DNA of 64,000 bases from Haloarcula salina. Its GTDB lineage: Archaea > Halobacteriota > Halobacteria > Halobacteriales > Haloarculaceae. The notes beneath the pieces were generated by a model. The model ran no database searches. It saw only the letters and a program-made list of their open reading frames with translations, and had not been told where the DNA came from. Where the stretch lies: positions 62,001-126,000 of the forward strand of contig NZ_WRXL01000003.1 of the NCBI RefSeq assembly GCF_010119195.1. Direction: 5' to 3'. Shown here piece after piece: positions 1-64,000 of this stretch. The position numbers and the translations under genes were made by a program. Positions within the stretch are counted from its first letter, which is position 1. Each line of letters starts with the position of its first letter.

Positions 1-720
1 TGGCGCGGGGCCGGGAAGACGAACACGCTCCTGTCGCTGCTGCGCGAGGGCGCGGACTTCCTGTCCGACGACCGCCTCTGGGTGGGTGCCGACGGGACGG
101 CGGTCGGCTATCCGCTGGGCGTCAATCTCCAGCCGTTCAACGTCGAGTCGTTCCCGGAGATCGAGATCCAGTACGACGATCCGAAAGAACGGCTCCGCTC
201 GTCGGTCCACGAGTACATCGACGCGCGCGTCGACCGGACCGGTGGCCTCCCGGAGACGGCCGTCGCCTACCTCAACGACACGTATCTCGCCGACGACAGC
301 CGCGACTTCACCGACATCTCCGACCTGTACCCCGACGCCGACCACGTCGAGCAGGCGAGCGTCGACAACGTCGTGTTCCTCCAGGCCGCGCCCGACACCG
401 ACACGGTCACCGTCGAACAGGTCTCGACGGAGACGGCGATGTCGGCGGCGACCGCCATCAGCAACTTCGAGTGGGACGGGCGGCTGCGGGAGTACTTCCA
501 CGCCTACGACTCGCTCGTCGACGACGGGACCATGGTCGAGTCGCTGGAGGAGGTCACCAGACGCGAGCGGGACGTGTTCCGCTCGCTCTTCGAGGACGTC
601 GCGACCTACCGCGCATACATCCCGCGAGAGCGCGACTGGAGCGAGTCCAGCCTCGATACCGCCGTCTCCGAAGCGGTCGCATCGCTCGACTCGCCGCGCG
701 TGATCGAGGCGATGAGCTGA
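1..720 (+). CDS. HprK-like P-loop kinase family protein (5' end outside window)
   Basis: The reading frame is open from base 1, so the true start lies upstream; 239 C-terminal residues are visible. They begin with a Walker A-like stretch (RGAGKT, residues 2-7), and SDDRLWV follows about 15 residues later. That spacing resembles HPr kinase/phosphorylase and PEP-carboxykinase-like P-loop proteins, where a nucleotide loop is followed by an acidic 'DD' strand. The rest is acidic, soluble and has no membrane segment. In haloarchaea such proteins are usually of unknown substrate. The stop is followed by a 285-base gap before the next gene on the same strand, so they are probably separate transcripts. 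Family assignment is moderate; the substrate is unknown. Confidence 0.6.
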   Translation, partial: WRGAGKTNTLLSLLREGADFLSDDRLWVGADGTAVGYPLGVNLQPFNVESFPEIEIQYDDPKERLRSSVHEYIDARVDRTGGLPETAVAYLNDTYLADDSRDFTDISDLYPDADHVEQASVDNVVFLQAAPDTDTVTVEQVSTETAMSAATAISNFEWDGRLREYFHAYDSLVDDGTMVESLEEVTRRERDVFRSLFEDVATYRAYIPRERDWSESSLDTAVSEAVASLDSPRVIEAMS

Positions 721-1005
721 TACCGGGGTCGGTCACTGTCTCGGAACCGTTCCCGTGCAGTGTCCGGTCGCCGGCGGTACCGGCCGTCTACATCGAAACG
801 GATCGCGAAATCGAACCAGAGCAACACACCGTACATGGAGAACACCGCATTGGCAGACATGTCAGTTTACTTATCAAGACGGCACCCAGAGACCAGGTGG
901 GGAGAGCGGACACGGGGCAACGCAACCGACGGAGCGGCGGGCGCTTCGCGCCGGCCGTCTCGACACGATTCGGGCTGTTACGTGGCCCCTGGAGGGAACT
1001 GAGCG
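721..1005. other. Intergenic region with a candidate promoter
   Basis: I see no gene in this 285-base gap. A TATA-like stretch, TTTACTTATC at 866-875, could start transcription toward the metallophosphoesterase, which would give a leader of roughly 100 bases, long for a haloarchaeon. Confidence 0.35.
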
Positions 1006-2820
1006 ATGGACAGTAGTGCCGACCGAACGACGGGACGCACCGCGACGCGACGCGACCTCCTCAGGGCGGTGGGCGCGGGGGTCGGCGTCGCGACGCTCGG
1101 AGCCACACCGGGAGCGAGCCAGCAGTCGTCGTACTGGACCGTCGTCGCGCTGCCCGACACGCAGGTATACGCCAAAGACGACACGCCGTATGCGAACGAT
1201 CAGACCCAGTGGATCGTCGACAACCGCGACAGCGAGAACATCGCCTTCGTCAGCCACGAGGGCGACGTGGTCGACCACGGCGACGACGACGCGGAGTGGC
1301 AGTACATGGACGCGGCCATGTCGAAACTCGACGGCGTCGTTCCGTACTCGACCGTCCCCGGCAATCACGACTGGGCGACGCTGTGGGACAAAGAGTCCTC
1401 GATCGACAAGTACAAGCAGTACTTCGGGCCCTCCCGGTACGACGGGCGCGACTGGTACGGCGGTTCGGGGCCGACGGGCGTCGACGAGAACCGAGCGAAT
1501 CTCAACAGCTACCAGCTGTTCTCCGCCGGCGGCTACGACTTCCTCCACCTCGCGCTGGAGTGGGAGCCCGCGGGGTCGACCGACGATCCCTCGACGCCGC
1601 TGGGCTGGGGCCAACAGATACTCGACGAGCACCCCGACCGGGCGACGATTCTCACCACCCACTCGTACCTCCGTGACAATCCAGATCGCCGAGCGACGGA
1701 GCTCCAGGAGCCCAACGACATCGGGAACACCGGCCAGGCCGTCTGGGAGGAACTCGTCGCGCCGAACGAGCAGGTGTTCATGGTGCTGTGTGGCCACTGG
1801 CACGAGGAAGACGGGGAGGTCCACCAGGTCGCGACGAACGACGCGGGACAGGCCGTCTACGAGATGCTGGCGAACTACCAGTTCCGGCCGAACGGCGGCC
1901 ACGGGCTGATGCGCCGCATCAAGTTCGAACCGGGCGGCGGCAGTGACGGTGCCGACCGGATCGCCGTCCGGACGTTCTCGCCGAGCACGGACGAGGAACA
2001 GACGGACGGAGACAGCCAGTTCCACTTCGATCTGGACTTCGACGCCCGCTTCGGCGCCGAGTCGTCGACCGGCGAGCAGGTCGCGTTCGAGCAGGGAGCC
2101 GAGGGCTACGACGGCACGGTCGACACCATGCTCCGCGAGGCCGACCCCGAGACGGGCTTCGGAACGGCGACCACGCTGTCCATCGACCAGAGCGACCCGC
2201 AGGGAAGCGCCAATGGCAGTCAAGTCCTCCTGCGGTTCGACGGCGTCGTCGGCGACGGCGACGCGCAGGTCCCGCGGGGAGCGACCGTCGAGAGCGCGAC
2301 GCTGACCCTCGAAACTGCCGACGACGGCTCCGGCGCGTCCGTCCACCGCATGCTGACCGACTGGGGCCAGGACGACACGTGGGCGTCACTGGACGACGGC
2401 GTCCAGGCCGACGACACCGAAGCGGTCGACAGCGCCGACGCACAGACCGGAACCGTCGCCACCGGGACGACGCGCATCGACCTCGCGGCCAGCGTCCAGG
2501 CGTGGGCCGACGGGGCCCCGAATCACGGCTGGGTGTTCCTCCCCAGCGGCGGCGACGGCTGGGACATCCGGACGGCCGAGAGCGACGCGCCGCCGACGTT
2601 GCAGGTCCGCTATACGCCCCCCGACGAGAGTAGCGGTCCCGTCGCGGGCGACGCTGACGGCGACGGAGACGTCGATAGCGACGACGTGACGCGGATCCAG
2701 CAGTCCGTGGCCGGCGAGGACGTCGAGATCGACCGGGAAGCCGCGGACGTCGACGACGACGGAGACGTCGATATCGGCGACGCCGCCCGCGTCCGGAACA
2801 TGAGCGGGGGCGACTCGTGA
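1006..2820 (+). CDS. Tat-exported metallophosphoesterase with C-terminal dockerin
   Basis: This 604-residue protein is probably exported by the Tat pathway: twin Arg 15-16 precede a hydrophobic stretch ending near Ala-Ser-Gln 37-39. A calcineurin-like phosphoesterase domain follows: LPDTQ (49-53, Gln replacing the usual His), GDVVD (86-90), GNHDW (119-123), a later His in THSYLR, and the C-terminal GHWHE. Residues about 375-540 look like a DNRLRE-type beta-sandwich (segments such as WGQDDTWASL and VQAWADG). Residues about 546-602 form a type I dockerin with two calcium loops of the pattern D-x-D-x-D-G-D-V-D-x-x-D. The stop overlaps the start of the cohesin gene by 4 bases, so the two are very likely co-translated and physical partners. 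The substrate of the phosphoesterase is unknown. Confidence 0.88.
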   Translation: MDSSADRTTGRTATRRDLLRAVGAGVGVATLGATPGASQQSSYWTVVALPDTQVYAKDDTPYANDQTQWIVDNRDSENIAFVSHEGDVVDHGDDDAEWQYMDAAMSKLDGVVPYSTVPGNHDWATLWDKESSIDKYKQYFGPSRYDGRDWYGGSGPTGVDENRANLNSYQLFSAGGYDFLHLALEWEPAGSTDDPSTPLGWGQQILDEHPDRATILTTHSYLRDNPDRRATELQEPNDIGNTGQAVWEELVAPNEQVFMVLCGHWHEEDGEVHQVATNDAGQAVYEMLANYQFRPNGGHGLMRRIKFEPGGGSDGADRIAVRTFSPSTDEEQTDGDSQFHFDLDFDARFGAESSTGEQVAFEQGAEGYDGTVDTMLREADPETGFGTATTLSIDQSDPQGSANGSQVLLRFDGVVGDGDAQVPRGATVESATLTLETADDGSGASVHRMLTDWGQDDTWASLDDGVQADDTEAVDSADAQTGTVATGTTRIDLAASVQAWADGAPNHGWVFLPSGGDGWDIRTAESDAPPTLQVRYTPPDESSGPVAGDADGDGDVDSDDVTRIQQSVAGEDVEIDREAADVDDDGDVDIGDAARVRNMSGGDS

Positions 2821-4169
2821 GCGACACCACGCGGCTTCTCGCCGTCGGTGCCCTCGTCGCAGTGCTCGCGGCCCTCCCGCTCGCCGTCGCGACGGTCGGT
2901 GCGCTGCCGGCCCCGGCGATCGGCGTCGCCGAGAACCCAACTGCCGCACCCGGTGACACCGTCACCGTCTCGCCCGGCGAGACGACCACGCTGACGGTGT
3001 GGGCCAACGCGACCGCGGTGAGCGGCTACCAGACGAACCTCACCTTCGACCCCGAGGACGTGACGGTCGAATCGGTGTCCGGCAGCGACGACTTCGGCGA
3101 CCCGATCAGCAACGTGAACAACGAGGCAGGCTGGGCCGCGTTCAATCAGCTCCGCGGTTCCGAGACCGAGAACCCCGTCCTCGCGACGGTCACGCTGACG
3201 GGCACCGGCGAAGCGGGGTCGAGCACCGATCTCTCGTTCGTCGACGCCGACACCAAGTTCACGGACGCCGACGGCGAGACCGTCGCCCCGGAGACCCTCC
3301 ACGACGTGACGGTGACCGTCGAGTCCGAGACGACACCAACGCCGACGCAGACGCCTACTCCGACGCCGACGCAGACACCTACCGAGACACAGACGCCTAC
3401 CCCGACGCCGACCGAGACACCGACGCCTACCCCGACGCCGACCGAGACACCGACGCCGACCGAAACCCCGTCGGACGACAGCAACAGCGGCGGTGGTGGG
3501 GGCGGCGACAACGACGACAGTGACGATGACGACGACAACGGTGGCGGTGGTGGCGGCGGTGGCGGCGGTGGGGCCGGACCCCCCGATGAACCGGCGTTCA
3601 ACGTGACGAATGCGTCGCTCAACACCTCGTCGACCACCGTCGGAACCCCAGTGACGGTGTCGGCGACCGTCGAGAACACCGGCGACGACGACGGGACCTT
3701 CGACGCGTACGTGGCCGTCAACGGCAGCGCGGTCGGTGTGAACGAGTCGGTCGACATCGACGCCGGAGCGGAGAGAGCGATCAACCTCTCGGTCCTGTTC
3801 AACACGACCGGAACGCGCGCGCTCGCGTTCAACACGACGGCCGCCGGCAACGTGACCGTCCACGCGTCGCCCACGACGAACGGGACGAACGCGACAAACG
3901 CAACGAACGCGACCGTGACGCCGGCCGTCACGACGACGCCACCCCAGACAGAGACAGACGCTGCGACAGCAGGATCGACGACAGTGGCGGCGACGACTAC
4001 CTCACCGACCGACGACGGGACGGTCACCCAGGTCCCCGCCACGACCGATGCGGCCGCCAGTCCGACCGGAACGACCGGCGGCACCGGCGCCGGCTTCGGA
4101 GCGGCTACCGTCGCGCTGACGCTGTCGATACTGCTCGGCTGGCTCGCCATTCGGGAGCCGCCGAACTAA
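2817..4169 (+). CDS. Cohesin-domain surface protein with CARDB domain and C-terminal anchor
   Basis: The start is GTG at 2817, overlapping the upstream stop. Of 450 residues, about 1-36 are a Sec-type signal, and about 37-170 read as a cohesin fold (VSGYQTNLTFDPEDVTVES, later GWAAFNQLRG and VLATVTLTG are typical strand patterns). A Thr-Pro-rich linker, then a Gly/Asp-rich linker, lead into a CARDB-like domain (about 258-350, with TVENTGDDDGTFDAYVAVNG). After a Thr-rich, heavily N-glycosylatable stretch comes GAGFG plus one hydrophobic segment and a short tail, resembling a PGF-CTERM signal that lacks the Pro. The likely role is a surface scaffold that captures the dockerin enzyme encoded just upstream. 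Confidence 0.82.
   Translation: MSDTTRLLAVGALVAVLAALPLAVATVGALPAPAIGVAENPTAAPGDTVTVSPGETTTLTVWANATAVSGYQTNLTFDPEDVTVESVSGSDDFGDPISNVNNEAGWAAFNQLRGSETENPVLATVTLTGTGEAGSSTDLSFVDADTKFTDADGETVAPETLHDVTVTVESETTPTPTQTPTPTPTQTPTETQTPTPTPTETPTPTPTPTETPTPTETPSDDSNSGGGGGGDNDDSDDDDDNGGGGGGGGGGGAGPPDEPAFNVTNASLNTSSTTVGTPVTVSATVENTGDDDGTFDAYVAVNGSAVGVNESVDIDAGAERAINLSVLFNTTGTRALAFNTTAAGNVTVHASPTTNGTNATNATNATVTPAVTTTPPQTETDAATAGSTTVAATTTSPTDDGTVTQVPATTDAAASPTGTTGGTGAGFGAATVALTLSILLGWLAIREPPN
3391..3450 (+). repeat. Tandem 30-bp repeat inside the Thr-Pro linker
   Basis: Two adjacent 30-base units (3391-3420 and 3421-3450) differ only at their first base. They encode a Thr-Pro-Thr-Glu-type linker between the cohesin domain and the Gly-rich segment. 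Shorter degenerate copies flank them, so linker length probably changes by slippage. Confidence 0.85.
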
Positions 4170-4264
4170 CCCGGCAGTCCGCTTTCGCGTTCGCTCCGCG
4201 ACGTACACGCAGAGCTGGACGCCAACACTCCGACAGTGAGCCGACGCTCCAGAGAATGACCGTC

Positions 4265-4269
4265 AAAAA
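4265..4269 (-). terminator. T-run terminator after tRNA-Ala
   Basis: Five consecutive T on the minus strand lie about 53 bases beyond the tRNA 3' end, in a gap with no gene. Short T-runs are the usual archaeal termination signal. Confidence 0.35.
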
Positions 4270-4321
4270 GCTTCACGAGCGATGAGGGTGACCCACGACG
4301 CGGGAGAACGACGGAATGGAA

Positions 4322-4393
4322 TGGACTCGCCGGGATTTGAACCCGGGGCCTCTTCCTTGCGAAGGAAGCGATCTGCCACTGATCTACGAGCCC
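4322..4393 (-). tRNA. tRNA-Ala (anticodon CGC)
   Basis: A 72-base cloverleaf. The acceptor stem GGGCTCG pairs with CGAGTCC and includes the G3-U70 wobble that marks alanine tRNAs. The anticodon stem CTTCC/GGAAG encloses TTCGCAA, giving anticodon CGC. A T-arm with GGTTCAAATCC and discriminator A73 are present; CCA is not encoded. It lies downstream of rps10 with its own candidate promoter. Confidence 0.96.
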
Positions 4394-4420
4394 GCGCAGT
4401 CTGCCACTCGAACGCGGAGT

Positions 4421-4430
4421 TGTAAAAACC
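4421..4430 (-). promoter_or_regulatory. TATA box for tRNA-Ala
   Basis: The minus strand reads GGTTTTTACA, centred about 30 bases ahead of the tRNA 5' end. It suggests independent transcription rather than processing from the tuf-rps10 message only. Confidence 0.5.
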
Positions 4431-4544
4431 CTGCGTGTGAGAGCGGCCTTCGATAGCGATTCACACTGTGTCGGGGCGTGTCCCGGCCAGCGGTTCGGGC
4501 GGACACGGCTGGGGCGTCGCGCTTGCGACGCGCCGAGAGTCCGC

Positions 4545-4856
4545 TCAGTCCTCGAGGACGATCTCGATGGAGACGTCGTTGGGAACCTGGATGCGCATCA
4601 GCTGGCGCAGTGCCCGTTCGTCGGCGTCGATGTCGATGAGCCGCTTGTGGACGCGCATCTCCCAGTGTTCCCACGTCGCGGTCCCCTCACCGTCGGGGGA
4701 CTTGCGGGTCGGGACTTCCAGCGTCTTCGTGGGGAGCGGAACCGGACCGGAGAGTTCGACGCCGGTCTTGTTCGCGATCTCCCGCACGTCGGCGCAGATG
4801 TCGTCGAGGTCCTCGGGGCTCGTGCCCGCGAGCCGAACGCGTGCCTGCTGGGACAT
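4545..4856 (-). CDS. rps10: 30S ribosomal protein S10 (uS10)
   Basis: A 103-residue uS10 of normal archaeal length. It starts [12 protein letters not shown] and carries the family's [14 protein letters not shown] loop, followed by [12 protein letters not shown] and [17 protein letters not shown]. It sits in the head of the small subunit. The start codon lies 3 bases after the tuf stop, so the two genes are translated from one message; this tuf-rps10 order is conserved in archaea. Regulation would follow the tuf promoter. Nothing is anomalous. Confidence 0.97.
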
Positions 4857-4859
4857 GCG

Positions 4860-6125
4860 TTATCGCTCGTTGACGCTGAGGACTTTGCCGGCGGCGATGG
4901 TCTGACCCATGTCGCGGATGGCGAACGAACCGAGCTCCGGGATCTCGGAGGACGGCTCGATGCTGAGCGGCTTCTGGGGTCGGACCGTGACGACGGCGGC
5001 GTCCCCGTTCTGGATGAAGTCGGGGTTCTCCTCGGCGACCTCGCCGGACGACGGGTCGATCTTCTTGTCGATGGACTCGACGGTACAGGCGACCTGTGCC
5101 GTGTGGGCGTGGAAGACCGGGGTGTACCCCTCGGTGATGACGCTCGGGTGCTGCATCACGACGATCTGGGCCTGGAACGTCTCGGCGACCGACGGCGGGT
5201 CGTCGGCGGGGCCACAGACGTCGCCGCGGCGGATGTCGTCCTTGCCGACGCCACGGACGTTGAACCCGACGTTGTCACCGGGCTCGGCCTTCGGGACTTC
5301 CTCGTGGTGCATCTCGACCGTCTTGACCTCACCGGAGACGTCCGAGGGCTGGAAGCTCACGTTGTCGCCCGTGTTCAGGATGCCGGTCTCGACGCGGCCC
5401 ACCGGGACCGTCCCGATGCCGGAGATAGTGTAGACGTCCTGGATCGGCAGGCGGAGCGGCGCGTCCGTCGGCGGCTCCGGGGCCGGCAGGTCGTTGAGCG
5501 CTTCCAGCAGGATCTCGCCGTCGTACCAGCCCGTGTGCTCGGACTCTTCGGCGATGTTGTCGCCCTCGAAGGCAGAGACAGGGATGAACTTCGCGTTCTC
5601 CGTGTCGAAGCGGACCTGGTTCAGGAGGTCCTTGACCTCCTCGACGACGCTCTTGTACTCGGCCTCGCCGTAGTCGACGAGGTCCATCTTGTTGACGGCG
5701 ACGATGAGTTCGCCGATGCCCAGCGTGCGGGCCAGGAAGACGTGCTCCTGGGTCTGCGGCTGGACGCCGTCGTCGGCGGCGACGACGAGCACGGCGTTGT
5801 CGGCCTGGCTCGCGCCGGTGATCATGTTCTTCACGAAGTCGCGGTGGCCAGGACAGTCGACGATGGTGAAATCGTAGGCGTCCGTGGTGAACTCCTGGTG
5901 GGCGATGTCGATGGTGACACCGCGCTCGCGCTCTTCGGCGAGGTTGTCCATGACGTAGGCGAACTCGAAGCCGCCCTTGCCTTTCTCCTCGGCCTCTTCC
6001 TTGTGCTGTTCGATGACGTGCTCAGGTACCGATCCTGTCTCGTACAGGAGTCGGCCGACGAGCGTGCTCTTCCCGTGGTCGACGTGGCCGATGATGGCCA
6101 GGTTCTGGTGTTGTTCGTCGCTCAT
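4860..6125 (-). CDS. tuf: Translation elongation factor EF-1alpha (aEF1A)
   Basis: This 421-residue GTPase delivers aminoacyl-tRNA to the ribosomal A site. G1 is GHVDHGKST (13-21), G3 is DCPGHRDF, G4 is NKMD; domains 2 and 3 follow, with VGRVETG and the C-terminal [11 protein letters not shown]. It is full length and co-transcribed with rps10. A minus-strand TATA box lies about 50 bases upstream of the ATG. The gene is separated from fusA by hom, an ACT gene and an M48-like gene, although fusA and tuf are often close in archaeal str clusters. Confidence 0.98.
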
Positions 6126-6174
6126 TGTTATCTCTCACGCGCAGGGGCGCTGTATCGGGTTTGTTGGCTGGTGG

Positions 6175-6183
6175 TTCATAAAA
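6175..6183 (-). promoter_or_regulatory. TATA box for tuf-rps10
   Basis: The minus strand reads TTTTATGAA about 54 bases before the tuf ATG, predicting a leader of some 25-30 bases. The 259-base gap up to hom holds no other gene that I can support. Confidence 0.5.
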
Positions 6184-6384
6184 CGATTTCGAAAGCGTGT
6201 AAGCGTCAGGCGGTCGCTTTCCTGCGATTCGGCACGCAATGACATGGGTCGGACGCGCACCCGGAGAGGCCATGCCGGCCGATCGACGAGCTGTCGTCTC
6301 GCGGCACGCGGCCCGTAACGGGACACTGGACGCGAAACGCGTTCGAGAAAGACGAGGAAACGGCGGAAAGAGTCGTCGCGCTCG

Positions 6385-7332
6385 CTACTCCAGTCGGCCG
6401 ACGTCGGCGAGGACGGCGCTCGCCGTCTCCGGGCCGCCGGCCCCCCGTCCGGAGATGTTGAGCTGGCCGGCATGTTCAGTCTCTAGCTGGGCGATGTTGC
6501 GCGTGCCGGAGACGGCCAGGGGCGCGTTCTCCGGGACGAGTCGGGGGCCGACGCGGACGGAGCCCTCGACGACTTCGGCGACGAGTCGGACCGTCCGGCC
6601 GTCCTCGCGGGCGAGTTCGAGCGCGCTGCCGGTGATCTCCTGTATCCCCTCGACGTCGGCGTCGGTGAGCGTGTACTCCGTGCCGTCGTCGGCGAGGACG
6701 TTGGCGACGATGACGCCCTTCAGCGCCGCGTCGGTCCCGTCCACGTCGAAGGTCGGGTCGGCTTCGGCGACGCCGAGGTCCTGGGCCTCCGCCAGCACGT
6801 GCTCGTAGTCGAGTCCCTCGGTGGCCATCCGCGAGAGGATGAAGTTCGCCGTCCCGTTCAGGACGCCCCGGACGGCGGAGATGTGTCGTGGGTCGAAGTC
6901 CGCGATGGTCGAGAGGACCGGCATCGCGCCGCCGACGGTCGCCTCGAACAGCACGCGTCCCGCGCTCTCGCGTTCGAGTTCGCGGATGTCGGCGTAGCGC
7001 TCCGCGACCGGTCCCTTGTTCGCCAGTACGACGTGGCGGTCCCGTTCGAGCGCGGCCTCGACGTGGCCGAACCCGGGCTGTGCGTCACCGAGCGTCGTCG
7101 GCGTCGCCTCGACGAGCGCGTCGTAGTCGGCCGACAGCGCCTCGCTCGGGTCCACGGAGCCGACGGCACCGTCAGTCCGTTTCCGTTCCAGAGCGGCGTC
7201 GGTGTCGATCCCCGCTGCGTCGACGACGGCGCTACCGGAGTCGGCGAAGGCGGTGACCGAGTGGCCGTAGTCGGCGGCCAGTTCGACGACCGACGAGCCG
7301 ACTGCGCCGGCGCCGATCACGGCGAGCCTCAT
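6385..7332 (-). CDS. hom: Homoserine dehydrogenase, catalytic-domain-only form
   Basis: This 315-residue enzyme reduces aspartate semialdehyde to homoserine with NAD(P)H, toward threonine and methionine. The N-terminal Rossmann motif is VIGAGAVGSS (5-14). Family signatures include VLANKGPVA, EATVGGAMPVL, GVLNGTANFIL and the catalytic stretch ADPTFDVDGTDAALK. The protein ends shortly after the substrate domain and has no C-terminal ACT domain. The gene just upstream on the same strand, overlapping by 4 bases, encodes a protein made of ACT-like domains. The likely reading is that the allosteric module is supplied in trans. Confidence 0.93.
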   Translation of the reverse strand: MRLAVIGAGAVGSSVVELAADYGHSVTAFADSGSAVVDAAGIDTDAALERKRTDGAVGSVDPSEALSADYDALVEATPTTLGDAQPGFGHVEAALERDRHVVLANKGPVAERYADIRELERESAGRVLFEATVGGAMPVLSTIADFDPRHISAVRGVLNGTANFILSRMATEGLDYEHVLAEAQDLGVAEADPTFDVDGTDAALKGVIVANVLADDGTEYTLTDADVEGIQEITGSALELAREDGRTVRLVAEVVEGSVRVGPRLVPENAPLAVSGTRNIAQLETEHAGQLNISGRGAGGPETASAVLADVGRLE

Positions 7333-7862
7333 CGGTCGCCTCCCGCGGCGAGCGGCTCGATGACCCGCAGGTCTTTCTCGTCGGCGACGGTCCGAACCGC
7401 CGACATCGTCCGGTCGACGGCCCCCTCCTCGGTGGCCAGTCGAATCCGGGCGCTCGACTCGTCGGTCGTCCCCGCCGGCGCCGACAGCGAGAGGTCGGTC
7501 ACCGTCGCGTCCGACGACTCGTGGATCCGCGAGAGCGTATCGGAGAGGTCGGTGTTGACGAGGTGGCCGGTGAGGACGACCGTGAGCGCCTCGCTGTACT
7601 GCTCGGCCCCCGCCTGGATGACGTTGATGCCCGCGTCGCGCAGCGCGTCGACGATCCCGCCGAACCGCTCGGGGGTCGCCTCGAGGTCGACCTCCACGGG
7701 GATGTGCCCCCGCGGGGTCACGTTCCCCCGCTCGTGGAAGATCGAGAGGAGGTTCCCGCCGTTGTCGGCGATGGGTTCGAGCGCTCGCAGCAGTTCGCCC
7801 GGCTCGTCGACCAGTTCCAGCCGAACTGTGTAGGACTGCACCTCGTCGGTCGAGTCGCTCAT
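7329..7862 (-). CDS. ACT-domain protein, probable regulator of homoserine dehydrogenase
   Basis: A 177-residue protein built of two ACT-like beta-alpha-beta halves: about 8-90 (YTVRLELVDEPGELLRALE, then ERFGGIVDALRDAGINVIQ) and about 92-172 (VLTGHLVNTDLSDTLSRIH, then TMSAVRTVADEKDLRVIE). ACT domains bind amino acids and control biosynthetic enzymes. There is no catalytic domain. Its stop overlaps the start of hom by 4 bases, so it is translated first and stoichiometric coupling is likely. The inferred effector is threonine or another aspartate-family product; this is not shown by the sequence. Confidence 0.85.
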   Translation of the reverse strand: MSDSTDEVQSYTVRLELVDEPGELLRALEPIADNGGNLLSIFHERGNVTPRGHIPVEVDLEATPERFGGIVDALRDAGINVIQAGAEQYSEALTVVLTGHLVNTDLSDTLSRIHESSDATVTDLSLSAPAGTTDESSARIRLATEEGAVDRTMSAVRTVADEKDLRVIEPLAAGGDR

Positions 7863-8010
7863 CGCCCGCTCACCTCCTGGGGATCTCGGTTCATTGTGGG
7901 TGACTCAGCAGGGGCACGTATAAGAAACCGTCCGTTTGGTCGGAGACGGCGACCGTGTCGCCCGCGCAGTTGGCGCTACATTTTTGTCGCGGCGGCGAGG
8001 CCACTCGTTC

Positions 8011-9120
8011 GTGTACGCCCTCCAGGCCGATCCACCGTCGATAGCGGTTGCAGTGACGACAGCGGGCGCGTTACTGCTCGTCGCGTTCGTCATCGGGCTC
8101 GTCGGAAACGCGGTCGCGCGCCGGCTCTCGAACCCCGTCTCGAAGTACCGCCTGCTGTACGGCGGCGTCCTCCTCCCGTTCGCGCTGGTCGCGTACGTCG
8201 TCTTTCGCTCCATGGGATTCGGTCCGGCGCTGCTCGGCAGTGCGCTCGCGACCGACGCGTCGCTCGTCGGCGGTCTCGTCGCGGATTTCCTCGAACTCCT
8301 CGCCGCGGGATTCGTCGGACTCGCGGCCTACGCGCCCACCGTTCGGGGCGTGCGCGAGGCCCGCGACATCGACCTCTCGACCCCGCGGGCGCTGGCCCGG
8401 ATGGCGCGCTGGGTGCTCGGCGTCAGCGTCCTCGCCACGCTCGTCCTGGTTCCGCTCGAAGGCGGGTCGTCCACGCTCGCGACGATGGCGCTGCTCGCGG
8501 CCTTCGTCGTCGTCGTCCAGGTGGCCGCGCCGTGGGTGATCCCGCTCCTGCGCTCGACGCGGCGGCCGACCGACGCGGCGGCCGAGCGCCTCGACGCGCT
8601 CCGGGAACGCGCTGCCCTCACCGTTCGAGACGCTCGCGTCCTCGAAACCGACAGCGAGGAGACCGCGAGCGCGACCGTCCGCGGCCCGCCCGGCTACCGC
8701 CGGCTGTTCGTCACGAGCACGTTCCTCGACGCGCTCGACGACGAGACCGCCGCGGCGCTGCTCGCGATTCAGGCCGGTCGGCTCCGCGCTCGCGTCCTCG
8801 CGCGAACGATGGCGACGGTACTCGCCGCGGCCGTCCCGCTGTTCGTTCTCTTCGAGGACGCCGGGCCGGCGCTCCCCCTGCTCGGTGCGAGCGTCGCGGC
8901 GGTCCTCGGCGGCCTCTTGCTCACCCGCCGCGGCGTCCAGGCGGCCGACGACGTCGCCGCCGAGCGGATCGGTCCCGACGCCGTCGCCGCCGCCCTCGAA
9001 CGGTACGCCGCCGTCCACGGGATGGAGCCGAGCCGCCGCCGGGTCCCGAACCCGCTGTCGCGGACGCCGGCGCTCGGCGACCGGATCGATCGGTTGCGGG
9101 CGCAGGCAACAGCGGAGTAG
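8011..9120 (+). CDS. M48/HtpX-like membrane protein lacking zinc ligands
   Basis: I chose GTG at 8011 because the protein then begins just before the first membrane segment; an in-frame start at 7936 would add an atypical basic leader. The 369 residues contain several N-terminal membrane segments and a C-terminal region laid out like HtpX (M48). The pattern is RLFVTSTFLDALDDETAAALL, then IQAGRLRAR where HtpX has HExxH, then paired membrane segments, then VQAADDVAAERIG where HtpX has the third ligand in EYAAD, then NPLSRTPALGDRIDRL like the HPP-ERI tail. Both His and the downstream Glu are replaced, so it should be catalytically inactive. Its function is unknown, perhaps scaffolding or substrate binding. 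Confidence 0.7.
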   Translation: MYALQADPPSIAVAVTTAGALLLVAFVIGLVGNAVARRLSNPVSKYRLLYGGVLLPFALVAYVVFRSMGFGPALLGSALATDASLVGGLVADFLELLAAGFVGLAAYAPTVRGVREARDIDLSTPRALARMARWVLGVSVLATLVLVPLEGGSSTLATMALLAAFVVVVQVAAPWVIPLLRSTRRPTDAAAERLDALRERAALTVRDARVLETDSEETASATVRGPPGYRRLFVTSTFLDALDDETAAALLAIQAGRLRARVLARTMATVLAAAVPLFVLFEDAGPALPLLGASVAAVLGGLLLTRRGVQAADDVAAERIGPDAVAAALERYAAVHGMEPSRRRVPNPLSRTPALGDRIDRLRAQATAE

Positions 9121-9165
9121 CAGCGATTGAGCCCGAACGCAGATAGCGCGCGGCGCGGAACGCAT

Positions 9166-9188
9166 ACCGCGCGCCGTCGGCGCGCGGT
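9166..9188 (+). terminator. Perfect 10-bp hairpin downstream of the M48-like gene
   Basis: ACCGCGCGCC (9166-9175) and GGCGCGCGGT (9179-9188) pair perfectly around a 3-base loop. It is followed by a second hairpin and T-tracts, and is likely part of the terminator between convergent genes. Confidence 0.65.
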
Positions 9189-9192
9189 TTCA

Positions 9193-9241
9193 CTTCTCGC
9201 GACCAGCGGGAGCGAGAAGGGCGTTTTTAGCGTAGATTTTT
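9193..9241 (+). terminator. Hairpin followed by T-tracts (intrinsic-type terminator)
   Basis: CTTCTCGC (9193-9200) pairs with GCGAGAAG (9212-9219). Runs of five T follow at 9224-9228 and 9237-9241. This hairpin-plus-T layout looks bacterial in style and is placed to end the M48-like transcript. Confidence 0.65.
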
Positions 9242-9250
9242 ACGAACCCG

Positions 9251-9286
9251 CTCTCCGCAGCGCGCTCACAGAGCGTGCGAGGAGAG
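9251..9286 (-). terminator. Third hairpin, facing the fusA 3' end
   Basis: CTCTCC (9251-9256) pairs with GGAGAG (9281-9286), and an inner stem CGCTC/GAGCG closes an ACA loop. It lies 20 bases beyond the fusA stop, with a short T-run (minus strand, 9297-9300) between them, so it may limit read-through from fusA. Confidence 0.5.
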
Positions 9287-9306
9287 GGGGTGACGTAAAA
9301 CGGTAC

Positions 9307-11493
9307 TTAGAAGTAGTTGATGGCCTCGGGCAGTTCCGTCTTCATGCCCTTGCGCTCGCGGATCTCGGTGATCTTCTCCGGCTGGAGGTTGTCGGCCATG
9401 ACCTGGAAGCCGGCGTTCTCGGTGTTCCAGGAGGCGCGGCCCTCGGTCGCGGAGCGGATGTCCGAGGAGAAGCCGATCATCTCGTCGACGGGCGCGACGC
9501 CCTCGACGACCATCAGGTCGCCTTCCTGGTACATGTCGTCGACGCGGCCACGGCGGCCCTGAATCTCGCCGCTCGCGGCGCCCATGTGGTCGTTGGGCAC
9601 GTCGATGCGGACCTGCTGGATCGGTTCGAGCAGCTTGATGCTAGCGTCGACGAGGGCGTTGTGGACGGCCTCGCGGACGGCCGGGATGACCTGGGCCGGA
9701 CCGCGGTGGATGGCGTCCTCGTGGAGACGGGCGTCGTGGAGGCGCAGCAGCGAGCCCTGGACCGGCTCGGCGGCGAGCGGGCCCTCGTCGAGGGCTTCTT
9801 CGAGGCCCTCGATGACGAGCTCCATCGTCTCGTTGAGGTGCTGGATCCCCTTCGTCTCGTCGAGCAGGATGTTGGTCCCGTGGATGTGCTCGATGTTCTG
9901 GGAGTCATCCTTGTCCATGCCGGCCTCCTGCAGCGCTTCGCGGCGCTCCAGTTCGGGCATGTCCATCGAGGCCTCGCCCATCTTGATCGTCTCGACGATG
10001 TCCTCGCTGAGCGGCTCGATAGAGATGTAGAAGCGGTTGTGGCGGTTCGGCGAGATGCCCTCGACCTCGCGGGACTCCTGCTGGGGAGCCTCGCGGTAGA
10101 CGACGATGGGCTCACCGGTGTTGATCGGGATGCCCTGGTTGCGCTCGATGCGCTGGCCGATGACTTCGAGGTGGAGTTCGCCCTGGCCGGAGATGAGGTG
10201 CTCGCCGGTGTCCTCGTTGATCTCGATCTGGATGGTGGGGTCCTCTTTCGCGACCTGCTGGAGCGTCTCGATGAGCTTGGGCAGGTCGTCCATGTTCTGT
10301 GCCTCGACGGACTTCGTGATGACCGGCTCCGAGATGTGCTCGATGGACTCGAAGGGCGTCATCTCGACCGAGGAGACGGTTGAGCCGGCGATGGCGTCCT
10401 TGAGGCCGGTGACGGCGGCGATGTTCCCGGCGGGGACGTGCTCGACCTCCTCGCGCTCGCCGCCCATGTAGATGCCGACGCTCTGGATGCGGTTCTTGCC
10501 GGCGGTCCCGGAGACGTACAGTTCCTGGCCCTTCTCCAGCGTGCCGGAGAAGACGCGGCCGGCGGCGATCTCACCGGCGTGGGGGTCGACGCCGATGTCG
10601 GTGACCATCAGGACGACTTCGCCGTCCTCGTCGACCAGGCGCATGCCTTCGGCGAGTTCGGACTCGGCGTCGCCGCGCCAGATGCGCGGGATACGCCGGG
10701 GCTGGGCGTCGACGGGGTTCGGGAAGTGCTCACAGACCATGTCGAGGACGACGTTCGACAGCGGCGTCCGGTCGTGGAGTTCCTGGCGCTTGTCGGCGCG
10801 TTCGAGCTCCATGATGTCGCCGAAGTCCATCCCGGTGCGCTGCATCGACGGCATCGAGACGCCCCACTTGTACAGCGCGGAGCCGAAGCCGACGGTCCCC
10901 TCCTCGACGGAGACGGTCCAGTCGTCGATGTCGTCCATCTCCTCGGTCATGCCGCGGATGAGGTCGTTGACGTCGTCGATGACGTTGAGGAGGCGCTTTT
11001 GCATCTCCTCGGGCCCCTCCTGCAGTTCGGAGATGAGGCGGTCGACCTTGTTGATGAACAGCGTCGGCTTGACGCCCTCGCGGAGCGCCTGCCGGAGCAC
11101 CGTCTCCGTCTGGGGCATCGCGCCCTCGACGGCGTCCACGACGACGAGCGCGCCGTCGACGGCCCGCATCGCGCGGGTCACGTCGCCGCCGAAGTCGACG
11201 TGGCCCGGCGTGTCGATGAGGTTGATGAGGTGGTTCTGGTCCTCGTACTCGTGGGTCATCGAGACGTTCGCGGCGTCGATGGTGATCCCACGCTCCTGTT
11301 CGTCTTCCTCCGTGTCCATCGCGAGCTGTTGGCCCGCGGTGTCGTCGGAGATCATGCCGGCACCGGCCAGCAGGTTGTCCGTCAGTGTCGTCTTTCCGTG
11401 GTCGACGTGAGCAGCGATGGCGATGTTCCGGATGTGCTCCGGGTCGTCCATCAGTGTCTCACATTCTTGGACGATCTTCTTGCGTCGGCCCAT
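9307..11493 (-). CDS. fusA: Translation elongation factor EF-2 (aEF2)
   Basis: This 728-residue GTPase drives ribosomal translocation. I start it at the ATG at 11493 ([17 protein letters not shown]); an upstream in-frame codon would add ten unconserved residues. G1 is [16 protein letters not shown]3 is [13 protein letters not shown]4 is NKVDR. Domain IV carries [12 protein letters not shown], where the His is the site normally converted to diphthamide. The C-terminus with [12 protein letters not shown] is intact. It is transcribed alone: convergent with the M48-like gene downstream, divergent from the HExxH gene upstream. It is separated from rps7 by about 5.4 kb of other genes. Confidence 0.98.
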
Positions 11494-11732
11494 TATACAG
11501 TTGCCTATCAACAGCAGGGTCAAAAGGATAGTGTTTCGTCACGGCCTCGTCCGTGCGAAATCCGCCCGTTCGCGTGGGACCCTCTCGCAATACCGCCCTC
11601 CTGAGCGGCGGCCGCTACCACCTCGATTCCGACGGTTTCAGTCTGTCCTCTGACAGTTCAGGGGGAGGACACCGTCCGACCAGTGGCCCCTCTCGTCTCG
11701 CACGGTGACCGCGAACGTCGCCCCCATCCGTG

Positions 11733-11740
11733 GATTAATA
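11733..11740 (+). promoter_or_regulatory. TATA box for the HExxH protein gene
   Basis: GATTAATA is centred about 31 bases ahead of the ATG at 11768, which predicts a leaderless or nearly leaderless transcript. This supports that start over an in-frame codon at 11705. Confidence 0.5.
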
Positions 11741-11767
11741 GCTGTTCGGCCCGTGCAAACATCACAC

Positions 11768-12565
11768 ATGGACGTTCACGTTCGGGGCGGCCCCGCCGAA
11801 CCGTTTCTGGGGGCACGGGATCTCTTCTCGACCGAGCACGACCTCGACCGACCCGTCACGGTCCGCATCCGCGAGGACCCCGACGAGCGGACGCGGGTCA
11901 GCCACGGCGAGTCGGGCCACCGGCTGACCATCTCGCGACAGGCCGCGACGAGCGCGATGGCTCGCGAGCTAGCGCTCCACGAGTACGCGCACATGCACCA
12001 CCACGAGCGCGAGCATCCCTCGCACACCCAGTCGACGCGGGAGGCCATCTACCTCGCGCTGGCCGGCCGCTCGGTCGAGCGCCGGAAGCTCACCCACTGC
12101 TACCAGATCGCCAACCACATGAAGGACGTGTACGCCGACGACGTCTGGATGCCGGTCGTTCCCGGCGACAAGCTGGTCCCGTTCCTCGAAGCCAGCCTCG
12201 CGGCCGCCGTCGCGGACCGTCCGGGCGAGCCGCCGTCGTGGGACCGAGCCGGCTCGCCGACGCGGACGCGGCGACCGTCGGAGCCGGCGGCGCGACTCAC
12301 GCCGGCCGCGGACCCCGAAATCACTGCCGTCAACGCGGCGTTCGCGCTGGCGCTGTGTGAGCGCCACGACCTCGTCGACGAGGGCGACAGGCTCTACGAC
12401 CTCGCACACGCGGCCGCACAGGACGCGACGGAGATTCGGCTCACCGAGTTCAAACACCACTTCGCGTCGCTCTCGCCGGACCCCGACGAGTCCGAGTTCC
12501 GCAAGGCCCTGGTGGACGTGACGCGGGCCTACGCGGTCAGCGAGAGCGGACGGGCCGCCGACTGA
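11768..12565 (+). CDS. HExxH zinc-metallopeptidase-like conserved haloarchaeal protein
   Basis: A 265-residue cytoplasmic protein without signal or membrane segment. The start MDVHVRGG is supported by a well-placed TATA box. Residues about 72-76 read HEYAH, the HExxH metallopeptidase motif, inside a His-rich run (HMHHHEREH) and followed by AIYLALAGRSVERRKLTHCYQIANHMKDVYADD. I recall this pattern from a conserved haloarchaeal family (DUF5781, from memory), whose function is unknown. The middle (about 155-190) is low-complexity and Pro/Arg-rich. It could be a cytosolic protease or a fold relic; the two His and Glu needed for zinc binding are intact. Confidence 0.75.
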   Translation: MDVHVRGGPAEPFLGARDLFSTEHDLDRPVTVRIREDPDERTRVSHGESGHRLTISRQAATSAMARELALHEYAHMHHHEREHPSHTQSTREAIYLALAGRSVERRKLTHCYQIANHMKDVYADDVWMPVVPGDKLVPFLEASLAAAVADRPGEPPSWDRAGSPTRTRRPSEPAARLTPAADPEITAVNAAFALALCERHDLVDEGDRLYDLAHAAAQDATEIRLTEFKHHFASLSPDPDESEFRKALVDVTRAYAVSESGRAAD

Positions 12566-12631
12566 CGCGCGACTCGCCACGTCGCCGAGACCGGCAATAG
12601 CGGTTTGACCTCCGCGCCCCTACACGCGCAC

Positions 12632-13462
12632 GTGTCACATCGCTCGCTCACCGTCGCGGTGACGCTCTGTCTCGTACTGGCCGGCTGCAGCGCGTTCAGT
12701 GCGGTCGAGTCGGAGCCCGTCCGAACTGTGACGCCCGCGCCGGTCCCCACGTCGGAACCGTCGCTCCCGCCGGGCGTGACGACCAGCGGGGTCGACGACT
12801 ACGAGCGCCTCGCCGCGGCCCACCGAGAGATCCTCGAACGCGAGAGCTACACGGTCGAGTTCTCGCGGACCGTCCGGCTGGCGAACGGGACGACGGTCCG
12901 GCGGTTGGTCGGGGGCCGAATCGTCGGGGACGACGGCGCGAGCCGGACCTGGGAGCGAGCCACCGGCAGCGCCCAGCACAGTGCGACCGGGTTCGTGGGG
13001 CAGGAGACGTGGGCGAACGCCTCGGTCCAGGTGGTTCGGTTCCGGTACGCGAACGGGACAAGCCGGTACACGGTCATCACGGCCGATCAGCAGTACCCGT
13101 ACCGCGGGACCGGCCTCGCCGTCTCGGAGTCGCTCGTCGCCGAGGACGCGTCGCTCGTCGACACCGACACCGACCCGGCGACGTACACGCTGCTGGCGCG
13201 GAACCTGAGCGGCTACCGGGCCAGGACCGCGGCGCTCGACCGAACCGAAACGAGCAGCCTCCGCGTCGTCGTCACCGGGGAAGGGCTCGTACAGCGGGCG
13301 ACGGTCCGCTACACCGGGCCGCTGGACGGGACCCGCGCCGCCGTCAACACGACGATCCGCTACGACGTCGGTCCCCGGTCGGTCGAGCGACCGGCCTGGG
13401 TCGAGAGGGCGTTCGACCGGCGGAGCCGAACGGAGACGGCCGAAGCGCGAGCGGCGGACTAG
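12632..13462 (+). CDS. Secreted lipoprotein, unknown function
   Basis: With GTG at 12632 the protein has 276 residues and a standard N-terminus: SHRSLT, a hydrophobic core and the lipobox LAGC at about residues 16-19, so it should be a lipid-anchored surface protein. A TTG nine codons upstream is a weaker alternative. The mature part begins with a Ser/Pro/Thr-rich spacer, then a beta-rich domain (TVEFSRTVRLANGTTVRRLVG, with many Asn-x-Thr sites). This is the style of haloarchaeal lipoproteins with LolA/LppX-like folds, but I cannot assign a family. Its 3' end overlaps the end of bioN by 4 bases, in convergent orientation. Confidence 0.8.
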   Translation: MSHRSLTVAVTLCLVLAGCSAFSAVESEPVRTVTPAPVPTSEPSLPPGVTTSGVDDYERLAAAHREILERESYTVEFSRTVRLANGTTVRRLVGGRIVGDDGASRTWERATGSAQHSATGFVGQETWANASVQVVRFRYANGTSRYTVITADQQYPYRGTGLAVSESLVAEDASLVDTDTDPATYTLLARNLSGYRARTAALDRTETSSLRVVVTGEGLVQRATVRYTGPLDGTRAAVNTTIRYDVGPRSVERPAWVERAFDRRSRTETAEARAAD

Positions 13463-14178
13463 AGCGGGAACGCGCGGGCGAGCGGCGACAGCGCCAGCGC
13501 GACGCCGAGGAGCGCCACCGGGTAGTCGCGGCGCGCGAAGGCGAGCGCCGGGAGCGTCGGGTTCCAGGCGAAACAGCGGGCGCGCAGCGCGAGCGAGAGC
13601 CGGTCCGAGCGGTCGAGCGTCCGCGAGAGCGACCGGACCGCGAGCAACCGCGCTCGCACCCATACCGGCCGTCGCTCGCCGCCGCGGGCCCGGATGGCGT
13701 CCCGTACCTCGCGCACGTCCGCGAGCACGAGCGGGAACAGCCTGACGACCAGCGCCATGCCGACGCCGAGGAGTTGGCCCGGCTTCCCCGGAACGAGTCG
13801 CTGGACGGCCGCACGCGTCTCCCGGACCGGCGTGGATACGAGGTAGGCGGCGCTGACGAACAGTATCGGGAGGACGCGCCCGACGTAGAGCGCCGAGCGG
13901 AGCGCCGGCTCGACCCGAAACCATGGGGGGCCGAGCGCGACGCCGGCGACGAGGGGCGCGAGCGCCAGCACGGCCACGACGACTCGATAGGAGCGGAGCA
14001 CCGCGAGCGGCGAGAGGCGCGCGGCGGCGAGCGCGGTCAGCCCGACCGCGGTCGCGGCGACGACGCCCGGAAGCGTCGGGTACGCGACGGCCGCCACGGC
14101 GAGGCCGAACTGCACGAGGAGCTTCGACCGCGGGTCGAGGCGGTGGGCGAGCGACGAGCCGGGGCGGTAGCTCAGCAT
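13459..14178 (-). CDS. bioN: Energy-coupling factor transporter transmembrane protein
   Basis: The T component of an ECF vitamin transporter, 239 residues. It opens MLSYRPGSSLAHRLDPRSKLL, the typical EcfT N-terminus, and has about five membrane segments. The cytoplasmic coupling helices are visible as AAVQRLVPGKPGQL and ARCFAWNPTLP (Ala-Arg-x-Phe region). It is the last gene of a three-gene operon with the ATPase and BioY, overlapping the ATPase gene by 7 bases. Together they form a dedicated BioMNY biotin importer. The name bioN rests on that context, since EcfT proteins are not specific alone. Confidence 0.9.
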   Translation of the reverse strand: MLSYRPGSSLAHRLDPRSKLLVQFGLAVAAVAYPTLPGVVAATAVGLTALAAARLSPLAVLRSYRVVVAVLALAPLVAGVALGPPWFRVEPALRSALYVGRVLPILFVSAAYLVSTPVRETRAAVQRLVPGKPGQLLGVGMALVVRLFPLVLADVREVRDAIRARGGERRPVWVRARLLAVRSLSRTLDRSDRLSLALRARCFAWNPTLPALAFARRDYPVALLGVALALSPLARAFPL

Positions 14179-14876
14179 CGCGGATCGCGGACGCCGAGGT
14201 CCGACAGGGCGTCCAGCGCGGCCGCCGGCGACTCGTCGAGGACGACCCGGCCGTCGGACAGGCCGACGACGCGGTCGGCCCGCTCGTGGAGGTCCCGCAG
14301 GTCGTGCGTGACGACGACGATGCCCGTGTCGTCGGCCGCGAGCGCGTCCAACTGGGCGAGGACCGACTGCCGAGCCGGCCAGTCCAGTCCCACCAGCGGT
14401 TCGTCGAGCACGAGGTAGTCCGGCTCCATCGCCAGCGCACCGGCGATGGCGACGCGGGCCTGCTCGCCCCCGGAGAGGGCGTCGATGCGGGCGTCGGCCC
14501 GCCCGTCGAGGTCGACTGCGGCGAGCGCCGAGGCGACGCGCCGGTCGATCTCGCCGCGGTCGAGCCCGAGGTTCTCCGGGCCGAAGGCCACGTCGGCGCC
14601 GACGGTCGCGGCGACGAACTGGTCGCGGGGGTGCTGGAACACCATCCCGATTCGGGTGCGGGCGGTGACCGGGTCCGCAGTCACGTCTGTCCCGTCGACG
14701 CGGACCGACCCCGAGTCCGGCGTCAGCAGGGCGTTGAACTGCCGGACGAGCGTCGTCTTGCCCCCGCCGTTCGGCCCGACGAGCAGGCAGTACTGCCCGT
14801 CGGGGATCGACAGCGAGAGCCCGTCGAGCGCAGTGGCGTCGCCGTACCGGTACACCAGGTCGCGGACCTCGATCAT
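14172..14876 (-). CDS. bioM: Energy-coupling factor ABC ATPase (biotin)
   Basis: A 234-residue ABC ATPase beginning MIEVRDLVYRYGDATAL. Walker A is GPNGGGKTT, the Q-loop is in GMVFQHPRDQF (Gln-His-Pro-x-Asp-Gln, typical of ECF ATPases), the signature is LSGGEQARVAIAGALA, Walker B is YLVLDEPLVGLD, and the switch His is in VVVTHDL. Only one ATPase is encoded here, so a homodimer is expected, as in BioMNY systems. Its start overlaps the bioY stop by 4 bases. An upstream in-frame start would add 43 Arg-rich residues and is rejected. Confidence 0.94.
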   Translation of the reverse strand: MIEVRDLVYRYGDATALDGLSLSIPDGQYCLLVGPNGGGKTTLVRQFNALLTPDSGSVRVDGTDVTADPVTARTRIGMVFQHPRDQFVAATVGADVAFGPENLGLDRGEIDRRVASALAAVDLDGRADARIDALSGGEQARVAIAGALAMEPDYLVLDEPLVGLDWPARQSVLAQLDALAADDTGIVVVTHDLRDLHERADRVVGLSDGRVVLDESPAAALDALSDLGVRDPRC

Positions 14877-15457
14877 CGACTGGCGAGGTAGCCGCCCTCG
14901 ACGATGACGACGGCGACTGCGAGCTTCACGAGGTCGAGGGGCACGTAGGGAGCCATCACGGTCGCCGCGCGGACGAGCGGCAGGCCGGTCACCATCGACA
15001 GCCACGGCACGCCGATGGCGTAGACGACGGCGACGGCCGCGACGAGCGCGCCGACCTGCACCGGGACGGAGATATCGCCGAGGTCACGCGGCTCGGTACT
15101 CCGGTGGGCGATCGCGCCCGCGACGACCGCGCCCACGAGGAAGCCGACGAGGAAACCGCCGGTCCCCTGCCCGGCGACGACGTAGCCCAGGCCGGCGTTG
15201 CCGTTCGAGAACACCGGGACGCCCGCGATGCCGACGAGCAGGTACAGCAACAGCGCGACGCCGCCCCACAGCGGCCCGAGCAGGAGCCCGGCGAAGAACA
15301 TCCCGAACGGCTGCAGCGAGAACGGCGGGAGCGGTCCCGGAATCGGTATCGAGATCTGCGAGAGCGCCGCCGTCAGCGCCGCGAGCAGCACCGCCGTCGT
15401 GAAGTACTTGACCGTCTCGTCGCCCACCAGATCGACGGACTCGTGTTGCTGTGACAT
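14873..15457 (-). CDS. bioY: BioY biotin-binding S component
   Basis: The 194-residue substrate-binding component of the biotin ECF transporter. About six membrane segments are present. Characteristic BioY stretches are SIPIPGPLPPFSLQPFGMFF, LLLYLLVGIAGVPVF and the Gly-rich GLGYVVAGQGTGGFLVGF, which form the biotin pocket. It is the first gene of bioY-bioM-bioN. A TATA box 24-32 bases upstream of the ATG predicts a leaderless message. No clear BirA-type palindrome is visible. The cell therefore probably scavenges biotin, at least in part. Confidence 0.95.
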   Translation of the reverse strand: MSQQHESVDLVGDETVKYFTTAVLLAALTAALSQISIPIPGPLPPFSLQPFGMFFAGLLLGPLWGGVALLLYLLVGIAGVPVFSNGNAGLGYVVAGQGTGGFLVGFLVGAVVAGAIAHRSTEPRDLGDISVPVQVGALVAAVAVVYAIGVPWLSMVTGLPLVRAATVMAPYVPLDLVKLAVAVVIVEGGYLASR

Positions 15458-15480
15458 GCGCTACCCTCTCTCGTCAACCG

Positions 15481-15489
15481 AGATATAGC
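15481..15489 (-). promoter_or_regulatory. TATA box for bioYMN
   Basis: The minus strand reads GCTATATCT, 24-32 bases before the bioY ATG, matching a leaderless haloarchaeal promoter. Confidence 0.55.
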
Positions 15490-15508
15490 CACTGGTTCAC
15501 CGCCCTTC

Positions 15509-16579
15509 TCACCGCTGAGAGTCGCGGAGGATGAACGGACCGATCGCGAGGGTCCGCTTGGCGATCGTCGCGATACGGGCGATGTACGACACCAGCAGGA
15601 GGAACGGGAGCAGGGAGACGGTGAACGCTCCGCCGACGAGCCAGAGGACGTTCTGCACGCCGAACGTGACGCCGAGTATCGGGCCGCTCCCGAAGAACGA
15701 GAGCATCCCGGCGGTGACGACGAGCGCCGGCACGGCCACGTAGAGGATGAGCTGCGAGAGGTCGATGAGCGCCCACTGGAAGTACAGCGTCTTGATGTGT
15801 TCCCGGGCGGGTCCGAACATCGAGAGCGTCGTCCGCAGCTCCGACAGCAGCAGGTCGGTCTCGTCGTCGAGGCTGTCGGCGTGGTCGTGTCTGAGGCGCT
15901 CGACCTGGAAGATCTTCCAGCCGTAGTTGAAGTTGAGCGCGGCGAACAGCACCCCGAAGGAGCCGAAGCTCGTCCCGTCGAGCTGGTCGCCCACCTCGTC
16001 CGCGTTCCCCGTGACGCTGTCGGTGAACTCGTCGACTTCCTCCCGGAGGTCGTCGTCGTCGTGCCCGGAGACCGAATCTCGCAACGCCTTCGCACGCCGG
16101 CGCGTCTCGTCGACGAGCTTCAGCATGAACGCCGACGGGTCGGCGGGAGTCGGACCGTCGAACAGCTCGCTGACGTAGTCGCGAAAGTCCATCGTGTTGC
16201 TCATCCGCTCGTGTTGGTCGCCGAGCGGGCCGTTCTCCTGTGAGATGACGAGCTGGCTGATGGTGACGATGAGCGTCGTCCCGGTGAGGATCGCACCGAG
16301 CATCGTCGAGAACAGCGTCGACTTCGTGTCTCCCGACTGGAGCGTCGAGACGAACTCCGGGACGACGAACGTCCCGAGCGAGACGAACGCGGCGAAGACG
16401 CCGAGAGCGAGGGCAGCGGTGATGAACAGGCGGTTCGCGCTGAGCATCACCCAGAGCTTGAACCGGCTCTCGTCGGCCCGCTCTCGCATCGTGTTGGCCG
16501 TGCTGATGTCCATGTCGCCGCCCGTCTCGATCTCGGTGTCGGACTCTGGGTCGGCGTCGACGTCGTCCGCGTCGCTCAT
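15509..16579 (-). CDS. Multi-pass membrane protein, unrecognised family
   Basis: A 356-residue protein of unknown function. The first 45 residues are very acidic. Hydrophobic segments lie at about 51-75, 90-115, 280-303 and 315-345, with a possible further one near 215-232 (FGSFGVLFAALNFNYGW). Between them is a charged cytoplasmic-type region (about 118-210) rich in Asp, Glu and Arg that looks helical. There is no recognised catalytic motif. The gene starts inside the end of the small DUF4177-like gene (4-base overlap), so they form an operon. It could be a channel or a sensor; I cannot choose. Confidence 0.8.
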   Translation of the reverse strand: MSDADDVDADPESDTEIETGGDMDISTANTMRERADESRFKLWVMLSANRLFITAALALGVFAAFVSLGTFVVPEFVSTLQSGDTKSTLFSTMLGAILTGTTLIVTISQLVISQENGPLGDQHERMSNTMDFRDYVSELFDGPTPADPSAFMLKLVDETRRRAKALRDSVSGHDDDDLREEVDEFTDSVTGNADEVGDQLDGTSFGSFGVLFAALNFNYGWKIFQVERLRHDHADSLDDETDLLLSELRTTLSMFGPAREHIKTLYFQWALIDLSQLILYVAVPALVVTAGMLSFFGSGPILGVTFGVQNVLWLVGGAFTVSLLPFLLLVSYIARIATIAKRTLAIGPFILRDSQR

Positions 16580-16776
16580 CCGTCACCGTCCGCCGCCGGT
16601 CGCTTGAACAGGAGGTACTTCGTCCCCCCGCCGACGTACTCGACGGTGTCGACGAGCTCCCACCCCTCGGCACCGAGTTCGTTCAGTTCGTCTTTCGGGT
16701 CGACGGCTTCCTTCTTCGTCGACCCGCGGTGCGGTCGGAGCGTCTCGTACTCCCAGGTGGTTCGATCGGAGGCCAT
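16576..16776 (-). CDS. DUF4177-like small protein
   Basis: A 66-residue soluble protein, MASDRTTWEYETLRPHRG, then LNELGAEGWELVDTVEYVGG and YLLFKRP. The W-E-Y-x-x-x-R start and the L-N-x-L-G-x-x-G-W-E-L-V core match the DUF4177 family, whose role is unknown. It is first in a two-gene operon with the membrane protein downstream. The ATG at 16776 fits the family start; longer in-frame versions would run back into rps7. Confidence 0.8.
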   Translation of the reverse strand: MASDRTTWEYETLRPHRGSTKKEAVDPKDELNELGAEGWELVDTVEYVGGGTKYLLFKRPAADGDG

Positions 16777-16835
16777 GCCGAGAGGAAACGCGGCTCGCTG
16801 AAAAAGGCGAGTCCTGCGGGTGCAGGGCGTCGGAG

Positions 16836-16840
16836 AAAAA
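16836..16840 (-). terminator. T-run terminator after rps7
   Basis: Five T on the minus strand lie 25 bases past the rps7 stop, and another T5 run comes about 35 bases further. It suggests that rps12-rps7 transcription ends before the DUF4177-like gene. Confidence 0.45.
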
Positions 16841-16864
16841 GACCGAGACAGACAGTCGCGTAGA

Positions 16865-17479
16865 TTAGCGAGCGGCGGCCGCGACGCGCTCTTTCTCTTC
16901 TTTCTGGTTGACGGCGTAGGTCTGGACGTCGTCGTTCGCGGCGCCGACGAGCTGCTGGGCGAGCGCCTCGGCGGCGCTCGTGGTGGTCTTGAACGAGCCA
17001 CCGTAGACGCCCTCGGCGAGGAACTTCAGGGCCTGGTCGACGCGGCGCTGGGGCGCGACGTCGACGGCCTTCGGGACGGAGATGCCACCGTACTTCAGGC
17101 GGACGGTCTCCTCTCGGGGAGCGCTGTTCTCGACGGCGCTGACGAGCACCTGAATCGGGTTCTCCTCGGTGCGCTCGTGGACGATCTCGAACGCCTCGGT
17201 GACGATCGAGGTCGCGAGCTGCTTCTTGCCCGTGTTCTCGTCGGTCTGCATCAGGCGGTTGATGAGCCGCTCGACGATGCTGATCTCGCTCTTCTGGAAC
17301 TGCTTGTCGGCGTGGCGGCCCATCGTGTGCGCGATGGGCGTCACGGTGATGTAGCGCTCCGTGGAGGGGTCGCGGTACTCGATGTCCGTGATCTCCCACT
17401 CGCCGAACAGCTTGGCGCGGGCCGTCTCGGACTCGCCTTCGTCGGCCTGCTCGGCCTCGGATGTGTCTTCGGCACTCAT
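16865..17479 (-). CDS. rps7: 30S ribosomal protein S7 (uS7)
   Basis: A 204-residue archaeal uS7, longer than bacterial S7 because of an acidic N-terminal extension of about 20 residues. Core motifs include HTMGRHADKQFQKSEISIVERLINRLM, NPIQVLVSAVENSAPREE, and DVAPQRRVDQALKFLAEG. The C-terminal AVNQKEEKERVAAAAR contacts 16S rRNA in the head. It lies 2 bases downstream of rps12 and shares its transcript. A T-run follows at 16836-16840. Confidence 0.97.
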   Translation of the reverse strand: MSAEDTSEAEQADEGESETARAKLFGEWEITDIEYRDPSTERYITVTPIAHTMGRHADKQFQKSEISIVERLINRLMQTDENTGKKQLATSIVTEAFEIVHERTEENPIQVLVSAVENSAPREETVRLKYGGISVPKAVDVAPQRRVDQALKFLAEGVYGGSFKTTTSAAEALAQQLVGAANDDVQTYAVNQKEEKERVAAAAR

Positions 17480-17481
17480 GG

Positions 17482-17910
17482 TTATCGGACGGGCTTCTCC
17501 GCGTTCCCGCGGACGAGTTCGATCATGGAGACGCCGTTGACCTTCTCGACCTTGTAGTTGACGCCGGAGAGGTCGCCCATCGCGCGACCCTTCGCGCCGC
17601 CGATCCCGGCGATGGTGACCTCGTCGTGCTCGTCGATGAACGAAATCGCGCCGTCACCGGGACAGAACGCGGTGACCTGCTTGCCGTTCTTGATGAGCTG
17701 GACGCGGACGCATTTCCGGATGGCGGAGTTGGGCTGCTTGGCCTCGATGCCGACCTTCTCCAGTACGATGCCTCGACCCTGGGGCGCCCCTTCGAGCGGG
17801 TCGGACTTCTTGCCCAGCCCGCGCTCGCGGCGCGCGTAATCAGAGTCGGACCACCGGTGTTGCTGGCGGTCCTTCTTGAGTTTGCGCGCGGCGTATTTGC
17901 CGTTTGCCAT
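17482..17910 (-). CDS. rps12: 30S ribosomal protein S12 (uS12)
   Basis: A 142-residue uS12, the decoding-site protein. The conserved segments are [18 protein letters not shown] and [24 protein letters not shown]. It begins [20 protein letters not shown], as in other archaea. It is the first gene of rps12-rps7 and has its own TATA box directly upstream. This matters because the nusA gene that often precedes it is 2.6 kb away, behind an oppositely oriented transducer gene. Confidence 0.98.
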
Positions 17911-17934
17911 AGTACGCTTCCGTATCCCGCCGAG

Positions 17935-17944
17935 ATACTTAAGA
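17935..17944 (-). promoter_or_regulatory. TATA box for rps12-rps7
   Basis: The minus strand reads TCTTAAGTAT, centred about 30 bases ahead of the rps12 ATG, so the transcript should be leaderless. Confidence 0.55.
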
Positions 17945-18107
17945 CTCCTCTTTTGTATCCGGGCGCGACAGCCGGCGTGTGTGGCGTTCTATGCCATAGC
18001 AGGACGGGTTCGGACCGGAGATCCGTACATGATTAGTTTTGATAATGAGGGAGGGAGGTTTATGAGCGCGGTAGAGAGATGGACCGATAGCTATTTCCCT
18101 AGAAGAT

Positions 18108-20510
18108 ATGAAAGCTACAAGAATTCTCCCCGCGGCGGTACGGAAAAGTTACCTCCGGAAGTTCGGTCTCGCCGTCGTCGTCATCGCGCTCGTCGTCAGT
18201 AGCGCGGGGTTGGTGGCAGGGGACGCCATTGGGAACGACCTGACTGAACAGCGACTGAACGAGCTGGAAACGACGACCCAGCAGGAGGCGAACACGATGG
18301 AGGGGTGGATCGAACAGTCTCGACGGACGACCCGTCTTCTGTCGAACCACTATCAAGTGAGTAGCGCGTCGTCGACACAGGCCATGCGCGCGTTCCAAGC
18401 CTCCGAGCGTCGCATCGGCGGTGCGCTCCACATGATCGCGTTCGTGGACAGTTCGACGGGGACCATCGAGGTGTCGACGAACGAGACCTATCAGGGACGG
18501 ACGCTCGAAGACATGGGCATCGAGTGGCGAACCAGCAGCGGGACGCTGTTGTTGAGCGGAGAGGACGCGGTCTCGCAGTCGCGCGTGTTCGAGGAGAACG
18601 GGACGCACTACATCGCGTTCATCAGCAACGTCCCCCGGACGAGTTCCCGGGCGCTGCTCCTCTACGACGTGAGCAAGCGGTCCCAGACCTTCGAGAACTC
18701 GATCGACGGAGGCGAGACCCACGTCATCGAGTACGATAACGACGGCAACGAAGTGATCTTCGCCGACAACACCTCGCGAATCTTCGACCGCTACGACAGC
18801 GCGATCGAACAGCAGGTGACGGACCGGGGGGCCGACAGGATGACCGGCACGCTACAGGCCAACGGCGAAGTGTGGGGCTACGCGAAGATCCAGGGGATGA
18901 ACTGGGTCGTCGTCAAGCGCGCCCCTGTCGAGAGCGCGTACGCGCTCCGCGATACGGTCCAGACTGACATCTTCGCGCTCATCGGTCTGGCGCTGCTCAG
19001 CTTCCTGGCGTTCGGCGCCTTCGTGGGCCGTGACATCCGCAATTCGCTCACGTCTGTCGCATCGAGCGCCGAGGCCCTCGCCCGGGGCGAACTGGACGAC
19101 CGCGGAGAGAACAGCGAGCGGATCGACGAGATCGGCCAGGTGCAGGACGCCTTCGTCGACATCCAGTCCTACCTCGGGACCGTCGCCGCGCAGGCCGACG
19201 CGCTCGCGGCGCAGTCCTTCGACGACCCCGTGCTCGACGAGGACGTGCCCGGCCGACTCGGCGAGTCCCTCGAAGAGATGCGGGCGGACCTCCAGCAGTT
19301 CATCGACGAGATCGAGACGGCGAAGACGGACGCCGAGACGGCCCAGCGGGAAGCCGAGCAACTGGCCGAATCGCTCGAGCGGCAGGCCGAGGAGTTCTCG
19401 GCCGTGATGCAACAGGCCGCCGACGGCGACCTCACCCAGCGCCTCGACGCCGACGCCGACAACGACGCGATGGCCTCGATCGCCGCCGCCTTCAACGACA
19501 TGCTCGCCCAGCTCGGCCAGACCGTCGTCCACATCCGCGAGTTCGCCGACGACGTCGACGGCTCCGCCGACCAGATCACGGCGAGTGCCGCCGAGGTCCG
19601 CGACGCCAGCGAAGAGGTCAGCCAGTCAGTCCAGGAGATCGCCGACGGCGCCGAGACCCAGTACGAGAACATCCAGGAGACGGCCGAGGAGATGTCCGAC
19701 CTCTCGGCGACCATCGAGGAGGTCGCCGCGCAGGCCGACGAGGTCGCGTCCACCTCAGACGAGGCCGCCGACATCGGCGAGACGGGTAGTGAACGGGCGT
19801 CGGAGGCCGCCGAGGTGATGGGCGACATCGAGGAGCGCGCCGACGCGACCATCGACCGCGTCGAGTCCCTCGACGAGGAGATGACCGAAATCGGCGAGAT
19901 CGTCGACCTCATCGACGACATCGCCGAGCAGACCAACATGCTCGCACTGAACGCCTCCATCGAGGCCGCGCGCGCTGGCGAGGCCGGCGAGGGCTTCGGC
20001 GTCGTCGCCGACGAGATCAAGACCCTCGCACAGGAGACCACCGAGGCCACCGAGGAGATCTCGACGGTCATCGAGGACGTGCAGGACACCACCGGCGAGG
20101 CCGTCGACGACATCCAGGAGATGGGCGACTCGGTCACCGAGGGCATCGACACCGTCGACGACGCCATCGAGTCCCTCGAAGCCATCGTCACCCGCGTCGA
20201 GGACGTCAACGACGGCATCCAGTCCATCAGCGACGCCACCGACGAACAGGCCGCCTCGACCGAGGAGACGGTCGCGATGATGGACGAGGTCGGCACAATC
20301 AGCGAGGAGTCGGCCAGCCAGGCGGAAGGCGTCGCGGCCGCGGCCGAGGAACAGACCGCCACCATCAACGAGGTGACGGGCAGCATCGACGCCCTCTCAG
20401 AACAGGCCGGCGACCTCACCGAGCTCCTGCAGACGTTCGACGTGCAGTCGGACGGGGTCCACGGGGACACCGACGTCTACGACGCCGAGCGCTCGCACAC
20501 GGACGACTGA
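18108..20510 (+). CDS. Halobacterial transducer (methyl-accepting chemotaxis protein)
   Basis: An 800-residue membrane transducer. Membrane segment 1 is about 19-41. An extracellular sensor of roughly 245 residues follows, of dCache-like size and strand pattern, with [22 protein letters not shown]. Membrane segment 2 is about 285-308, then a HAMP domain and a second HAMP-like segment. A long helical signalling domain carries the hairpin tip [31 protein letters not shown]. The tail SHTDD lacks a CheR-docking pentapeptide. The ligand is unknown. The gene stands alone, against the direction of the surrounding rpo/str genes and between nusA and rps12. Its upstream 100 bases are AT-rich and include a purine-rich run just ahead of 18060. 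Confidence 0.95.
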
Positions 20511-20526
20511 AAAGAGACGACCCCGT

Positions 20527-20952
20527 TCAGGTCAGTTCGATGTCGTCGATGCCGAAGTGACGCTTCGCGAGGGTCCGCGCGGCGTCGATGTTGCGCCCGT
20601 CGCTCCCGATGGCCGCGCCGCGGTCGGCCTGTGCCACCTCGACGTAGGCGACGGTGTCGCCGTTCTCCGAGACGGTGACGTTGTACACCGCGGCCGGCGC
20701 GAGCGCGTTGGCCACGAAGTCCGCGGCCGTCTCGGCGGCCTCGACGAGCTTCACGTCGCGACCGATGGCCTCCTCGACACGCTCGACGGTCTGGCCGCCC
20801 GGGCCGATGGCGTCGGCCATCTGACCGCGCTTGACCATGTACACCACCTGCTCGTGGTCCTCGTCGACGACGCAGTCCCGGACGGTGACGCCTGCCTCGT
20901 CCTCGAAGAGGGCGACCAGTCGGCGCGCTTCGTCCGAGAGTTCGACCCGCAT
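20527..20952 (-). CDS. nusA: Archaeal NusA-like transcription factor
   Basis: A 141-residue two-KH-domain protein, the short archaeal form of NusA without S1 or acidic domains. The motifs are GQMADAIGPGGQTVERVEE (first KH, Gly-x-x-Gly loop) and GAAIGSDGRNIDAARTLAKRHF (second KH). It binds RNA and is thought to modulate elongation or termination. Its ATG overlaps the rpoA2 stop by one base (TGATG), so it is translationally coupled to the polymerase operon as in most archaea. The end faces the transducer gene with a 16-base gap. Confidence 0.95.
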   Translation of the reverse strand: MRVELSDEARRLVALFEDEAGVTVRDCVVDEDHEQVVYMVKRGQMADAIGPGGQTVERVEEAIGRDVKLVEAAETAADFVANALAPAAVYNVTVSENGDTVAYVEVAQADRGAAIGSDGRNIDAARTLAKRHFGIDDIELT

Positions 20953-22139
20953 CAGTCCTGCGTCGTCCCCATGCGGAGGTCCACGTCGCCGGTGCCGAGC
21001 TTGATCGGCTTGCCGACGATGACGTTCTCGGTGACGCCGTCCAGTTCGTCGACCTCGCCGTGGATGGCGGCGTCGAGCAGGTGGTTCACTGTGACCTCGA
21101 ACGCCGCGCGGGCGAGCACGGAGTCTTTCGACCCGCTGATCCCGTGGCGGCCGATGGACTCGATGGTCCCCTCGTTGGTCATGATGTCGGCGACCAGCAT
21201 CAGGTGCCGGACGTTCACGTCGTCGAGACCCTGCTCCTCGAGCGTGTTCATCGTCTCGTTGATGAGCGTCTCGCGGGCCGCCTCGACGCCGAGGCTCCGG
21301 TAGATCTCGTGGATGTTGTTACACGTGGTCCGGGAGGCGTCGACGCCCTCGATGTCGAGGACCTCGCCGAAGTCCGAGCCCTCGGTGTAGAGGACGAACT
21401 CCTCGCCGTTGTCGGTCTCTTCCTTGCGGATGACGACGCGAGTGATCTCCTCGATGCCCTTGAACACGATCTCGCGCAGCTCCTCGACCAGCTGCAGCAG
21501 GTCGCGGTAGCTGGGCTCTTCCGGGCCGAACTCGATGACCGTTCCGACCTGTCGGGCGGAGACGCCGAGGTTCGACTCGATGGTCTCGGCGATTTCCTCG
21601 GCGATGGCGTCGGTGTCGTCGACGGTTGGCCACCGTTCGAGCAGGGTGTCCTCGTTGAGGTCGATCTCGACGAGCATGTCCGCGACGTTCGTCGAGATGT
21701 CGCCGAGCGCGAGGATGCGCGTCGCCTCGATCTTCCAGACGACCTCGTGGGCGCGCTCGCGGTCCTCGGCGTACTCCTCGTCCAGGTGGACCGTCATCAT
21801 CGGCGTGTCGGGCGTCTTCCGGGCGTCCACCAGCTCGATGAGCCGGGGCAGTCCCTGGGTCACGTCGATCTCGGCGACCCCCGCGTAGTGGAACGTGTTC
21901 ATCGTCATCTGCGTTCCCGGTTCGCCGATGGACTGGGCCGACACCGTCCCGACGGGGTCGAGCGGGTCGACGCGAGTGTCCATGTATCGGGACTCGACGG
22001 CCTTCGCGATGCGGTCGGCGTCCTCGACGCCGACGCCGCGCGCTTCGACGGTGCTGTACACCTCGTCTTTCAGCCGTCGCGGGAGATCGGTGTCCTCGAC
22101 GACGGCCTCGATGTCTGCTGAAACGTCTCGTGCTGTCAT
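20952..22139 (-). CDS. rpoA2: RNA polymerase subunit A'' (Rpo1C)
   Basis: The 395-residue C-terminal third of the largest RNA polymerase subunit, encoded separately in archaea. It starts within the region corresponding to the bridge helix and trigger loop: [41 protein letters not shown] is the trigger-loop segment. Also visible are [24 protein letters not shown] and [17 protein letters not shown] of the jaw and C-terminal clamp. It lies 2 bases after rpoA1 and is coupled to nusA downstream. Confidence 0.98.
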
Positions 22140-22141
22140 GG

Positions 22142-25051
22142 TTAGTCGTCACCCTCCGCCATCCACCAGTCGTCGGCGTGTTCCGAGAGGTTGGTCCGCT
22201 CGGTTCGCGTCCCGAGGAAGCTCTCTTTCTGTTTCTCGCTCTCGAACTCCTCGTTGAGGACGCTGTCGGCGATCTGTTCGACGTCGACGGCCGGCTCGTC
22301 CTGGTTCGAGGACACGTCGACCGGCGAGGTGCCGTCCTCGCCGAACTCGAACTGGACGATGGTGTCCGAGGTGTCCCGGACGGTGCCGTCGTACTGCGTC
22401 TCCAGTTCGGAGAGCGCGTTGATGAGGCGGCGCTGGAGGTACCCGGACTTGGAGGTCCGGACGGCCGTGTCGACCAGCCCCTCGCGGCCACCCATCGCGT
22501 GGAAGAAGAACTCCTTGGGCGAGAGCCCGGAGCGGTAGGAGGCCTCCACGAAGCCGTGGGCGTCCGCCGAGAGGTCGCCCTCCTCGAAGTGCGAGAGGGT
22601 GCGGTTCTCGTAGCCGCGGTTGATGCGCTCGCCGCGGACCGCCTGCTGGCCGACGCAGCCGGCCATCTGGGTCAGGTTCAGCATCGACCCACGCGCGCCG
22701 GACTCGGCCATGATGACGGCCGGATTGTCGCTGCCGAAGTGGTCCTCGGCGATGTCACCGGCGGAGTCGCGGGCCTTGCCGAGCGTCTGCATGATCTTCA
22801 TCTCCAGCGTCTCGTCGACGGTCCGACCCGGCAGGGATTCGAGGTCGCCGCGCTCGTAGGTCTCGATGAGTTCCTCGACGCGGTCGTAGGCGCTGTCGAT
22901 AGCGTCGTTGATCTGCTCTTCGGCCTCGTCCGGGATGGACTCGTCGTCGATCCCGATGGAGAACCCGAAGTGCATGATCGAACGCATCGCCAGCGCAGAG
23001 ACCTCGTTGACGAGGATGCGGGCGCGGGTCCGCGAGTAGTCCTTGGCGATGGTGTCGACGATCTCGCCGCCGAACGCGCCGACGGCGTCCTCGTCGATGG
23101 TCCCCTCGGTCATCTGGCCGTCCTCGACGACGACGGTGTCGCCGGCCGAAGACGTGAACTCGAGGTTCAGGTCGTCGGGCAGCAGCTCGGAGAACAGCGA
23201 GCGCCCGGTCCAGTACTCCTGGTCGGCGTCGTCGACGCCGTCGGGCTCGGGGAGTTCGTCGATTCGGGTCGCCCGCAGCAGGTCGAGCGCCTGCGTCTCG
23301 TTGAATTTCGGATTCGTGTGGGTCAGCAGGTACGTCCCGCTGATGTGGTCCTGAATCGCGCCGATGATGTTCTCACCGAAGCGCGGCGAGAGCATCTGTT
23401 CCTGCACGCGCATGAGGACGCGCGCCTCCGCGCGTGCCTCCTCGTTCTGCAGGGCGTGCATGTTCATCTCGTCGCCGTCGAAGTCGGCGTTGTACGGCGG
23501 GCAGACCGTCGTGTTCAGCCGGAACGTCTTGTACGGCATCACGACGACCTCGTGGGCCATGATGGACATCCGGTGCAGCGACGGCTGTCGGTTGAAGATG
23601 ATGATGTCGCCGTCCACGAGGTGCCGGGAGACCTCCCAGGTCGGCTCGACCTTCTCGGCCAGTTCCTCGCAGTTCTTCTCGGTGACCTTCAGGCGGCGGC
23701 CGTCAGGGCGCTTGACGTAGTTCGCGCCGGGGTGTGCCTCGGGTCCGTTGGAGACGTACCGTCGCGCCTCTTCGAGGTTGCGCTCGGTGACGTTCATCGT
23801 CTGCGTCATCTCCTTTGCGACCCGGTCGGGGACGCCGACCTCGTTGAGCGAGAGCGTCGGGTCCGGCGAGATGACGGTCCGGGCGGAGAAGTTCACGCGC
23901 TTCCCGGACAGCGACCCGCGGAAGCGCCCCTCCTTGCCCTTCAGGCGCTGGGAGAGGGTCTTGAGCGGCCGGCCGGAGCGGTGGCGCGCCGGCGGCGTGC
24001 CCGAGATCTCGTTGTCCATGAAGGTGGTGACGTGGTACTGGAGCAGCTCCCAGAGGTCCTCGATAATCAGCTGTGGCGCACCGGCCTCGCGGTTCTCCAT
24101 GAACCGCTGATTGATGCGGATGATGTCCACGAGCTTGTGGGTCAGGTCGTCCTCGGAGCGCTGGCCGTTGTCGAGCGTGATCGAGGGGCGTGCGGTGACC
24201 GGCGGCACCGGCAGGACCGTCAGGATCATCCACTCCGGCCGGGATCGGGCGGGGTTCATGCCGAGCACCTCGATGTCCTCGTCCGGGATGTCCTCGAACC
24301 AGTCCCGGATGTCGCTCGGCATCAGCTTGTTCATGTCCTCCTCGGTGAGGTCGACGGACAGGGCCTTCTCCAGGGCCCGGCGGTCCTCCTGTCGCGGGCG
24401 GAACTCGCCGCTCAGGATCTCCTGGACGCGACCGCTGTCGATGCCGGTCTCGTCGGAGAGGTCGATCGGCGAGATCGGGTCTTCGGCCTCCTCCATCGCC
24501 TCCGCGATCCGCTCGGGGTAGTCCGAGGCCAGCACGTCCTGGACCTCGTAGTACGTGGTCGGCTTCTCGTGTTTGATGTCGTACTGCTTCTCGCCGCAGA
24601 ACGGACAGCGGTCCTTCTTTCGGGCCTGCCGGATGGCGGCCTTCGTCACGTCGTTCAAGTCGCGGCCGAGGTCGCGCGTCCGCTGGAGGCGGTCCGCGAA
24701 CTCCTCGCGCTCGTGCTCGTCGAGACAGAGCCGGGAGCACTCCCGGCAGGTGCCGCGCAGGAGTCGGCGGATGAGCTTCGCGAAGCCGACGTGGATGACC
24801 GGCGCGGCCAGTTCGATGTGGCCGAAGTGGCCGTTACAGGACCCGCTGTGCTTGCCGCAGGTCTTGCACTCCAGTCCGGGGTCGATGACGCCCAGTCGCG
24901 GGTCCATCAGCCCCATGTCGATGGGGAAGCCGTCGTCGTCGTACGTATCGGCCGTGATGACCTTCGTCGCCGACATCTCGCGGTACTCCTCGGGGTCCAT
25001 CAGCCCGAAGCTGAGCTGGCCGATCTCCTGTGGTGTCTGTTGTGAGCTCAT
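22142..25051 (-). CDS. rpoA1: RNA polymerase subunit A' (Rpo1N)
   Basis: A 969-residue catalytic subunit. The start at 25051 ([20 protein letters not shown]) overlaps the end of rpoB1 by 4 bases; an upstream in-frame codon would add 63 unconserved residues. The zinc-binding clamp is [17 protein letters not shown], with a second CxxC pair in CRECSRLC. The active-site magnesium loop is [12 protein letters not shown]. The family segments [20 protein letters not shown] and [11 protein letters not shown] are present. I see no intein or internal frameshift. Confidence 0.98.
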
Positions 25052-26874
25052 ACGGCGTCCTCCAGTTCGATCCGCGGGGCGATTCCGAGCGCCTTCATCT
25101 CGTCGAGCAGGAGCTTGAACGCGTAGGACATCTCGACCTCGTGGATGTCGGTCTCCTCCTCGCAGTTCGGACAGTAGACGCGCCGTTGCTCGACGTTCTC
25201 GACGGCGGTCATGCCGCACTTCCCGCAGACATTGATCCACTCGCGGTCGGACTCGTCGAGCAGGCGCTCTTTGAGCGCCATCGCCGCGCCGTGCCCGATG
25301 AGCACGTCGCGTTCCATCTCACCGACGCGCAGGCCGCCCTCGCGGGCGCGACCCTCGGTGGGCTGGCGGGTGAGGACCTGCACCGGCCCGCGCGAGCGGG
25401 CGTGCAGCTTGTTCGAGACCATGTGGTACAGCTTCTGGTAGAAGATGTCGCCGACGAAGATGTCCGCCTCGATCTTCTCGCCGGTGACGCCGGAGTACAT
25501 CGTCTCCTTGCCGCTGGAGTCGAAGCCGTGTTCCTCCAGCGAGTTCCGGAGTTCGTCCTCGTCCTCGCCGGTGAAGGCGGTGCCGTCGACGCGGCGGCCC
25601 TCGAGCGCGCCGACCTTCCCGCCGATCATCTCGAGGATGTGGCCGACGGTCATGCGCGAGGGGAGCGCGTGGGGGTTGATGACGAGGTCCGGGACGACGC
25701 CCTCCTCGGTGAAGGGCATGTCCTCCTGGGGCGCGATGTGGCCGACGACCCCTTTCTGGCCGTGGCGGCTGGCGAACTTGTCCCCGAGTTCGGGGATTCG
25801 CTCGTCGCGCACCGAGACCTTCGAGAGCTTCGAGCCGTCCTCGCCCTCCATCAGCGTCACCGTGTCGACGACGCCGGATTCGCCCGAGCGCATCGTGACG
25901 CTCGTCTCGCGGCGCTTCTGTGGGGAGAGCCCGCCCATGTCGTCGGGCTCTTCGAGGAACCGCGGCGGGCTGGTCTTCCCGAGCAGGACGGCGTTCTCTC
26001 CGACCTTCGTCTCGGGGTTGACCAGGCCGTCGTCGTCGAGGTGGGTGTAGGCCTCCTCGCCGCGCGCGCCGCGGACCTCGTCGTCGGGCATCTCGAAGCG
26101 GTCTTCCTGTCCGCCGGGGTAGCGGCGCTCCTCGCCCTCGTAGGTGCGGAAGAAGTGCGAGCGGGCGAGCGCGCGGTCGACCGACCCCTGGTTCATGACG
26201 AGTGCGTCCTCGATGTTGAACCCCTCGTAGCTCATGACGGCGACGACGAAGTTCTGTGCCGCGGGGCGGTCGTCGTAGCCGATCTGCTCGGTGGTCTGGG
26301 TCTTGACCATCGAGAGCTGGGGGTAGTGCAGCAGGTGCTGGCGCGTGTCCGGGCGGATTCGGTAGTTCGCGCTCGGCAGGCCCAGCGACTGCTTGATCAT
26401 CCCCGATCCCATCGTAATCCGCGGCGAGGCGTTGTGCTCGGGGTAGGGAATCATCCCCGCGCCGATACCGAACATCAGCTGCGGGTCGACTTCGAGGTGG
26501 GTGTGGTTGTCGGTGAGTTCGTCTTCGCTGACGCCGACGAGGATGTCCTCCTCTTCCTCGGCGTCGATGAACTCGACGAGACCGCGCTCGACGAGTTCCT
26601 CGAACTCCAGTTCGCCGGCTTTGACCTGTTCGATCTCCTCGTCGGTGATGAGCGGGTCGCCGTCCTCGACGACGAGCAGCGGGCGGCGGGCCCGGCCGGC
26701 GTCGGCGTTGATGATGACCTCCTCGGTCCGGTCCTTGACGGAGACGTTCACCATCTGGGAGACGTCTCCGCGGCGTCGGGCCTGTCGGACCTGTTCTGCG
26801 AGCTGTTCGGGGTCGGGGTGTGTCCCGACCAGGCTACCGTTTACGTATACTTTGGCTTCGCGTCCCTGACTCAT
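25048..26874 (-). CDS. rpoB1: RNA polymerase subunit B' (Rpo2C)
   Basis: The 608-residue C-terminal half of the second-largest subunit. Landmarks are [33 protein letters not shown] near the active centre, [33 protein letters not shown] in the hybrid-binding domain, and a C-terminal zinc site CGKCG...CPNC. It starts one base after the rpoB2 stop and overlaps rpoA1 by 4 bases. The split between B'' and B' is normal for haloarchaea and many euryarchaea. Confidence 0.98.
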
Positions 26875-26875
26875 G

Positions 26876-28441
26876 TTAATCGTCCGCGGGCTGCTGTTCG
26901 ATCGACTCGATGCCGGGGATGCCCTGGACCCCCATCTCTGCGAGTTCCTGTTTCAGTCGCTGTGCGTCCTCGACGTCCTGTGACAGCTCCATGGCCTGTG
27001 CGAAGTTCTTCACCAGACCGCAGTTCGGTCCCTCCGGCGTCTCGGAGGGACAGATGCGACCCCACTGGGTCGCGTGCAGGTCGCGCGCCTCGAAGTGAGG
27101 CTGCGAGCGCGACAGCGGCGAGCGCAGGCGACGAAGGTGCGAGAGCACCCCCATGAAGTCGGTTCGGTCGACCAGTTGCGAGACACCGGAGCGGCCGCCG
27201 ACCCAGTTCCCCGTCGCGATGGGGTGTTCGAGTCGTTCGGTCAGCACGTCCGACCGCACGACGGTCGAGACGGAGAGCTGGCGGTTCCGCATGTTGGCCC
27301 GTTCGAGCTGGTACTTCACGTCGCGTGCCAGCTTGTTCAGCGCCGTCCGGAACAGGTCGGTCATCAGGTCGCCGCTGACCTTCAGACGCTTGTTCGCGTA
27401 GTGGTCCTTGTCGTCGGATTCGCGGCGGTCCAGCGCCAGCTCGAAGCACGCCTCGGCCATCCGGCAGAGGTAGAACGCCTTGTTGATGCGGACTTCCTCC
27501 TCGTCGACGCCCTCCTCGTGGAGGTGCGGCAGGAGGTAGCGGTCGATGACGTAGTTGGCCCGCTTGAGCTGGTAGTTCTTGCCCTGCCCGGAGGCGACGC
27601 GCTTGCCCAGCGTCTCGATGGCCTCTTCGGTCGTCTGAACCTCGGCCTCCTCCAAGTTCTCCAGCATGAACTTGACGATCTCCGGGTCCTCGCTGACGCG
27701 GTGGACGATCTCCTCGTCGGATTCGAGCCCCAGAGCGCGCACGAGCGTCACGAAGTCGATACTCCCCGAGACGGACGGGAACGAGACCTCCAGCAGGCCG
27801 TCGCGGGTCCGCTCACACAGCACCAGCGCGCGGTAGCCCCGGCGCTGGGAGAACGTCTTCGCCACCTGGACCTCGTCGCCGTACTTCGTGTCGTACTCGG
27901 CGAGAATCTTGTTCGGCGCGAGGTCCTCGCTGGTCATCAGCACCCGCTCGGAGCCGTTGACGCAGAAGTAGCCGCCGGGGTCGGCGGGGTCCTCGCCGAT
28001 GTCGATGAGCTCCTCCTCGCTGAAGCCAGCGATGTTGCACTTGTTCGAGCCGACCATGATCGGCATGCGCCCGATCTTGGTCTCGGTGCGGTCGACGACC
28101 TCCTCGGGTTCCTCCTCGCCACCGCGGACGATGGCCATCTCCATGAACACCGGCGCGGAGTAGGTGATGTTGCGGAGGCGGGCCTCCTGGGGGTACAGCA
28201 GCTCCTCGCTGCCGTCGGCCTCGCGGACCCGCGGGGTGACGACGCGCACGTCGCCCAGTTCGACCCACACCGGTTCCTGTCCCTCTTTGTCACCGATGTC
28301 GGTGTCGATAGTCTCCTTCTCGTCGACGACCTGCTGCATCCCTCTGTCGAGGAACGCGTTGAACGAGCGGAAGTGGTGTTCTGCGAGCCGTTCCTTCGCG
28401 AAGTACTCGCGCGAGATCGCGCGGCGGTCCTGTGTGTCCAT
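26876..28441 (-). CDS. rpoB2: RNA polymerase subunit B'' (Rpo2N)
   Basis: The 521-residue N-terminal half of the second-largest subunit. It includes the protrusion and lobe regions, with [29 protein letters not shown], a fork-region stretch [42 protein letters not shown], and an acidic C-terminal end. It overlaps the rpoH stop by one base and precedes rpoB1 by one base. Expression follows the rpoH promoter. Confidence 0.98.
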
Positions 28442-28668
28442 TATTCTACCACCAGTCGATAGACAACTGCGGTGTCGGTCGTCCGGGAGTCGCGTTCGAT
28501 CCGAATCACGTCACCGACCTCGGCGTCGTCGGGCAACGCCTTGTCGGTGCGCTTGATCTTCGGAAGGTCCGTCTTTTTGATGTCGTACTCCTCGAGCACT
28601 GCTTCGAGATCTGCCTCGTCGACGACGCTGTGGTCGGGAACGAGGTCGTGTTGACTTACATCTACCAT
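28441..28668 (-). CDS. rpoH: RNA polymerase subunit H (Rpo5)
   Basis: A 75-residue homologue of the C-terminal domain of eukaryotic RPB5, beginning [21 protein letters not shown]. It contains the family motif [27 protein letters not shown]. It is the first gene of rpoH-rpoB2-rpoB1-rpoA1-rpoA2-nusA. A minus-strand TATA box lies about 75 bases upstream, giving a predicted leader of about 50 bases. Confidence 0.97.
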
Positions 28669-28740
28669 GTGTGTGCGTTGGGCCTGCTGCTGGAGAAAGT
28701 GGCTGTCACGAGATACTACAGGCCCATATTGTCGGCCGGC

Positions 28741-28750
28741 ATATAACGCT
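28741..28750 (-). promoter_or_regulatory. TATA box for the rpoH-nusA operon
   Basis: The minus strand reads AGCGTTATAT, ending 73 bases ahead of the rpoH ATG. The 274-base gap to tRNA-Asp holds this and the tRNA promoter, and no further gene. Confidence 0.5.
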
Positions 28751-28902
28751 TACCAACTTGGCCTGCCGTAGCTATCGGGCCCCCACCCAGACCAAACATG
28801 GACCGTGGGAGCGACTCGCGTAGCAGTCGATTGAACCAGTGGCGACATATTACTTTGGGTCCCGTCACGTGCACTCATCACAGGGCGCCTTCCTTTGGAA
28901 AG

Positions 28903-28910
28903 CCTTAATA
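28903..28910 (+). promoter_or_regulatory. TATA box for tRNA-Asp
   Basis: CCTTAATA is centred about 36 bases before the tRNA 5' end, a usual distance for a short tRNA leader. Confidence 0.5.
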
Positions 28911-28942
28911 CCAACACCGGGATACGAAGAAGTGCAGCGAAG

Positions 28943-29015
28943 GCCCGGATGGTGTAGTGGCCCATCATACGACCCTGTCACGGTCGTGACGCGGGTTCAA
29001 ATCCCGCTCCGGGCG
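28943..29015 (+). tRNA. tRNA-Asp (anticodon GTC)
   Basis: A 73-base cloverleaf. The acceptor GCCCGGA (28943-28949) pairs with TCCGGGC (29008-29014) and the discriminator is G73, as expected for aspartate. The anticodon stem CGACC/GGTCG encloses CTGTCAC, giving GTC. The T-arm contains GGTTCAAATCC. CCA is not encoded. It diverges from the rpo operon. Confidence 0.97.
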
Positions 29016-29353
29016 TCTTCTACCGCGAACAATTTCGGCGAGCACCGCGTAGCGTGTGCTCACCACTGTGAGCGATTACCTGTCCGGGCGTAAAGAGCTC
29101 CTACGGGCCGTTATACACCGAATACCAATCCGACACGCTCACGAGCAGTATTCGAGTGGGGGCGAGCGCCCCCGACCTGTCATAGTGTCCGCCCACCACG
29201 AGGTGCGGACGTGCTGTTTGTTCACGCGTGACGGCATAGGTCTTGTGTCAGTGTCTCGCGAGCAGCGGATCGCGGCGCACGCACGGCCACGATTCGGGCG
29301 AATCCGCCGTCCACGGCGACAAACTGTTTACGAGCCCCCGCGAAAGGAGTGGC
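29016..29353 (+). other. 338-base gene-free region with hairpins, possible ncRNA
   Basis: I find no convincing protein gene here. A promoter-like TTATACACC at 29111-29119 is followed by two stem-loops: GGGGGC/GCCCCC with a GAGC loop (29158-29173), and GTCCGC/GCGGAC with an inner ACC/GGT and ACGA loop (29187-29210). A second TATA-like element, GTTTACG near 29328, and an AAAGGAG purine run at 29343-29349 serve the next gene. Confidence 0.4.
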
Positions 29354-30007
29354 ATGGAGGACGTGGATGGCGAGGAGATGCCCGGCGCGATCGTCGAGGC
29401 GTTCCTCGAACGCGAGGAGGGAGTACGGGCGTTACTGGAGGAACTGGAGAAGCTCACGATCGAGGGTCGCCACGAGACGGTCCGCGAGCGCGTACGAAAC
29501 CTGGCGGACAGCGACGAGTCGGTGTTCTACACCGTGGCCTTCACGCTCACCAACTCGCGGCAGTTCTTCGGCGACGTGGAGGCGCAACTCGGCGTCGGCG
29601 CGGCGGACCGACTGCGCGACCTCGCCGAGACCTATCCGGCGCTCGCCGAGGCGTTCAACATCGTCCGAACCGAGCGGGCGGAAGACCGGCTGAATCCGGT
29701 GACCGACACGAGCTACACGGTGAGCTATCACCGCGGCGTCGAATCGCCGATGGTGACCTACCGGCCGCTGTCGGGCGAGCAGGAACTGTTCGAGTCCCGC
29801 GGGACGCCGAGCGAGGTGCTGCAGGTCGCGTCGGACCTGACCGCGGCGACCACCGACGCGCTGGACGTGGCGATGGACAGCGACTACTCGGTCAACACCG
29901 AGGAACTGAGCGAGCTGATCGACCGGCGCGAGGAGCTGGAGACGGAACTGAGTCGGCTCCGCGACCAGCTCGACGAGCTCCGGCGCACGCCGGTCTCCGA
30001 CGAGTAG
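29354..30007 (+). CDS. Conserved haloarchaeal protein with C-terminal coiled coil
   Basis: A 217-residue acidic soluble protein of unknown function. The start MEDVDGEEMPGAIVEAFLE has a purine-rich run five bases upstream. The N-terminal half is helical (LLEELEKLTIEGRHETVRERV). The middle is mixed, with NPVTDTSYTVSYHRGVESP. The last 45 residues (about 170-210, LSELIDRREELETELSRLRDQLDELR) have a heptad pattern suggesting dimerisation. No membrane segment, metal site or nucleotide motif is visible. The small winged-helix gene begins 116 bases downstream with its own promoter. Confidence 0.75.
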   Translation: MEDVDGEEMPGAIVEAFLEREEGVRALLEELEKLTIEGRHETVRERVRNLADSDESVFYTVAFTLTNSRQFFGDVEAQLGVGAADRLRDLAETYPALAEAFNIVRTERAEDRLNPVTDTSYTVSYHRGVESPMVTYRPLSGEQELFESRGTPSEVLQVASDLTAATTDALDVAMDSDYSVNTEELSELIDRREELETELSRLRDQLDELRRTPVSDE

Positions 30008-30083
30008 CGTCCGGGCGGAGACGGTCCGTCGCGGCCCCGAGCGCGCCGTCCGACGTCGACGCGTCGATTCCACAACTGGGGCG

Positions 30084-30090
30084 TTTATAT
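30084..30090 (+). promoter_or_regulatory. TATA box for the winged-helix gene
   Basis: TTTATAT lies 34-40 bases ahead of the ATG at 30124, predicting a leader of a few bases. Confidence 0.55.
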
Positions 30091-30123
30091 GCCGGGGAGC
30101 AATACGCACAGGTACGATTCTCA

Positions 30124-30429
30124 ATGGGCATTGACAGACTGGGCAATCAGGTCGAGAAAGAGAGCCGGGACCTGGCGATTCTCGAGGCCGTCATCGAGAA
30201 CGGACCGATCGGCATCGTCCGGCTCGCGGAGGAAACGGGGATTCCGAAACACAAGGTGCGGTACTCGCTGCGGATGCTGGAGGACGACGAACTCGTCGAA
30301 CCGACGCCACAGGGCGCGATCCCGGCGGACGATATCGACGAGCACGTCGCGCAGATCAACGAGGGCATCGATCACCTCGTCGGCCGACTGAACGAACTCA
30401 AGGGCGTCGTCGGCTCCGTCGAGAACTGA
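30124..30429 (+). CDS. Small winged-helix DNA-binding protein
   Basis: A 101-residue protein. Residues about 14-65 form a winged helix (LAILEAVIENGPIGIVRLAEETGIPKHKVRYSLRMLEDDELVEPT), in the manner of archaeal MarR/GntR-like small regulators. The C-terminal 35 residues are an acidic helix that probably dimerises. No ligand domain is present. The start is supported by a well-placed TATA box. Targets are unknown; the phosphodiesterase gene 72 bases downstream is on the same strand. Confidence 0.85.
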   Translation: MGIDRLGNQVEKESRDLAILEAVIENGPIGIVRLAEETGIPKHKVRYSLRMLEDDELVEPTPQGAIPADDIDEHVAQINEGIDHLVGRLNELKGVVGSVEN

Positions 30430-30501
30430 CCGTCGAGGGGGGTTGCTCACGTCGGCCCGGGGGCCGGCACGCATTTCTCCGTGGGAGCGCTACTCGGTGC
30501 T

Positions 30502-30990
30502 ATGGAAGTCGCGCTCGTCAGCGATTCGCACGTCCCGTCGCGCGCTCACGAGGTGCCGCCGTCGTTCCGCGAACGGATCGAAGTCGCGGACCGGGTCGTC
30601 CACGCCGGTGACTTCGACAGCAAGAGCGCGCTGTCGGATTTCCGGCACATGGCGTCTGACCTGACCGCCGTCGCGGGCAATATGGACCCGCAGGTCGGCC
30701 TGCCCGAGCGCGCGACGGCCGAACTGGGCGGCGTCACGTTCGTCGTGACCCACGGGACCGGCTCGCCGCGGGGGTACGAGGACCGCGTCGCGGCGGCGGT
30801 GCTCGCGGAAGCGGACGCCGACGCGGTCGGCGTCGCCGGCCACACCCACGAGGTCCTCGACACGGTCCACGAGGGCGTCAGGCTGCTGAACCCCGGGAGC
30901 GTGACCGGGGCCGCGCCGGCCGAGCGCGCGACGATGATGACCGCGACGGTGGCGGACGGGGCGCTCGACGTGACGCTCCACGAACTGTAG
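30502..30990 (+). CDS. YfcE/MJ0936-type metallophosphodiesterase
   Basis: A 162-residue cytoplasmic phosphodiesterase of the small YfcE family. Metal-binding motifs are SDSHV (8-12, D-x-H), HAGDFD (GD near 36), GNMD (Asn for the usual GNCD form), VTHGTG and GHTHE (GHxH). LLNPGSVT near the C-terminus is the family's NPGS motif. The family hydrolyses phosphodiesters in vitro, with unclear physiological substrate. The ATG at 30502 matches the family start. The protein is full length. Confidence 0.92.
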   Translation: MEVALVSDSHVPSRAHEVPPSFRERIEVADRVVHAGDFDSKSALSDFRHMASDLTAVAGNMDPQVGLPERATAELGGVTFVVTHGTGSPRGYEDRVAAAVLAEADADAVGVAGHTHEVLDTVHEGVRLLNPGSVTGAAPAERATMMTATVADGALDVTLHEL

Positions 30991-31103
30991 CCACGAGCGG
31001 CGACAGCGGAGCGGATCGCCGGCTCCTACCGGCAGCAGTTGCCGCCGTTGGCCGGCCTTGCAGCGAACGCGGGCCTTTTTCCCGCAGGGGTCACAGAGAC
31101 GGT

Positions 31104-31877
31104 ATGGAAGTCTTCGCGGTCGAGGGGCTGCCGGAGGTCCGGCCCGGCGACGACGTGGCCGAACTCGTCGTCGAGCGGACGGCCCTCCGCGACGGCGACG
31201 TGATCTGCGTCGCGAGCACCATCGTGTCGAAGGCGAACGGCCGGCAGGCGTCGCTGTCGTCGTACGAACCGAGCGAGCAGGCCGTCCGCATCGCCGAGTC
31301 CATCGAGGCGGTCGCCGGCGAGGAGAAGGACCCGCGGCTGGCCCAGGCGATCATCGAGGAGTGCGAGGAGGTGCTGGTCGAAGCGCCGTTCGTCCTCGGC
31401 GTGACGCAATTCGGCCACATCACGGTCAACGCGGGCATCGACCGGTCGAACGTCCCGGACGCGGACCTGCTCCTGTTGCCCGAGGATCCCGCGGCCGATG
31501 CCGAGGCGATCCGGGCGGGCATCCGCGAGCGGACGGGCGTCGCGCCGGCCGTCATCGTCACCGACACCTCCGGTCGGCCGTTCCGGCTCGGCCAGCGCGG
31601 CGTCGCGCTGGGGTGGGCCGGCCTCCCGGCGTCGCGGGACTGGCGCGGCGAGCGCGACCGCGAGGGCCGCGAACTCGAGGCCACCGTGCAGGCGGTCGTC
31701 GACGAGCTCGCGGCGGCGGCGAACCTCGTCACCGGCGAGGGCGACGGCGGCACGCCGGTCGCCGTCGTCCGCGACTTCGAGTTCGGCGACCACGCGGCCA
31801 GCGAACAGCTGTTTCGCGACCCCGAGAAAGACATCGTCAGGCAGGCGCTCAGAGAGTGGTCTCATGCACGCGATTGA
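31104..31877 (+). CDS. cofE: Coenzyme F420-0:L-glutamate ligase
   Basis: A 257-residue enzyme that adds gamma-linked glutamates to F420-0 using GTP. Signatures are VRPGDDVAELV, DGDVICVASTIVSKANGRQ, FVLGVTQFGHITVNAGIDRSNV (the conserved N-A-G-I-D-x-S-N loop), VIVTDTSGRPFRLGQRGVALGWAGL and the C-terminal RDPEKDIVRQALREW. The length is typical of archaeal CofE. The mer-like gene begins inside its 3' end (14-base overlap), so cofactor maturation and a cofactor-using reductase are co-translated. Confidence 0.96.
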   Translation: MEVFAVEGLPEVRPGDDVAELVVERTALRDGDVICVASTIVSKANGRQASLSSYEPSEQAVRIAESIEAVAGEEKDPRLAQAIIEECEEVLVEAPFVLGVTQFGHITVNAGIDRSNVPDADLLLLPEDPAADAEAIRAGIRERTGVAPAVIVTDTSGRPFRLGQRGVALGWAGLPASRDWRGERDREGRELEATVQAVVDELAAAANLVTGEGDGGTPVAVVRDFEFGDHAASEQLFRDPEKDIVRQALREWSHARD

Positions 31878-32841
31878 ACTCACCCCTGAACACCCGGTCG
31901 CAACGCTCGCCTCGTTCGCGGAACGAGCCGAAACGAACGGTCTCGACGCCGTCTTCGCCAGCCACCACTACAACAACCGCGACCAGTTCATGGCGCTGTC
32001 GGCGATGGCCGAGCGGACGGACGACGTGTCGCTCGGGCCAGGTATCGCCAACCCCTACGAGACCCACCCGGTGACGCTGGCCTCGCGAGTGGCGACGCTC
32101 GACGAGATGAGCGGCGGGCGCGCCGTCTTCGGCATCGGGCCGGGCGACAAGTCGACGCTGACGAACCTCGGCTTCGACCACGACGACGCCCTCCGGCGCG
32201 TGCTGGAGGCGTTCGCGACCGCACGGAGGCTCTGGGACGGCGAGCGCGTCGACCACGACGGCACGTTCGAGGCGGTCGACGCGGGCCTGAACTACGAGGT
32301 CGGCGAGGTGCCGGTGTACGTCGGCGCGCAGGGGCCCCACATGACGAAGATGGCGGCCAAGCACGCCGACGGCGCGCTGTACAACGGGGCGCATCCGAAA
32401 GACCTCGCGTGGGCGCGAGAGCAGGTCGAGGAGATGGCCGACGAGCGCCCCGACGAGTACGGCGCGTTCGACCTCGCGGCCTACGCCAGCGTCTCGGTCG
32501 CGGAAGACGAGGGGGCGGCGCGGGAGGCCGCGCGGCCGCCGGTGGCGTTCGTCGCCGCCGGGTCACCGCCGCCGGTGCTCGACCGCCACGGCATCGATCG
32601 CGACGCGGCGAGCGACATCGGCGAGGCGATCTCGGCCGGCGAGTTCTCCGACGCGTTCGAGCGGGTGACGGGGCCGATGCTGGACGCGTTCTGTATCGCG
32701 GGCACGCCGGAGACGGTTGCCGAGCGGACGGCTGCCCTGGAAGAACACGCCGACAGCGTGGTGTTCGCCTCGCCGCTCGGCCCGGATATCGAGACGGCTA
32801 TTGACCTGCTTGGGGCGGCGATCGACCGCCGGAGCCGGTGA
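31864..32841 (+). CDS. mer: F420-dependent methylenetetrahydromethanopterin reductase-like protein
   Basis: A 325-residue luciferase-like flavin/F420 oxidoreductase. Family features are LDAVFASHHYNNRDQFMALSAMAERT, LGPGIANPYETHPVTLASRVATLDEMSGGRAVFGIGPGD and VPVYVGAQGPHMTKMAAKHADGALYN. In methanogens Mer reduces methylene- to methyl-tetrahydromethanopterin with F420H2; haloarchaeal homologues probably act on folate-type C1 carriers. The ATG at 31864 overlaps cofE by 14 bases. Specificity within the superfamily is inferred from overall similarity and the cofE context. Confidence 0.85.
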   Translation: MHAIELTPEHPVATLASFAERAETNGLDAVFASHHYNNRDQFMALSAMAERTDDVSLGPGIANPYETHPVTLASRVATLDEMSGGRAVFGIGPGDKSTLTNLGFDHDDALRRVLEAFATARRLWDGERVDHDGTFEAVDAGLNYEVGEVPVYVGAQGPHMTKMAAKHADGALYNGAHPKDLAWAREQVEEMADERPDEYGAFDLAAYASVSVAEDEGAAREAARPPVAFVAAGSPPPVLDRHGIDRDAASDIGEAISAGEFSDAFERVTGPMLDAFCIAGTPETVAERTAALEEHADSVVFASPLGPDIETAIDLLGAAIDRRSR

Positions 32842-33016
32842 ACAGCGAGAGGACGGCCCCCAGCGAGAGGTAGCCGAAGACGGCGACGGAGGCGGTCGTG
32901 ATGACCGCGCCGACGACGAGCATGAGCGCCGCCAGCGGATCGTTCAGCGCCACGTCGACGAACCGCGACGGCATGGCGACGATGCTCTGGAGCAGTTCCG
33001 ACAGGAGCGATTGCAT
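32798..33016 (-). CDS. Small membrane protein, unknown
   Basis: A 72-residue protein starting MQSLLSELLQSIVAMPSRFVD, with one or two hydrophobic stretches (about 29-58, ALMLVVGAVITTASVAVFGYLSLGAV) and a short Ser/Gly-rich tail. Its last 44 bases overlap the 3' end of mer on the other strand. It diverges from the methyltransferase gene with a 92-base gap. Function unknown; its hydrophobic profile and clean start favour a real gene over chance. Confidence 0.65.
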   Translation of the reverse strand: MQSLLSELLQSIVAMPSRFVDVALNDPLAALMLVVGAVITTASVAVFGYLSLGAVLSLFTGSGGRSPPQAGQ

Positions 33017-33108
33017 TGGTCGAACGTTAGCGCGCCCCCACTTTGCGTTTGCGCTCCGCCGGCGACCTCGAACAGCGGGGTTTTGGTCCTCGCCCCGCTG
33101 GGTCGAAC

Positions 33109-33792
33109 ATGAGCGTCCGCGAGGAGTTCGACGACTGGGCCGCCGAGGGAAAAGACCGGGGCATGGAGGAGCGCCACTGGCACACCGCAAAGCACGTCCT
33201 CGCACGGATGCCGGTCGAACCGGGCGAGACGGTCCTCGACCTGGGCACGGGGTCGGGCTACGCGCTCCGCGCCCTGCGGGACACCAAGGAGGCCGGCCCG
33301 TGCTACGGCCTGGACGGGTCGCCGGAGATGCTCCGCAACGCCCGCGGGTACACCGACGACGCCGAGATCGGGTTCCTGCGCGGCGACTTCGACGCCCTGC
33401 CGTTCGCCGCCGACAGCGTCGACCACGTGTTCTCGATGGAGGCGTTCTACTACGCGAGCGACCCGCCCCACACCCTCGAAGAGATCGCCCGCGTGCTCCG
33501 GCCCGGGGGCACCGCCCACATCGCGGTGAACTACTACGAGAAGAACGTCCACTCCCACGGCTGGCAGGACTTCATCGACATCGAGATGACCCGCTGGAGC
33601 GCCGCGGAGTACCGCGCGGCGTTCCGCGAGGCCGACCTGGCCGTGGCGTCACAGGACATGATCCCGGACCGCGACATCGAGATCCCGCCGGCGTCCGCGT
33701 TCCCGACCGAGGACTTCGAGACGCGCGAGGCGATGGTCGAGCGCTACCGGGAACTGGGCACTCTGCTGACCGTCGGCGTCGCCACGGCGTAG
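33109..33792 (+). CDS. Class I SAM-dependent methyltransferase
   Basis: A 227-residue methyltransferase. Motif I is VLDLGTGSGYALRAL (about 43-57), followed by GLDGSPEML, GDFDALPFAADSVDHVFSMEAFYYASD and LRPGGTAHIAVNYYEKN. The acidic N-terminal 20 residues (EEFDDWAAEGKDRGMEERH) are typical of the haloarchaeal members. The substrate is unknown. The ATG at 33109 sits shortly after a T-rich promoter-like stretch. The gene is monocistronic as far as can be seen. Confidence 0.9.
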   Translation: MSVREEFDDWAAEGKDRGMEERHWHTAKHVLARMPVEPGETVLDLGTGSGYALRALRDTKEAGPCYGLDGSPEMLRNARGYTDDAEIGFLRGDFDALPFAADSVDHVFSMEAFYYASDPPHTLEEIARVLRPGGTAHIAVNYYEKNVHSHGWQDFIDIEMTRWSAAEYRAAFREADLAVASQDMIPDRDIEIPPASAFPTEDFETREAMVERYRELGTLLTVGVATA

Positions 33793-33861
33793 GGGCCCGC
33801 TCCCGGCGCTGTGGGCCGTTCGACCGACAGTGTATTTGCGGGGCGGACAGAATCACGTCGT

Positions 33862-34164
33862 ATGGGTGAAGACGCCTCGCTGGACGACTTTCTCGACGGA
33901 GGCGAGGAGCGCGAGGAGCGCGAGAGCGACGGTGGAGAGGCGGCCGAAGACACCGTGAGCGAACCCGAGACGGACGACGACGAGCGCAGCGAAGCAGGAG
34001 ACGCGACGGCCGCAGCGTCGCCCGAGCGGGAGACGGTCGAACCGGCGGTGACGACCTACGCGTGGTCGCCCGGCGGGGCGGCCTGTGCGGACTGCGGCGA
34101 GGTCGTGGAACGGCGCTGGGAGCAGGACGGCCAGCTCGTCTGCGGGGCCTGCAAGGCCTGGTAA
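33862..34164 (+). CDS. Small acidic protein with C-terminal zinc ribbon
   Basis: A 100-residue protein. The first 60 residues are extremely acidic and probably disordered, starting MGEDASLDDFLDGG. The C-terminus holds a treble-clef-type zinc site: CADC, 14 residues, then CGAC, ending in KAW. Such proteins are widespread in haloarchaea and have no established role. A TATA-like GTATTTGC about 30 bases upstream supports the ATG at 33862. Confidence 0.78.
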   Translation: MGEDASLDDFLDGGEEREERESDGGEAAEDTVSEPETDDDERSEAGDATAAASPERETVEPAVTTYAWSPGGAACADCGEVVERRWEQDGQLVCGACKAW

Positions 34165-34344
34165 GCGCCGCGACGGCGGGTAGCGGCCGCGTCTGCACTC
34201 CAGGCATCCACAGAGTTACATACTTACATCCCTAACGAACGGCACGATCGAACGGGCGCGTAGCGGCCACACAAGACACTTACTGGTCGCCCCGGGCAGA
34301 TACGCTATCCCCGTTCCGCGGCGTCGTCCCACGAGACCACGACA

Positions 34345-35304
34345 ATGACAGACACGGACACCACAGGAAGCCGGCAGTCGGACAGTTCTCTCCGTGACGC
34401 GACGCGGGTCGCGAACCAGGTGATCGAGAACGTCGAGCGCGTCATCGTCGGCCAGCACGACGCCATCGAGCACATCGTCATCGCGCTGCTGGGGCGCGGG
34501 CACGTCCTGCTGGAAGACGTTCCCGGCGTCGGCAAGACGATGCTCGCGCGCTCCGTCGCGGCCTCCTTCGACGGCGAGTTCAAACGCGTCCAGTTCACGC
34601 CGGACCTCCTCCCGACCGACGTGACCGGCGTTAACGTCTTCGACCAGAAGACACAGGAGTTCGAATTTCGGCCCGGACCGATCTTCGCGAACGTCGTCCT
34701 CGGCGACGAGATCAACCGCGCGCCGCCGAAGACCCAGTCGGCCCTGCTGGAGGCGATGGAGGAACAGCAGGTGTCAGTCGACGGGACGACTCACCCCGTC
34801 CCCCAGCCGTTCACCGTCATCGCCACGCAGAACACGGTCGAGCAGAACCGGGCCTACGACCTCCCGATGGCCGAACTCGACCGCTTCATGACGAAGCTCC
34901 ACCTCGGCTACCCCGACGAGGCCGAGGAGACGGCGATGCTCGGCGACGTGGTCGGCCACCACCCCATCGAGGAACTCACCTCCGTCGCGACCCTCGACGC
35001 GCTGTCGGCGGCCCGCGACACGGTGGCGGAGGTGACCGTCGAGGAGCCTATTCGCGCGTACGCGACGAGGATCGCGCGGTACACCCGCGAGAACGCGCAA
35101 CTGGGCGTCAGCCCCCGCGGCAGCATCTCGCTGCTGCGGGCGGCCCAGGCCCGCGCGGTCCTCGACGGACGGGGCTACGTCATCCCGGACGACCTCCAGA
35201 CGGAAGCGCCGGTCGTCTTACCCCACCGAATCCGGACCGAGAGCAGCGAACAGGACGCCAGCGCGCTGGTCGCGGAAGCACTCGACACCGTCGACGTGGA
35301 ATGA
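34345..35304 (+). CDS. MoxR-family AAA+ ATPase
   Basis: A 319-residue AAA+ ATPase. Walker A is EDVPGVGKTMLAR, Walker B is VVLGDEINRAPPKTQSALLEAMEE, sensor 1 is in VIATQNTVEQ, and arginine-finger and sensor 2 regions follow (ELDRFMTKL, SPRGSISLLRAAQA). MoxR proteins act as chaperone-like remodelers for partner proteins with DUF58 or VWA domains. Its stop overlaps the DUF58 gene by 4 bases, and that gene overlaps the transglutaminase gene, giving the standard MoxR-DUF58-TGase operon. Confidence 0.95.
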   Translation: MTDTDTTGSRQSDSSLRDATRVANQVIENVERVIVGQHDAIEHIVIALLGRGHVLLEDVPGVGKTMLARSVAASFDGEFKRVQFTPDLLPTDVTGVNVFDQKTQEFEFRPGPIFANVVLGDEINRAPPKTQSALLEAMEEQQVSVDGTTHPVPQPFTVIATQNTVEQNRAYDLPMAELDRFMTKLHLGYPDEAEETAMLGDVVGHHPIEELTSVATLDALSAARDTVAEVTVEEPIRAYATRIARYTRENAQLGVSPRGSISLLRAAQARAVLDGRGYVIPDDLQTEAPVVLPHRIRTESSEQDASALVAEALDTVDVE

Positions 35305-36275
35305 GACCGACACGACGCGGCGTCGCCGTCACCGCCGTGGCCGTCGCCGCCCTGCTGGTCAGCGCGCAGTTCGGCCAGCCGGGGCTCAGCGCCGTCGCCG
35401 GCCCGCTGCTCGTCGGCGTCTTCGCCGCCGCCGTCCAGGTACTGTGGGCCGGTGAGCCGACCGTCGAGCGTACCCATCTCCGGCGGGGCTTCCCCGGCGA
35501 GACGAAGCGCGTCGCCCTCAGCGTCGACGGCAGCGGCATCGCGACGGTCAGTGACGCGCTCCCCGAGGGCCTCGACGGCGAGGCCACGGCCACGCGTTCC
35601 CTGCCGGCGGCGGTGCGCTACGACGTGACCTACGCCGCCCGCGGCGAGCACCGCGTCGGTCCCGTAGACGTGACCGTGACGGACGCGCTGGGACTGGTGC
35701 GTCGGGAATACACGGTGGACGAGACGAGCGAGGTGCTGGTGTACCCGCCGGTCTACCGGCTGGGCGGGCCGGGGGCGTTCGCCCGGACGTTCACCCCGGA
35801 GAGCGAGGACCGCCAGTCGTTCGACCGCCTGCGCGAATACGTCCACGGCGACTCGCTGCGCGACGTCCACTGGAAGTCGAGCGCCAAGCGCGAGGACCTG
35901 CTGGTCAAGGAGTTCGCCGACGCCCGCAGCGACCGCGGCCTGCTCGTCGTCGCTGAGGCGAGCGAGGGGCACGGCGACGAGATGGCGGCCGCCGCGGCCA
36001 CGGTCGCGATGGCCGCCCTCGAACACGGTCTCGCGGTCGAACTGGTCGTCCCGAACGCGGCCGTGAGCAAGGGCTACGGCGACACGCACCGGACGCGCCT
36101 GCTCGAAACGCTCGCCCGGGCCGGGGCGGGTCGGTCTGAGCGAGCGGCCGACGCCGACGTGGCGGTCCGCGCCGACGGCGACGGCGTCACGGTCTCGGTC
36201 GGCGGCCGCGAGCGGTCCTTCGCGGACGTGACCGCGAGCCGCGACAACCCGATCGCCAGCGAGGTGAGCGGATGA
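35301..36275 (+). CDS. DUF58 membrane protein
   Basis: A 324-residue protein with two N-terminal membrane segments (about 8-27 and 28-50). A beta-rich middle follows, and then the DUF58 core FDRLREYVHGDSLRDVHWKSSAKREDLLVKEF. The C-terminal part has the fold of a von Willebrand-like alpha/beta domain. DUF58 proteins are partners of MoxR ATPases and are thought to help build surface structures or metal-dependent complexes. Overlaps of 4 bases on both sides show translational coupling within the operon. Confidence 0.92.
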   Translation: MRPTRRGVAVTAVAVAALLVSAQFGQPGLSAVAGPLLVGVFAAAVQVLWAGEPTVERTHLRRGFPGETKRVALSVDGSGIATVSDALPEGLDGEATATRSLPAAVRYDVTYAARGEHRVGPVDVTVTDALGLVRREYTVDETSEVLVYPPVYRLGGPGAFARTFTPESEDRQSFDRLREYVHGDSLRDVHWKSSAKREDLLVKEFADARSDRGLLVVAEASEGHGDEMAAAAATVAMAALEHGLAVELVVPNAAVSKGYGDTHRTRLLETLARAGAGRSERAADADVAVRADGDGVTVSVGGRERSFADVTASRDNPIASEVSG

Positions 36276-38491
36276 CCGCGGTCGGCCGCCTCCGCGAGCG
36301 CCTGCCCTGGAGCGCGTCGCGGCTGCTTGCGCTGCTGGCGGTCGCGCTGGCCATCGGCGCGCCGCTGCGGACGATGTACTACCTCAGCGACGTGGTCGGG
36401 TCGCCGGCGCTGTTCCTGGTCGTCGCCGCGCTGTCGTTCGTCGCCGCGACCGCGATGGCGCGGGTCCTGCGGCCCACGCTGGCCATCGCCGTCGGGACGG
36501 TGCTGTTCGCCGGCGGGCTCGCGGCGTACCTGCTGAGCCTCTCGACGAACCCCGCTGTGACGGCGCTGCTCGCGGACACGGTGTCGCTGCTGACCGGGCG
36601 GTCGCTGCTCCAGATCGCGAAGGTCAGGCTGTGGGTGCTGTCGTTCGCGCCCGCCCCGGTGTTCCTGACCTGGTACTTCGCGCTCCGGCGCTGGTACGTC
36701 ACGTCCACGCTGGCCGCCGGGACGGCGCTCGCGTTCTTCGCCCTGACGACCGACGCCGGCGTGGTGACGACGCTGCTCGGCGTCGTCGGCGTCGCCGCGA
36801 CGATCGGCTTCGGGACGCTGGACACGCTCTCGACCGAAGCGTCGGTCGACCCGAGCCGCCGGCCGGGGTCGGTCGCCGACCCCGACTCGCGAGGGGACCA
36901 ACCCGCGGACGACGAGGGGGTCGACAGCGGCCGGCGGGCCGTCCTCGAACAGCTGGCGGCGATCATCGTCGTGCCGGCCGCGCTCTCGCGGCTCCCGCTG
37001 GCCCGCGACAGCTCCTTCTCCTACGACGACGGCTCGGGCGGGCGGACCGTCGAGGGGAGCCTCTTCGACGCCGGCGAGTCGATCACGATACTCGGGGACA
37101 TCTCGCTGACGGCGGCGGTTCGGTTCACCGTCGAGGCCGAGGAGCCCCGGTTCTGGCGGGTCGCGTCCTACGACCGGTACACCGGCGACGGGTGGGTCCG
37201 CACGGGGAACCCGCGACCCTACGACGACCGGCGTCTCGACGGGCCCCCGGGCGAGACGCGGACGCTCAGACAGGAGTTCCGGGCCGAGTCGGCCATCGGG
37301 ACGGTCCCGGCCGCCTGGAAGCCCGTCCGCTACACGGGCGACCCCTCGATCTCGGTGACGAACGAGGGCGGCTTCCAGCCGGACGGCGACCTGGCGAGCG
37401 GCGACAGCTACGAGGTCCAGAGCGAGGTGCTCGTCTCGACCCCGTCGGAGCTTCGCGAGGCCGGCACGGACTACGGCGACGCGGTCTCGGAGCTGTACAC
37501 CCAGCTCCCGGACAGCACGCCCGACCGCGTGGCAGAGCGCACGTCGATCCTCACCGCCAACGCCGAGAACCCCTACGAGACGGCGCTGGTCGTCGAGCGC
37601 TGGCTCCAGGAGGAGAAGGGGTACTCGCTGGAGGTCGACCGCCCGGACTACAGCGTCGCCGACAGCTTCCTCTTCGAGATGGAGGAGGGGTACTGCGTCT
37701 ACTTCGCGACGACGATGGTGGCGATGCTCCGGACGCAGGGCATCCCGGCGCGGTTCACCGTCGGCTACACCACCGGCCAGCGGACCGATCAGAACGAGTG
37801 GGTGATCCGGGGGCTCAATTCCCACGCCTGGGTGGAGGCGTACTTCCCCGACCACGGCTGGGTCGAGTTCGACCCGACGCCCTCGGGCCCGCGGGAGGAG
37901 GTCAGACAACAGCGCATCGAGGAGGCGAACGCGGACGGAGCGCCGGTCGCCGACGGGACGCCGGTGTCGGAGTTCACGCCGACGCCGACCCCCACACCGG
38001 TGCCGCTGACCGAGCGCAACGAGGGTACCACGCCGACGCCGACCCCCACGCCCACCGAGGCCGCGACGGCCGGCACGGGAGATTCAACCGGGACGGAGGA
38101 CGACGGGACGGGCCTCGGCCTGCCGGACCTCCCCTCGCGCGAGGAGGCCGCGCTGGGCGTGGTCGCGCTGCTGGGCGTCGCGGCCGGCGCGCGCCGCGCG
38201 GGCCTGAGCGAGCGCGCCTACCGCGCGGTGTGGCTGCGCTACCAGCGCCGAGAGGACCCCGAGACCGACGTGGAGCGGGCGTTCCAGCGGGTCATGTCCG
38301 TCCTCTCGAAGCGCCACCGGAGCCGACACAGCGGCGAGACGGTGCGGGCGTACCTCGACGCGGTGGACGCGGACGAGCGCGTTCGCCGGCTCGCGTCGCT
38401 CCGGGAGCGGGTCCGCTACGGCGGCGACGTGAGCGAGGAGATGGCCGACGAAGCCGTCGAGATCGCCGATAGCGTCGTCTCGGATCGGTAA
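36272..38491 (+). CDS. Membrane transglutaminase-like protein (DUF3488/TGase/DUF4129 type)
   Basis: A 739-residue membrane enzyme. About six membrane segments occupy residues 10-190. An extracellular part then leads to a transglutaminase core: Cys in EGYCVYFATTMVAML, His in LNSHAWVEAYFPDHGW and Asp in VEFDPTPSG form the usual triad. A Thr-Pro-rich linker (about 570-610) is followed by a hydrophobic segment and a C-terminal cytoplasmic DUF4129-like helical region. It could cross-link or cleave surface proteins. Last gene of the MoxR-DUF58-TGase operon; 54 bases later a separate promoter drives SUI1. Confidence 0.93.
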   Translation: MTAVGRLRERLPWSASRLLALLAVALAIGAPLRTMYYLSDVVGSPALFLVVAALSFVAATAMARVLRPTLAIAVGTVLFAGGLAAYLLSLSTNPAVTALLADTVSLLTGRSLLQIAKVRLWVLSFAPAPVFLTWYFALRRWYVTSTLAAGTALAFFALTTDAGVVTTLLGVVGVAATIGFGTLDTLSTEASVDPSRRPGSVADPDSRGDQPADDEGVDSGRRAVLEQLAAIIVVPAALSRLPLARDSSFSYDDGSGGRTVEGSLFDAGESITILGDISLTAAVRFTVEAEEPRFWRVASYDRYTGDGWVRTGNPRPYDDRRLDGPPGETRTLRQEFRAESAIGTVPAAWKPVRYTGDPSISVTNEGGFQPDGDLASGDSYEVQSEVLVSTPSELREAGTDYGDAVSELYTQLPDSTPDRVAERTSILTANAENPYETALVVERWLQEEKGYSLEVDRPDYSVADSFLFEMEEGYCVYFATTMVAMLRTQGIPARFTVGYTTGQRTDQNEWVIRGLNSHAWVEAYFPDHGWVEFDPTPSGPREEVRQQRIEEANADGAPVADGTPVSEFTPTPTPTPVPLTERNEGTTPTPTPTPTEAATAGTGDSTGTEDDGTGLGLPDLPSREEAALGVVALLGVAAGARRAGLSERAYRAVWLRYQRREDPETDVERAFQRVMSVLSKRHRSRHSGETVRAYLDAVDADERVRRLASLRERVRYGGDVSEEMADEAVEIADSVVSDR

Positions 38492-38513
38492 GCCGAGCCT
38501 GTCCCCGACAGTG

Positions 38514-38520
38514 TTTAATA
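38514..38520 (+). promoter_or_regulatory. TATA box for aIF1
   Basis: TTTAATA lies 26-32 bases before the ATG at 38546, so the SUI1 message should be leaderless. Confidence 0.6.
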
Positions 38521-38521
38521 G

Positions 38522-38839
<318 letters not shown>

Positions 38840-38980
38840 ACTCCAGACCGTAGCGGTTCTCGCGATAGCTCCGCGTCGAGCGGCTGCCACGGCGCTCGAA
38901 TGCCGTCGTGAGAAATATCGGCGGAGACGGGGAGAGTCGCCATAGAACCGTGTTACCAAACCACACAGACGGCGGTCAGC

Positions 38981-38988
38981 TATTTTAC
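38981..38988 (+). promoter_or_regulatory. TATA box for the secreted gluzincin gene
   Basis: TATTTTAC lies 24-31 bases before the ATG at 39012 and supports that start. Confidence 0.5.
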
Positions 38989-39011
38989 CCACGAGGCGAT
39001 AACTGTTCTCA

Positions 39012-41273
39012 ATGCACGCCCTCACCCGGCGGTCGCTGACCGTCGGGCTCGTGGTGATCCTCCTCGTTGGCGGCCTCGTCCCGCCGGGAGCGACGGCGCT
39101 GTCGGCCACGGAACCGGTGGCGGACGAGGGTCCCGCGACGGGCTCGGTCGCTGGCGAACCGGCGACGACTGACCGGCCGACCGCGAATCGAACCGCCGCG
39201 GCCGAGGTGCGGGCGGGGAGCGCGGACTCCGCGCCGGTCACGACGCGGCGGCACGGCGACACGGCGGTCGCGCGGTCGGTCGCCGCGACGCCCGCCAGTC
39301 GGGGCGCGGCCGGGAGCGACACGGCGATCGCACAGACCGACGGGGACGAGATCCGCCAGACGCAGACTTACGCGCGCATCACCGAGGAGCCGGGGCAGGT
39401 GGCGGTTCGGCTGACCTACGAGATCCCCGACCGGGTCGTGGGGCTCGACACGCGACTCCCCGAGGGCGCGACGGTGACCGACACCGACGGCTTCGGTCGC
39501 GTCAACGAGACCGCCTACGAGTGGGACGAGGAGACGTCCCGGGCGGTGATCCGCTACCGCATCAATCCCAATCGGACGGTCAGCAAGAGCGGCCCGGAGG
39601 GCGCGGAAGGGAGATACGTCAGCGTCGACGCCGGCGAGTGGGCACTGCTGACCCGGTCGCGGACGCCGACGCGGTGGCGCTACGTCGGTCGGGAGCCCGT
39701 CCAATTCAACCGGACCGTCGAGACGGCCGGGCCGGGCGCGGCGGGCGCTGAGCTCGTCTACCTCGGGGAGGTCGCGACCTTCGAGCGGACCGCGCACAAC
39801 CAGACCGTCGAGCTCGTCGTCCCGGAGCGCACGACGATGGTCTCCTCGCCGATCGCCGTCCTCGACTCGCTGACGAACGCGTCGAACGCGTTGCGCATCG
39901 GCGACCGCGACGAGCGCGTGTTCGTCGTCGCCGCCCCCTCGACGGCGGTCCCGTGGGGCGTCGCGGGGTTCCAGCTCGGCGATTCGGACATGTGGATCCA
40001 GTCGGATCGCCGCCTCAGTTCGGCGAACAACGTCTGGCTCCACGAGTACGTCCACACCAGACAGTCGTTCGCGCCGACGCGAGAGACCCGCTGGCTCACG
40101 GAGGGAATGGCGACGTACTACGCCGCCGCGCTGACGCTGGAACAGGACCGAATCGACTTCGCGTCGTTTCGCTCGCGGCTCTCGCTCGGGACGCGGTCCG
40201 TCTACGACGACGTCGCGCTCGCGGACCCCGACAGCTGGACCGCGAACGCGAACTACAACAAGGGCGGGCTGGTCGCCGGACAGATCGACAGGCGAATCCG
40301 GGCCGAAACCGACCGAAACCGGACGTTCCAGGACGTGGCGCGGGGACTCAACGGCAGACAGGAGGCCGTCACGCAAGCGCAGTTCCTCGCCGAGGTCGAG
40401 GCCGCCGGCGGCGCGCCCGCCCGGAACGACACGGTGCGCTACACCGAGACGACCGCGTCGACGACGGTGTGGAACCAGACCACCCACCAGCGGCTGTTCG
40501 GTGAAATCCCCGCCCGCATCGGGTACGGCCTCCCGCCGATCGACCAGCGCGACGCCTACCGTGCGGGCGGCCCGTATCGGCCCGGTGCGCCGGTCGGCGG
40601 GAGCGAGCCGATCGGGCTGGTGACCGGCGAGACGCTCGTCGTCGACGCGGTCGTCGAGAACGCCGGCGGCGCGGCGGGCGCGTACAATGCTACGCTCGCG
40701 GTCAACGGGACGGCAGTGGCAACAGAACAGGGCCAGCTCGCACCGGACGAGCGCGTCGTCGTCCCGCTGTCGCACACGTTCACCGACCCCGGTCGGTACG
40801 AGATCAGCGTCGACGGCGAGCGCGTGACGGTCGTCGTGACGGAGCCGGGACGGGCCACCGTGACCGAGGTGGCGGTCAGTTCGCTGACGGTCAGGCAGGG
40901 CGAGTCCGTGACGGTGACCGCGACCGTCGCGAACGAGGACGACGTGCCGGCGGCGGCGACCGTCGTGTTCACCCGGAACGAGACGGCCATCGCCCAGCAT
41001 CAGGTGTCGCTCGCGCCGCGGACGACGACGCGCGTGACGCAGCCAGTGACGCTGTCGCGGCCCGGAACCGTCTCGCTGTCCGCCGGAAACGGCCAGGAAG
41101 CCGGCCCGAGCGTCGACGTGACCGTGACCGCGGCGACGGCCGAGCCGACGCGGACCGCCACGCCCACCGCGACCGTCGAGCGGACGACGAGCGAGCGCGG
41201 CGACGGATTCACCGCGGCGCTCGCGCTGTTGGCGGTGGCGGCGGCCGCGTTGCTCGCGCGCCGGCATCGGTGA
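39012..41273 (+). CDS. Secreted gluzincin-like metalloprotease with CARDB repeats and C-terminal anchor
   Basis: A 753-residue exported protein. It has a signal segment (about 8-35) and a Thr/Ala-rich region to about 115, then a beta-rich domain. The catalytic stretch is VWLHEYVHTRQ (HExxH near residue 343), followed about 18 residues later by LTEGMATYYA, with the third-ligand Glu, as in M1/M61-like gluzincins. Two CARDB-like beta domains follow (about 535-615 and 620-700, with VVENAGGAAGAYNATLAVNG and VSSLTVRQGESVTVTATV). The end is a Thr-rich spacer and GDGFTAALALL plus RRHR, resembling a PGF-CTERM signal without the Pro. Expected at the cell surface; the substrate is unknown. Confidence 0.83.
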   Translation: MHALTRRSLTVGLVVILLVGGLVPPGATALSATEPVADEGPATGSVAGEPATTDRPTANRTAAAEVRAGSADSAPVTTRRHGDTAVARSVAATPASRGAAGSDTAIAQTDGDEIRQTQTYARITEEPGQVAVRLTYEIPDRVVGLDTRLPEGATVTDTDGFGRVNETAYEWDEETSRAVIRYRINPNRTVSKSGPEGAEGRYVSVDAGEWALLTRSRTPTRWRYVGREPVQFNRTVETAGPGAAGAELVYLGEVATFERTAHNQTVELVVPERTTMVSSPIAVLDSLTNASNALRIGDRDERVFVVAAPSTAVPWGVAGFQLGDSDMWIQSDRRLSSANNVWLHEYVHTRQSFAPTRETRWLTEGMATYYAAALTLEQDRIDFASFRSRLSLGTRSVYDDVALADPDSWTANANYNKGGLVAGQIDRRIRAETDRNRTFQDVARGLNGRQEAVTQAQFLAEVEAAGGAPARNDTVRYTETTASTTVWNQTTHQRLFGEIPARIGYGLPPIDQRDAYRAGGPYRPGAPVGGSEPIGLVTGETLVVDAVVENAGGAAGAYNATLAVNGTAVATEQGQLAPDERVVVPLSHTFTDPGRYEISVDGERVTVVVTEPGRATVTEVAVSSLTVRQGESVTVTATVANEDDVPAAATVVFTRNETAIAQHQVSLAPRTTTRVTQPVTLSRPGTVSLSAGNGQEAGPSVDVTVTAATAEPTRTATPTATVERTTSERGDGFTAALALLAVAAAALLARRHR

Positions 41274-41320
41274 CGGACGCGAAACGAACGGCTCTTGCGT
41301 CCGGCGCGCGGCGTTCGAGT

Positions 41321-42193
41321 GTGAACGTCGGAATCGCCTACGCCGCCCTCTCCGCGCTGCTGTTCGGCGTGTACCTGTTCGTGATGAAGCGGTGGTTCAC
41401 CGGCTACCCCTCGCCGGTGTTCCTGCTCATCACGTACCTCCTGGTCCCCGTCGTCTACATCCCGGTCGTCGCGGTCGCCGACGCGCCGTTCCTCCCGGCG
41501 GGAAACCGCGTCAGCGTCCTCACGTCGATCCTCGCCGTGACCGGGATCACGGCCATCGGCCTACTTACCCTGTTCCGGGCGATCCGCATCGGTGAAGTGT
41601 CGTACGTCTCGCCGATCAGCAAGATCGTCCCCGTGTTCGTGCTCCCGCTCGAAGTCGGCCTCCTGGGACAGCACCTGTCGACGCTCCAGGTCGCCGGCGT
41701 GCTCGTCGCCACGGTCGCCGTCTACGTCGCCAACTGGCAGGGGACGGCGCTTCTGGCCCCGCTCAGGCGGGCGTGGCGGTCCCGGCCGGCACAGCTGGCG
41801 CTGCTGTCGGCCGCCACGTTCGCGTTCGTCGACGTGGGCAAGCGGGTGTTGATGCAGGAACTGGCCATCGAACCGACGACGTACATCCCGGTGATGGGCC
41901 TCGGCATCGCCGCGCTGATGGCCCCGTTCGCGCCTCGGTACGGCGTCCCGTCGACGTGGCGCGCGGACCTGCCGAAGTTCGCCGTCGCGGCGGTGTTCGT
42001 CGCCTACTCGAACCACGTCGTCCTGCTGGCCTTCCAGCAACTGCCGGCCAGCATCGTCTCGCCCATCGTCAACGGGCAGGCCATCGTCGCCGTGATCCTG
42101 GGGGCTATCATCCTCGACGAGGCGCACTTCCGCGCTCGCCTGGCTGCCGCGGGGCTGGCCATCCTCGGCATCGCGATGATCTCGGTCGGCTGA
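41321..42193 (+). CDS. EamA/DMT-family transporter
   Basis: A ten-segment drug/metabolite-type permease. I use GTG at 41321 (MNVGIAYAALSALLFGVYLFVMKRW), giving 290 residues. A GTG at 41270, overlapping the previous stop, would add 17 polar residues and cannot be excluded. The two EamA halves are visible: about 1-130 (VSYVSPISKIVPVFVLPLEVGLL) and about 150-290 (SIVSPIVNGQAIVAVILGAIILDEAHF). The substrate is unknown. It is probably co-transcribed with the gluzincin or uses a promoter within its 3' end. Confidence 0.87.
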   Translation: MNVGIAYAALSALLFGVYLFVMKRWFTGYPSPVFLLITYLLVPVVYIPVVAVADAPFLPAGNRVSVLTSILAVTGITAIGLLTLFRAIRIGEVSYVSPISKIVPVFVLPLEVGLLGQHLSTLQVAGVLVATVAVYVANWQGTALLAPLRRAWRSRPAQLALLSAATFAFVDVGKRVLMQELAIEPTTYIPVMGLGIAALMAPFAPRYGVPSTWRADLPKFAVAAVFVAYSNHVVLLAFQQLPASIVSPIVNGQAIVAVILGAIILDEAHFRARLAAAGLAILGIAMISVG

Positions 42194-42236
42194 CCGGATG
42201 GCCACCGCTTAGTACCACCGGCGAATAGGCCGCGTC

Positions 42237-43262
42237 ATGACAGACCTCGGCAAGGCCGACCGCGCGTTCTTCGACGAGTACATCTACCCGAACCTCGGGG
42301 CCGACCGCGACGACGTGACGCTCGGCCCGCGACACGGCGTCGACTTCGGTGTCATCGACGTCGACGGGACGGCGGCCGCGATGGCCACCGACCCCGTCTT
42401 CGTGTTGCCGTCGCTCGGGTTCGAACGGGCCGCGTGGTTCGCGTTCCACATCCTCGTGAGCGACGTGGCCGTCTCCGGGCTGTCGCCGACGCACCTCTCG
42501 GTCGACTTCAACCTCCCGCCGGAGATCACCGACGAGCAGTTCCGCACGGTGTGGGAGACCTTCGACGCGGAGGCCCGCGACCTGGGCGTGTCGGTCGTCA
42601 CCGGCCACACCGGCCGCTACGCGGGCTGTAACTACCCGATGGTCGGCGGCGGGACGGCCGTGTCCGTCGGCGACTTCGCGGACCTCGTTCGGCCGGACGG
42701 GGCGTCGGTCGGCGACGAGATCGTCGTCACGAAGGGCCCGGCCATCGAGGCGACGGGGCTGCTGTCGATCCAGTTCGAGTCGCTGATGCGCGAGGAACTG
42801 GACGGGGACGTGGTCGACGACGCGACCGACCGCTTCTACGACATGAGCCCCGTCCGGGACGCGCTGACGGCCGCCGCGGCCGGACCGGTGACGGCGATGC
42901 ACGACGCCACCGAGTGTGGCATCTACGGCGGCCTCTACGAGATGGCGCGCGCGGCCGGCGTGGGCATCGAACTGGAGACCGACCGCGTCCCGATCCAGCC
43001 GGGCGTCGAGGCGGCCTGCGCGTTCTTCGACATCGACCCGTGGATTTCCATCAGCGAGGGGACGCTGCTGGCGTCGGTCGATCCGGCTGGCGTCGACGAC
43101 GTGCTCGCGGCGCTCGACGACGAGGGGATCCCGGCCGCCGCGGTCGGCGAGGTCACCGCCGGCAGCGGACTGGTAGTCGACGGGGAACCCACGGACCATC
43201 CCGGCGTGGACCCCTTCTGGGGGACGTTCGAGGAGTACATGGGCAAGCGATCTGCAGAGTGA
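42237..43262 (+). CDS. AIR synthase-related (PurM/HypE-like) protein
   Basis: A 341-residue member of the PurM/ThiL/HypE superfamily of ATP-binding enzymes. It begins MTDLGKADRAFFDEYIYPNLG. The N-terminal part has TDPVFVLPSLGFERAAWFAFHILVSDVAVSGLSPTHL, the usual Asp-rich metal/ATP strand. Later come VVTGHTGRYAGCNYPMVGGGTA and MHDATECGIYGGLYEMA, then ISISEGTLLASV. The precise reaction is not clear; haloarchaea carry this besides ThiL and PurM. A thiamine gene lies 420 bases downstream, but a minus-strand gene intervenes. A TATA-like CGCTTAGTA is placed for leaderless expression. Confidence 0.85.
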   Translation: MTDLGKADRAFFDEYIYPNLGADRDDVTLGPRHGVDFGVIDVDGTAAAMATDPVFVLPSLGFERAAWFAFHILVSDVAVSGLSPTHLSVDFNLPPEITDEQFRTVWETFDAEARDLGVSVVTGHTGRYAGCNYPMVGGGTAVSVGDFADLVRPDGASVGDEIVVTKGPAIEATGLLSIQFESLMREELDGDVVDDATDRFYDMSPVRDALTAAAAGPVTAMHDATECGIYGGLYEMARAAGVGIELETDRVPIQPGVEAACAFFDIDPWISISEGTLLASVDPAGVDDVLAALDDEGIPAAAVGEVTAGSGLVVDGEPTDHPGVDPFWGTFEEYMGKRSAE

Positions 43263-43346
43263 GACGACAGGCGAGGCTCGTCCGTCGTCGCATGATCGGG
43301 GCGTCCCCAGGGCTACAGTGGTTGCCGGAAACGAGTGGCGGAAAAG

Positions 43347-43538
43347 TCAGGCCGATTTCGGTTCCGACGAGGGTCCGATCTGTACCGCATAGCTGGACTG
43401 GAGCCATGCCGTGGGGTTGTCGGTGTCGTAGACGACGACGTCGCCGCCGCCGGTGGTGAAGCTGCCGTACTGCTCGTCGGAATCGTTGGTATCGCTCGAT
43501 GCCGGTTCCATTGTCGTACGCTCGGTGTTCTGCGACAT
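43347..43538 (-). CDS. Small haloarchaeal protein (DUF7331-like)
   Basis: A 63-residue acidic protein. After a Ser/Asp-rich disordered N-terminus it ends GGGDVVVYDTDNPTAWLQSSYAV. The pattern V-V-Y-D-x-x-N-P-x-A-W-x-x-S recurs in many small haloarchaeal proteins (I recall it as DUF7331, from memory). The ATG at 43538 is preferred over one seven codons upstream. An AT-rich minus-strand element, TAATAATAC (43578-43570), is about 35 bases upstream. Function unknown. Confidence 0.72.
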   Translation of the reverse strand: MSQNTERTTMEPASSDTNDSDEQYGSFTTGGGDVVVYDTDNPTAWLQSSYAVQIGPSSEPKSA

Positions 43539-43684
43539 GTGAACATAAGCGTTTCTCAAATGTGATATGGAGTATTATTAGCATACTAGGATCGAGGGGT
43601 CGAATATAGCGACTTCGAAGGCAGTAGCCCCGCACCGCGGTCCAGACCAGCACCGCTTTGGGCTCGCCGGCACAGCCATCGCGT

Positions 43685-45043
43685 ATGACACGAGCCGACG
43701 CACCGGTCGCGCCGCCGGTCGTCCTGACCATCGCCGGGAGCGACTCCGGCGGCGGCGCGGGCATTCAGGCCGACCTCAAGACCATCGAGGCCGGCGGCGG
43801 CTTCGGGACCAGCGCCATCACCAGCGTCACGGCACAGAACACGACGGGGGTGCAGGGACAGCACCTGCTGCCGCTGGCGGACATCGAGGCCCAGCTGACC
43901 GCGGTGCTCGAGGACTTCGACGTGGCCGCGGTCAAGACGGGGATGCTCGCGACGAGCGAGGTCGTCGACCTGGTCGTCGAGTACGCCGACGACCTGCCGA
44001 ACCTCGTCGTGGACCCGGTGATGGTGGCGGCCTCGGGGGACCGACTGCTCGAACCCGAGGCCGAGGACGCCTACGAGGACCTGATCGCCGCGGCGTCGGT
44101 GGTCACGCCCAACGCCGACGAGGCCGCCGTGCTGACCGACCGCGAGGTCGACGACCCCGACGCCGCCGAGGCGGCCGGCCGCGACCTCGTGGCGACGGGG
44201 GCCGACAGCGCCCTCGTGAAGGGCGGGCACGTCCCCGGCGACGCCGTGGTCGACACGCTCGTGACCGGCGACGAGGTGACGACGTTCCGCCACGACCGAA
44301 TCGACACCGAGGCGACCCACGGTTCGGGCTGTACGCTCTCGTCGGCCGTCGCCACTCGACTGGCCCACGGCGACGACCGGACGGAAGCGGTCGGGAGCGG
44401 CATCGACCTGCTCTCGAGCGCGGTCCGCTACAACCTCGACGTGGGCGAGGGGCCCGGCGCGGTCCACCACCTCGTCCAGACGCGCAACGAGGCCGCGCGC
44501 CACCGGACGAGCGAAGCGGTCGAGCGCGCCGTCTCGGCGCTCGTCGAGGCGGACGTGTCTCCGCTGGTCCCCGAGGTGGGCATGACCGTCGCGGGGGCGA
44601 CCCCGTACGCGGAGACGCCGGACGAGGTCGCCGCCGTCGAGGGCCGCATCGCGCGGACGATGGACGGCGTGCGCCCGAACCGCGGCGTCCGCTTCGGCGC
44701 GTCGACGACGGTCGCGCGCTTCCTGCTCGCGGTCCGCGAACACGACCCCGCCGTCCGCTTCGCGGTCAACTGCCGGCTGACCGACGCCGTCGAGGACGCG
44801 CTCGGCGAACTGGGCGGAGCCGTGCCGTCCTACGACCCCGCCGAGCGGTCGACCGACACGCCCGCGGCCGAGACGACGCAATGGGGCGTGGGTCGCGCGT
44901 TCGAGGCCAGCGAGGAGACGCCCGTGGCGGTCATCGACCGCGGCGACGTGGGCGTCGAGGCGAGCGCGATGGTGCTCGCGGCCGACGCCGACGCGCTCGT
45001 CTCACGCGTGAGAACGGTGCAGTCGGTAGTCGAGGAGCCGTGA
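43685..45043 (+). CDS. thiD: Bifunctional HMP(-P) kinase / thiamine-phosphate synthase ThiD-ThiN
   Basis: A 452-residue fusion. Residues about 10-260 are the ribokinase-fold ThiD, which phosphorylates hydroxymethylpyrimidine: LTIAGSDSGGGAGIQADLK, VVDPVMVAASGDRLL, and HGSGCTLSSAVATRLAHG near the active site. Residues about 270-450 match archaeal ThiN, which joins the pyrimidine and thiazole phosphates (VPEVGMTVAGATPYAETPDEVAAVEGRI, RFGASTTVARFLLAV, AMVLAADADALVSRVR). Archaea often use ThiN in place of ThiE. The fusion, ThiDN, is known in archaea. The ATG at 43685 is preferred over one nine codons earlier. Confidence 0.94.
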   Translation: MTRADAPVAPPVVLTIAGSDSGGGAGIQADLKTIEAGGGFGTSAITSVTAQNTTGVQGQHLLPLADIEAQLTAVLEDFDVAAVKTGMLATSEVVDLVVEYADDLPNLVVDPVMVAASGDRLLEPEAEDAYEDLIAAASVVTPNADEAAVLTDREVDDPDAAEAAGRDLVATGADSALVKGGHVPGDAVVDTLVTGDEVTTFRHDRIDTEATHGSGCTLSSAVATRLAHGDDRTEAVGSGIDLLSSAVRYNLDVGEGPGAVHHLVQTRNEAARHRTSEAVERAVSALVEADVSPLVPEVGMTVAGATPYAETPDEVAAVEGRIARTMDGVRPNRGVRFGASTTVARFLLAVREHDPAVRFAVNCRLTDAVEDALGELGGAVPSYDPAERSTDTPAAETTQWGVGRAFEASEETPVAVIDRGDVGVEASAMVLAADADALVSRVRTVQSVVEEP

Positions 45044-45100
45044 AACGGCTGATATCGCACGTGTGTAGCCACGACCGCACCGTGTTCTCGGAGCGGTATT

Positions 45101-45119
45101 TCAGATCGTTGAAATCTGA
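45101..45119. promoter_or_regulatory. Dyad upstream of the sensor kinase
   Basis: TCAGAT (45101-45106) and ATCTGA (45114-45119) form an inverted repeat; an overlapping pair ATTTCA/TGAAAT (45098-45103 and 45110-45115) shares it. The dyad sits just upstream of the TATA box at 45126-45132, a plausible activator site. Confidence 0.45.
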
Positions 45120-45125
45120 GTAAGC

Positions 45126-45132
45126 GTTATAC
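45126..45132 (+). promoter_or_regulatory. TATA box for the sensor kinase
   Basis: GTTATAC lies 24-30 bases before the second ATG (45156). For leaderless translation this favours 45156 over 45150. Confidence 0.45.
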
Positions 45133-45155
45133 GGAGTGCATGACATTGGATGGCA

Positions 45156-46967
45156 ATGTCGCCCCCTGAAACGGGTCCCGCGGAGCGGCCGTCGGTCGAG
45201 TCCTCGGCCGACCGGATCCGCGTCCTCTACGTCGACGAGCCCGAACACGGGGACCGCGTCGAGTCGTACCTCGAAGGAGCGGACGGCCGCTTCGAGGTCA
45301 GTACCGCTACCGATTCGAGCGAAGCCCGGACGCGACTCGCCGAGCGGGACGTCGACTGCGTCGTCAGCGACGACCGGTTACCGGGCGAGAGCGGCGTCGA
45401 GTTCCTCCGGCGGGTCCGCGAGGACTACCCGGAACTGCCGTTCGTGCTGTTCGCGGGAAACGGGAGCGAGGCGGTCGCGAGCGAGGCCATCGCCGCCGGC
45501 GTCACCGACTACCTCCCGAGGGACGGAGCCGACGACCGGTACGCCGTCCTGGCCGAGCGCGTCCGGGACGCCGTCGAGCGATACCGGACGGAGCAGGCCG
45601 CGGCGGCGACGGAGCGCTGGCTCCGACGGGGCTGCGAGCGCGTCACTGACGGCTTCCTCGTCCTGAACCGGTCGTGGGCGGTCCAGTTCGTCAACGGGGC
45701 CGGCGCGGCGCAGTTGGGCGTGGCGCGGGACGCGGTCGTCGGCCAGCGCCTCTGGGACGCGGTCCCGGAACTGCGCGGAACCCCCGTCGAGGACGCGCTT
45801 CGGTCGGCGGCGACTTCGGTGGACCCGACGACGGTCGAGACGGACTGCGGCCCGCTCGACGGCTGGTACACCGTCACCGCCTACCCGGACGCGGACGGGC
45901 TCTCCGTGTTCCTCCGAGACACGACCGAGCGAAAGCGCCGCGAGCGGGAGCTCGAAGCGACCAGAGAGCGCTACGAGGGGCTCGTGGAGGCGTTCCCCAA
46001 CGGCGGCGTCTTCCTGTTCGACGAGGACTGCCGATTCACCGCCGCGGGCGGCGTCGACCTGACGAGGGTCGGGCTCTCGGAGGAGCACCTGCTCGGCCGC
46101 CGGCCGTCGGAGGTGTTCCCGCCGGAGAACGCCGCGCTGCTCGAATCGGCCTACGAAGCGGCCCTCGACGGCGAGCGTCGGTCCTTCGAGGACAGCTTTA
46201 TCGGCCGGTACTACCACGTCCAGACGTTCCCGATCCGCGACAGCGACGGCGACATCGTCTCAGGGATGGCCGTCGCGCAGAACATCACCGATCGAAAGGA
46301 GCGCGAGGAGCGCCTTCGACGGCAGAACGAGCGCCTGGAGACGTTCGCCCGGTTCGTCAGCCACGACCTCCGGAACCCCCTGAGCGTCCTCCAGGGGGCA
46401 CTGTACCTCGCCGAGGAGACCGGAGAGCCACAGCACTTCGACCGCTGTCAGAGCGCCGTCGAGCGGATGGAACAGCTGATCGACGGGCTGCTGGCGATGG
46501 CCACGGACGGCGAGGAGGCGGACATGTCGGTCGCGGCGGTCTCGCTGGCCGACTGCACGCGCAACTGCTGGCAGACGCTCGATACGGCCGGGGCGACGCT
46601 CGTCGCCGACACCGACCTGACCGTCGAGGCCAACTACGTCCGGTTCAGGCAGTTGCTCGAGAACCTCCTGCAGAACGCCCTTGACCACGGAAGGACCGCG
46701 TCGAACGGCGACGGCGCGGTGACGGTGACCGTCGGGGCGCTGGACGACGGCTCCGGGTTCTTCGTCGCCGACGACGGGCCGGGGGTCGCAGACGACATCC
46801 GCGGCGAGGCGTTCGACCTCGGCCGGTCGTCGGTCGAGGACGGGACCGGACTCGGCCTCGCTATCGGCAAGCAGATCGTCGAGGACCACGGCTGGGACAT
46901 CCGCGTCACCGAGTCCGCCGACGGCGGCGCGCGCTTCGAGGTCAGCGGCGTGACGGTCGTGGAGTAG
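45156..46967 (+). CDS. Receiver-PAS-PAS histidine kinase
   Basis: A 603-residue cytoplasmic sensor kinase with no membrane segment. Residues about 22-140 are a receiver domain (VLYVDEPEHGD, acceptor Asp in CVVSDDRLPGESG, and DYLPRDG, where Arg replaces the usual Lys). Two PAS domains follow (about 150-255 and 265-375, the latter ending in DGDIVSGMAVAQNITDRK). The phosphoacceptor His is in RFVSHDLRNPLSVL. The ATPase carries an N-box (LLENLLQNALDHG), the G1 element DDGPGV and GTGLGLAIGKQIVEDHG. Typical haloarchaeal layout; the signal is unknown. The ATG at 45150 is an alternative start. Confidence 0.92.
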   Translation: MSPPETGPAERPSVESSADRIRVLYVDEPEHGDRVESYLEGADGRFEVSTATDSSEARTRLAERDVDCVVSDDRLPGESGVEFLRRVREDYPELPFVLFAGNGSEAVASEAIAAGVTDYLPRDGADDRYAVLAERVRDAVERYRTEQAAAATERWLRRGCERVTDGFLVLNRSWAVQFVNGAGAAQLGVARDAVVGQRLWDAVPELRGTPVEDALRSAATSVDPTTVETDCGPLDGWYTVTAYPDADGLSVFLRDTTERKRRERELEATRERYEGLVEAFPNGGVFLFDEDCRFTAAGGVDLTRVGLSEEHLLGRRPSEVFPPENAALLESAYEAALDGERRSFEDSFIGRYYHVQTFPIRDSDGDIVSGMAVAQNITDRKEREERLRRQNERLETFARFVSHDLRNPLSVLQGALYLAEETGEPQHFDRCQSAVERMEQLIDGLLAMATDGEEADMSVAAVSLADCTRNCWQTLDTAGATLVADTDLTVEANYVRFRQLLENLLQNALDHGRTASNGDGAVTVTVGALDDGSGFFVADDGPGVADDIRGEAFDLGRSSVEDGTGLGLAIGKQIVEDHGWDIRVTESADGGARFEVSGVTVVE

Positions 46968-46969
46968 GG

Positions 46970-47614
46970 CTACCGGAACCGGACGGCCAGCCGCGAGCCG
47001 CCGTCGTCGGCTTCTTCGACGGCGACGGACGGGAGCGCACCGGGGACGAGCGAGCCGACCGCCGCGGTGACGGCGGCGAGGTGCTTGCGCGACAGCGAGT
47101 ACAGCCCGGTCGCTGCCAGCAGGGCGAGGAGCGCGCCGTCCATCCAGCCGACCGTCGCGGGCGAGGCGACGGCGACGCCGGCACCGACCGCGGCGAGCAG
47201 GAAGTCCTCCGGCGCGCCCGAGTAGCGGACGTACCGGCGCGGGCGGTGCCACCGGCCGAGGAGGTGATTGTACACCGCGATATCCGTCGTCGGGTTCCAG
47301 GGTTCGGCCTCCGGACTGCCGGCGAACACGTCCGACAGCGAGTGGACGGCCGCGGCGGCGACGGTGACGGTACACAGGACGAGCGCCGCGGTGCCCGCCG
47401 CGAGTGCAACGGCACCCAGAACGGCGGCGAGGACGGTGAAGCACGCCGGGAAGTGAAGCGTCTTCCGGTGGGTGGCGAGCAGGTCGGCGTCGGGCGCGAG
47501 GCCGCCGACGAACGCCGCGGCGAGCACCAGCGGCGGGGCGGCGTACTCCGAGAGCGCGGGGGCGGCGAGCGCCGCGAGGGCGACCGTGGTGAACGCGTGC
47601 GTCGTCGCCATCAT
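46970..47614 (-). CDS. YdjM/LexA-regulated-type membrane metal-dependent hydrolase (DUF457)
   Basis: A 214-residue membrane protein. The N-terminus MMATTHAFTTVALAALAAP begins with the THxxxT pattern, and FVGGLAPDADLLATHRKTLHFPA holds the conserved Asp-x-Asp and His residues of the YdjM/DUF457 family, predicted to bind metal. The later VHSLSDVFAG contributes a His-x-x-x-Asp. About five membrane segments are present. Activity is undemonstrated for most members. A TATA box 32-41 bases upstream suggests its own promoter, separate from the VTT gene cluster. Confidence 0.85.
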   Translation of the reverse strand: MMATTHAFTTVALAALAAPALSEYAAPPLVLAAAFVGGLAPDADLLATHRKTLHFPACFTVLAAVLGAVALAAGTAALVLCTVTVAAAAVHSLSDVFAGSPEAEPWNPTTDIAVYNHLLGRWHRPRRYVRYSGAPEDFLLAAVGAGVAVASPATVGWMDGALLALLAATGLYSLSRKHLAAVTAAVGSLVPGALPSVAVEEADDGGSRLAVRFR

Positions 47615-47621
47615 CGTCTAC

Positions 47622-47670
47622 TGACCGCTACATTCGGCTCGGGAGGGATAAATACTGCGCGCAGCGGTCA
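47622..47670. repeat. 8-bp inverted repeat between the YdjM-like and VTT genes
   Basis: TGACCGCT (47622-47629) and AGCGGTCA (47663-47670) are perfect complements 33 bases apart, flanking the TATA box of the YdjM-like gene. The right arm overlaps the VTT stop codon. It could be a regulatory or terminator structure. Confidence 0.4.
47646..47655 (-). promoter_or_regulatory. TATA box for the YdjM-like gene
   Basis: The minus strand reads GTATTTATCC, 32-41 bases before the ATG at 47614. Confidence 0.5.
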
Positions 47671-48396
47671 CTCGCCGGGCTCGGGGTCGGCGAGCAGCGA
47701 GACGAGGCGGTCCCGCAGGAGGTACACGACGACCGACAGCGCCGCGAGCGCCGCGACGACGAGGGCGAACGAGGCGACCCGCCCGCCGGCCAGCGACTGG
47801 CCCGCGTACGCCGCCGCGAAAAACGACGGCGTTCGGCCGACAACGACGAGCGCGAGGAACGTCCGGAGGCGCAGGTCCGAGAGCCCGGCGACGAAACACA
47901 GCAGGTCGTCCGGGAACGTCGGGAGGAGAAAGAGGACGAACAGGCCGACGAGGCCGTTCCGTTCGAGGAACCGGTCCCAGCGCGCGAGGGCCTCGGGCCG
48001 CATCACTCGCTCGACGTAGGGCCGGCCGAAGCGGCGGGCCAGCGAGAACGCCGCCGTGCTCCCGAGAGTGACGCCGAGCAGGCTGTACAGCGTCCCGTCG
48101 ACGACGCCGAAGAGGTAGCCGCCGACGCCGCCGAGGACCTGGCCGGGAATCGGGGCCAGAAGCACCTGGGCGACCTGCAGCGCCACGAACGCGAGCGGGG
48201 CGAACGCGCCGAACGCGGCGACCTGCCGGCGCAGCCAGGTCGGGTCGAAGAGGCGCGGGACGGCGGCGTGCAGGCCGACCCCGAGCGCGACGAACAGGGC
48301 GAGCGCGCCCGTCGCCCTGACGACGGCGTCCCGGCGCGCCGCCGTGGACCTGAAAAACCGCGTCGGCTCGCCGTCAGAGGACTCGGCGGGAGACAC
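47668..48396 (-). CDS. TVP38/TMEM64-type VTT-domain membrane protein
   Basis: A 242-residue membrane protein. GTG at 48396 is chosen because it lies 2 bases after the PHP stop; longer in-frame versions read through the PHP gene in another frame. About six membrane segments are visible, with the VTT core LLAPIPGQVLGGVGGYLFG, then LGSTAAFSLARRFGRPYVERV and LFLLPTFPDDLLCFVAGLSD. Known relatives (DedA, TMEM41B, VMP1) move or scramble lipids. It is the last gene of a three-gene operon with the PHP and CDP-alcohol genes. Confidence 0.88.
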   Translation of the reverse strand: MSPAESSDGEPTRFFRSTAARRDAVVRATGALALFVALGVGLHAAVPRLFDPTWLRRQVAAFGAFAPLAFVALQVAQVLLAPIPGQVLGGVGGYLFGVVDGTLYSLLGVTLGSTAAFSLARRFGRPYVERVMRPEALARWDRFLERNGLVGLFVLFLLPTFPDDLLCFVAGLSDLRLRTFLALVVVGRTPSFFAAAYAGQSLAGGRVASFALVVAALAALSVVVYLLRDRLVSLLADPEPGE

Positions 48397-48398
48397 GG

Positions 48399-49100
48399 TC
48401 AGAGCAGTGCCAGCGTCTTCCGCGTGGCGTTCTCGACGACTTTCGTGAGGTAGCGCGAGCGCGACGGCCGGCGGTGGACGGCGGCCGTCCGACCGGCCCG
48501 CATCGCCGCGAGCAGCGATTCCCTCGTCAGCGGGGTGTCGGCCGGGAGGTCGACCGCCGTCGCGGCGCGCCCGATGCCGCCGGCCCGGTGCGCGTCGCTC
48601 CCGCCGAAGGCGGGGTAGGACGCCGCCTCCGCGAATCGGGCCGCCTGTCTGTTCCGGATGTTCGTCAGCGTGTGCGCGTTGTACACCTCGATACCGTCGA
48701 CGTTCTCGATGGCCGCGCGGCCGGCACCGTGTCGCGAGCGCTGGAACGGGTGCGGAACGACCGCGACGCCGCCGCGCTCCCGGACCGTCCGCGCGGTCTC
48801 GGCGAGCGGCCGGCCCGGTTCCGGGGCGGCGTCGACGCCGATGGCGAGGAGATGGCCGTCGGCGGTCGACACCTCGCAGCCGACGACGACCAGCAGGTCC
48901 TCGGCGAGAGACGCCGCGACGCGCGCGCCCTCGACCGTGTCGTGATCGGTGACGACGACGGCGTCGAGCCCCACCGCCCCGGCGCGGGAGACGAGCGCCT
49001 CCGGCGTCGTGTACCCGTCGTAGGAGGCGGCCGTGTGGAGGTGCGTGTCGACGTGGACCGTCCGACCGGACGTGTCTCCCGTCGCCGGTCGCCGCGTCAT
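48399..49100 (-). CDS. PHP-domain phosphoesterase
   Basis: A 233-residue PHP-domain hydrolase. The metal-binding set is visible: VDTHLHTAASYDG, VVVTDHDTVEGA, GCEVSTADGHLLAIG, VAVVPHPFQRSRHG and FGGSDAHRAG. Several of these proteins act on phosphoesters such as nucleotides or sugar phosphates. The ATG at 49100 overlaps the CDP-alcohol gene by 4 bases, and the VTT gene follows after 2 bases, so the three are one translationally coupled unit. The substrate is unknown; context suggests lipid or polyol phosphate metabolism. Confidence 0.9.
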   Translation of the reverse strand: MTRRPATGDTSGRTVHVDTHLHTAASYDGYTTPEALVSRAGAVGLDAVVVTDHDTVEGARVAASLAEDLLVVVGCEVSTADGHLLAIGVDAAPEPGRPLAETARTVRERGGVAVVPHPFQRSRHGAGRAAIENVDGIEVYNAHTLTNIRNRQAARFAEAASYPAFGGSDAHRAGGIGRAATAVDLPADTPLTRESLLAAMRAGRTAAVHRRPSRSRYLTKVVENATRKTLALL

Positions 49101-49795
49101 AGGTATCCGAGTTCGAGTGCCAGTACCAGCCCACCCGCCACGGCGGCCGAGAGCGCGGCCAGGACGTGGCTGACGTCGGTCTTGTACGCCTTGTAGTCGG
49201 AGACCATCAGGGGACAGGCGACCCCGACGAGCAGCCCGGCGATCCAGCCGTTCCACGCGCCGACGAACGTCAGGAGAACGTAGTTCAGGACGACGAGGAG
49301 GTTCGTGTGGACGACGGTCGTCCCGTGGTAGTAGCTGCTGCCCCCGTCGGAGCCGAACCCCTCGTCGTTGTGGCGGATCAGTCGGAGCCCGCCGAACGCG
49401 AGAACGAGGAATCCGACGACGAGACTCGCCGCGAGCGAGGGCGCGAGCGAGACGTGAAACAGGAGCGCCGCGGGGAGCAGATACGCGAAGATGTCGATGA
49501 ACGAGTCGACCTGGCGACCGAACGGCGACGACGTGCCCGTTCGGCGGGCGTACCAGCCGTCGACTTTGTCCAGGAAGAACGCGCAGAACATGACCAGAAT
49601 CCCCCAGTTCGGTTCGCCGCGGAGAAACAGCAGCGCGCTCCCCCAGCCGACGAACAGCGCTGCCAGACTGATGTAGTCGGCCCCGGTCAGTCGCCCCACG
49701 ACGTCCGACCGCTCTGTCGTGTCGCTGACCCGGCGGTCGTCGAGGTCGACGCGGTCGCGGACGCCCCGTATCGCTTCCCGCAGTGGCTCGGTCAT
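49097..49795 (-). CDS. CDP-alcohol phosphatidyltransferase
   Basis: A 232-residue membrane enzyme that moves a CDP-activated lipid or alcohol onto a second alcohol. The family motif is complete: D-K-V-D-G-W-Y-A-R-R, then eight residues to Gly, then Arg-Gln-Val-Asp and Asp four residues later. About six membrane segments are present. It may be an archaetidylserine or archaetidylglycerol-phosphate synthase; sequence alone does not decide. First gene of the CDP-alcohol/PHP/VTT operon, with a TATA box just upstream. Confidence 0.9.
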   Translation of the reverse strand: MTEPLREAIRGVRDRVDLDDRRVSDTTERSDVVGRLTGADYISLAALFVGWGSALLFLRGEPNWGILVMFCAFFLDKVDGWYARRTGTSSPFGRQVDSFIDIFAYLLPAALLFHVSLAPSLAASLVVGFLVLAFGGLRLIRHNDEGFGSDGGSSYYHGTTVVHTNLLVVLNYVLLTFVGAWNGWIAGLLVGVACPLMVSDYKAYKTDVSHVLAALSAAVAGGLVLALELGYL

Positions 49796-49824
49796 CGGCC
49801 CACGTGGAGCGTGCGGCCAGCAGA

Positions 49825-49832
49825 GTATAAAT
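49825..49832 (-). promoter_or_regulatory. TATA box for the CDP-alcohol/PHP/VTT operon
   Basis: The minus strand reads ATTTATAC, 30-37 bases before the ATG at 49795, matching leaderless expression. An AT-rich stretch continues to about 49875. Confidence 0.6.
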
Positions 49833-49907
49833 CTTGCCTGAGAAATATTTACTTAGTTCTTATCTATATATCTACGTGCGGCTATACCGTGCTCGGTAGG
49901 CGACCGC

Positions 49908-50474
49908 TCACAGCGACCGCACCGACCGCCAAGAGAGCGGACCGACGGCCGCGTAGCGTCTGGCCCGGCGAGCCGTGAACCCGAGTCCCTCGAACAGCGC
50001 CCGCGACGGGCGGTTGTCGAGCGCGACCAGGGCCGACGCGTCCGCCGCACCGCTGTCGGCCGCGTGTCGGCAGGCATGGGCGACCAGGGCCGTCGCGACG
50101 CCGCGATTTCGGTGCGCGGGGTCGACGAACACGCGCCGGAGATAGGCCCCGTCGAACGACAGCGTCCGGTCCAGCGGCGCGATGTCGTGAGACGCGCCGA
50201 CGGAGCAAAACAGGTAACCAAGCGTCGCGTCGCCGTCGAACGCGCCGACGACGACTTCGCCGTCGCGCAGGTCGCCGACGGGCGGGTCGAGCGACGCGAC
50301 GCGGTCCGGCGCGCAGACCACGACGGTGAACCCGGTCGGCGCGGTCCGTTCCACCGGGCTGTCGAGTGGCCGGGTGTACTCGTGCATCCAGGTCGCCGTG
50401 ACGCCGGCCCGCGCCAGCGCGTCGTAGACGGCGCGTCCGTAGCGGTTGCGCGTCAGCCGCCACGCGCCCGTCAT
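49908..50474 (-). CDS. GNAT-family N-acetyltransferase
   Basis: A 188-residue acetyl-CoA-dependent transferase if started at 50474 (MTGAWRLTRNRYGRAVYDAL). The acetyl-CoA loop is RRVFVDPAHRNRGVATALV (R/Q-x-x-G-x-A form), and the C-terminal SRALFEGLGFTARRAR is the usual beta-bulge and helix. A start at 50549 adds 25 Ser/Arg-rich residues. It cannot be dismissed, since a minus-strand TCTATATAG at 50619-50611 would place transcription start close ahead of it. The substrate is unknown. Confidence 0.85.
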   Translation of the reverse strand: MTGAWRLTRNRYGRAVYDALARAGVTATWMHEYTRPLDSPVERTAPTGFTVVVCAPDRVASLDPPVGDLRDGEVVVGAFDGDATLGYLFCSVGASHDIAPLDRTLSFDGAYLRRVFVDPAHRNRGVATALVAHACRHAADSGAADASALVALDNRPSRALFEGLGFTARRARRYAAVGPLSWRSVRSL

Positions 50475-50680
50475 CGACGACCCTCCCGAACCGTCGACGC
50501 GGGCGGAACGCGACGGGGAGCGGCGCGGCGCGGACGGTATCTCGGACAATTCGGGGCGGCCACGGCTTCACTCGGTTGCGACAGCCCACCGCGTAATGCG
50601 TTGCTATGAGAGCTATATAGAAATCGCGACCCGCGCGAGCAGGGACCGCGCTTAACCGCGCGTAGCGCCAATCCGTTCGC

Positions 50681-51316
50681 ATGAGCGAGACACAGACGAG
50701 CGAGCAGATCACAGTGTATTCCGACTACGTCTGCCCGTTCTGTTACCTCGGCCGCGAGTCGCTGCGCCAGTACCAGGCCACGCGCGAGGAGGCGCTCGAG
50801 ATCGACTGGCAGCCCTTCGACCTGCGCAGCCAGCAGCGCGACGCCGACGGGGAGATCGACCACTCCGTCGACGACGGGAAAGACGAGGAGTACTACGAGC
50901 AGGCCAAGCAGGGCGTCCGGCGGTTACAGGAGCGATACGGGGTCGAGATGGAGCTCGATCTGTCGCGAGAGATCGACTCGCTGTCGGCCCAGATCGTCTC
51001 GTACTACGTGAAGGGCCACGCCGACTACGAGACGTGGCTGGCCTTCGACGAGGCGGTCTTCGAGGCGCTGTGGCAGGACGGCAGGGACATCGGCGACGAA
51101 GACCTGCTGGTCGAACTGGCCGAGGACGCGGGGGTCGACGGCGACGAGGTCCGGGCCGCGCTCGACGACGACGCCCTGCGCGCCGAGGTCCACGACCGCT
51201 TCGCACAGGCCCGCCGCCAGGGCGTGACCGGCGTCCCGACCTTCGCCTACGACGGGCACGCCGCCCGCGGCGCGGTCCCGCCGGAGCAACTGGAGCGGCT
51301 GGTCGACGGAGCCTGA
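50681..51316 (+). CDS. DsbA-family oxidoreductase (FrnE-like)
   Basis: A 211-residue thioredoxin-fold oxidoreductase without signal peptide, so cytoplasmic. The active site is YSDYVCPFCYLGRESL (CPFC, about residues 16-24). A helical insertion follows, and the C-terminal cis-Pro region reads GVTGVPTFAYDGHAARGAVPPEQLERLV. FrnE-type proteins catalyse thiol-disulphide or isomerase reactions, often in oxidative stress. A TATA-like GCTTAACC lies about 30 bases upstream. Convergent with the dehydrogenase gene. Confidence 0.92.
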   Translation: MSETQTSEQITVYSDYVCPFCYLGRESLRQYQATREEALEIDWQPFDLRSQQRDADGEIDHSVDDGKDEEYYEQAKQGVRRLQERYGVEMELDLSREIDSLSAQIVSYYVKGHADYETWLAFDEAVFEALWQDGRDIGDEDLLVELAEDAGVDGDEVRAALDDDALRAEVHDRFAQARRQGVTGVPTFAYDGHAARGAVPPEQLERLVDGA

Positions 51317-51386
51317 GCGGCCCCGTCGCACGAACGCGAACTGGTCGGTCCCGATTCGAGCGGTCGCCGGTCCGGACGCGCCGGCG

Positions 51387-52433
<1,047 letters not shown>

Positions 52434-52622
52434 TCAGTCCCGTCGGCCGGTGTGCGCGTCGACGCGCATCTCGACGTACCGTCGCGACCAGCGTTCGGAG
52501 AACGCCTGCAGTCGTCGTGTTACGGTGGCGATGAGTCCGTCCGTCGGGGCTGGGTCGACCGCGTCGCTGTCGTCGTAGGAAGACTGCGCGTCCGTCTCGA
52601 GAGGCCCTTCTGGAAAACTCAT
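52434..52622 (-). CDS. Small hypothetical protein
   Basis: A 62-residue protein starting MSFPEGPLETDAQSSYDDSD. The first half is acidic and disordered. The second half is a basic amphipathic helix with TRRLQAFSERWSRRYVEMR. No family is recognised. It begins downstream of the three 28-bp repeats, which lie 34 bases or more upstream of its ATG. Its acidic haloarchaeal composition supports a real gene, at moderate confidence. Confidence 0.55.
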   Translation of the reverse strand: MSFPEGPLETDAQSSYDDSDAVDPAPTDGLIATVTRRLQAFSERWSRRYVEMRVDAHTGRRD

Positions 52623-52655
52623 TACGATAGTTGTTAGCACAGGGGATAAAATAAA

Positions 52656-52739
52656 TATTAGGGATTCAACTCCACGCCAGCGATATTAAGGATTCCAGTC
52701 AGTAGCCGATATATTAGGGGTTCCAGCCAACACCGGCAT
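52656..52739. repeat. Three tandem 28-bp imperfect repeats
   Basis: Units start at exactly 52656, 52684 and 52712. The first 14 bases follow TATTARGGRTTCMA in all three; the remaining 14 are looser but share C at unit position 17. The array lies in an AT-rich gap between the small hypothetical gene (minus) and the TauE/SafE gene (plus), so it may be a multi-site operator. It is too short and has no spacer boundary to be CRISPR. Confidence 0.7.
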
Positions 52740-52780
52740 CCTCTAGGTGCAGAGCGCCGCGACAGCCCCCGAAACGGTCA

Positions 52781-52790
52781 CGAACGTTCG
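52781..52790. promoter_or_regulatory. 10-bp palindrome upstream of the TauE/SafE promoter
   Basis: CGAACGTTCG is fully palindromic and ends 26 bases ahead of the TATA box at 52817. It is a candidate operator, though short palindromes are common in GC-rich DNA. Confidence 0.3.
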
Positions 52791-52816
52791 CCTGAGTCGT
52801 TCCAGACGACAAAGGA

Positions 52817-52822
52817 TTTATA
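52817..52822 (+). promoter_or_regulatory. TATA box for tauE/usp
   Basis: TTTATA lies 32-37 bases ahead of the ATG at 52854. Confidence 0.6.
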
Positions 52823-52853
52823 CCCCAATTTCGAAAACTGGGCTCACGACTCA

Positions 52854-53951
52854 ATGACCACGCCGTCATCGTCCAGCCGCCTCCAGAAGGCGTTTCTCAA
52901 GTACCAACACATCTTCGTGTTCCTGGCACCGCTCCTGTTCGTCGTCGGCGTGTACGTCGCCGCGCCGACGCCGGCCGACACGGGGCCGGGATACTGGACC
53001 GAGTACTGGTGGTTGTGCCTGGCGTTCGTCGTCGGTGCGACCATCGTCAACACGGTCGGAATCAGCGGGTCGGCGCTGTTCGTCCCGTTCCTCATCTTCG
53101 TCTTCCCGATCATCGCCGGGGAGTCGCTCACGCCGGAGACGCTCGTGAAGATCGGACTCATCAGCGAGTCCTTCGGTCTGTCGAGCTCGGCGCTCGCGTT
53201 CATCCAGTACGGCCTCGTCGACCGCCGACTGGCGCTGAGCCTCGTGCTCGGGGCCGTCCCGTTCGTCGTCGCCGGGGCGCTGCTGTCCTTTGTCATCCCG
53301 GAGCCGCTGTTTCACGCGCTGCTCGGCATCGCGCTCATCGCGGCCTCGATCCTGCTGTTCAAGGCCGACCTCAGCCACGAGGAGCCCGGGGAAGCGAGCG
53401 AGGGCGAGCCGGAAGTGACGGCCGACGGCGGCCCCGAGGCCGAGATGCCCGACGACGCCGACAAGCTCGGGCCGGCCGGCGTCGAGACGGCCGACGACGG
53501 CACGGTCACGCGCGTTGACCGCGATGGCAACGACTACGGCTACACGCGCGGGGGCTACCTCGAACGCTTCGCCAACTACAGCGTCGGCGGCGTCTTCCAG
53601 GGGCTCGCCGGCTTCGGCGTCGGCGAACTCGGCATCATCTCGATGCTGCGGACCAACGTCCCCGTCCGGGTCGCCATCGGGACGAACCACATCGTCGTCG
53701 CGATGACGGCCGTCCTGGCGTCGCTGGTCCACGTCTTCGGCGGGGGACTGGTCCCCGGCGGGCACTCGATGGACCTCGCCTCGACGCCGTGGAACATGGT
53801 CGTCTGGACGGTCCCGGCGACGGTGACCGGCGGCCAGATCGCCCCGTACGTCTCGACGGCGCTCGACACGGGCACGATCAAGAAGTTCGTCGGCGGCCTG
53901 TTCGCGGTCATCGCCGTCGCGCTCTTCCTGATGGCCGCGGGGGTGGCCTGA
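52854..53951 (+). CDS. TauE/SafE-family anion permease
   Basis: A 365-residue membrane protein with about nine segments. The N-terminal half carries VVGATIVNTVGISGSALFVPFL, the family's first repeat (usually T-G-x-G-G), and the second repeat is SVGGVFQGLAGFGVGELGIIS. An acidic cytoplasmic insertion of about 65 residues (about 180-235) separates them. Relatives export sulfite, sulfonates or other small anions; the substrate here is not known. It is co-transcribed with a UspA gene 2 bases downstream. A TATA box and the 28-bp repeats lie upstream. Confidence 0.9.
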   Translation: MTTPSSSSRLQKAFLKYQHIFVFLAPLLFVVGVYVAAPTPADTGPGYWTEYWWLCLAFVVGATIVNTVGISGSALFVPFLIFVFPIIAGESLTPETLVKIGLISESFGLSSSALAFIQYGLVDRRLALSLVLGAVPFVVAGALLSFVIPEPLFHALLGIALIAASILLFKADLSHEEPGEASEGEPEVTADGGPEAEMPDDADKLGPAGVETADDGTVTRVDRDGNDYGYTRGGYLERFANYSVGGVFQGLAGFGVGELGIISMLRTNVPVRVAIGTNHIVVAMTAVLASLVHVFGGGLVPGGHSMDLASTPWNMVVWTVPATVTGGQIAPYVSTALDTGTIKKFVGGLFAVIAVALFLMAAGVA

Positions 53952-53953
53952 CA

Positions 53954-54391
53954 GTGTACGACGACATCCTCCTGCCCACCGACGGCAGCCACGGGATGGA
54001 CGCCGCGGCGACCCACGCCGGCGAGCTCGCCGCCCAGTTCGGCGCGACCGTCCACGTCCTCTCAGTGGTCGACACGCGCAACCGATTCGAGAGCCCGTCG
54101 AGCGGCCTCTCCGCCGACGCGTGGCTCGACGCCGAGCGCGAGCGGGCCGCCGAGGCCATCGACGACACCGTCGCGCAGTTACCCGACGACGTGACGGTCG
54201 AGACGGCGACGCGAGAAGGCGTCCCGACGACGGAGATCGTCGGCTTCGCCGAGGACGAGGGCGTCGACTTCGTCGTGATGGGGACCCACGGCCGGACCGG
54301 CCTGGACCACTACCTCATCGGCAGCGTCGCCGAGACGGTCGTCCGCGAGTCGCCGGTCCCGGTGCTGACCGTTCGGTTGTCCGAGACGTAG
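53954..54391 (+). CDS. Universal stress protein (UspA)
   Basis: A 145-residue UspA-fold protein. GTG at 53954 (MYDDILLPTDGSHGMDAA) is 2 bases after the TauE/SafE stop. The ATP-binding signature is VVMGTHGRTGLDHYLIGSVAE (G-x-H-G-R, then G-S), so it should bind ATP. Usp proteins next to transporters often regulate them. It is probably a soluble partner of the TauE/SafE permease. Confidence 0.94.
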   Translation: MYDDILLPTDGSHGMDAAATHAGELAAQFGATVHVLSVVDTRNRFESPSSGLSADAWLDAERERAAEAIDDTVAQLPDDVTVETATREGVPTTEIVGFAEDEGVDFVVMGTHGRTGLDHYLIGSVAETVVRESPVPVLTVRLSET

Positions 54392-54416
54392 GACTCGGTC
54401 GGCAGCCCGCTCGTTT

Positions 54417-54935
54417 TCAGCCGTCGGCCCACGCGGCCGGCGGCGTGCCGACGATTCTGTGAACCGTCGCCAGCACCGCCTGGTGGAACGCGACGAGCAC
54501 GACGACGCTGGCGACGATGACGGCGACCTCCGACGGCGTCGACAGCAGGCCGAGCGAGACGATGAGCGTCGTCGCACACGCCGGCGCGTGGATCGTGTCG
54601 GTGGCGATCATCCCCCAGCTCGTGGCGACGAGCGAGAGCGTCGCGCTCGCGACGAGGTGGAGGCCGCCCGAGGAGAACGCCGCGGGGTCGGCCGTCAGCG
54701 AGACGCCGCTGGCGAGAAGCGTGTACGCGGCCAGTCCGGCGACGCCGCCGATGAGGTGGCTCGCGACGGCCCGGGTCGAGCGATTCCAGTCGCCGTCGCG
54801 CTCGAAAGCGAGGATAAACGCCGAGGGGCCGAGGCTGGGGAAGACGAACGGCTGACCGCTCGCCCACGCGAGCCCGCCGAGGACGACGAACAGCACGCCC
54901 GCGTAGAGGCTCGTCCCGACCTCGTGTCGTCGCAT
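54417..54935 (-). CDS. HPP-family membrane protein
   Basis: A 172-residue protein with about five membrane segments. QPFVFPSLGPSAFILAF contains the family's F-P-S-L-G-P-S/T-A pattern, and ATSWGMIATDTIHAPACATTLIV matches the H-P-P/A region. Some plant and cyanobacterial HPP proteins transport nitrite; haloarchaeal roles are unknown. The gene is convergent with uspA and stands 78 bases after the multi-pass protein gene on the same strand. Confidence 0.87.
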   Translation of the reverse strand: MRRHEVGTSLYAGVLFVVLGGLAWASGQPFVFPSLGPSAFILAFERDGDWNRSTRAVASHLIGGVAGLAAYTLLASGVSLTADPAAFSSGGLHLVASATLSLVATSWGMIATDTIHAPACATTLIVSLGLLSTPSEVAVIVASVVVLVAFHQAVLATVHRIVGTPPAAWADG

Positions 54936-55013
54936 TGGCTCACGGTAGGCGACTGGAGGGACAAGACGGTCACGGTCCGGAGAGCGGGGTCGGGCCTCGC
55001 CGGAACCGCGTTC

Positions 55014-55781
55014 TCAGACCGTCGTCGAGGGCGTCTCGACGCCGCTCGGCGACGACGGCGACGATCCGTCGGCGTCACGGAGCTGCTGGAACGCGACCGC
55101 CATGACCGCGGTCACGTACAGCGACACCGGGACCTGGATGACGACGTTTAGCAACTGGGAGGACGCCGCTGAGAGCGCGAACCCGCCGACGAAGCCGACG
55201 ACGCCGCCCACCAGTCCCGCGGCGGCGACCACGATGACCAGCAGGCCGAACAGCGGCAGGCGCTCGCCCTCGGTGAGCCGGTAGCTCGCCTTGAGCGCGC
55301 TGACGAAGTTCCGGTCCTCGTCGATGATGTACGGTGCCATGAAAATGAACACGACGTACGCGAAGATACCGGGGACGAGCAACAGCAGCGACCCGACGAA
55401 CACGAGCAGGCTGTAGACGAAGCCGCCGACGGCGAGGTTCACCATCGCCAGCGGGATGTTCCGGGTGAACGCGTCGTCGGGGAAACTGTCGCGCGCGCCG
55501 GCGATGAACGTCCGGAACGCGACGATCGAGAGGTACGCCGAGAGGATGGTCCCGAGCGCGACCCCTGCGCCGGCGACCGAGAGCGGGAGGTCGAGGACGA
55601 GCGGGAGCGCCGCGCGGACCTCCCCGAAGCCCATGTCCGTGAGGACCACGGCGACCATGGTATTGAGCATCGACTGGAAGCCGAGCATCAGGGCGAAAAA
55701 CGCCCCGAGCAGTATCGCGCCGGTACGACTGACGAGTCTGTGCCCCGCCTCGCTGAGGGCGGAGCCGATCTGGAGGGCCAT
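55014..55781 (-). CDS. Multi-pass membrane protein (DUF7847/YciC-like type)
   Basis: A 255-residue protein with about six hydrophobic segments. LLLVPGIFAYVVFIFMAPYIIDEDRNFVSALKASYRLTEGE is a pattern I associate with YciC/DUF7847-type membrane proteins, in which the P-G-I and I-D-E...A-L-x-x-S-Y-R-L elements recur. The ATG at 55781 (MALQIGSAL) fits better than one nine codons earlier. Function unknown. The last 20 residues are Ser/Pro-rich. Confidence 0.75.
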   Translation of the reverse strand: MALQIGSALSEAGHRLVSRTGAILLGAFFALMLGFQSMLNTMVAVVLTDMGFGEVRAALPLVLDLPLSVAGAGVALGTILSAYLSIVAFRTFIAGARDSFPDDAFTRNIPLAMVNLAVGGFVYSLLVFVGSLLLLVPGIFAYVVFIFMAPYIIDEDRNFVSALKASYRLTEGERLPLFGLLVIVVAAAGLVGGVVGFVGGFALSAASSQLLNVVIQVPVSLYVTAVMAVAFQQLRDADGSSPSSPSGVETPSTTV

Positions 55782-55874
55782 CACCGGGTGTTCACCGACC
55801 GGCGTCAAAAGCGTTGTCTCGGGCTGACAGGTCGTGCCACGACGGGAGGACGAGCCCGAGCGGCCGGCTTACGA

Positions 55875-56204
55875 TCAGTTCTCGGTGAACGCGACCAGTT
55901 CCTCGGCCGGGACGAAGCCGTCCGCGCGGCGGTCGATCAGGTCCCCGTCCTCGAACAGCAGGAAGGTGGGGACGCTCCGGACCTCGAAGTCGGCGACGGC
56001 GTCGAGGTCGGCCTTCGGATTGAACACGACGACGGCGGCGTCGGTCGCGCGCGCCACGCCGTCCAGAATCGGCTCCATCGACTGGCAGATGGCACAGCCC
56101 GCGGTCCGGATCATCACCAGCACGCGATCCTCGGCCGCGAGCACGTCGTCGAGGGCGGCCCGCGTCTCGACGGTTCGGGGGCGAGCGTCTGTCGTTTCGG
56201 TCAT
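55875..56204 (-). CDS. Thioredoxin-like protein
   Basis: A 109-residue thioredoxin fold. The active site reads IRTAGCAICQSMEPIL (C-A-I-C instead of C-G-P-C), and the cis-Pro strand is EVRSVPTFLLFEDGDL. No signal peptide, so cytoplasmic. It diverges from the arsR-arsC-arsM-acr3 operon, sharing a 231-base upstream region that contains an arsR-like site nearer to this gene. Since the adjacent ArsC is of the type reduced by thioredoxin, this protein may serve it; that link is inference. Confidence 0.9.
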   Translation of the reverse strand: MTETTDARPRTVETRAALDDVLAAEDRVLVMIRTAGCAICQSMEPILDGVARATDAAVVVFNPKADLDAVADFEVRSVPTFLLFEDGDLIDRRADGFVPAEELVAFTEN

Positions 56205-56271
56205 GCGATAGCTACGCGCCGCACGCCAAAATACTCGGTGGCGAGGGCCAGAAGGAAGATGGATCGGTTGT

Positions 56272-56278
56272 GTTGAAC
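56272..56278. promoter_or_regulatory. Candidate ArsR site 1
   Basis: GTTGAAC, 68 bases upstream of the thioredoxin-like gene, is the reverse complement of site 2 and is preceded by the same GGTTGT context. Confidence 0.35.
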
Positions 56279-56403
56279 CATCATCCGCTGATAGTTTGTT
56301 GGGACAGTGCTGAATACACAGCGCGTATGCCGCACGGAACAGGTGGGCTTTCAAAATCCAGTGTTTGAATTCCGTACAACGAACCAGTACTCCGCCTCGA
56401 CAC

Positions 56404-56411
56404 AAATATAT
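56404..56411 (+). promoter_or_regulatory. TATA box for the ars operon
   Basis: AAATATAT lies 25-32 bases before the arsR ATG, so the message should be leaderless. Confidence 0.6.
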
Positions 56412-56419
56412 GAGTGGTT

Positions 56420-56426
56420 GTTCAAC
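56420..56426. promoter_or_regulatory. Candidate ArsR site 2 (operator at the ars promoter)
   Basis: GTTCAAC, with the small dyad GTTG-TT-CAAC at 56417-56426, sits between the TATA box and the arsR ATG, where bound repressor would block transcription start. Spacing relative to the TATA fits an autorepressed ars promoter. Confidence 0.45.
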
Positions 56427-56435
56427 TAATCATCT

Positions 56436-56834
56436 ATGAGCTCGCAAACGAAACGACTCGAACGCCTCATCACTGAGAAAAACGGCGGGTGCTGTGACTC
56501 CGATATTGAGGAGCGGCTCGGTTCGCTGCGCTCGCATCACTCCGAGGTGCCTGCCGATTCTGACGCGGATCTAACCGCACTCAAGACGTTGGGAAGCGAG
56601 ACGCGGTACGATATCGTTCGGTTGCTGGAGGCCGCGAATCGCGAGCTGTGTGTCTGTGAGATCAACCCGATTGTCGAGGTTAGTGGCAGTGCAGTTAGTC
56701 ACGCTCTCTCCGATCTCTACGACGCTGGGCTCGTCACCCGGCGTAAAGACGGAACGTGGCGGTACTACGAGACGACCAATCGGGCCGAGGCGCTTCTGAA
56801 AGTCCTCGACGAGACGCGTGAGGGCGATCGATGA
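56436..56834 (+). CDS. arsR: ArsR-family metalloregulator
   Basis: A 132-residue winged-helix repressor. The N-terminus has a Cys pair, NGGCCDSD (about 17-24). The recognition domain follows (LGSETRYDIVRLLEAANRELCVCEI, then SGSAVSHALSDLYDAGLVTRRKDGTWRYYE). ELCVCEI is the classical C-x-C arsenite site in the alpha3 helix. With the extra CC pair it may form a two- or three-Cys site of its own. It overlaps arsC by 4 bases and heads the ars operon, so it most likely represses it until As(III) binds. Confidence 0.93.
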   Translation: MSSQTKRLERLITEKNGGCCDSDIEERLGSLRSHHSEVPADSDADLTALKTLGSETRYDIVRLLEAANRELCVCEINPIVEVSGSAVSHALSDLYDAGLVTRRKDGTWRYYETTNRAEALLKVLDETREGDR

Positions 56835-57274
56835 GCGACACACCAGTTCGTGTAGCGTTCATGTGCGTCCAGAACGCCGGTCGGTCACAGATGTCGACTG
56901 CATTTGCCGAACACGAGCGGGAGCGTCGACATCTCGACGACGTCGTCGAAATTCTCACTGGCGGAACCCATCCCGCCGATCACGTTCACGACGTGGTCGT
57001 AGAGGTGATGCGCGAGGAGGGCTTCGATCTCTCGAATCGCACGCCGCGGGAGATCTCGACAGGTGAACTCGAGTCGTGTGACTATGTAGCAACGATGGGC
57101 TGTTCGACGCTCGAACTCGATGCTCACGACGCTGATGTCGACATCCGTGACTGGGCACTGGACGATCCCGATGAGCAAGATCTTGACCGAGTCCGAGAAA
57201 TCCGTGATGAGATCCGCGACCGTGTGAGCGCCCTTTTCGACGAGATCGAACGGGAGGTGACGACGAATGTCTGA
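56831..57274 (+). CDS. arsC: Arsenate reductase, thioredoxin-coupled LMW-PTP type
   Basis: A 147-residue enzyme that reduces As(V) to As(III). The P-loop is CVQNAGRS (Cys12-x5-Arg18). Two further cysteines, Cys83 (LESCDY) and Cys91 (TMGCST), match the Cys10/82/89 redox relay of the plasmid pI258-type reductase, so thioredoxin should regenerate it. It overlaps arsR by 4 bases and arsM by 8. A thioredoxin-like gene diverges from the operon. Full length for the family. Confidence 0.92.
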   Translation: MSDTPVRVAFMCVQNAGRSQMSTAFAEHERERRHLDDVVEILTGGTHPADHVHDVVVEVMREEGFDLSNRTPREISTGELESCDYVATMGCSTLELDAHDADVDIRDWALDDPDEQDLDRVREIRDEIRDRVSALFDEIEREVTTNV

Positions 57275-58121
57275 GATGGAGGATTCATCGGCAGAATCCG
57301 GTCTCGATGCACAGACGCAGCGCAAGGTCGTCAGAGAGCGGTACGCGACCATCGCGACGGAGGACGGCGAAGAGGACGATCGCTGCTGTTCGCGCGAAAG
57401 GTCCCGTTGCAGTCCCGCGGAAACGACGTTGCCCACCGACGAGACGGCACGCCAGCTCGGGTACTCGGATACCGAGTTAGAGAGTGTCGAAGGGGACGCG
57501 AACTTGGGGTTGGGGTGTGGCAATCCCCAAGCGATTGCGTCGCTGAATGCTGGTGAAAGAGTGCTCGATCTCGGATCGGGTGCAGGCTTCGACTGCTTCC
57601 TCGCGGCTCAGGAAGTCGGCGAAACGGGCAGTGTAGTCGGCGTCGACATGACCCCGGAGATGGTCGAGAAAGCACGGGCGAACGCCGGTCGAAACGAAGC
57701 CGACACTGTCGAGTTCCGCCTCGGTGAGATCGAACACCTTCCCGTTTCGGACGACAGTATCGACGTGATTATCTCGAACTGTGTGGTGAACCTCTCGCCC
57801 GACAAGCCCCAAGTATTCGACGAGGCGTTTCGCGTGCTTCGACCGGCTGGACGCCTCGCGATTTCGGATGTCGTGCTGACTGCCGAGGTGCCATCCGGAG
57901 TCCGCGCCGATCCGGACTCCGTGGCATCCTGTGTCGCCGGTGCTTCGACTATCGATCGACTCGAGACGATACTCACCGACGCTGGCTTCGAATCTGTGAA
58001 CATCTCGCCGAAAGACGACAGTGACGAGTTCATCCGCGATTGGGATGACGACTACGACGTGAGCGAGTTCCTCGTCTCCGCGGCCATCACCGCTCGAAAA
58101 CCAGTGGTCGCCGATGAGTGA
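57267..58121 (+). CDS. arsM: Arsenite S-adenosylmethionine methyltransferase
   Basis: A 284-residue methyltransferase that makes methylated arsenicals from As(III). The SAM site is VLDLGSGAGFDCFLAAQEVG. Arsenite-binding Cys candidates are in DDRCCSRERSRCS (N-terminal), ISNCVVNLSPDK and ASCVAGAST. The N-terminal 35 residues are acidic. ArsM in haloarchaea is known, but less common than export. It overlaps arsC by 8 bases and acr3 by 8, so four steps (sensing, reduction, methylation, export) share one message. Confidence 0.93.
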   Translation: MSEMEDSSAESGLDAQTQRKVVRERYATIATEDGEEDDRCCSRERSRCSPAETTLPTDETARQLGYSDTELESVEGDANLGLGCGNPQAIASLNAGERVLDLGSGAGFDCFLAAQEVGETGSVVGVDMTPEMVEKARANAGRNEADTVEFRLGEIEHLPVSDDSIDVIISNCVVNLSPDKPQVFDEAFRVLRPAGRLAISDVVLTAEVPSGVRADPDSVASCVAGASTIDRLETILTDAGFESVNISPKDDSDEFIRDWDDDYDVSEFLVSAAITARKPVVADE

Positions 58122-59280
58122 CGGCGACGGCCACGACCACGGCCCGAACTGCGACTGTGAGAGCTGTGGCGACCCGCGGTCGATGGACTTCCTGGATAAG
58201 TACCTCACCGTCTGGATCCTCGGTGCGATGGCTGTCGGCGTGGGCCTCGGGTTCGTCGCTCCGTCGGTAACCCAACCGATTCAGGCGTTCCACCTCGTCG
58301 AAATCGGGCTCATCGCGATGATGTACCCGCCGCTGGCGAAGGCCGATTACTCACAGCTTCGGGCGGTGTTCAGCAACTGGCGCATCCTCGGATTGAGTCT
58401 CGTCCAGAACTGGCTGATCGGCCCGACGCTCATGTTCGGGCTCGCCGTGATCTTCTTCAGCGGGCTCGTTCCGGGCTTCCCTGCCCGTTCCGAGTTCTTC
58501 CTGGGGCTCGTCTTCATCGGAATGGCCCGCTGTATCGCGATGGTGCTCGTCTGGAATGAACTCGCAGAGGGCTCGACCGAGTACGTCACCGGCCTCGTCG
58601 CGTTCAACAGCCTCTTCCAGATCATCACATACGGTGTCTATATCTGGTTCTTCGGGCTGTTTCTCCCGCCACTACTCGGCATGGAGACGCTCGTCGCTGG
58701 GATTCAGAGCTTCAATGTGACACCGATGCAGGTGTTCGAGGCAATCGTCATTTTCCTCGGCATTCCCTTCGCCGGTGGATTCCTTACGCGATACGTCGGC
58801 ACGCGAACCAGGGGCGAGGAGTGGTACGACGAGGAGCTGGTTCCGAAGATCGACCCCATCACGCTCGTCGCGCTTTTGTTTACCGTCATCGTGATGTTCG
58901 CCACTCAGGGTGAGAACATCGTCGCCGCGCCCGGTGACGTGCTTCTGATCGCCGTCCCGCTGACGATATACTTCGTCGTGATGTTCCTCGTCAGCTTCGG
59001 GATGGGCAAAGGTATCGGCGCGGACTACTCGACGACGACCGCCATCGGCTTCACTGCCGCCTCGAACAACTTCGAGCTCGCGATCGCCGTGGCAGTCGCC
59101 GTGTTCGGTGTCGGCTCCGGCATCGCGTTCACCACGGTTGTCGGCCCACTCATCGAGGTTCCTGTCCTGTTGGCGTTGGTCAACGTGGCCCTGTACTTCC
59201 AGCGTAAGTTCGACTGGAGTGGTGCCACGACTGGACAGATCAGCACGTCTCCTTCCCGCCTGTCCGCTGAAGACGACTGA
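58114..59280 (+). CDS. acr3: Arsenite efflux permease Acr3
   Basis: A 388-residue, ten-segment member of the bile/arsenite/riboflavin transporter superfamily. The acidic Cys-containing N-terminus CDCESCGDP may bind metal. The membrane core is VWILGAMAVGVGLGFVAPSVT, then FIGMARCIAMVLVWNELA, with the conserved Cys of Acr3, GFLTRYVGTRTRGEEWY, and FTAASNNFELAIAVAVAVFG near the end. It exports As(III) using the proton motive force. Last gene of arsR-arsC-arsM-acr3; a T-run follows 69 bases downstream. Confidence 0.94.
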   Translation: MSDGDGHDHGPNCDCESCGDPRSMDFLDKYLTVWILGAMAVGVGLGFVAPSVTQPIQAFHLVEIGLIAMMYPPLAKADYSQLRAVFSNWRILGLSLVQNWLIGPTLMFGLAVIFFSGLVPGFPARSEFFLGLVFIGMARCIAMVLVWNELAEGSTEYVTGLVAFNSLFQIITYGVYIWFFGLFLPPLLGMETLVAGIQSFNVTPMQVFEAIVIFLGIPFAGGFLTRYVGTRTRGEEWYDEELVPKIDPITLVALLFTVIVMFATQGENIVAAPGDVLLIAVPLTIYFVVMFLVSFGMGKGIGADYSTTTAIGFTAASNNFELAIAVAVAVFGVGSGIAFTTVVGPLIEVPVLLALVNVALYFQRKFDWSGATTGQISTSPSRLSAEDD

Positions 59281-59349
59281 GGTCAGGATACACCGACTGC
59301 AGCACACACAGACACTCATTGGTATACCGACAGAACAGACATATGATTG

Positions 59350-59356
59350 TTTTTTT
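59350..59356 (+). terminator. T-run terminator after the ars operon
   Basis: Seven consecutive T follow ATGATTG; archaeal termination usually needs only such T-tracts. It lies 70 bases past the acr3 stop. Confidence 0.55.
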
Positions 59357-59359
59357 CAT

Positions 59360-59385
59360 CGTGTCATTAGCCAGCAGTTGACACG
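59360..59385. promoter_or_regulatory. Inverted repeat upstream of mutS
   Basis: CGTGTCA (59360-59366) and TGACACG (59379-59385) are perfect complements with a 12-base spacer. Placed between the ars terminator and mutS, it may add to termination or be an operator for mutS. Confidence 0.4.
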
Positions 59386-59446
59386 GTGAACACCGCCAAC
59401 GAGAGGGAGCGGAGCGCCTATGAGGGCCGAGGTGCTGGCCACGGCT

Positions 59447-62260
59447 ATGGACGCTGCGCTTGGCCCGCCAGCGAAGATGGCCGAGCTGGAGGGTGAACTG
59501 ACGCCGATGATGGCGCAGTACTACGAGCTGTGTCGGCGCTACGACGAGGCGCTGGTCCTCTTTCAGGTCGGGGACTTCTACGAGGCGTTCTGCGGGGCCG
59601 CCGAGCGGGTCGCCCGACTGTGTGAGATCACGCTGACCAAACGGGAGGACTCGACCGGCGAGTACCCGATGGCGGGCATCCCCATCGACAACGCCGAGTC
59701 CTACGTCGAGACGCTGCTGGACGCGGGCTACCGGGTCGCCATCGCCGACCAGGTCGAGGACCCCGACGAGGTCAGCGGCGTCGTCGAGCGGGCGGTGACC
59801 CGCATCGTCACGCCGGGGACGCTCACCGAGAGCGAACTGCTCGGCGGCGCGGACAACAACTACGTCGCGGCGCTCACCGCCGGCGAGCGCTACGGCCTGG
59901 CGCTGCTCGACGTGTCGACCGGCGACTGCTACGCCACGAGCGTCGCCTCGGAGACCGCCGTCGCGGACGAACTCAGTCGGTTCGGGCCGGCGGAGGCCAT
60001 CGTCGGGCCCGACGTGGACGTGGACCGCGACGCCGTCTTCGGGCCGGCGTGTCTCGTGACGCGCTACGAGGACTCGGCTTTCGACCGCGAGCGGGCGGAC
60101 GAGCGCGTCGAGCAGTACTTCGGGCCGCCCGAGCGCCTGCTCGCCGGCGACGCCGAGGTCCGGGCCTGCGGCGCGCTACTGGCCTACGCCGAGTACACGC
60201 GCGGCAGCGCGGGCGCGGTCGGTCCCGACGGCGAACCGGTCGACCCCGACGTGGACCCGGCGGGGACGCTCGACTACCTCAATCACCTCACGCGCTACGA
60301 CCCGCGGGAGTACATGCTGCTCGACGCGGTGGCCGTCGAGAGCCTCGAACTGTTCGAGCGCCGGTCGGTGCGCGGCCACGAGAACCGCACGCTCGTCGAC
60401 ACCGTCGACGAGACGGCCTGCGCGCTGGGTCGGCGGAAGCTGACCGACTGGCTCCGTCGCCCGCTGCTCGACGCCGACCGCATCGAGGCGCGCCACGGCG
60501 CGGTCGCAGAACTCCAGCGCGACCCCGCGCGCCGGGAGGAGCTGTCGGCCCTGCTGTCTGAGGTGTACGACCTCGAACGGCTCGTCTCGCGCGTCTCGCG
60601 GGGCCGGGCGAACGCGCGGGACCTCCGGTCGCTGGCGTCGACGCTCGCCGTCGTGCCCGAGGTCCGGGACGCGCTTTCCGACGCCGACGCGCGCCTGCTC
60701 GCGGACCTGCACGCGACGCTCGACCCGCTCACCGAAGTCCGCGAGGAGATCGAGGCGGCGATCCGGCCGGACCCGCCACAGGAGGTGACCGAGGGCGGCG
60801 TCATTCGCGAGGGCTACGACGAGGAACTCGACGACCTCCGGTCGACGGAGCGGTCGGGCAAGGCCTGGATCGACGACCTGGAGGCGAGCGAGCGCGAGCG
60901 GACCGGTATCGACTCGCTGAAGGTCGGCCACACGTCCGTCCACGGCTACTACATCGAGGTGACCAACGCCAACCTCGACGCCGTGCCCGAGGACTACCAG
61001 CGCCGCCAGACGCTGAAGAACAGCGAGCGCTACTACACGCCGGAACTCAAGGAACGCGAGGAGGAGATCCTGCGCGCCGAGAGCGAGGCCGACGACCTGG
61101 AGTACGACCTGTTCTGTGCGGTCCGCGACGAGGTGGCCGGGGAGGCCGAGCGGGTGCAGGCGCTCGCGGACCGCCTCGCCCGCCTCGACGTGCTGGTCTC
61201 GTTCGCCGCGGTCGCGGCGCAGTACGACTACTGCCGGCCGACCGTCGGGAGCGACGGCATCGACGTCACCGCCGGCCGCCACCCGGTCGTCGAGCGGACC
61301 CAGGACGCCTTCGTTCCCAACGACACGCACCTCGGGAGCGGGCCGGTCGCTGACGGGGCCGAGGGCCAGACGGCCGACAGCGGCGACGACGGCGAGTTCG
61401 AGCCCTTCTTCGCCGTCGTGACCGGCCCGAACATGAGCGGGAAGTCGACGTACATGCGGCAGGTCGCCCTGCTCTGTCTGCTCGCGCAGGCCGGGAGCTT
61501 CGTCCCGGCCGCGGCGGCCGACCTCCCGATCCTCGACCGCGTGTTCACCCGCGTCGGGGCCAGCGACGACATCGCCGGCGGCCGCTCGACGTTCATGATC
61601 GAGATGACCGAACTGGCGACGATCCTCGACGAAGCGACGGCCGACTCGCTGGTCCTGCTCGACGAGGTTGGCCGCGGCACGTCGACTGCCGACGGACTTG
61701 CGATTGCCCGCGCCGTGACGGAGCACCTCCACGACGAGGTGGGCGCGTACACGCTGTTCGCGACCCACCACCACGACCTGACCGCCGTCGCGGCCGACCT
61801 GCCCGGCGCGACGAACCGCCACTTCGAGACCAGCCGCGAGGACGGCGACGTGGCGTTCGACCACGAACTCGTCCCCGGCCCGGCGGCGGCCTCATACGGC
61901 GTCGAGGTCGCCGACATGGCGGGCGTACCCGATCCCGTCGTCGAGCGATCGCGGGCGCTCCTGACCGACGCCGAGGCCGATGTGGCAGCCGTTGAGGAGG
62001 ACGACCGCGAGCGAGAGACGGACGCGACAGATGTGGGCGACGAGACCGACGACGCGGACCGAGACGCCGAGTCCGCGAGCGAAACGACGGAGGCGGTCGC
62101 GGCGACGAACGGACGGACCGGCGAGACGGTCCGGGCGAACGGGGCCGGCGGCGACGGCGAGTCGATTCGCGAGCGCCTCGCCGACCTGGACGTGGCGACG
62201 ATGACGCCGATCGAGGCGATGAACGCGCTCGCGGCCCTGCAAGAGCGGGTCGACGAGTAG
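59447..62260 (+). CDS. mutS: DNA mismatch repair protein MutS
   Basis: A 937-residue mismatch-recognition ATPase. I prefer ATG at 59447 ([14 protein letters not shown]); ATG at 59420 would add nine residues. The mismatch-reading motif [11 protein letters not shown] (Phe-x-Glu region), connector, core and lever domains follow. The ATPase has [17 protein letters not shown] (Walker A), [14 protein letters not shown] (Walker B/signature), and [13 protein letters not shown]. Near the C-terminus an acidic, low-complexity insert of about 85 residues precedes a helical tail ([26 protein letters not shown]). No mutL gene follows; the next gene is a minus-strand regulator. Confidence 0.97.
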
Positions 62261-62264
62261 CCGG

Positions 62265-62978
62265 TCAGCGGTCGTCGCCCAGCGACGCCTCGTGCGGGCA
62301 GGTGAACAGGGCCGCGACGAGTTTCCGCTCGGCCGCCCGCAGGTGCTTGTGGAGCGTCGGCTCGGAGATGTCGAGGACCGTCGCCAGGTCTCCGGCCGTC
62401 GCCTCGCGCGGCCAGTGGTAGTAGCCCGCCTCGTGGGCCGCGTCGAGCACCTCCTGCTGTCGGTCGGTCAGCGACTCGGTGAGAGCGGCGTAGTTCTGGA
62501 AGCCGAACAGCGGGACGATCGAGTCACACTGCCGTTTCGACGCGAGGTCGGCGTCGGGGTGGTCGTCGAGAAAGGACTCGATGACCGCCGCGACCTCCGT
62601 CTGTCGCGGCACGTCCGCCACGACGGTTCCCCGGCCGTCGACACTCCGGGCGGCCTGTGGCACAGCGCCGGCGTCGGCCAGCGAGACGATCGGACAGTTG
62701 TCCCGCACGTCGATCTCGACCAGGCCACCGTCGTCGGTCCGTCCCAGCACTCGCGCCGCTCCGTGGCCCTCGTCTTCGATCCGCGCCGTGAGCCGGTCGG
62801 GCCGAGCGCCGTCGATGGAGAAGAACTCGGCGTACGTGCCGTCGGTCTGCGGGAGGCACTTCTCCAGCAGCACGGAACACGACTCCCGCTCGGAGACCGT
62901 CACGAAGGGGAACTCACCGCCCGAGAGATCGAACTCGACGCGGGCCACCGTCCGCTCGCCACCGGCCTGTGAAGTCAT
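62265..62978 (-). CDS. Bat-type HTH regulator (bacterio-opsin activator HTH family)
   Basis: A 237-residue transcriptional regulator. The N-terminal 150 residues form a beta-rich sensor typical of haloarchaeal Bat-like proteins (VARVEFDLSGGEFPFVTVSE). The C-terminal HTH-10 domain is SLTDRQQEVLDAAHEAGYYHWPREATAGDLATVLDISEPTLHKHLRAAERKLV. Its targets are unknown. It diverges from the HalOD1 gene across a 121-base region with palindromic elements, so autoregulation or shared control is plausible. Confidence 0.9.
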   Translation of the reverse strand: MTSQAGGERTVARVEFDLSGGEFPFVTVSERESCSVLLEKCLPQTDGTYAEFFSIDGARPDRLTARIEDEGHGAARVLGRTDDGGLVEIDVRDNCPIVSLADAGAVPQAARSVDGRGTVVADVPRQTEVAAVIESFLDDHPDADLASKRQCDSIVPLFGFQNYAALTESLTDRQQEVLDAAHEAGYYHWPREATAGDLATVLDISEPTLHKHLRAAERKLVAALFTCPHEASLGDDR

Positions 62979-63015
62979 ACCACACGATAGGTAGTGATAC
63001 CAGAAAATAGTCTAG

Positions 63016-63026
63016 CATGAATCATG
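63016..63026. promoter_or_regulatory. Palindrome in the divergent promoter region
   Basis: CATGA and TCATG flank one central A. A second palindrome, TTAATTAA at 63031-63038, follows and may hold the TATA for the HalOD1 gene. Both are upstream of the Bat-type gene and of the HalOD1 gene. Confidence 0.4.
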
Positions 63027-63099
63027 AAAATTAATTAAACATACTAGCCACAGGGACCATTAGAATCGTTCGAGAAGGGAACACGAGGGGCCACAAATA

Positions 63100-63348
63100 G
63101 TGTCCAACTCCACTCGATCCGTCACGGCGACGCGCGTGGCCGACCAGTCCGTCGTCAGTGCGATCGTCGAGGCGGTAGCGGCCGCGGAGGGACGGCCCAT
63201 CAGGTCACTCCCGCCGCTGGCGCACAGCATCAACCCGGACGCGCTGACGGCGTGTATCGTCGATTCGAACACCGACGGGCACGTCGCCTTCGACTACTGC
63301 GACCACCGCGTGGTCGTTCACACCGACAGGACCGTCACGGTGGACTGA
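63100..63348 (+). CDS. HalOD1 output-domain protein
   Basis: An 82-residue single-domain protein starting at GTG 63100. Its pattern (SVVSAIVEAVAAAEGRPIRSLPPLAHSINPDALTACI, later VAFDYCDHRVVVHTDRTVTV) fits HalOD1, a domain found as the output of haloarchaeal signalling proteins and as stand-alone small proteins. It has no receiver or sensor. It may be regulated with the divergent Bat-type gene. Function is unknown. Confidence 0.85.
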   Translation: MSNSTRSVTATRVADQSVVSAIVEAVAAAEGRPIRSLPPLAHSINPDALTACIVDSNTDGHVAFDYCDHRVVVHTDRTVTVD

Positions 63349-63388
63349 CGGTGGTGACGTCGACGAACGGCAGTCACGCGGCGGTGGA

Positions 63389-64000
63389 TCAGGGCGGTTC
63401 GACCGCGACGAACTCCAGGCCCTTCCGGGCGAGCAATTGGCGCGCCCGGTCGGTCACCGAGGGAGCGACGAGGACGCCGCGGACCTCGCTGTCGGCGTGT
63501 AAGTCGCGTTCGAGCGCCTCGACGTAGCGGCCCAGTTGGCCGACGGCGTCCGGTCCGACCCGGCGGCGCTTGAGTTCGACGACGACCGTCCGCCCCTCGC
63601 TGTCCTCGCCGTAGACGTCGACCGCTCCCGCGGCCGTCTCGCGCTCGGTCGCCAGCGGCGTGAACCCCTCCTCGACGAGTGCCGGGGTTTCGAGGATACG
63701 TTCCTTCAGGTCGGCCTCGGTCCCGGTGAGCGCGAGGTCCGCGGAGTCGCTCACGTCGAAGGCCGCGGCGTGGGCGACCGTCTCGAAGGCGACTTCGAGC
63801 GACTCGTCGGGCGTCGACCGCGTGGAGCGGACGACGAGCGTGCCGTCGTCGACGGTGACGCTGTGGTCACAGCCCGGCGGCTGCCAGTTCACCGGCTGCT
63901 GGCCCTCGTCGGTGTGGACCAGCGCGGCCCCGTCGGGCTTGAGCATCACGTGGCGGTCCCCCGGACCCAGCGAACTGGCCGCCCGCCCCTCGTACTCGAC
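63389..64000 (-). CDS. nucS: Endonuclease NucS (5' end outside window)
   Basis: A partial gene: 203 C-terminal residues are present and the N-terminus lies beyond base 64000. The N-terminal part of the fragment (EGRAASSLGPGDRHVMLKPDGAALVHT) matches the NucS DNA-binding half. The RecB-like nuclease half has AGAVDVYGEDSEGRTVVVELKRRR, with the D-ELK catalytic arrangement, and VGQLGRYVEAL. NucS cuts both strands at mismatches and acts in a MutS-independent repair pathway in archaea and actinobacteria. The gene ends LEFVAVEPP, with no obvious long PCNA-binding tail. Confidence 0.94.
   Translation of the reverse strand, partial: VEYEGRAASSLGPGDRHVMLKPDGAALVHTDEGQQPVNWQPPGCDHSVTVDDGTLVVRSTRSTPDESLEVAFETVAHAAAFDVSDSADLALTGTEADLKERILETPALVEEGFTPLATERETAAGAVDVYGEDSEGRTVVVELKRRRVGPDAVGQLGRYVEALERDLHADSEVRGVLVAPSVTDRARQLLARKGLEFVAVEPP

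Follow-up and report, generated by a model that had tools for sequence, protein, structure and literature searches.

A dockerin-bearing phosphoesterase and an anchored cohesin protein encoded by a conserved gene pair in Haloarcula salina: a putative one-to-one surface display unit

Gene organization and domain content of the pair

The window analyzed, a stretch of 64,000 nucleotides from Haloarcula salina (contig NZ_WRXL01000003.1, positions 62,001 to 126,000), carries near its start two overlapping genes, the first encoding a phosphoesterase with a C-terminal dockerin and the second a protein with a cohesin domain (Table 1). A preliminary description of this DNA had placed both genes and their 4-base overlap correctly. 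Gene 2 is probably translationally coupled to gene 1 through this overlap. A scan of the locus for promoters and terminators, of a kind not built for archaea, returned nothing.

Table 1. Features of the dockerin/cohesin locus of H. salina and the second cassette of the same genome. Positions are those of the window unless stated otherwise.
Feature	Position	Strand	Basis
Gene 1, putatively exported dockerin-bearing phosphoesterase	1006..2820	+	ORF, ATG start, 604 aa; domain matches
Gene 2, cohesin protein with putative anchor	2817..4169	+	ORF, GTG start, 450 aa; domain matches
GTGA stop/start overlap, 4 bases	2817..2820	+	-4 overlap also in most orthologous pairs
GGAGGG, putative Shine-Dalgarno-like motif 5' of gene 1	991..996	+	Sequence reading
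tRNA-Ala(CGC), converging, cassette boundary	4322..4393	-	ARAGORN
Twin-arginine signal, gene 1 residues 14-38	1045..1119	+	TIGR01409
Calcineurin-like metallophosphoesterase domain, gene 1 residues 65-267	1198..1806	+	PF00149
DNRLRE domain, gene 1 residues 373-534	2122..2607	+	NF033679
Type I dockerin, gene 1 residues 547-598	2644..2799	+	PF00404
Calcium loop 1, DADGDGDVDSDD, gene 1 residues 549-560	2650..2685	+	Sequence; orthologue alignment
Calcium loop 2, DVDDDGDVDIGD, gene 1 residues 581-592	2746..2781	+	Sequence; orthologue alignment
Gene 2 N-terminal hydrophobic signal peptide, Sec-like	2817..2912	+	Hydropathy
Gene 2 cohesin domain	2955..3320	+	PF00963, AF2 model, fold matches
Gene 2 linker, Thr/Pro, Asp and Gly-rich	3333..3590	+	Sequence
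Gene 2 CARDB-like domain, borderline	3597..3842	+	PF07705
Gene 2 C-terminal transmembrane helix, degenerate PGF motif (GAGFG)	4089..4154	+	Hydropathy
Second cassette, PhoX phosphatase then signal-cohesin-anchor gene	L009:2935-6570, contig 1 of the same genome		Domain and profile comparison

The product of gene 1 has the marks of a Tat substrate: its twin-arginine signal scored 18.4 bits against a TIGR01409 cut-off of 16.7, and R15 and R16 were invariant in an alignment of 12 orthologues. Its assignment to the metallophosphoesterases was given both by the PF00149 match (E 6e-10) and by the conserved D, GD, GNHD, H and GHxH residues of the family, with D51, D87, N120, H121, H219, H264 and H266 invariant in the 12 orthologues. 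The DNRLRE domain (E 1.1e-14) had been overlooked in the preliminary description, and some orthologues lacking it still keep the dockerin and the cohesin.

The C-terminal module matched Dockerin_1 with an E-value of 2.6e-6 in the whole protein and of 7.8e-8 when the domain was scanned alone (32.8 bits, curated cut-off 22.9), and it contains the two 12-residue calcium loops of this family, spaced by 32 residues. No such spaced pair appeared in 5000 shuffles of the protein, and the ligand Asp columns of both loops were invariant in the 12 orthologues. Furthermore, a profile of the haloarchaeal dockerin family, compared with solved structures, matched the CelS dockerin at 2.4e-12. The earlier reading of two calcium loops spaced as in a type I dockerin was thus borne out. 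The two repeats differ at loop positions 10-11 (SD versus IG), an asymmetry that may point to one binding mode instead of the two available to symmetrical dockerins. AlphaFold gave a poor model of the whole protein (pLDDT 39), which was left unused.

In the product of gene 2, the cohesin was not listed by hmmscan of the whole Thr/Pro/Gly-rich protein, but residues 30-177 scanned alone passed the PF00963 cut-off (E 1.3e-7; 32.3 bits, cut-off 24.1), and the domain was also found, over the interval given in Table 1, in a six-frame genome search (31.8 bits). When a profile of 19 haloarchaeal cohesin sequences was compared with all solved structures, 17 of 17 matches were cellulosomal cohesins or scaffoldins (best E 3e-8). 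An AF2 model of the domain (pLDDT 74, pTM 0.72) had cohesin entries as 17 of its 20 best PDB fold matches, the Archaeoglobus fulgidus cohesin structure 2xdh standing at rank 20; identity to the cohesin structures was 12-19%. These results support, rather than prove, a cohesin beta-sandwich fold, since the model was built on two sequences and the TM scores were about 0.5-0.62. For residues 37-170, chosen beforehand for the cohesin check, the outcome was positive by Pfam, by solved-structure profile and by fold. The signal, linker and C-terminal anchor of the preliminary description were also recovered; its CARDB domain was borderline, with 22.6 bits just below the cut-off of 22.7. The protein contains 15 N-glycosylation sequons.

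Regarding the anchor, no PGF_CTERM match was obtained in the profile scan of the gene 2 protein. Orthologues show PGF...RR tails by eye, with PGF-CTERM scores below the cut-off, and ArtA is encoded in the H. salina genome. The protein may be anchored by an archaeosortase or, with equal likelihood, by a simple transmembrane helix, because the tail of gene 2 is degenerate and unrecognised by the profile.

Association of dockerin and cohesin genes in the phosphoesterase family and in the H. salina genome

Searches covering as many as 391 haloarchaeal genomes yielded 30 members of the phosphoesterase family with a readable 3' side, including that of the window. A cohesin gene was observed directly 3' of all dockerin-bearing members (22/22, the window's included), mostly with the -4 overlap, and of none of the dockerin-less homologues (0/8); the Fisher value was about 2e-7, if the members are taken as independent. 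By this sequence comparison, the pairing of dockerin and cohesin genes is beyond chance, and the same gene pair, which the preliminary description had proposed to look for in other haloarchaea, was found there. The 22 members with the pair also ruled out a reading-frame artefact.

Four genomes (G081, G122, G508 and G524) each carry dockerin-bearing and dockerin-less members and constitute a within-genome control, and in G226, G122 and G171 the sole detected cohesin lies directly after the sole detected dockerin. On a phylogeny of the enzyme domain, the dockerin/cohesin combination undergoes three changes or more, and in two well-supported sister pairs one member has it and the other lacks it. 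Co-loss is nevertheless weaker evidence than it appears, because an adjoining dockerin and cohesin gene could be removed by one deletion, so that their gains and losses are to some extent linked. The phosphoesterase cassette of Halobaculum halobium shows the 4-base overlap, and its second gene is called "cohesin domain-containing protein" in RefSeq. A contig scan with a weak dockerin pattern gave one phosphoesterase orthologue, in Halobellus inordinatus, the other matches being bacterial dockerins. One dockerin-less homologue of genome G081 has another C-terminal module, LQLAINWWATETAVPNTGG...LTNMWATGATV (3' end of L054), in place of the dockerin.

Additionally, a second dockerin/cohesin cassette was found in the H. 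salina genome itself, so that the "single pair" of the preliminary description was wrong at the level of the genome. Its enzyme is a Tat-type PhoX phosphatase with an internal cohesin-like domain and a divergent dockerin with loops DLNGNGRLDYED and DFNENGKLDFAD, and its second gene encodes a cohesin protein of 249 aa with signal and anchor. This cohesin was too divergent for a match in the Pfam or PDB profile searches, and its assignment rests on hhalign with the haloarchaeal cohesin profile (94.9%, E 4e-8). Of the 14 genomes listed for the genus, 12 carry this gene, which also occurs elsewhere in the family, in further genera; the order of the genes was read at 11 loci. Only two convincing dockerins were detected in the H. 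salina genome, each with its own adjoining cohesin, and the two pairs fall in divergent subfamilies.

Dockerin/cohesin pairs and their cargo across haloarchaea

The class survey covered 242 genomes, with two genomes holding large clusters left out, and considered pairs within 600 bases among the matches listed. Eighteen dockerin/cohesin gene pairs were obtained, from 18 genomes, 9 genera and 4 families, and in all of them (18/18; 0.05 expected) the cohesin gene was downstream on the same strand; related genomes are included, and the pairs therefore represent fewer than 18 independent events. The cargo in the pairs scanned consisted mostly of S8 subtilases, the exceptions being a beta-helix protein and a CBM-like protein. 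In the S8 cassette of Halomicrococcus gelatinilyticus, the second gene is again a "cohesin domain-containing protein" in RefSeq. The dockerin-then-cohesin order was also observed in genomes that appear to belong to the Archaeoglobi, and several surveyed genomes contained exactly one dockerin and one cohesin.

Most dockerin matches listed in the survey had no adjoining cohesin among the matches listed, so dockerins may also serve other roles. This observation agrees with an alternative in which the C-terminal dockerin module binds substrate or calcium and needs no cohesin, the adjoining cohesin protein being an unrelated surface protein; indeed, two haloarchaeal papers describe type I dockerins as substrate-binding (PMC10963439, PMC13260240). 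The cassette arrangement speaks against such a role, which is unlikely given the complete co-occurrence in the phosphoesterase family, absent from the dockerin-less homologues, and an order and strand that stay fixed across 9 genera with unrelated cargo.

Larger assemblies were also observed. Genome G207 (L076:5665-11925, minus strand, and L077) encodes a 2087-aa protein with 14 Pfam cohesin matches, in a cluster that also encodes several S8 proteases with dockerins and additional cohesin proteins, of which one has a PGF-CTERM anchor; from its gene content, this cluster looks like a proteolytic counterpart of the cellulosome. A similar cluster is present in genome G043 (L078, L079). Genome G002 (L075, L127, L128), of the same family and 2.7 Mb, had 49 dockerin matches and few cohesins, and is possibly a haloarchaeal multi-enzyme system. 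Genome G280 (L125:3395-9200, minus strand) has two adjoining genes, one for a protein that resembles GH5 cellulases and has a dockerin of the PhoX type, the other for a protein with a Tat signal that combines several cohesin-like repeats with a dockerin of its own. Other dockerin enzymes (L064, L066, L069 and others; 32 same-ORF combinations listed) have their own cohesin just ahead of the dockerin, where type II systems have the X module, an arrangement that could allow enzyme chaining.

Multi-cohesin scaffolds and dockerin-rich genomes of this kind are what would be expected if the domains bound mainly in trans, the cohesin protein serving as a shared dock or the contacts linking cells or building a multi-enzyme network. 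For the pair in the window this is improbable: the two convincing dockerins of its genome each adjoin their own cohesin, in pairs of divergent subfamilies, and genomes with just one dockerin and one cohesin exist. Finally, the gene 2 domain could be taken for an Ig-like domain of a generic adhesin, with no role as dockerin receptor, since the single sequence gave weak matches to HYDIN-like Ig domains and to antibodies, and beta-sandwich folds are alike. This reading is very improbable and already largely refuted by the score above the curated cohesin cut-off, the profile matches to cellulosomal cohesins and scaffoldins only, the predominance of cohesins among the best fold matches and the RefSeq name of the H. 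halobium counterpart.

Proposed function and comparison with known systems

The pair is real, conserved and functionally suggestive, and sequence comparison lends good support to reading it as a display unit in which one cohesin serves one dockerin enzyme. It is likely that the two-gene cassette retains the dockerin-bearing phosphoesterase at the cell surface via the anchored cohesin. The phosphoesterase would be exported by Tat, with a C-terminal module that the profile identifies as a calcium-binding type I dockerin, and gene 2 would provide a protein secreted by the Sec route, with one cohesin, a glycosylatable spacer and a C-terminal segment that would finally anchor it in the membrane. 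Outside the cell, the dockerin would bind the cohesin, as family biology and co-occurrence suggest, and with the enzyme held at the surface, the released phosphate or product would stay near the cell. Haloarchaea appear to apply the same logic to PhoX phosphatases and subtilases.

The surface display unit of the preliminary description thus gained comparative support from the family co-occurrence, the second cassette and the 18 same-order pairs, its singleness being the part that fell. The proposed split between a Tat-exported enzyme and a Sec-exported scaffold probably applies to the phosphoesterase and PhoX pairs, but not as a general rule, because many subtilase cassettes have Sec-like N-termini. 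A broader proposal, to which we give even chances, is that haloarchaea possess a general non-cellulosomal cohesin-dockerin system that keeps phosphatases, phosphoesterases and subtilases on the cell at molar salt, from one-to-one cassettes to anchored 14-cohesin scaffolds amid dockerin-bearing proteases.

Cohesin-dockerin docking is best known from bacterial cellulosomes, and the archaeal cohesins and dockerins have been termed enigmatic from their first sighting in Archaeoglobus onwards; Peer and colleagues reportedly surveyed non-cellulosomal modules in 2009. A conserved and oriented enzyme/anchor cassette suggests a concrete job for these archaeal domains beyond cellulose degradation and a route by which haloarchaea could retain exported enzymes. 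The protein pairs, perhaps functional in near-saturated salt, may be of use in biotechnology. No description of haloarchaeal enzyme/cohesin cassettes was found in the literature search, which covered mainly freely available papers, and earlier notice is possible.

As in bacterial cellulosomes, the dockerin is on the enzyme and the cohesin on a non-catalytic protein with an anchor. Nevertheless, cellulosomes join type I dockerin enzymes to multi-cohesin scaffoldins, whereas one cohesin and one enzyme are present here. No carbohydrate-binding module was found by domain scans in either protein of the pair, and the cargo is a phosphoesterase (PhoX in the second cassette), with no polysaccharide-degrading enzyme. 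A cellulosome was therefore ruled out on the side of both scaffold and cargo, in agreement with the preliminary description.

In the available text of two reports on ANME archaea, many dockerin and cohesin domains of unexplained role are described (PMC9012536, PMC5244752). They resemble the present case as archaeal, non-cellulosomal domains on extracellular proteins, and differ in that ANME have substrate-binding proteins with dockerins, and scaffold-like proteins in which as many as 5 cohesins occur; an adjoining one-to-one enzyme/anchor cassette is not described in that text. For Methanococcus maripaludis, it has been suggested that type II cohesins act as anchors of a secreted [NiFe]-hydrogenase (PMC11452385). 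Cohesin-bearing surface proteins would there also retain an extracellular enzyme, but glycan contacts were proposed and no dockerin is mentioned.

The closest known case is that of A. fulgidus, in which strong and specific binding was reported between the dockerin of ORF2375 (Doc 432-506) and the cohesin of ORF2376 (Coh 29-162) (PMC9705933). Those ORFs are consecutive, the first with a C-terminal dockerin and the second with a near-N-terminal cohesin, and the genes described here likewise adjoin on the same strand, dockerin first and cohesin second. In contrast to the A. fulgidus pair, the cargo is here an identifiable phosphoesterase with a Tat signal, the cohesin protein is longer, with a linker, a CARDB-like domain and a putative C-terminal anchor, and the gene order is widely conserved in haloarchaea across several enzyme classes.
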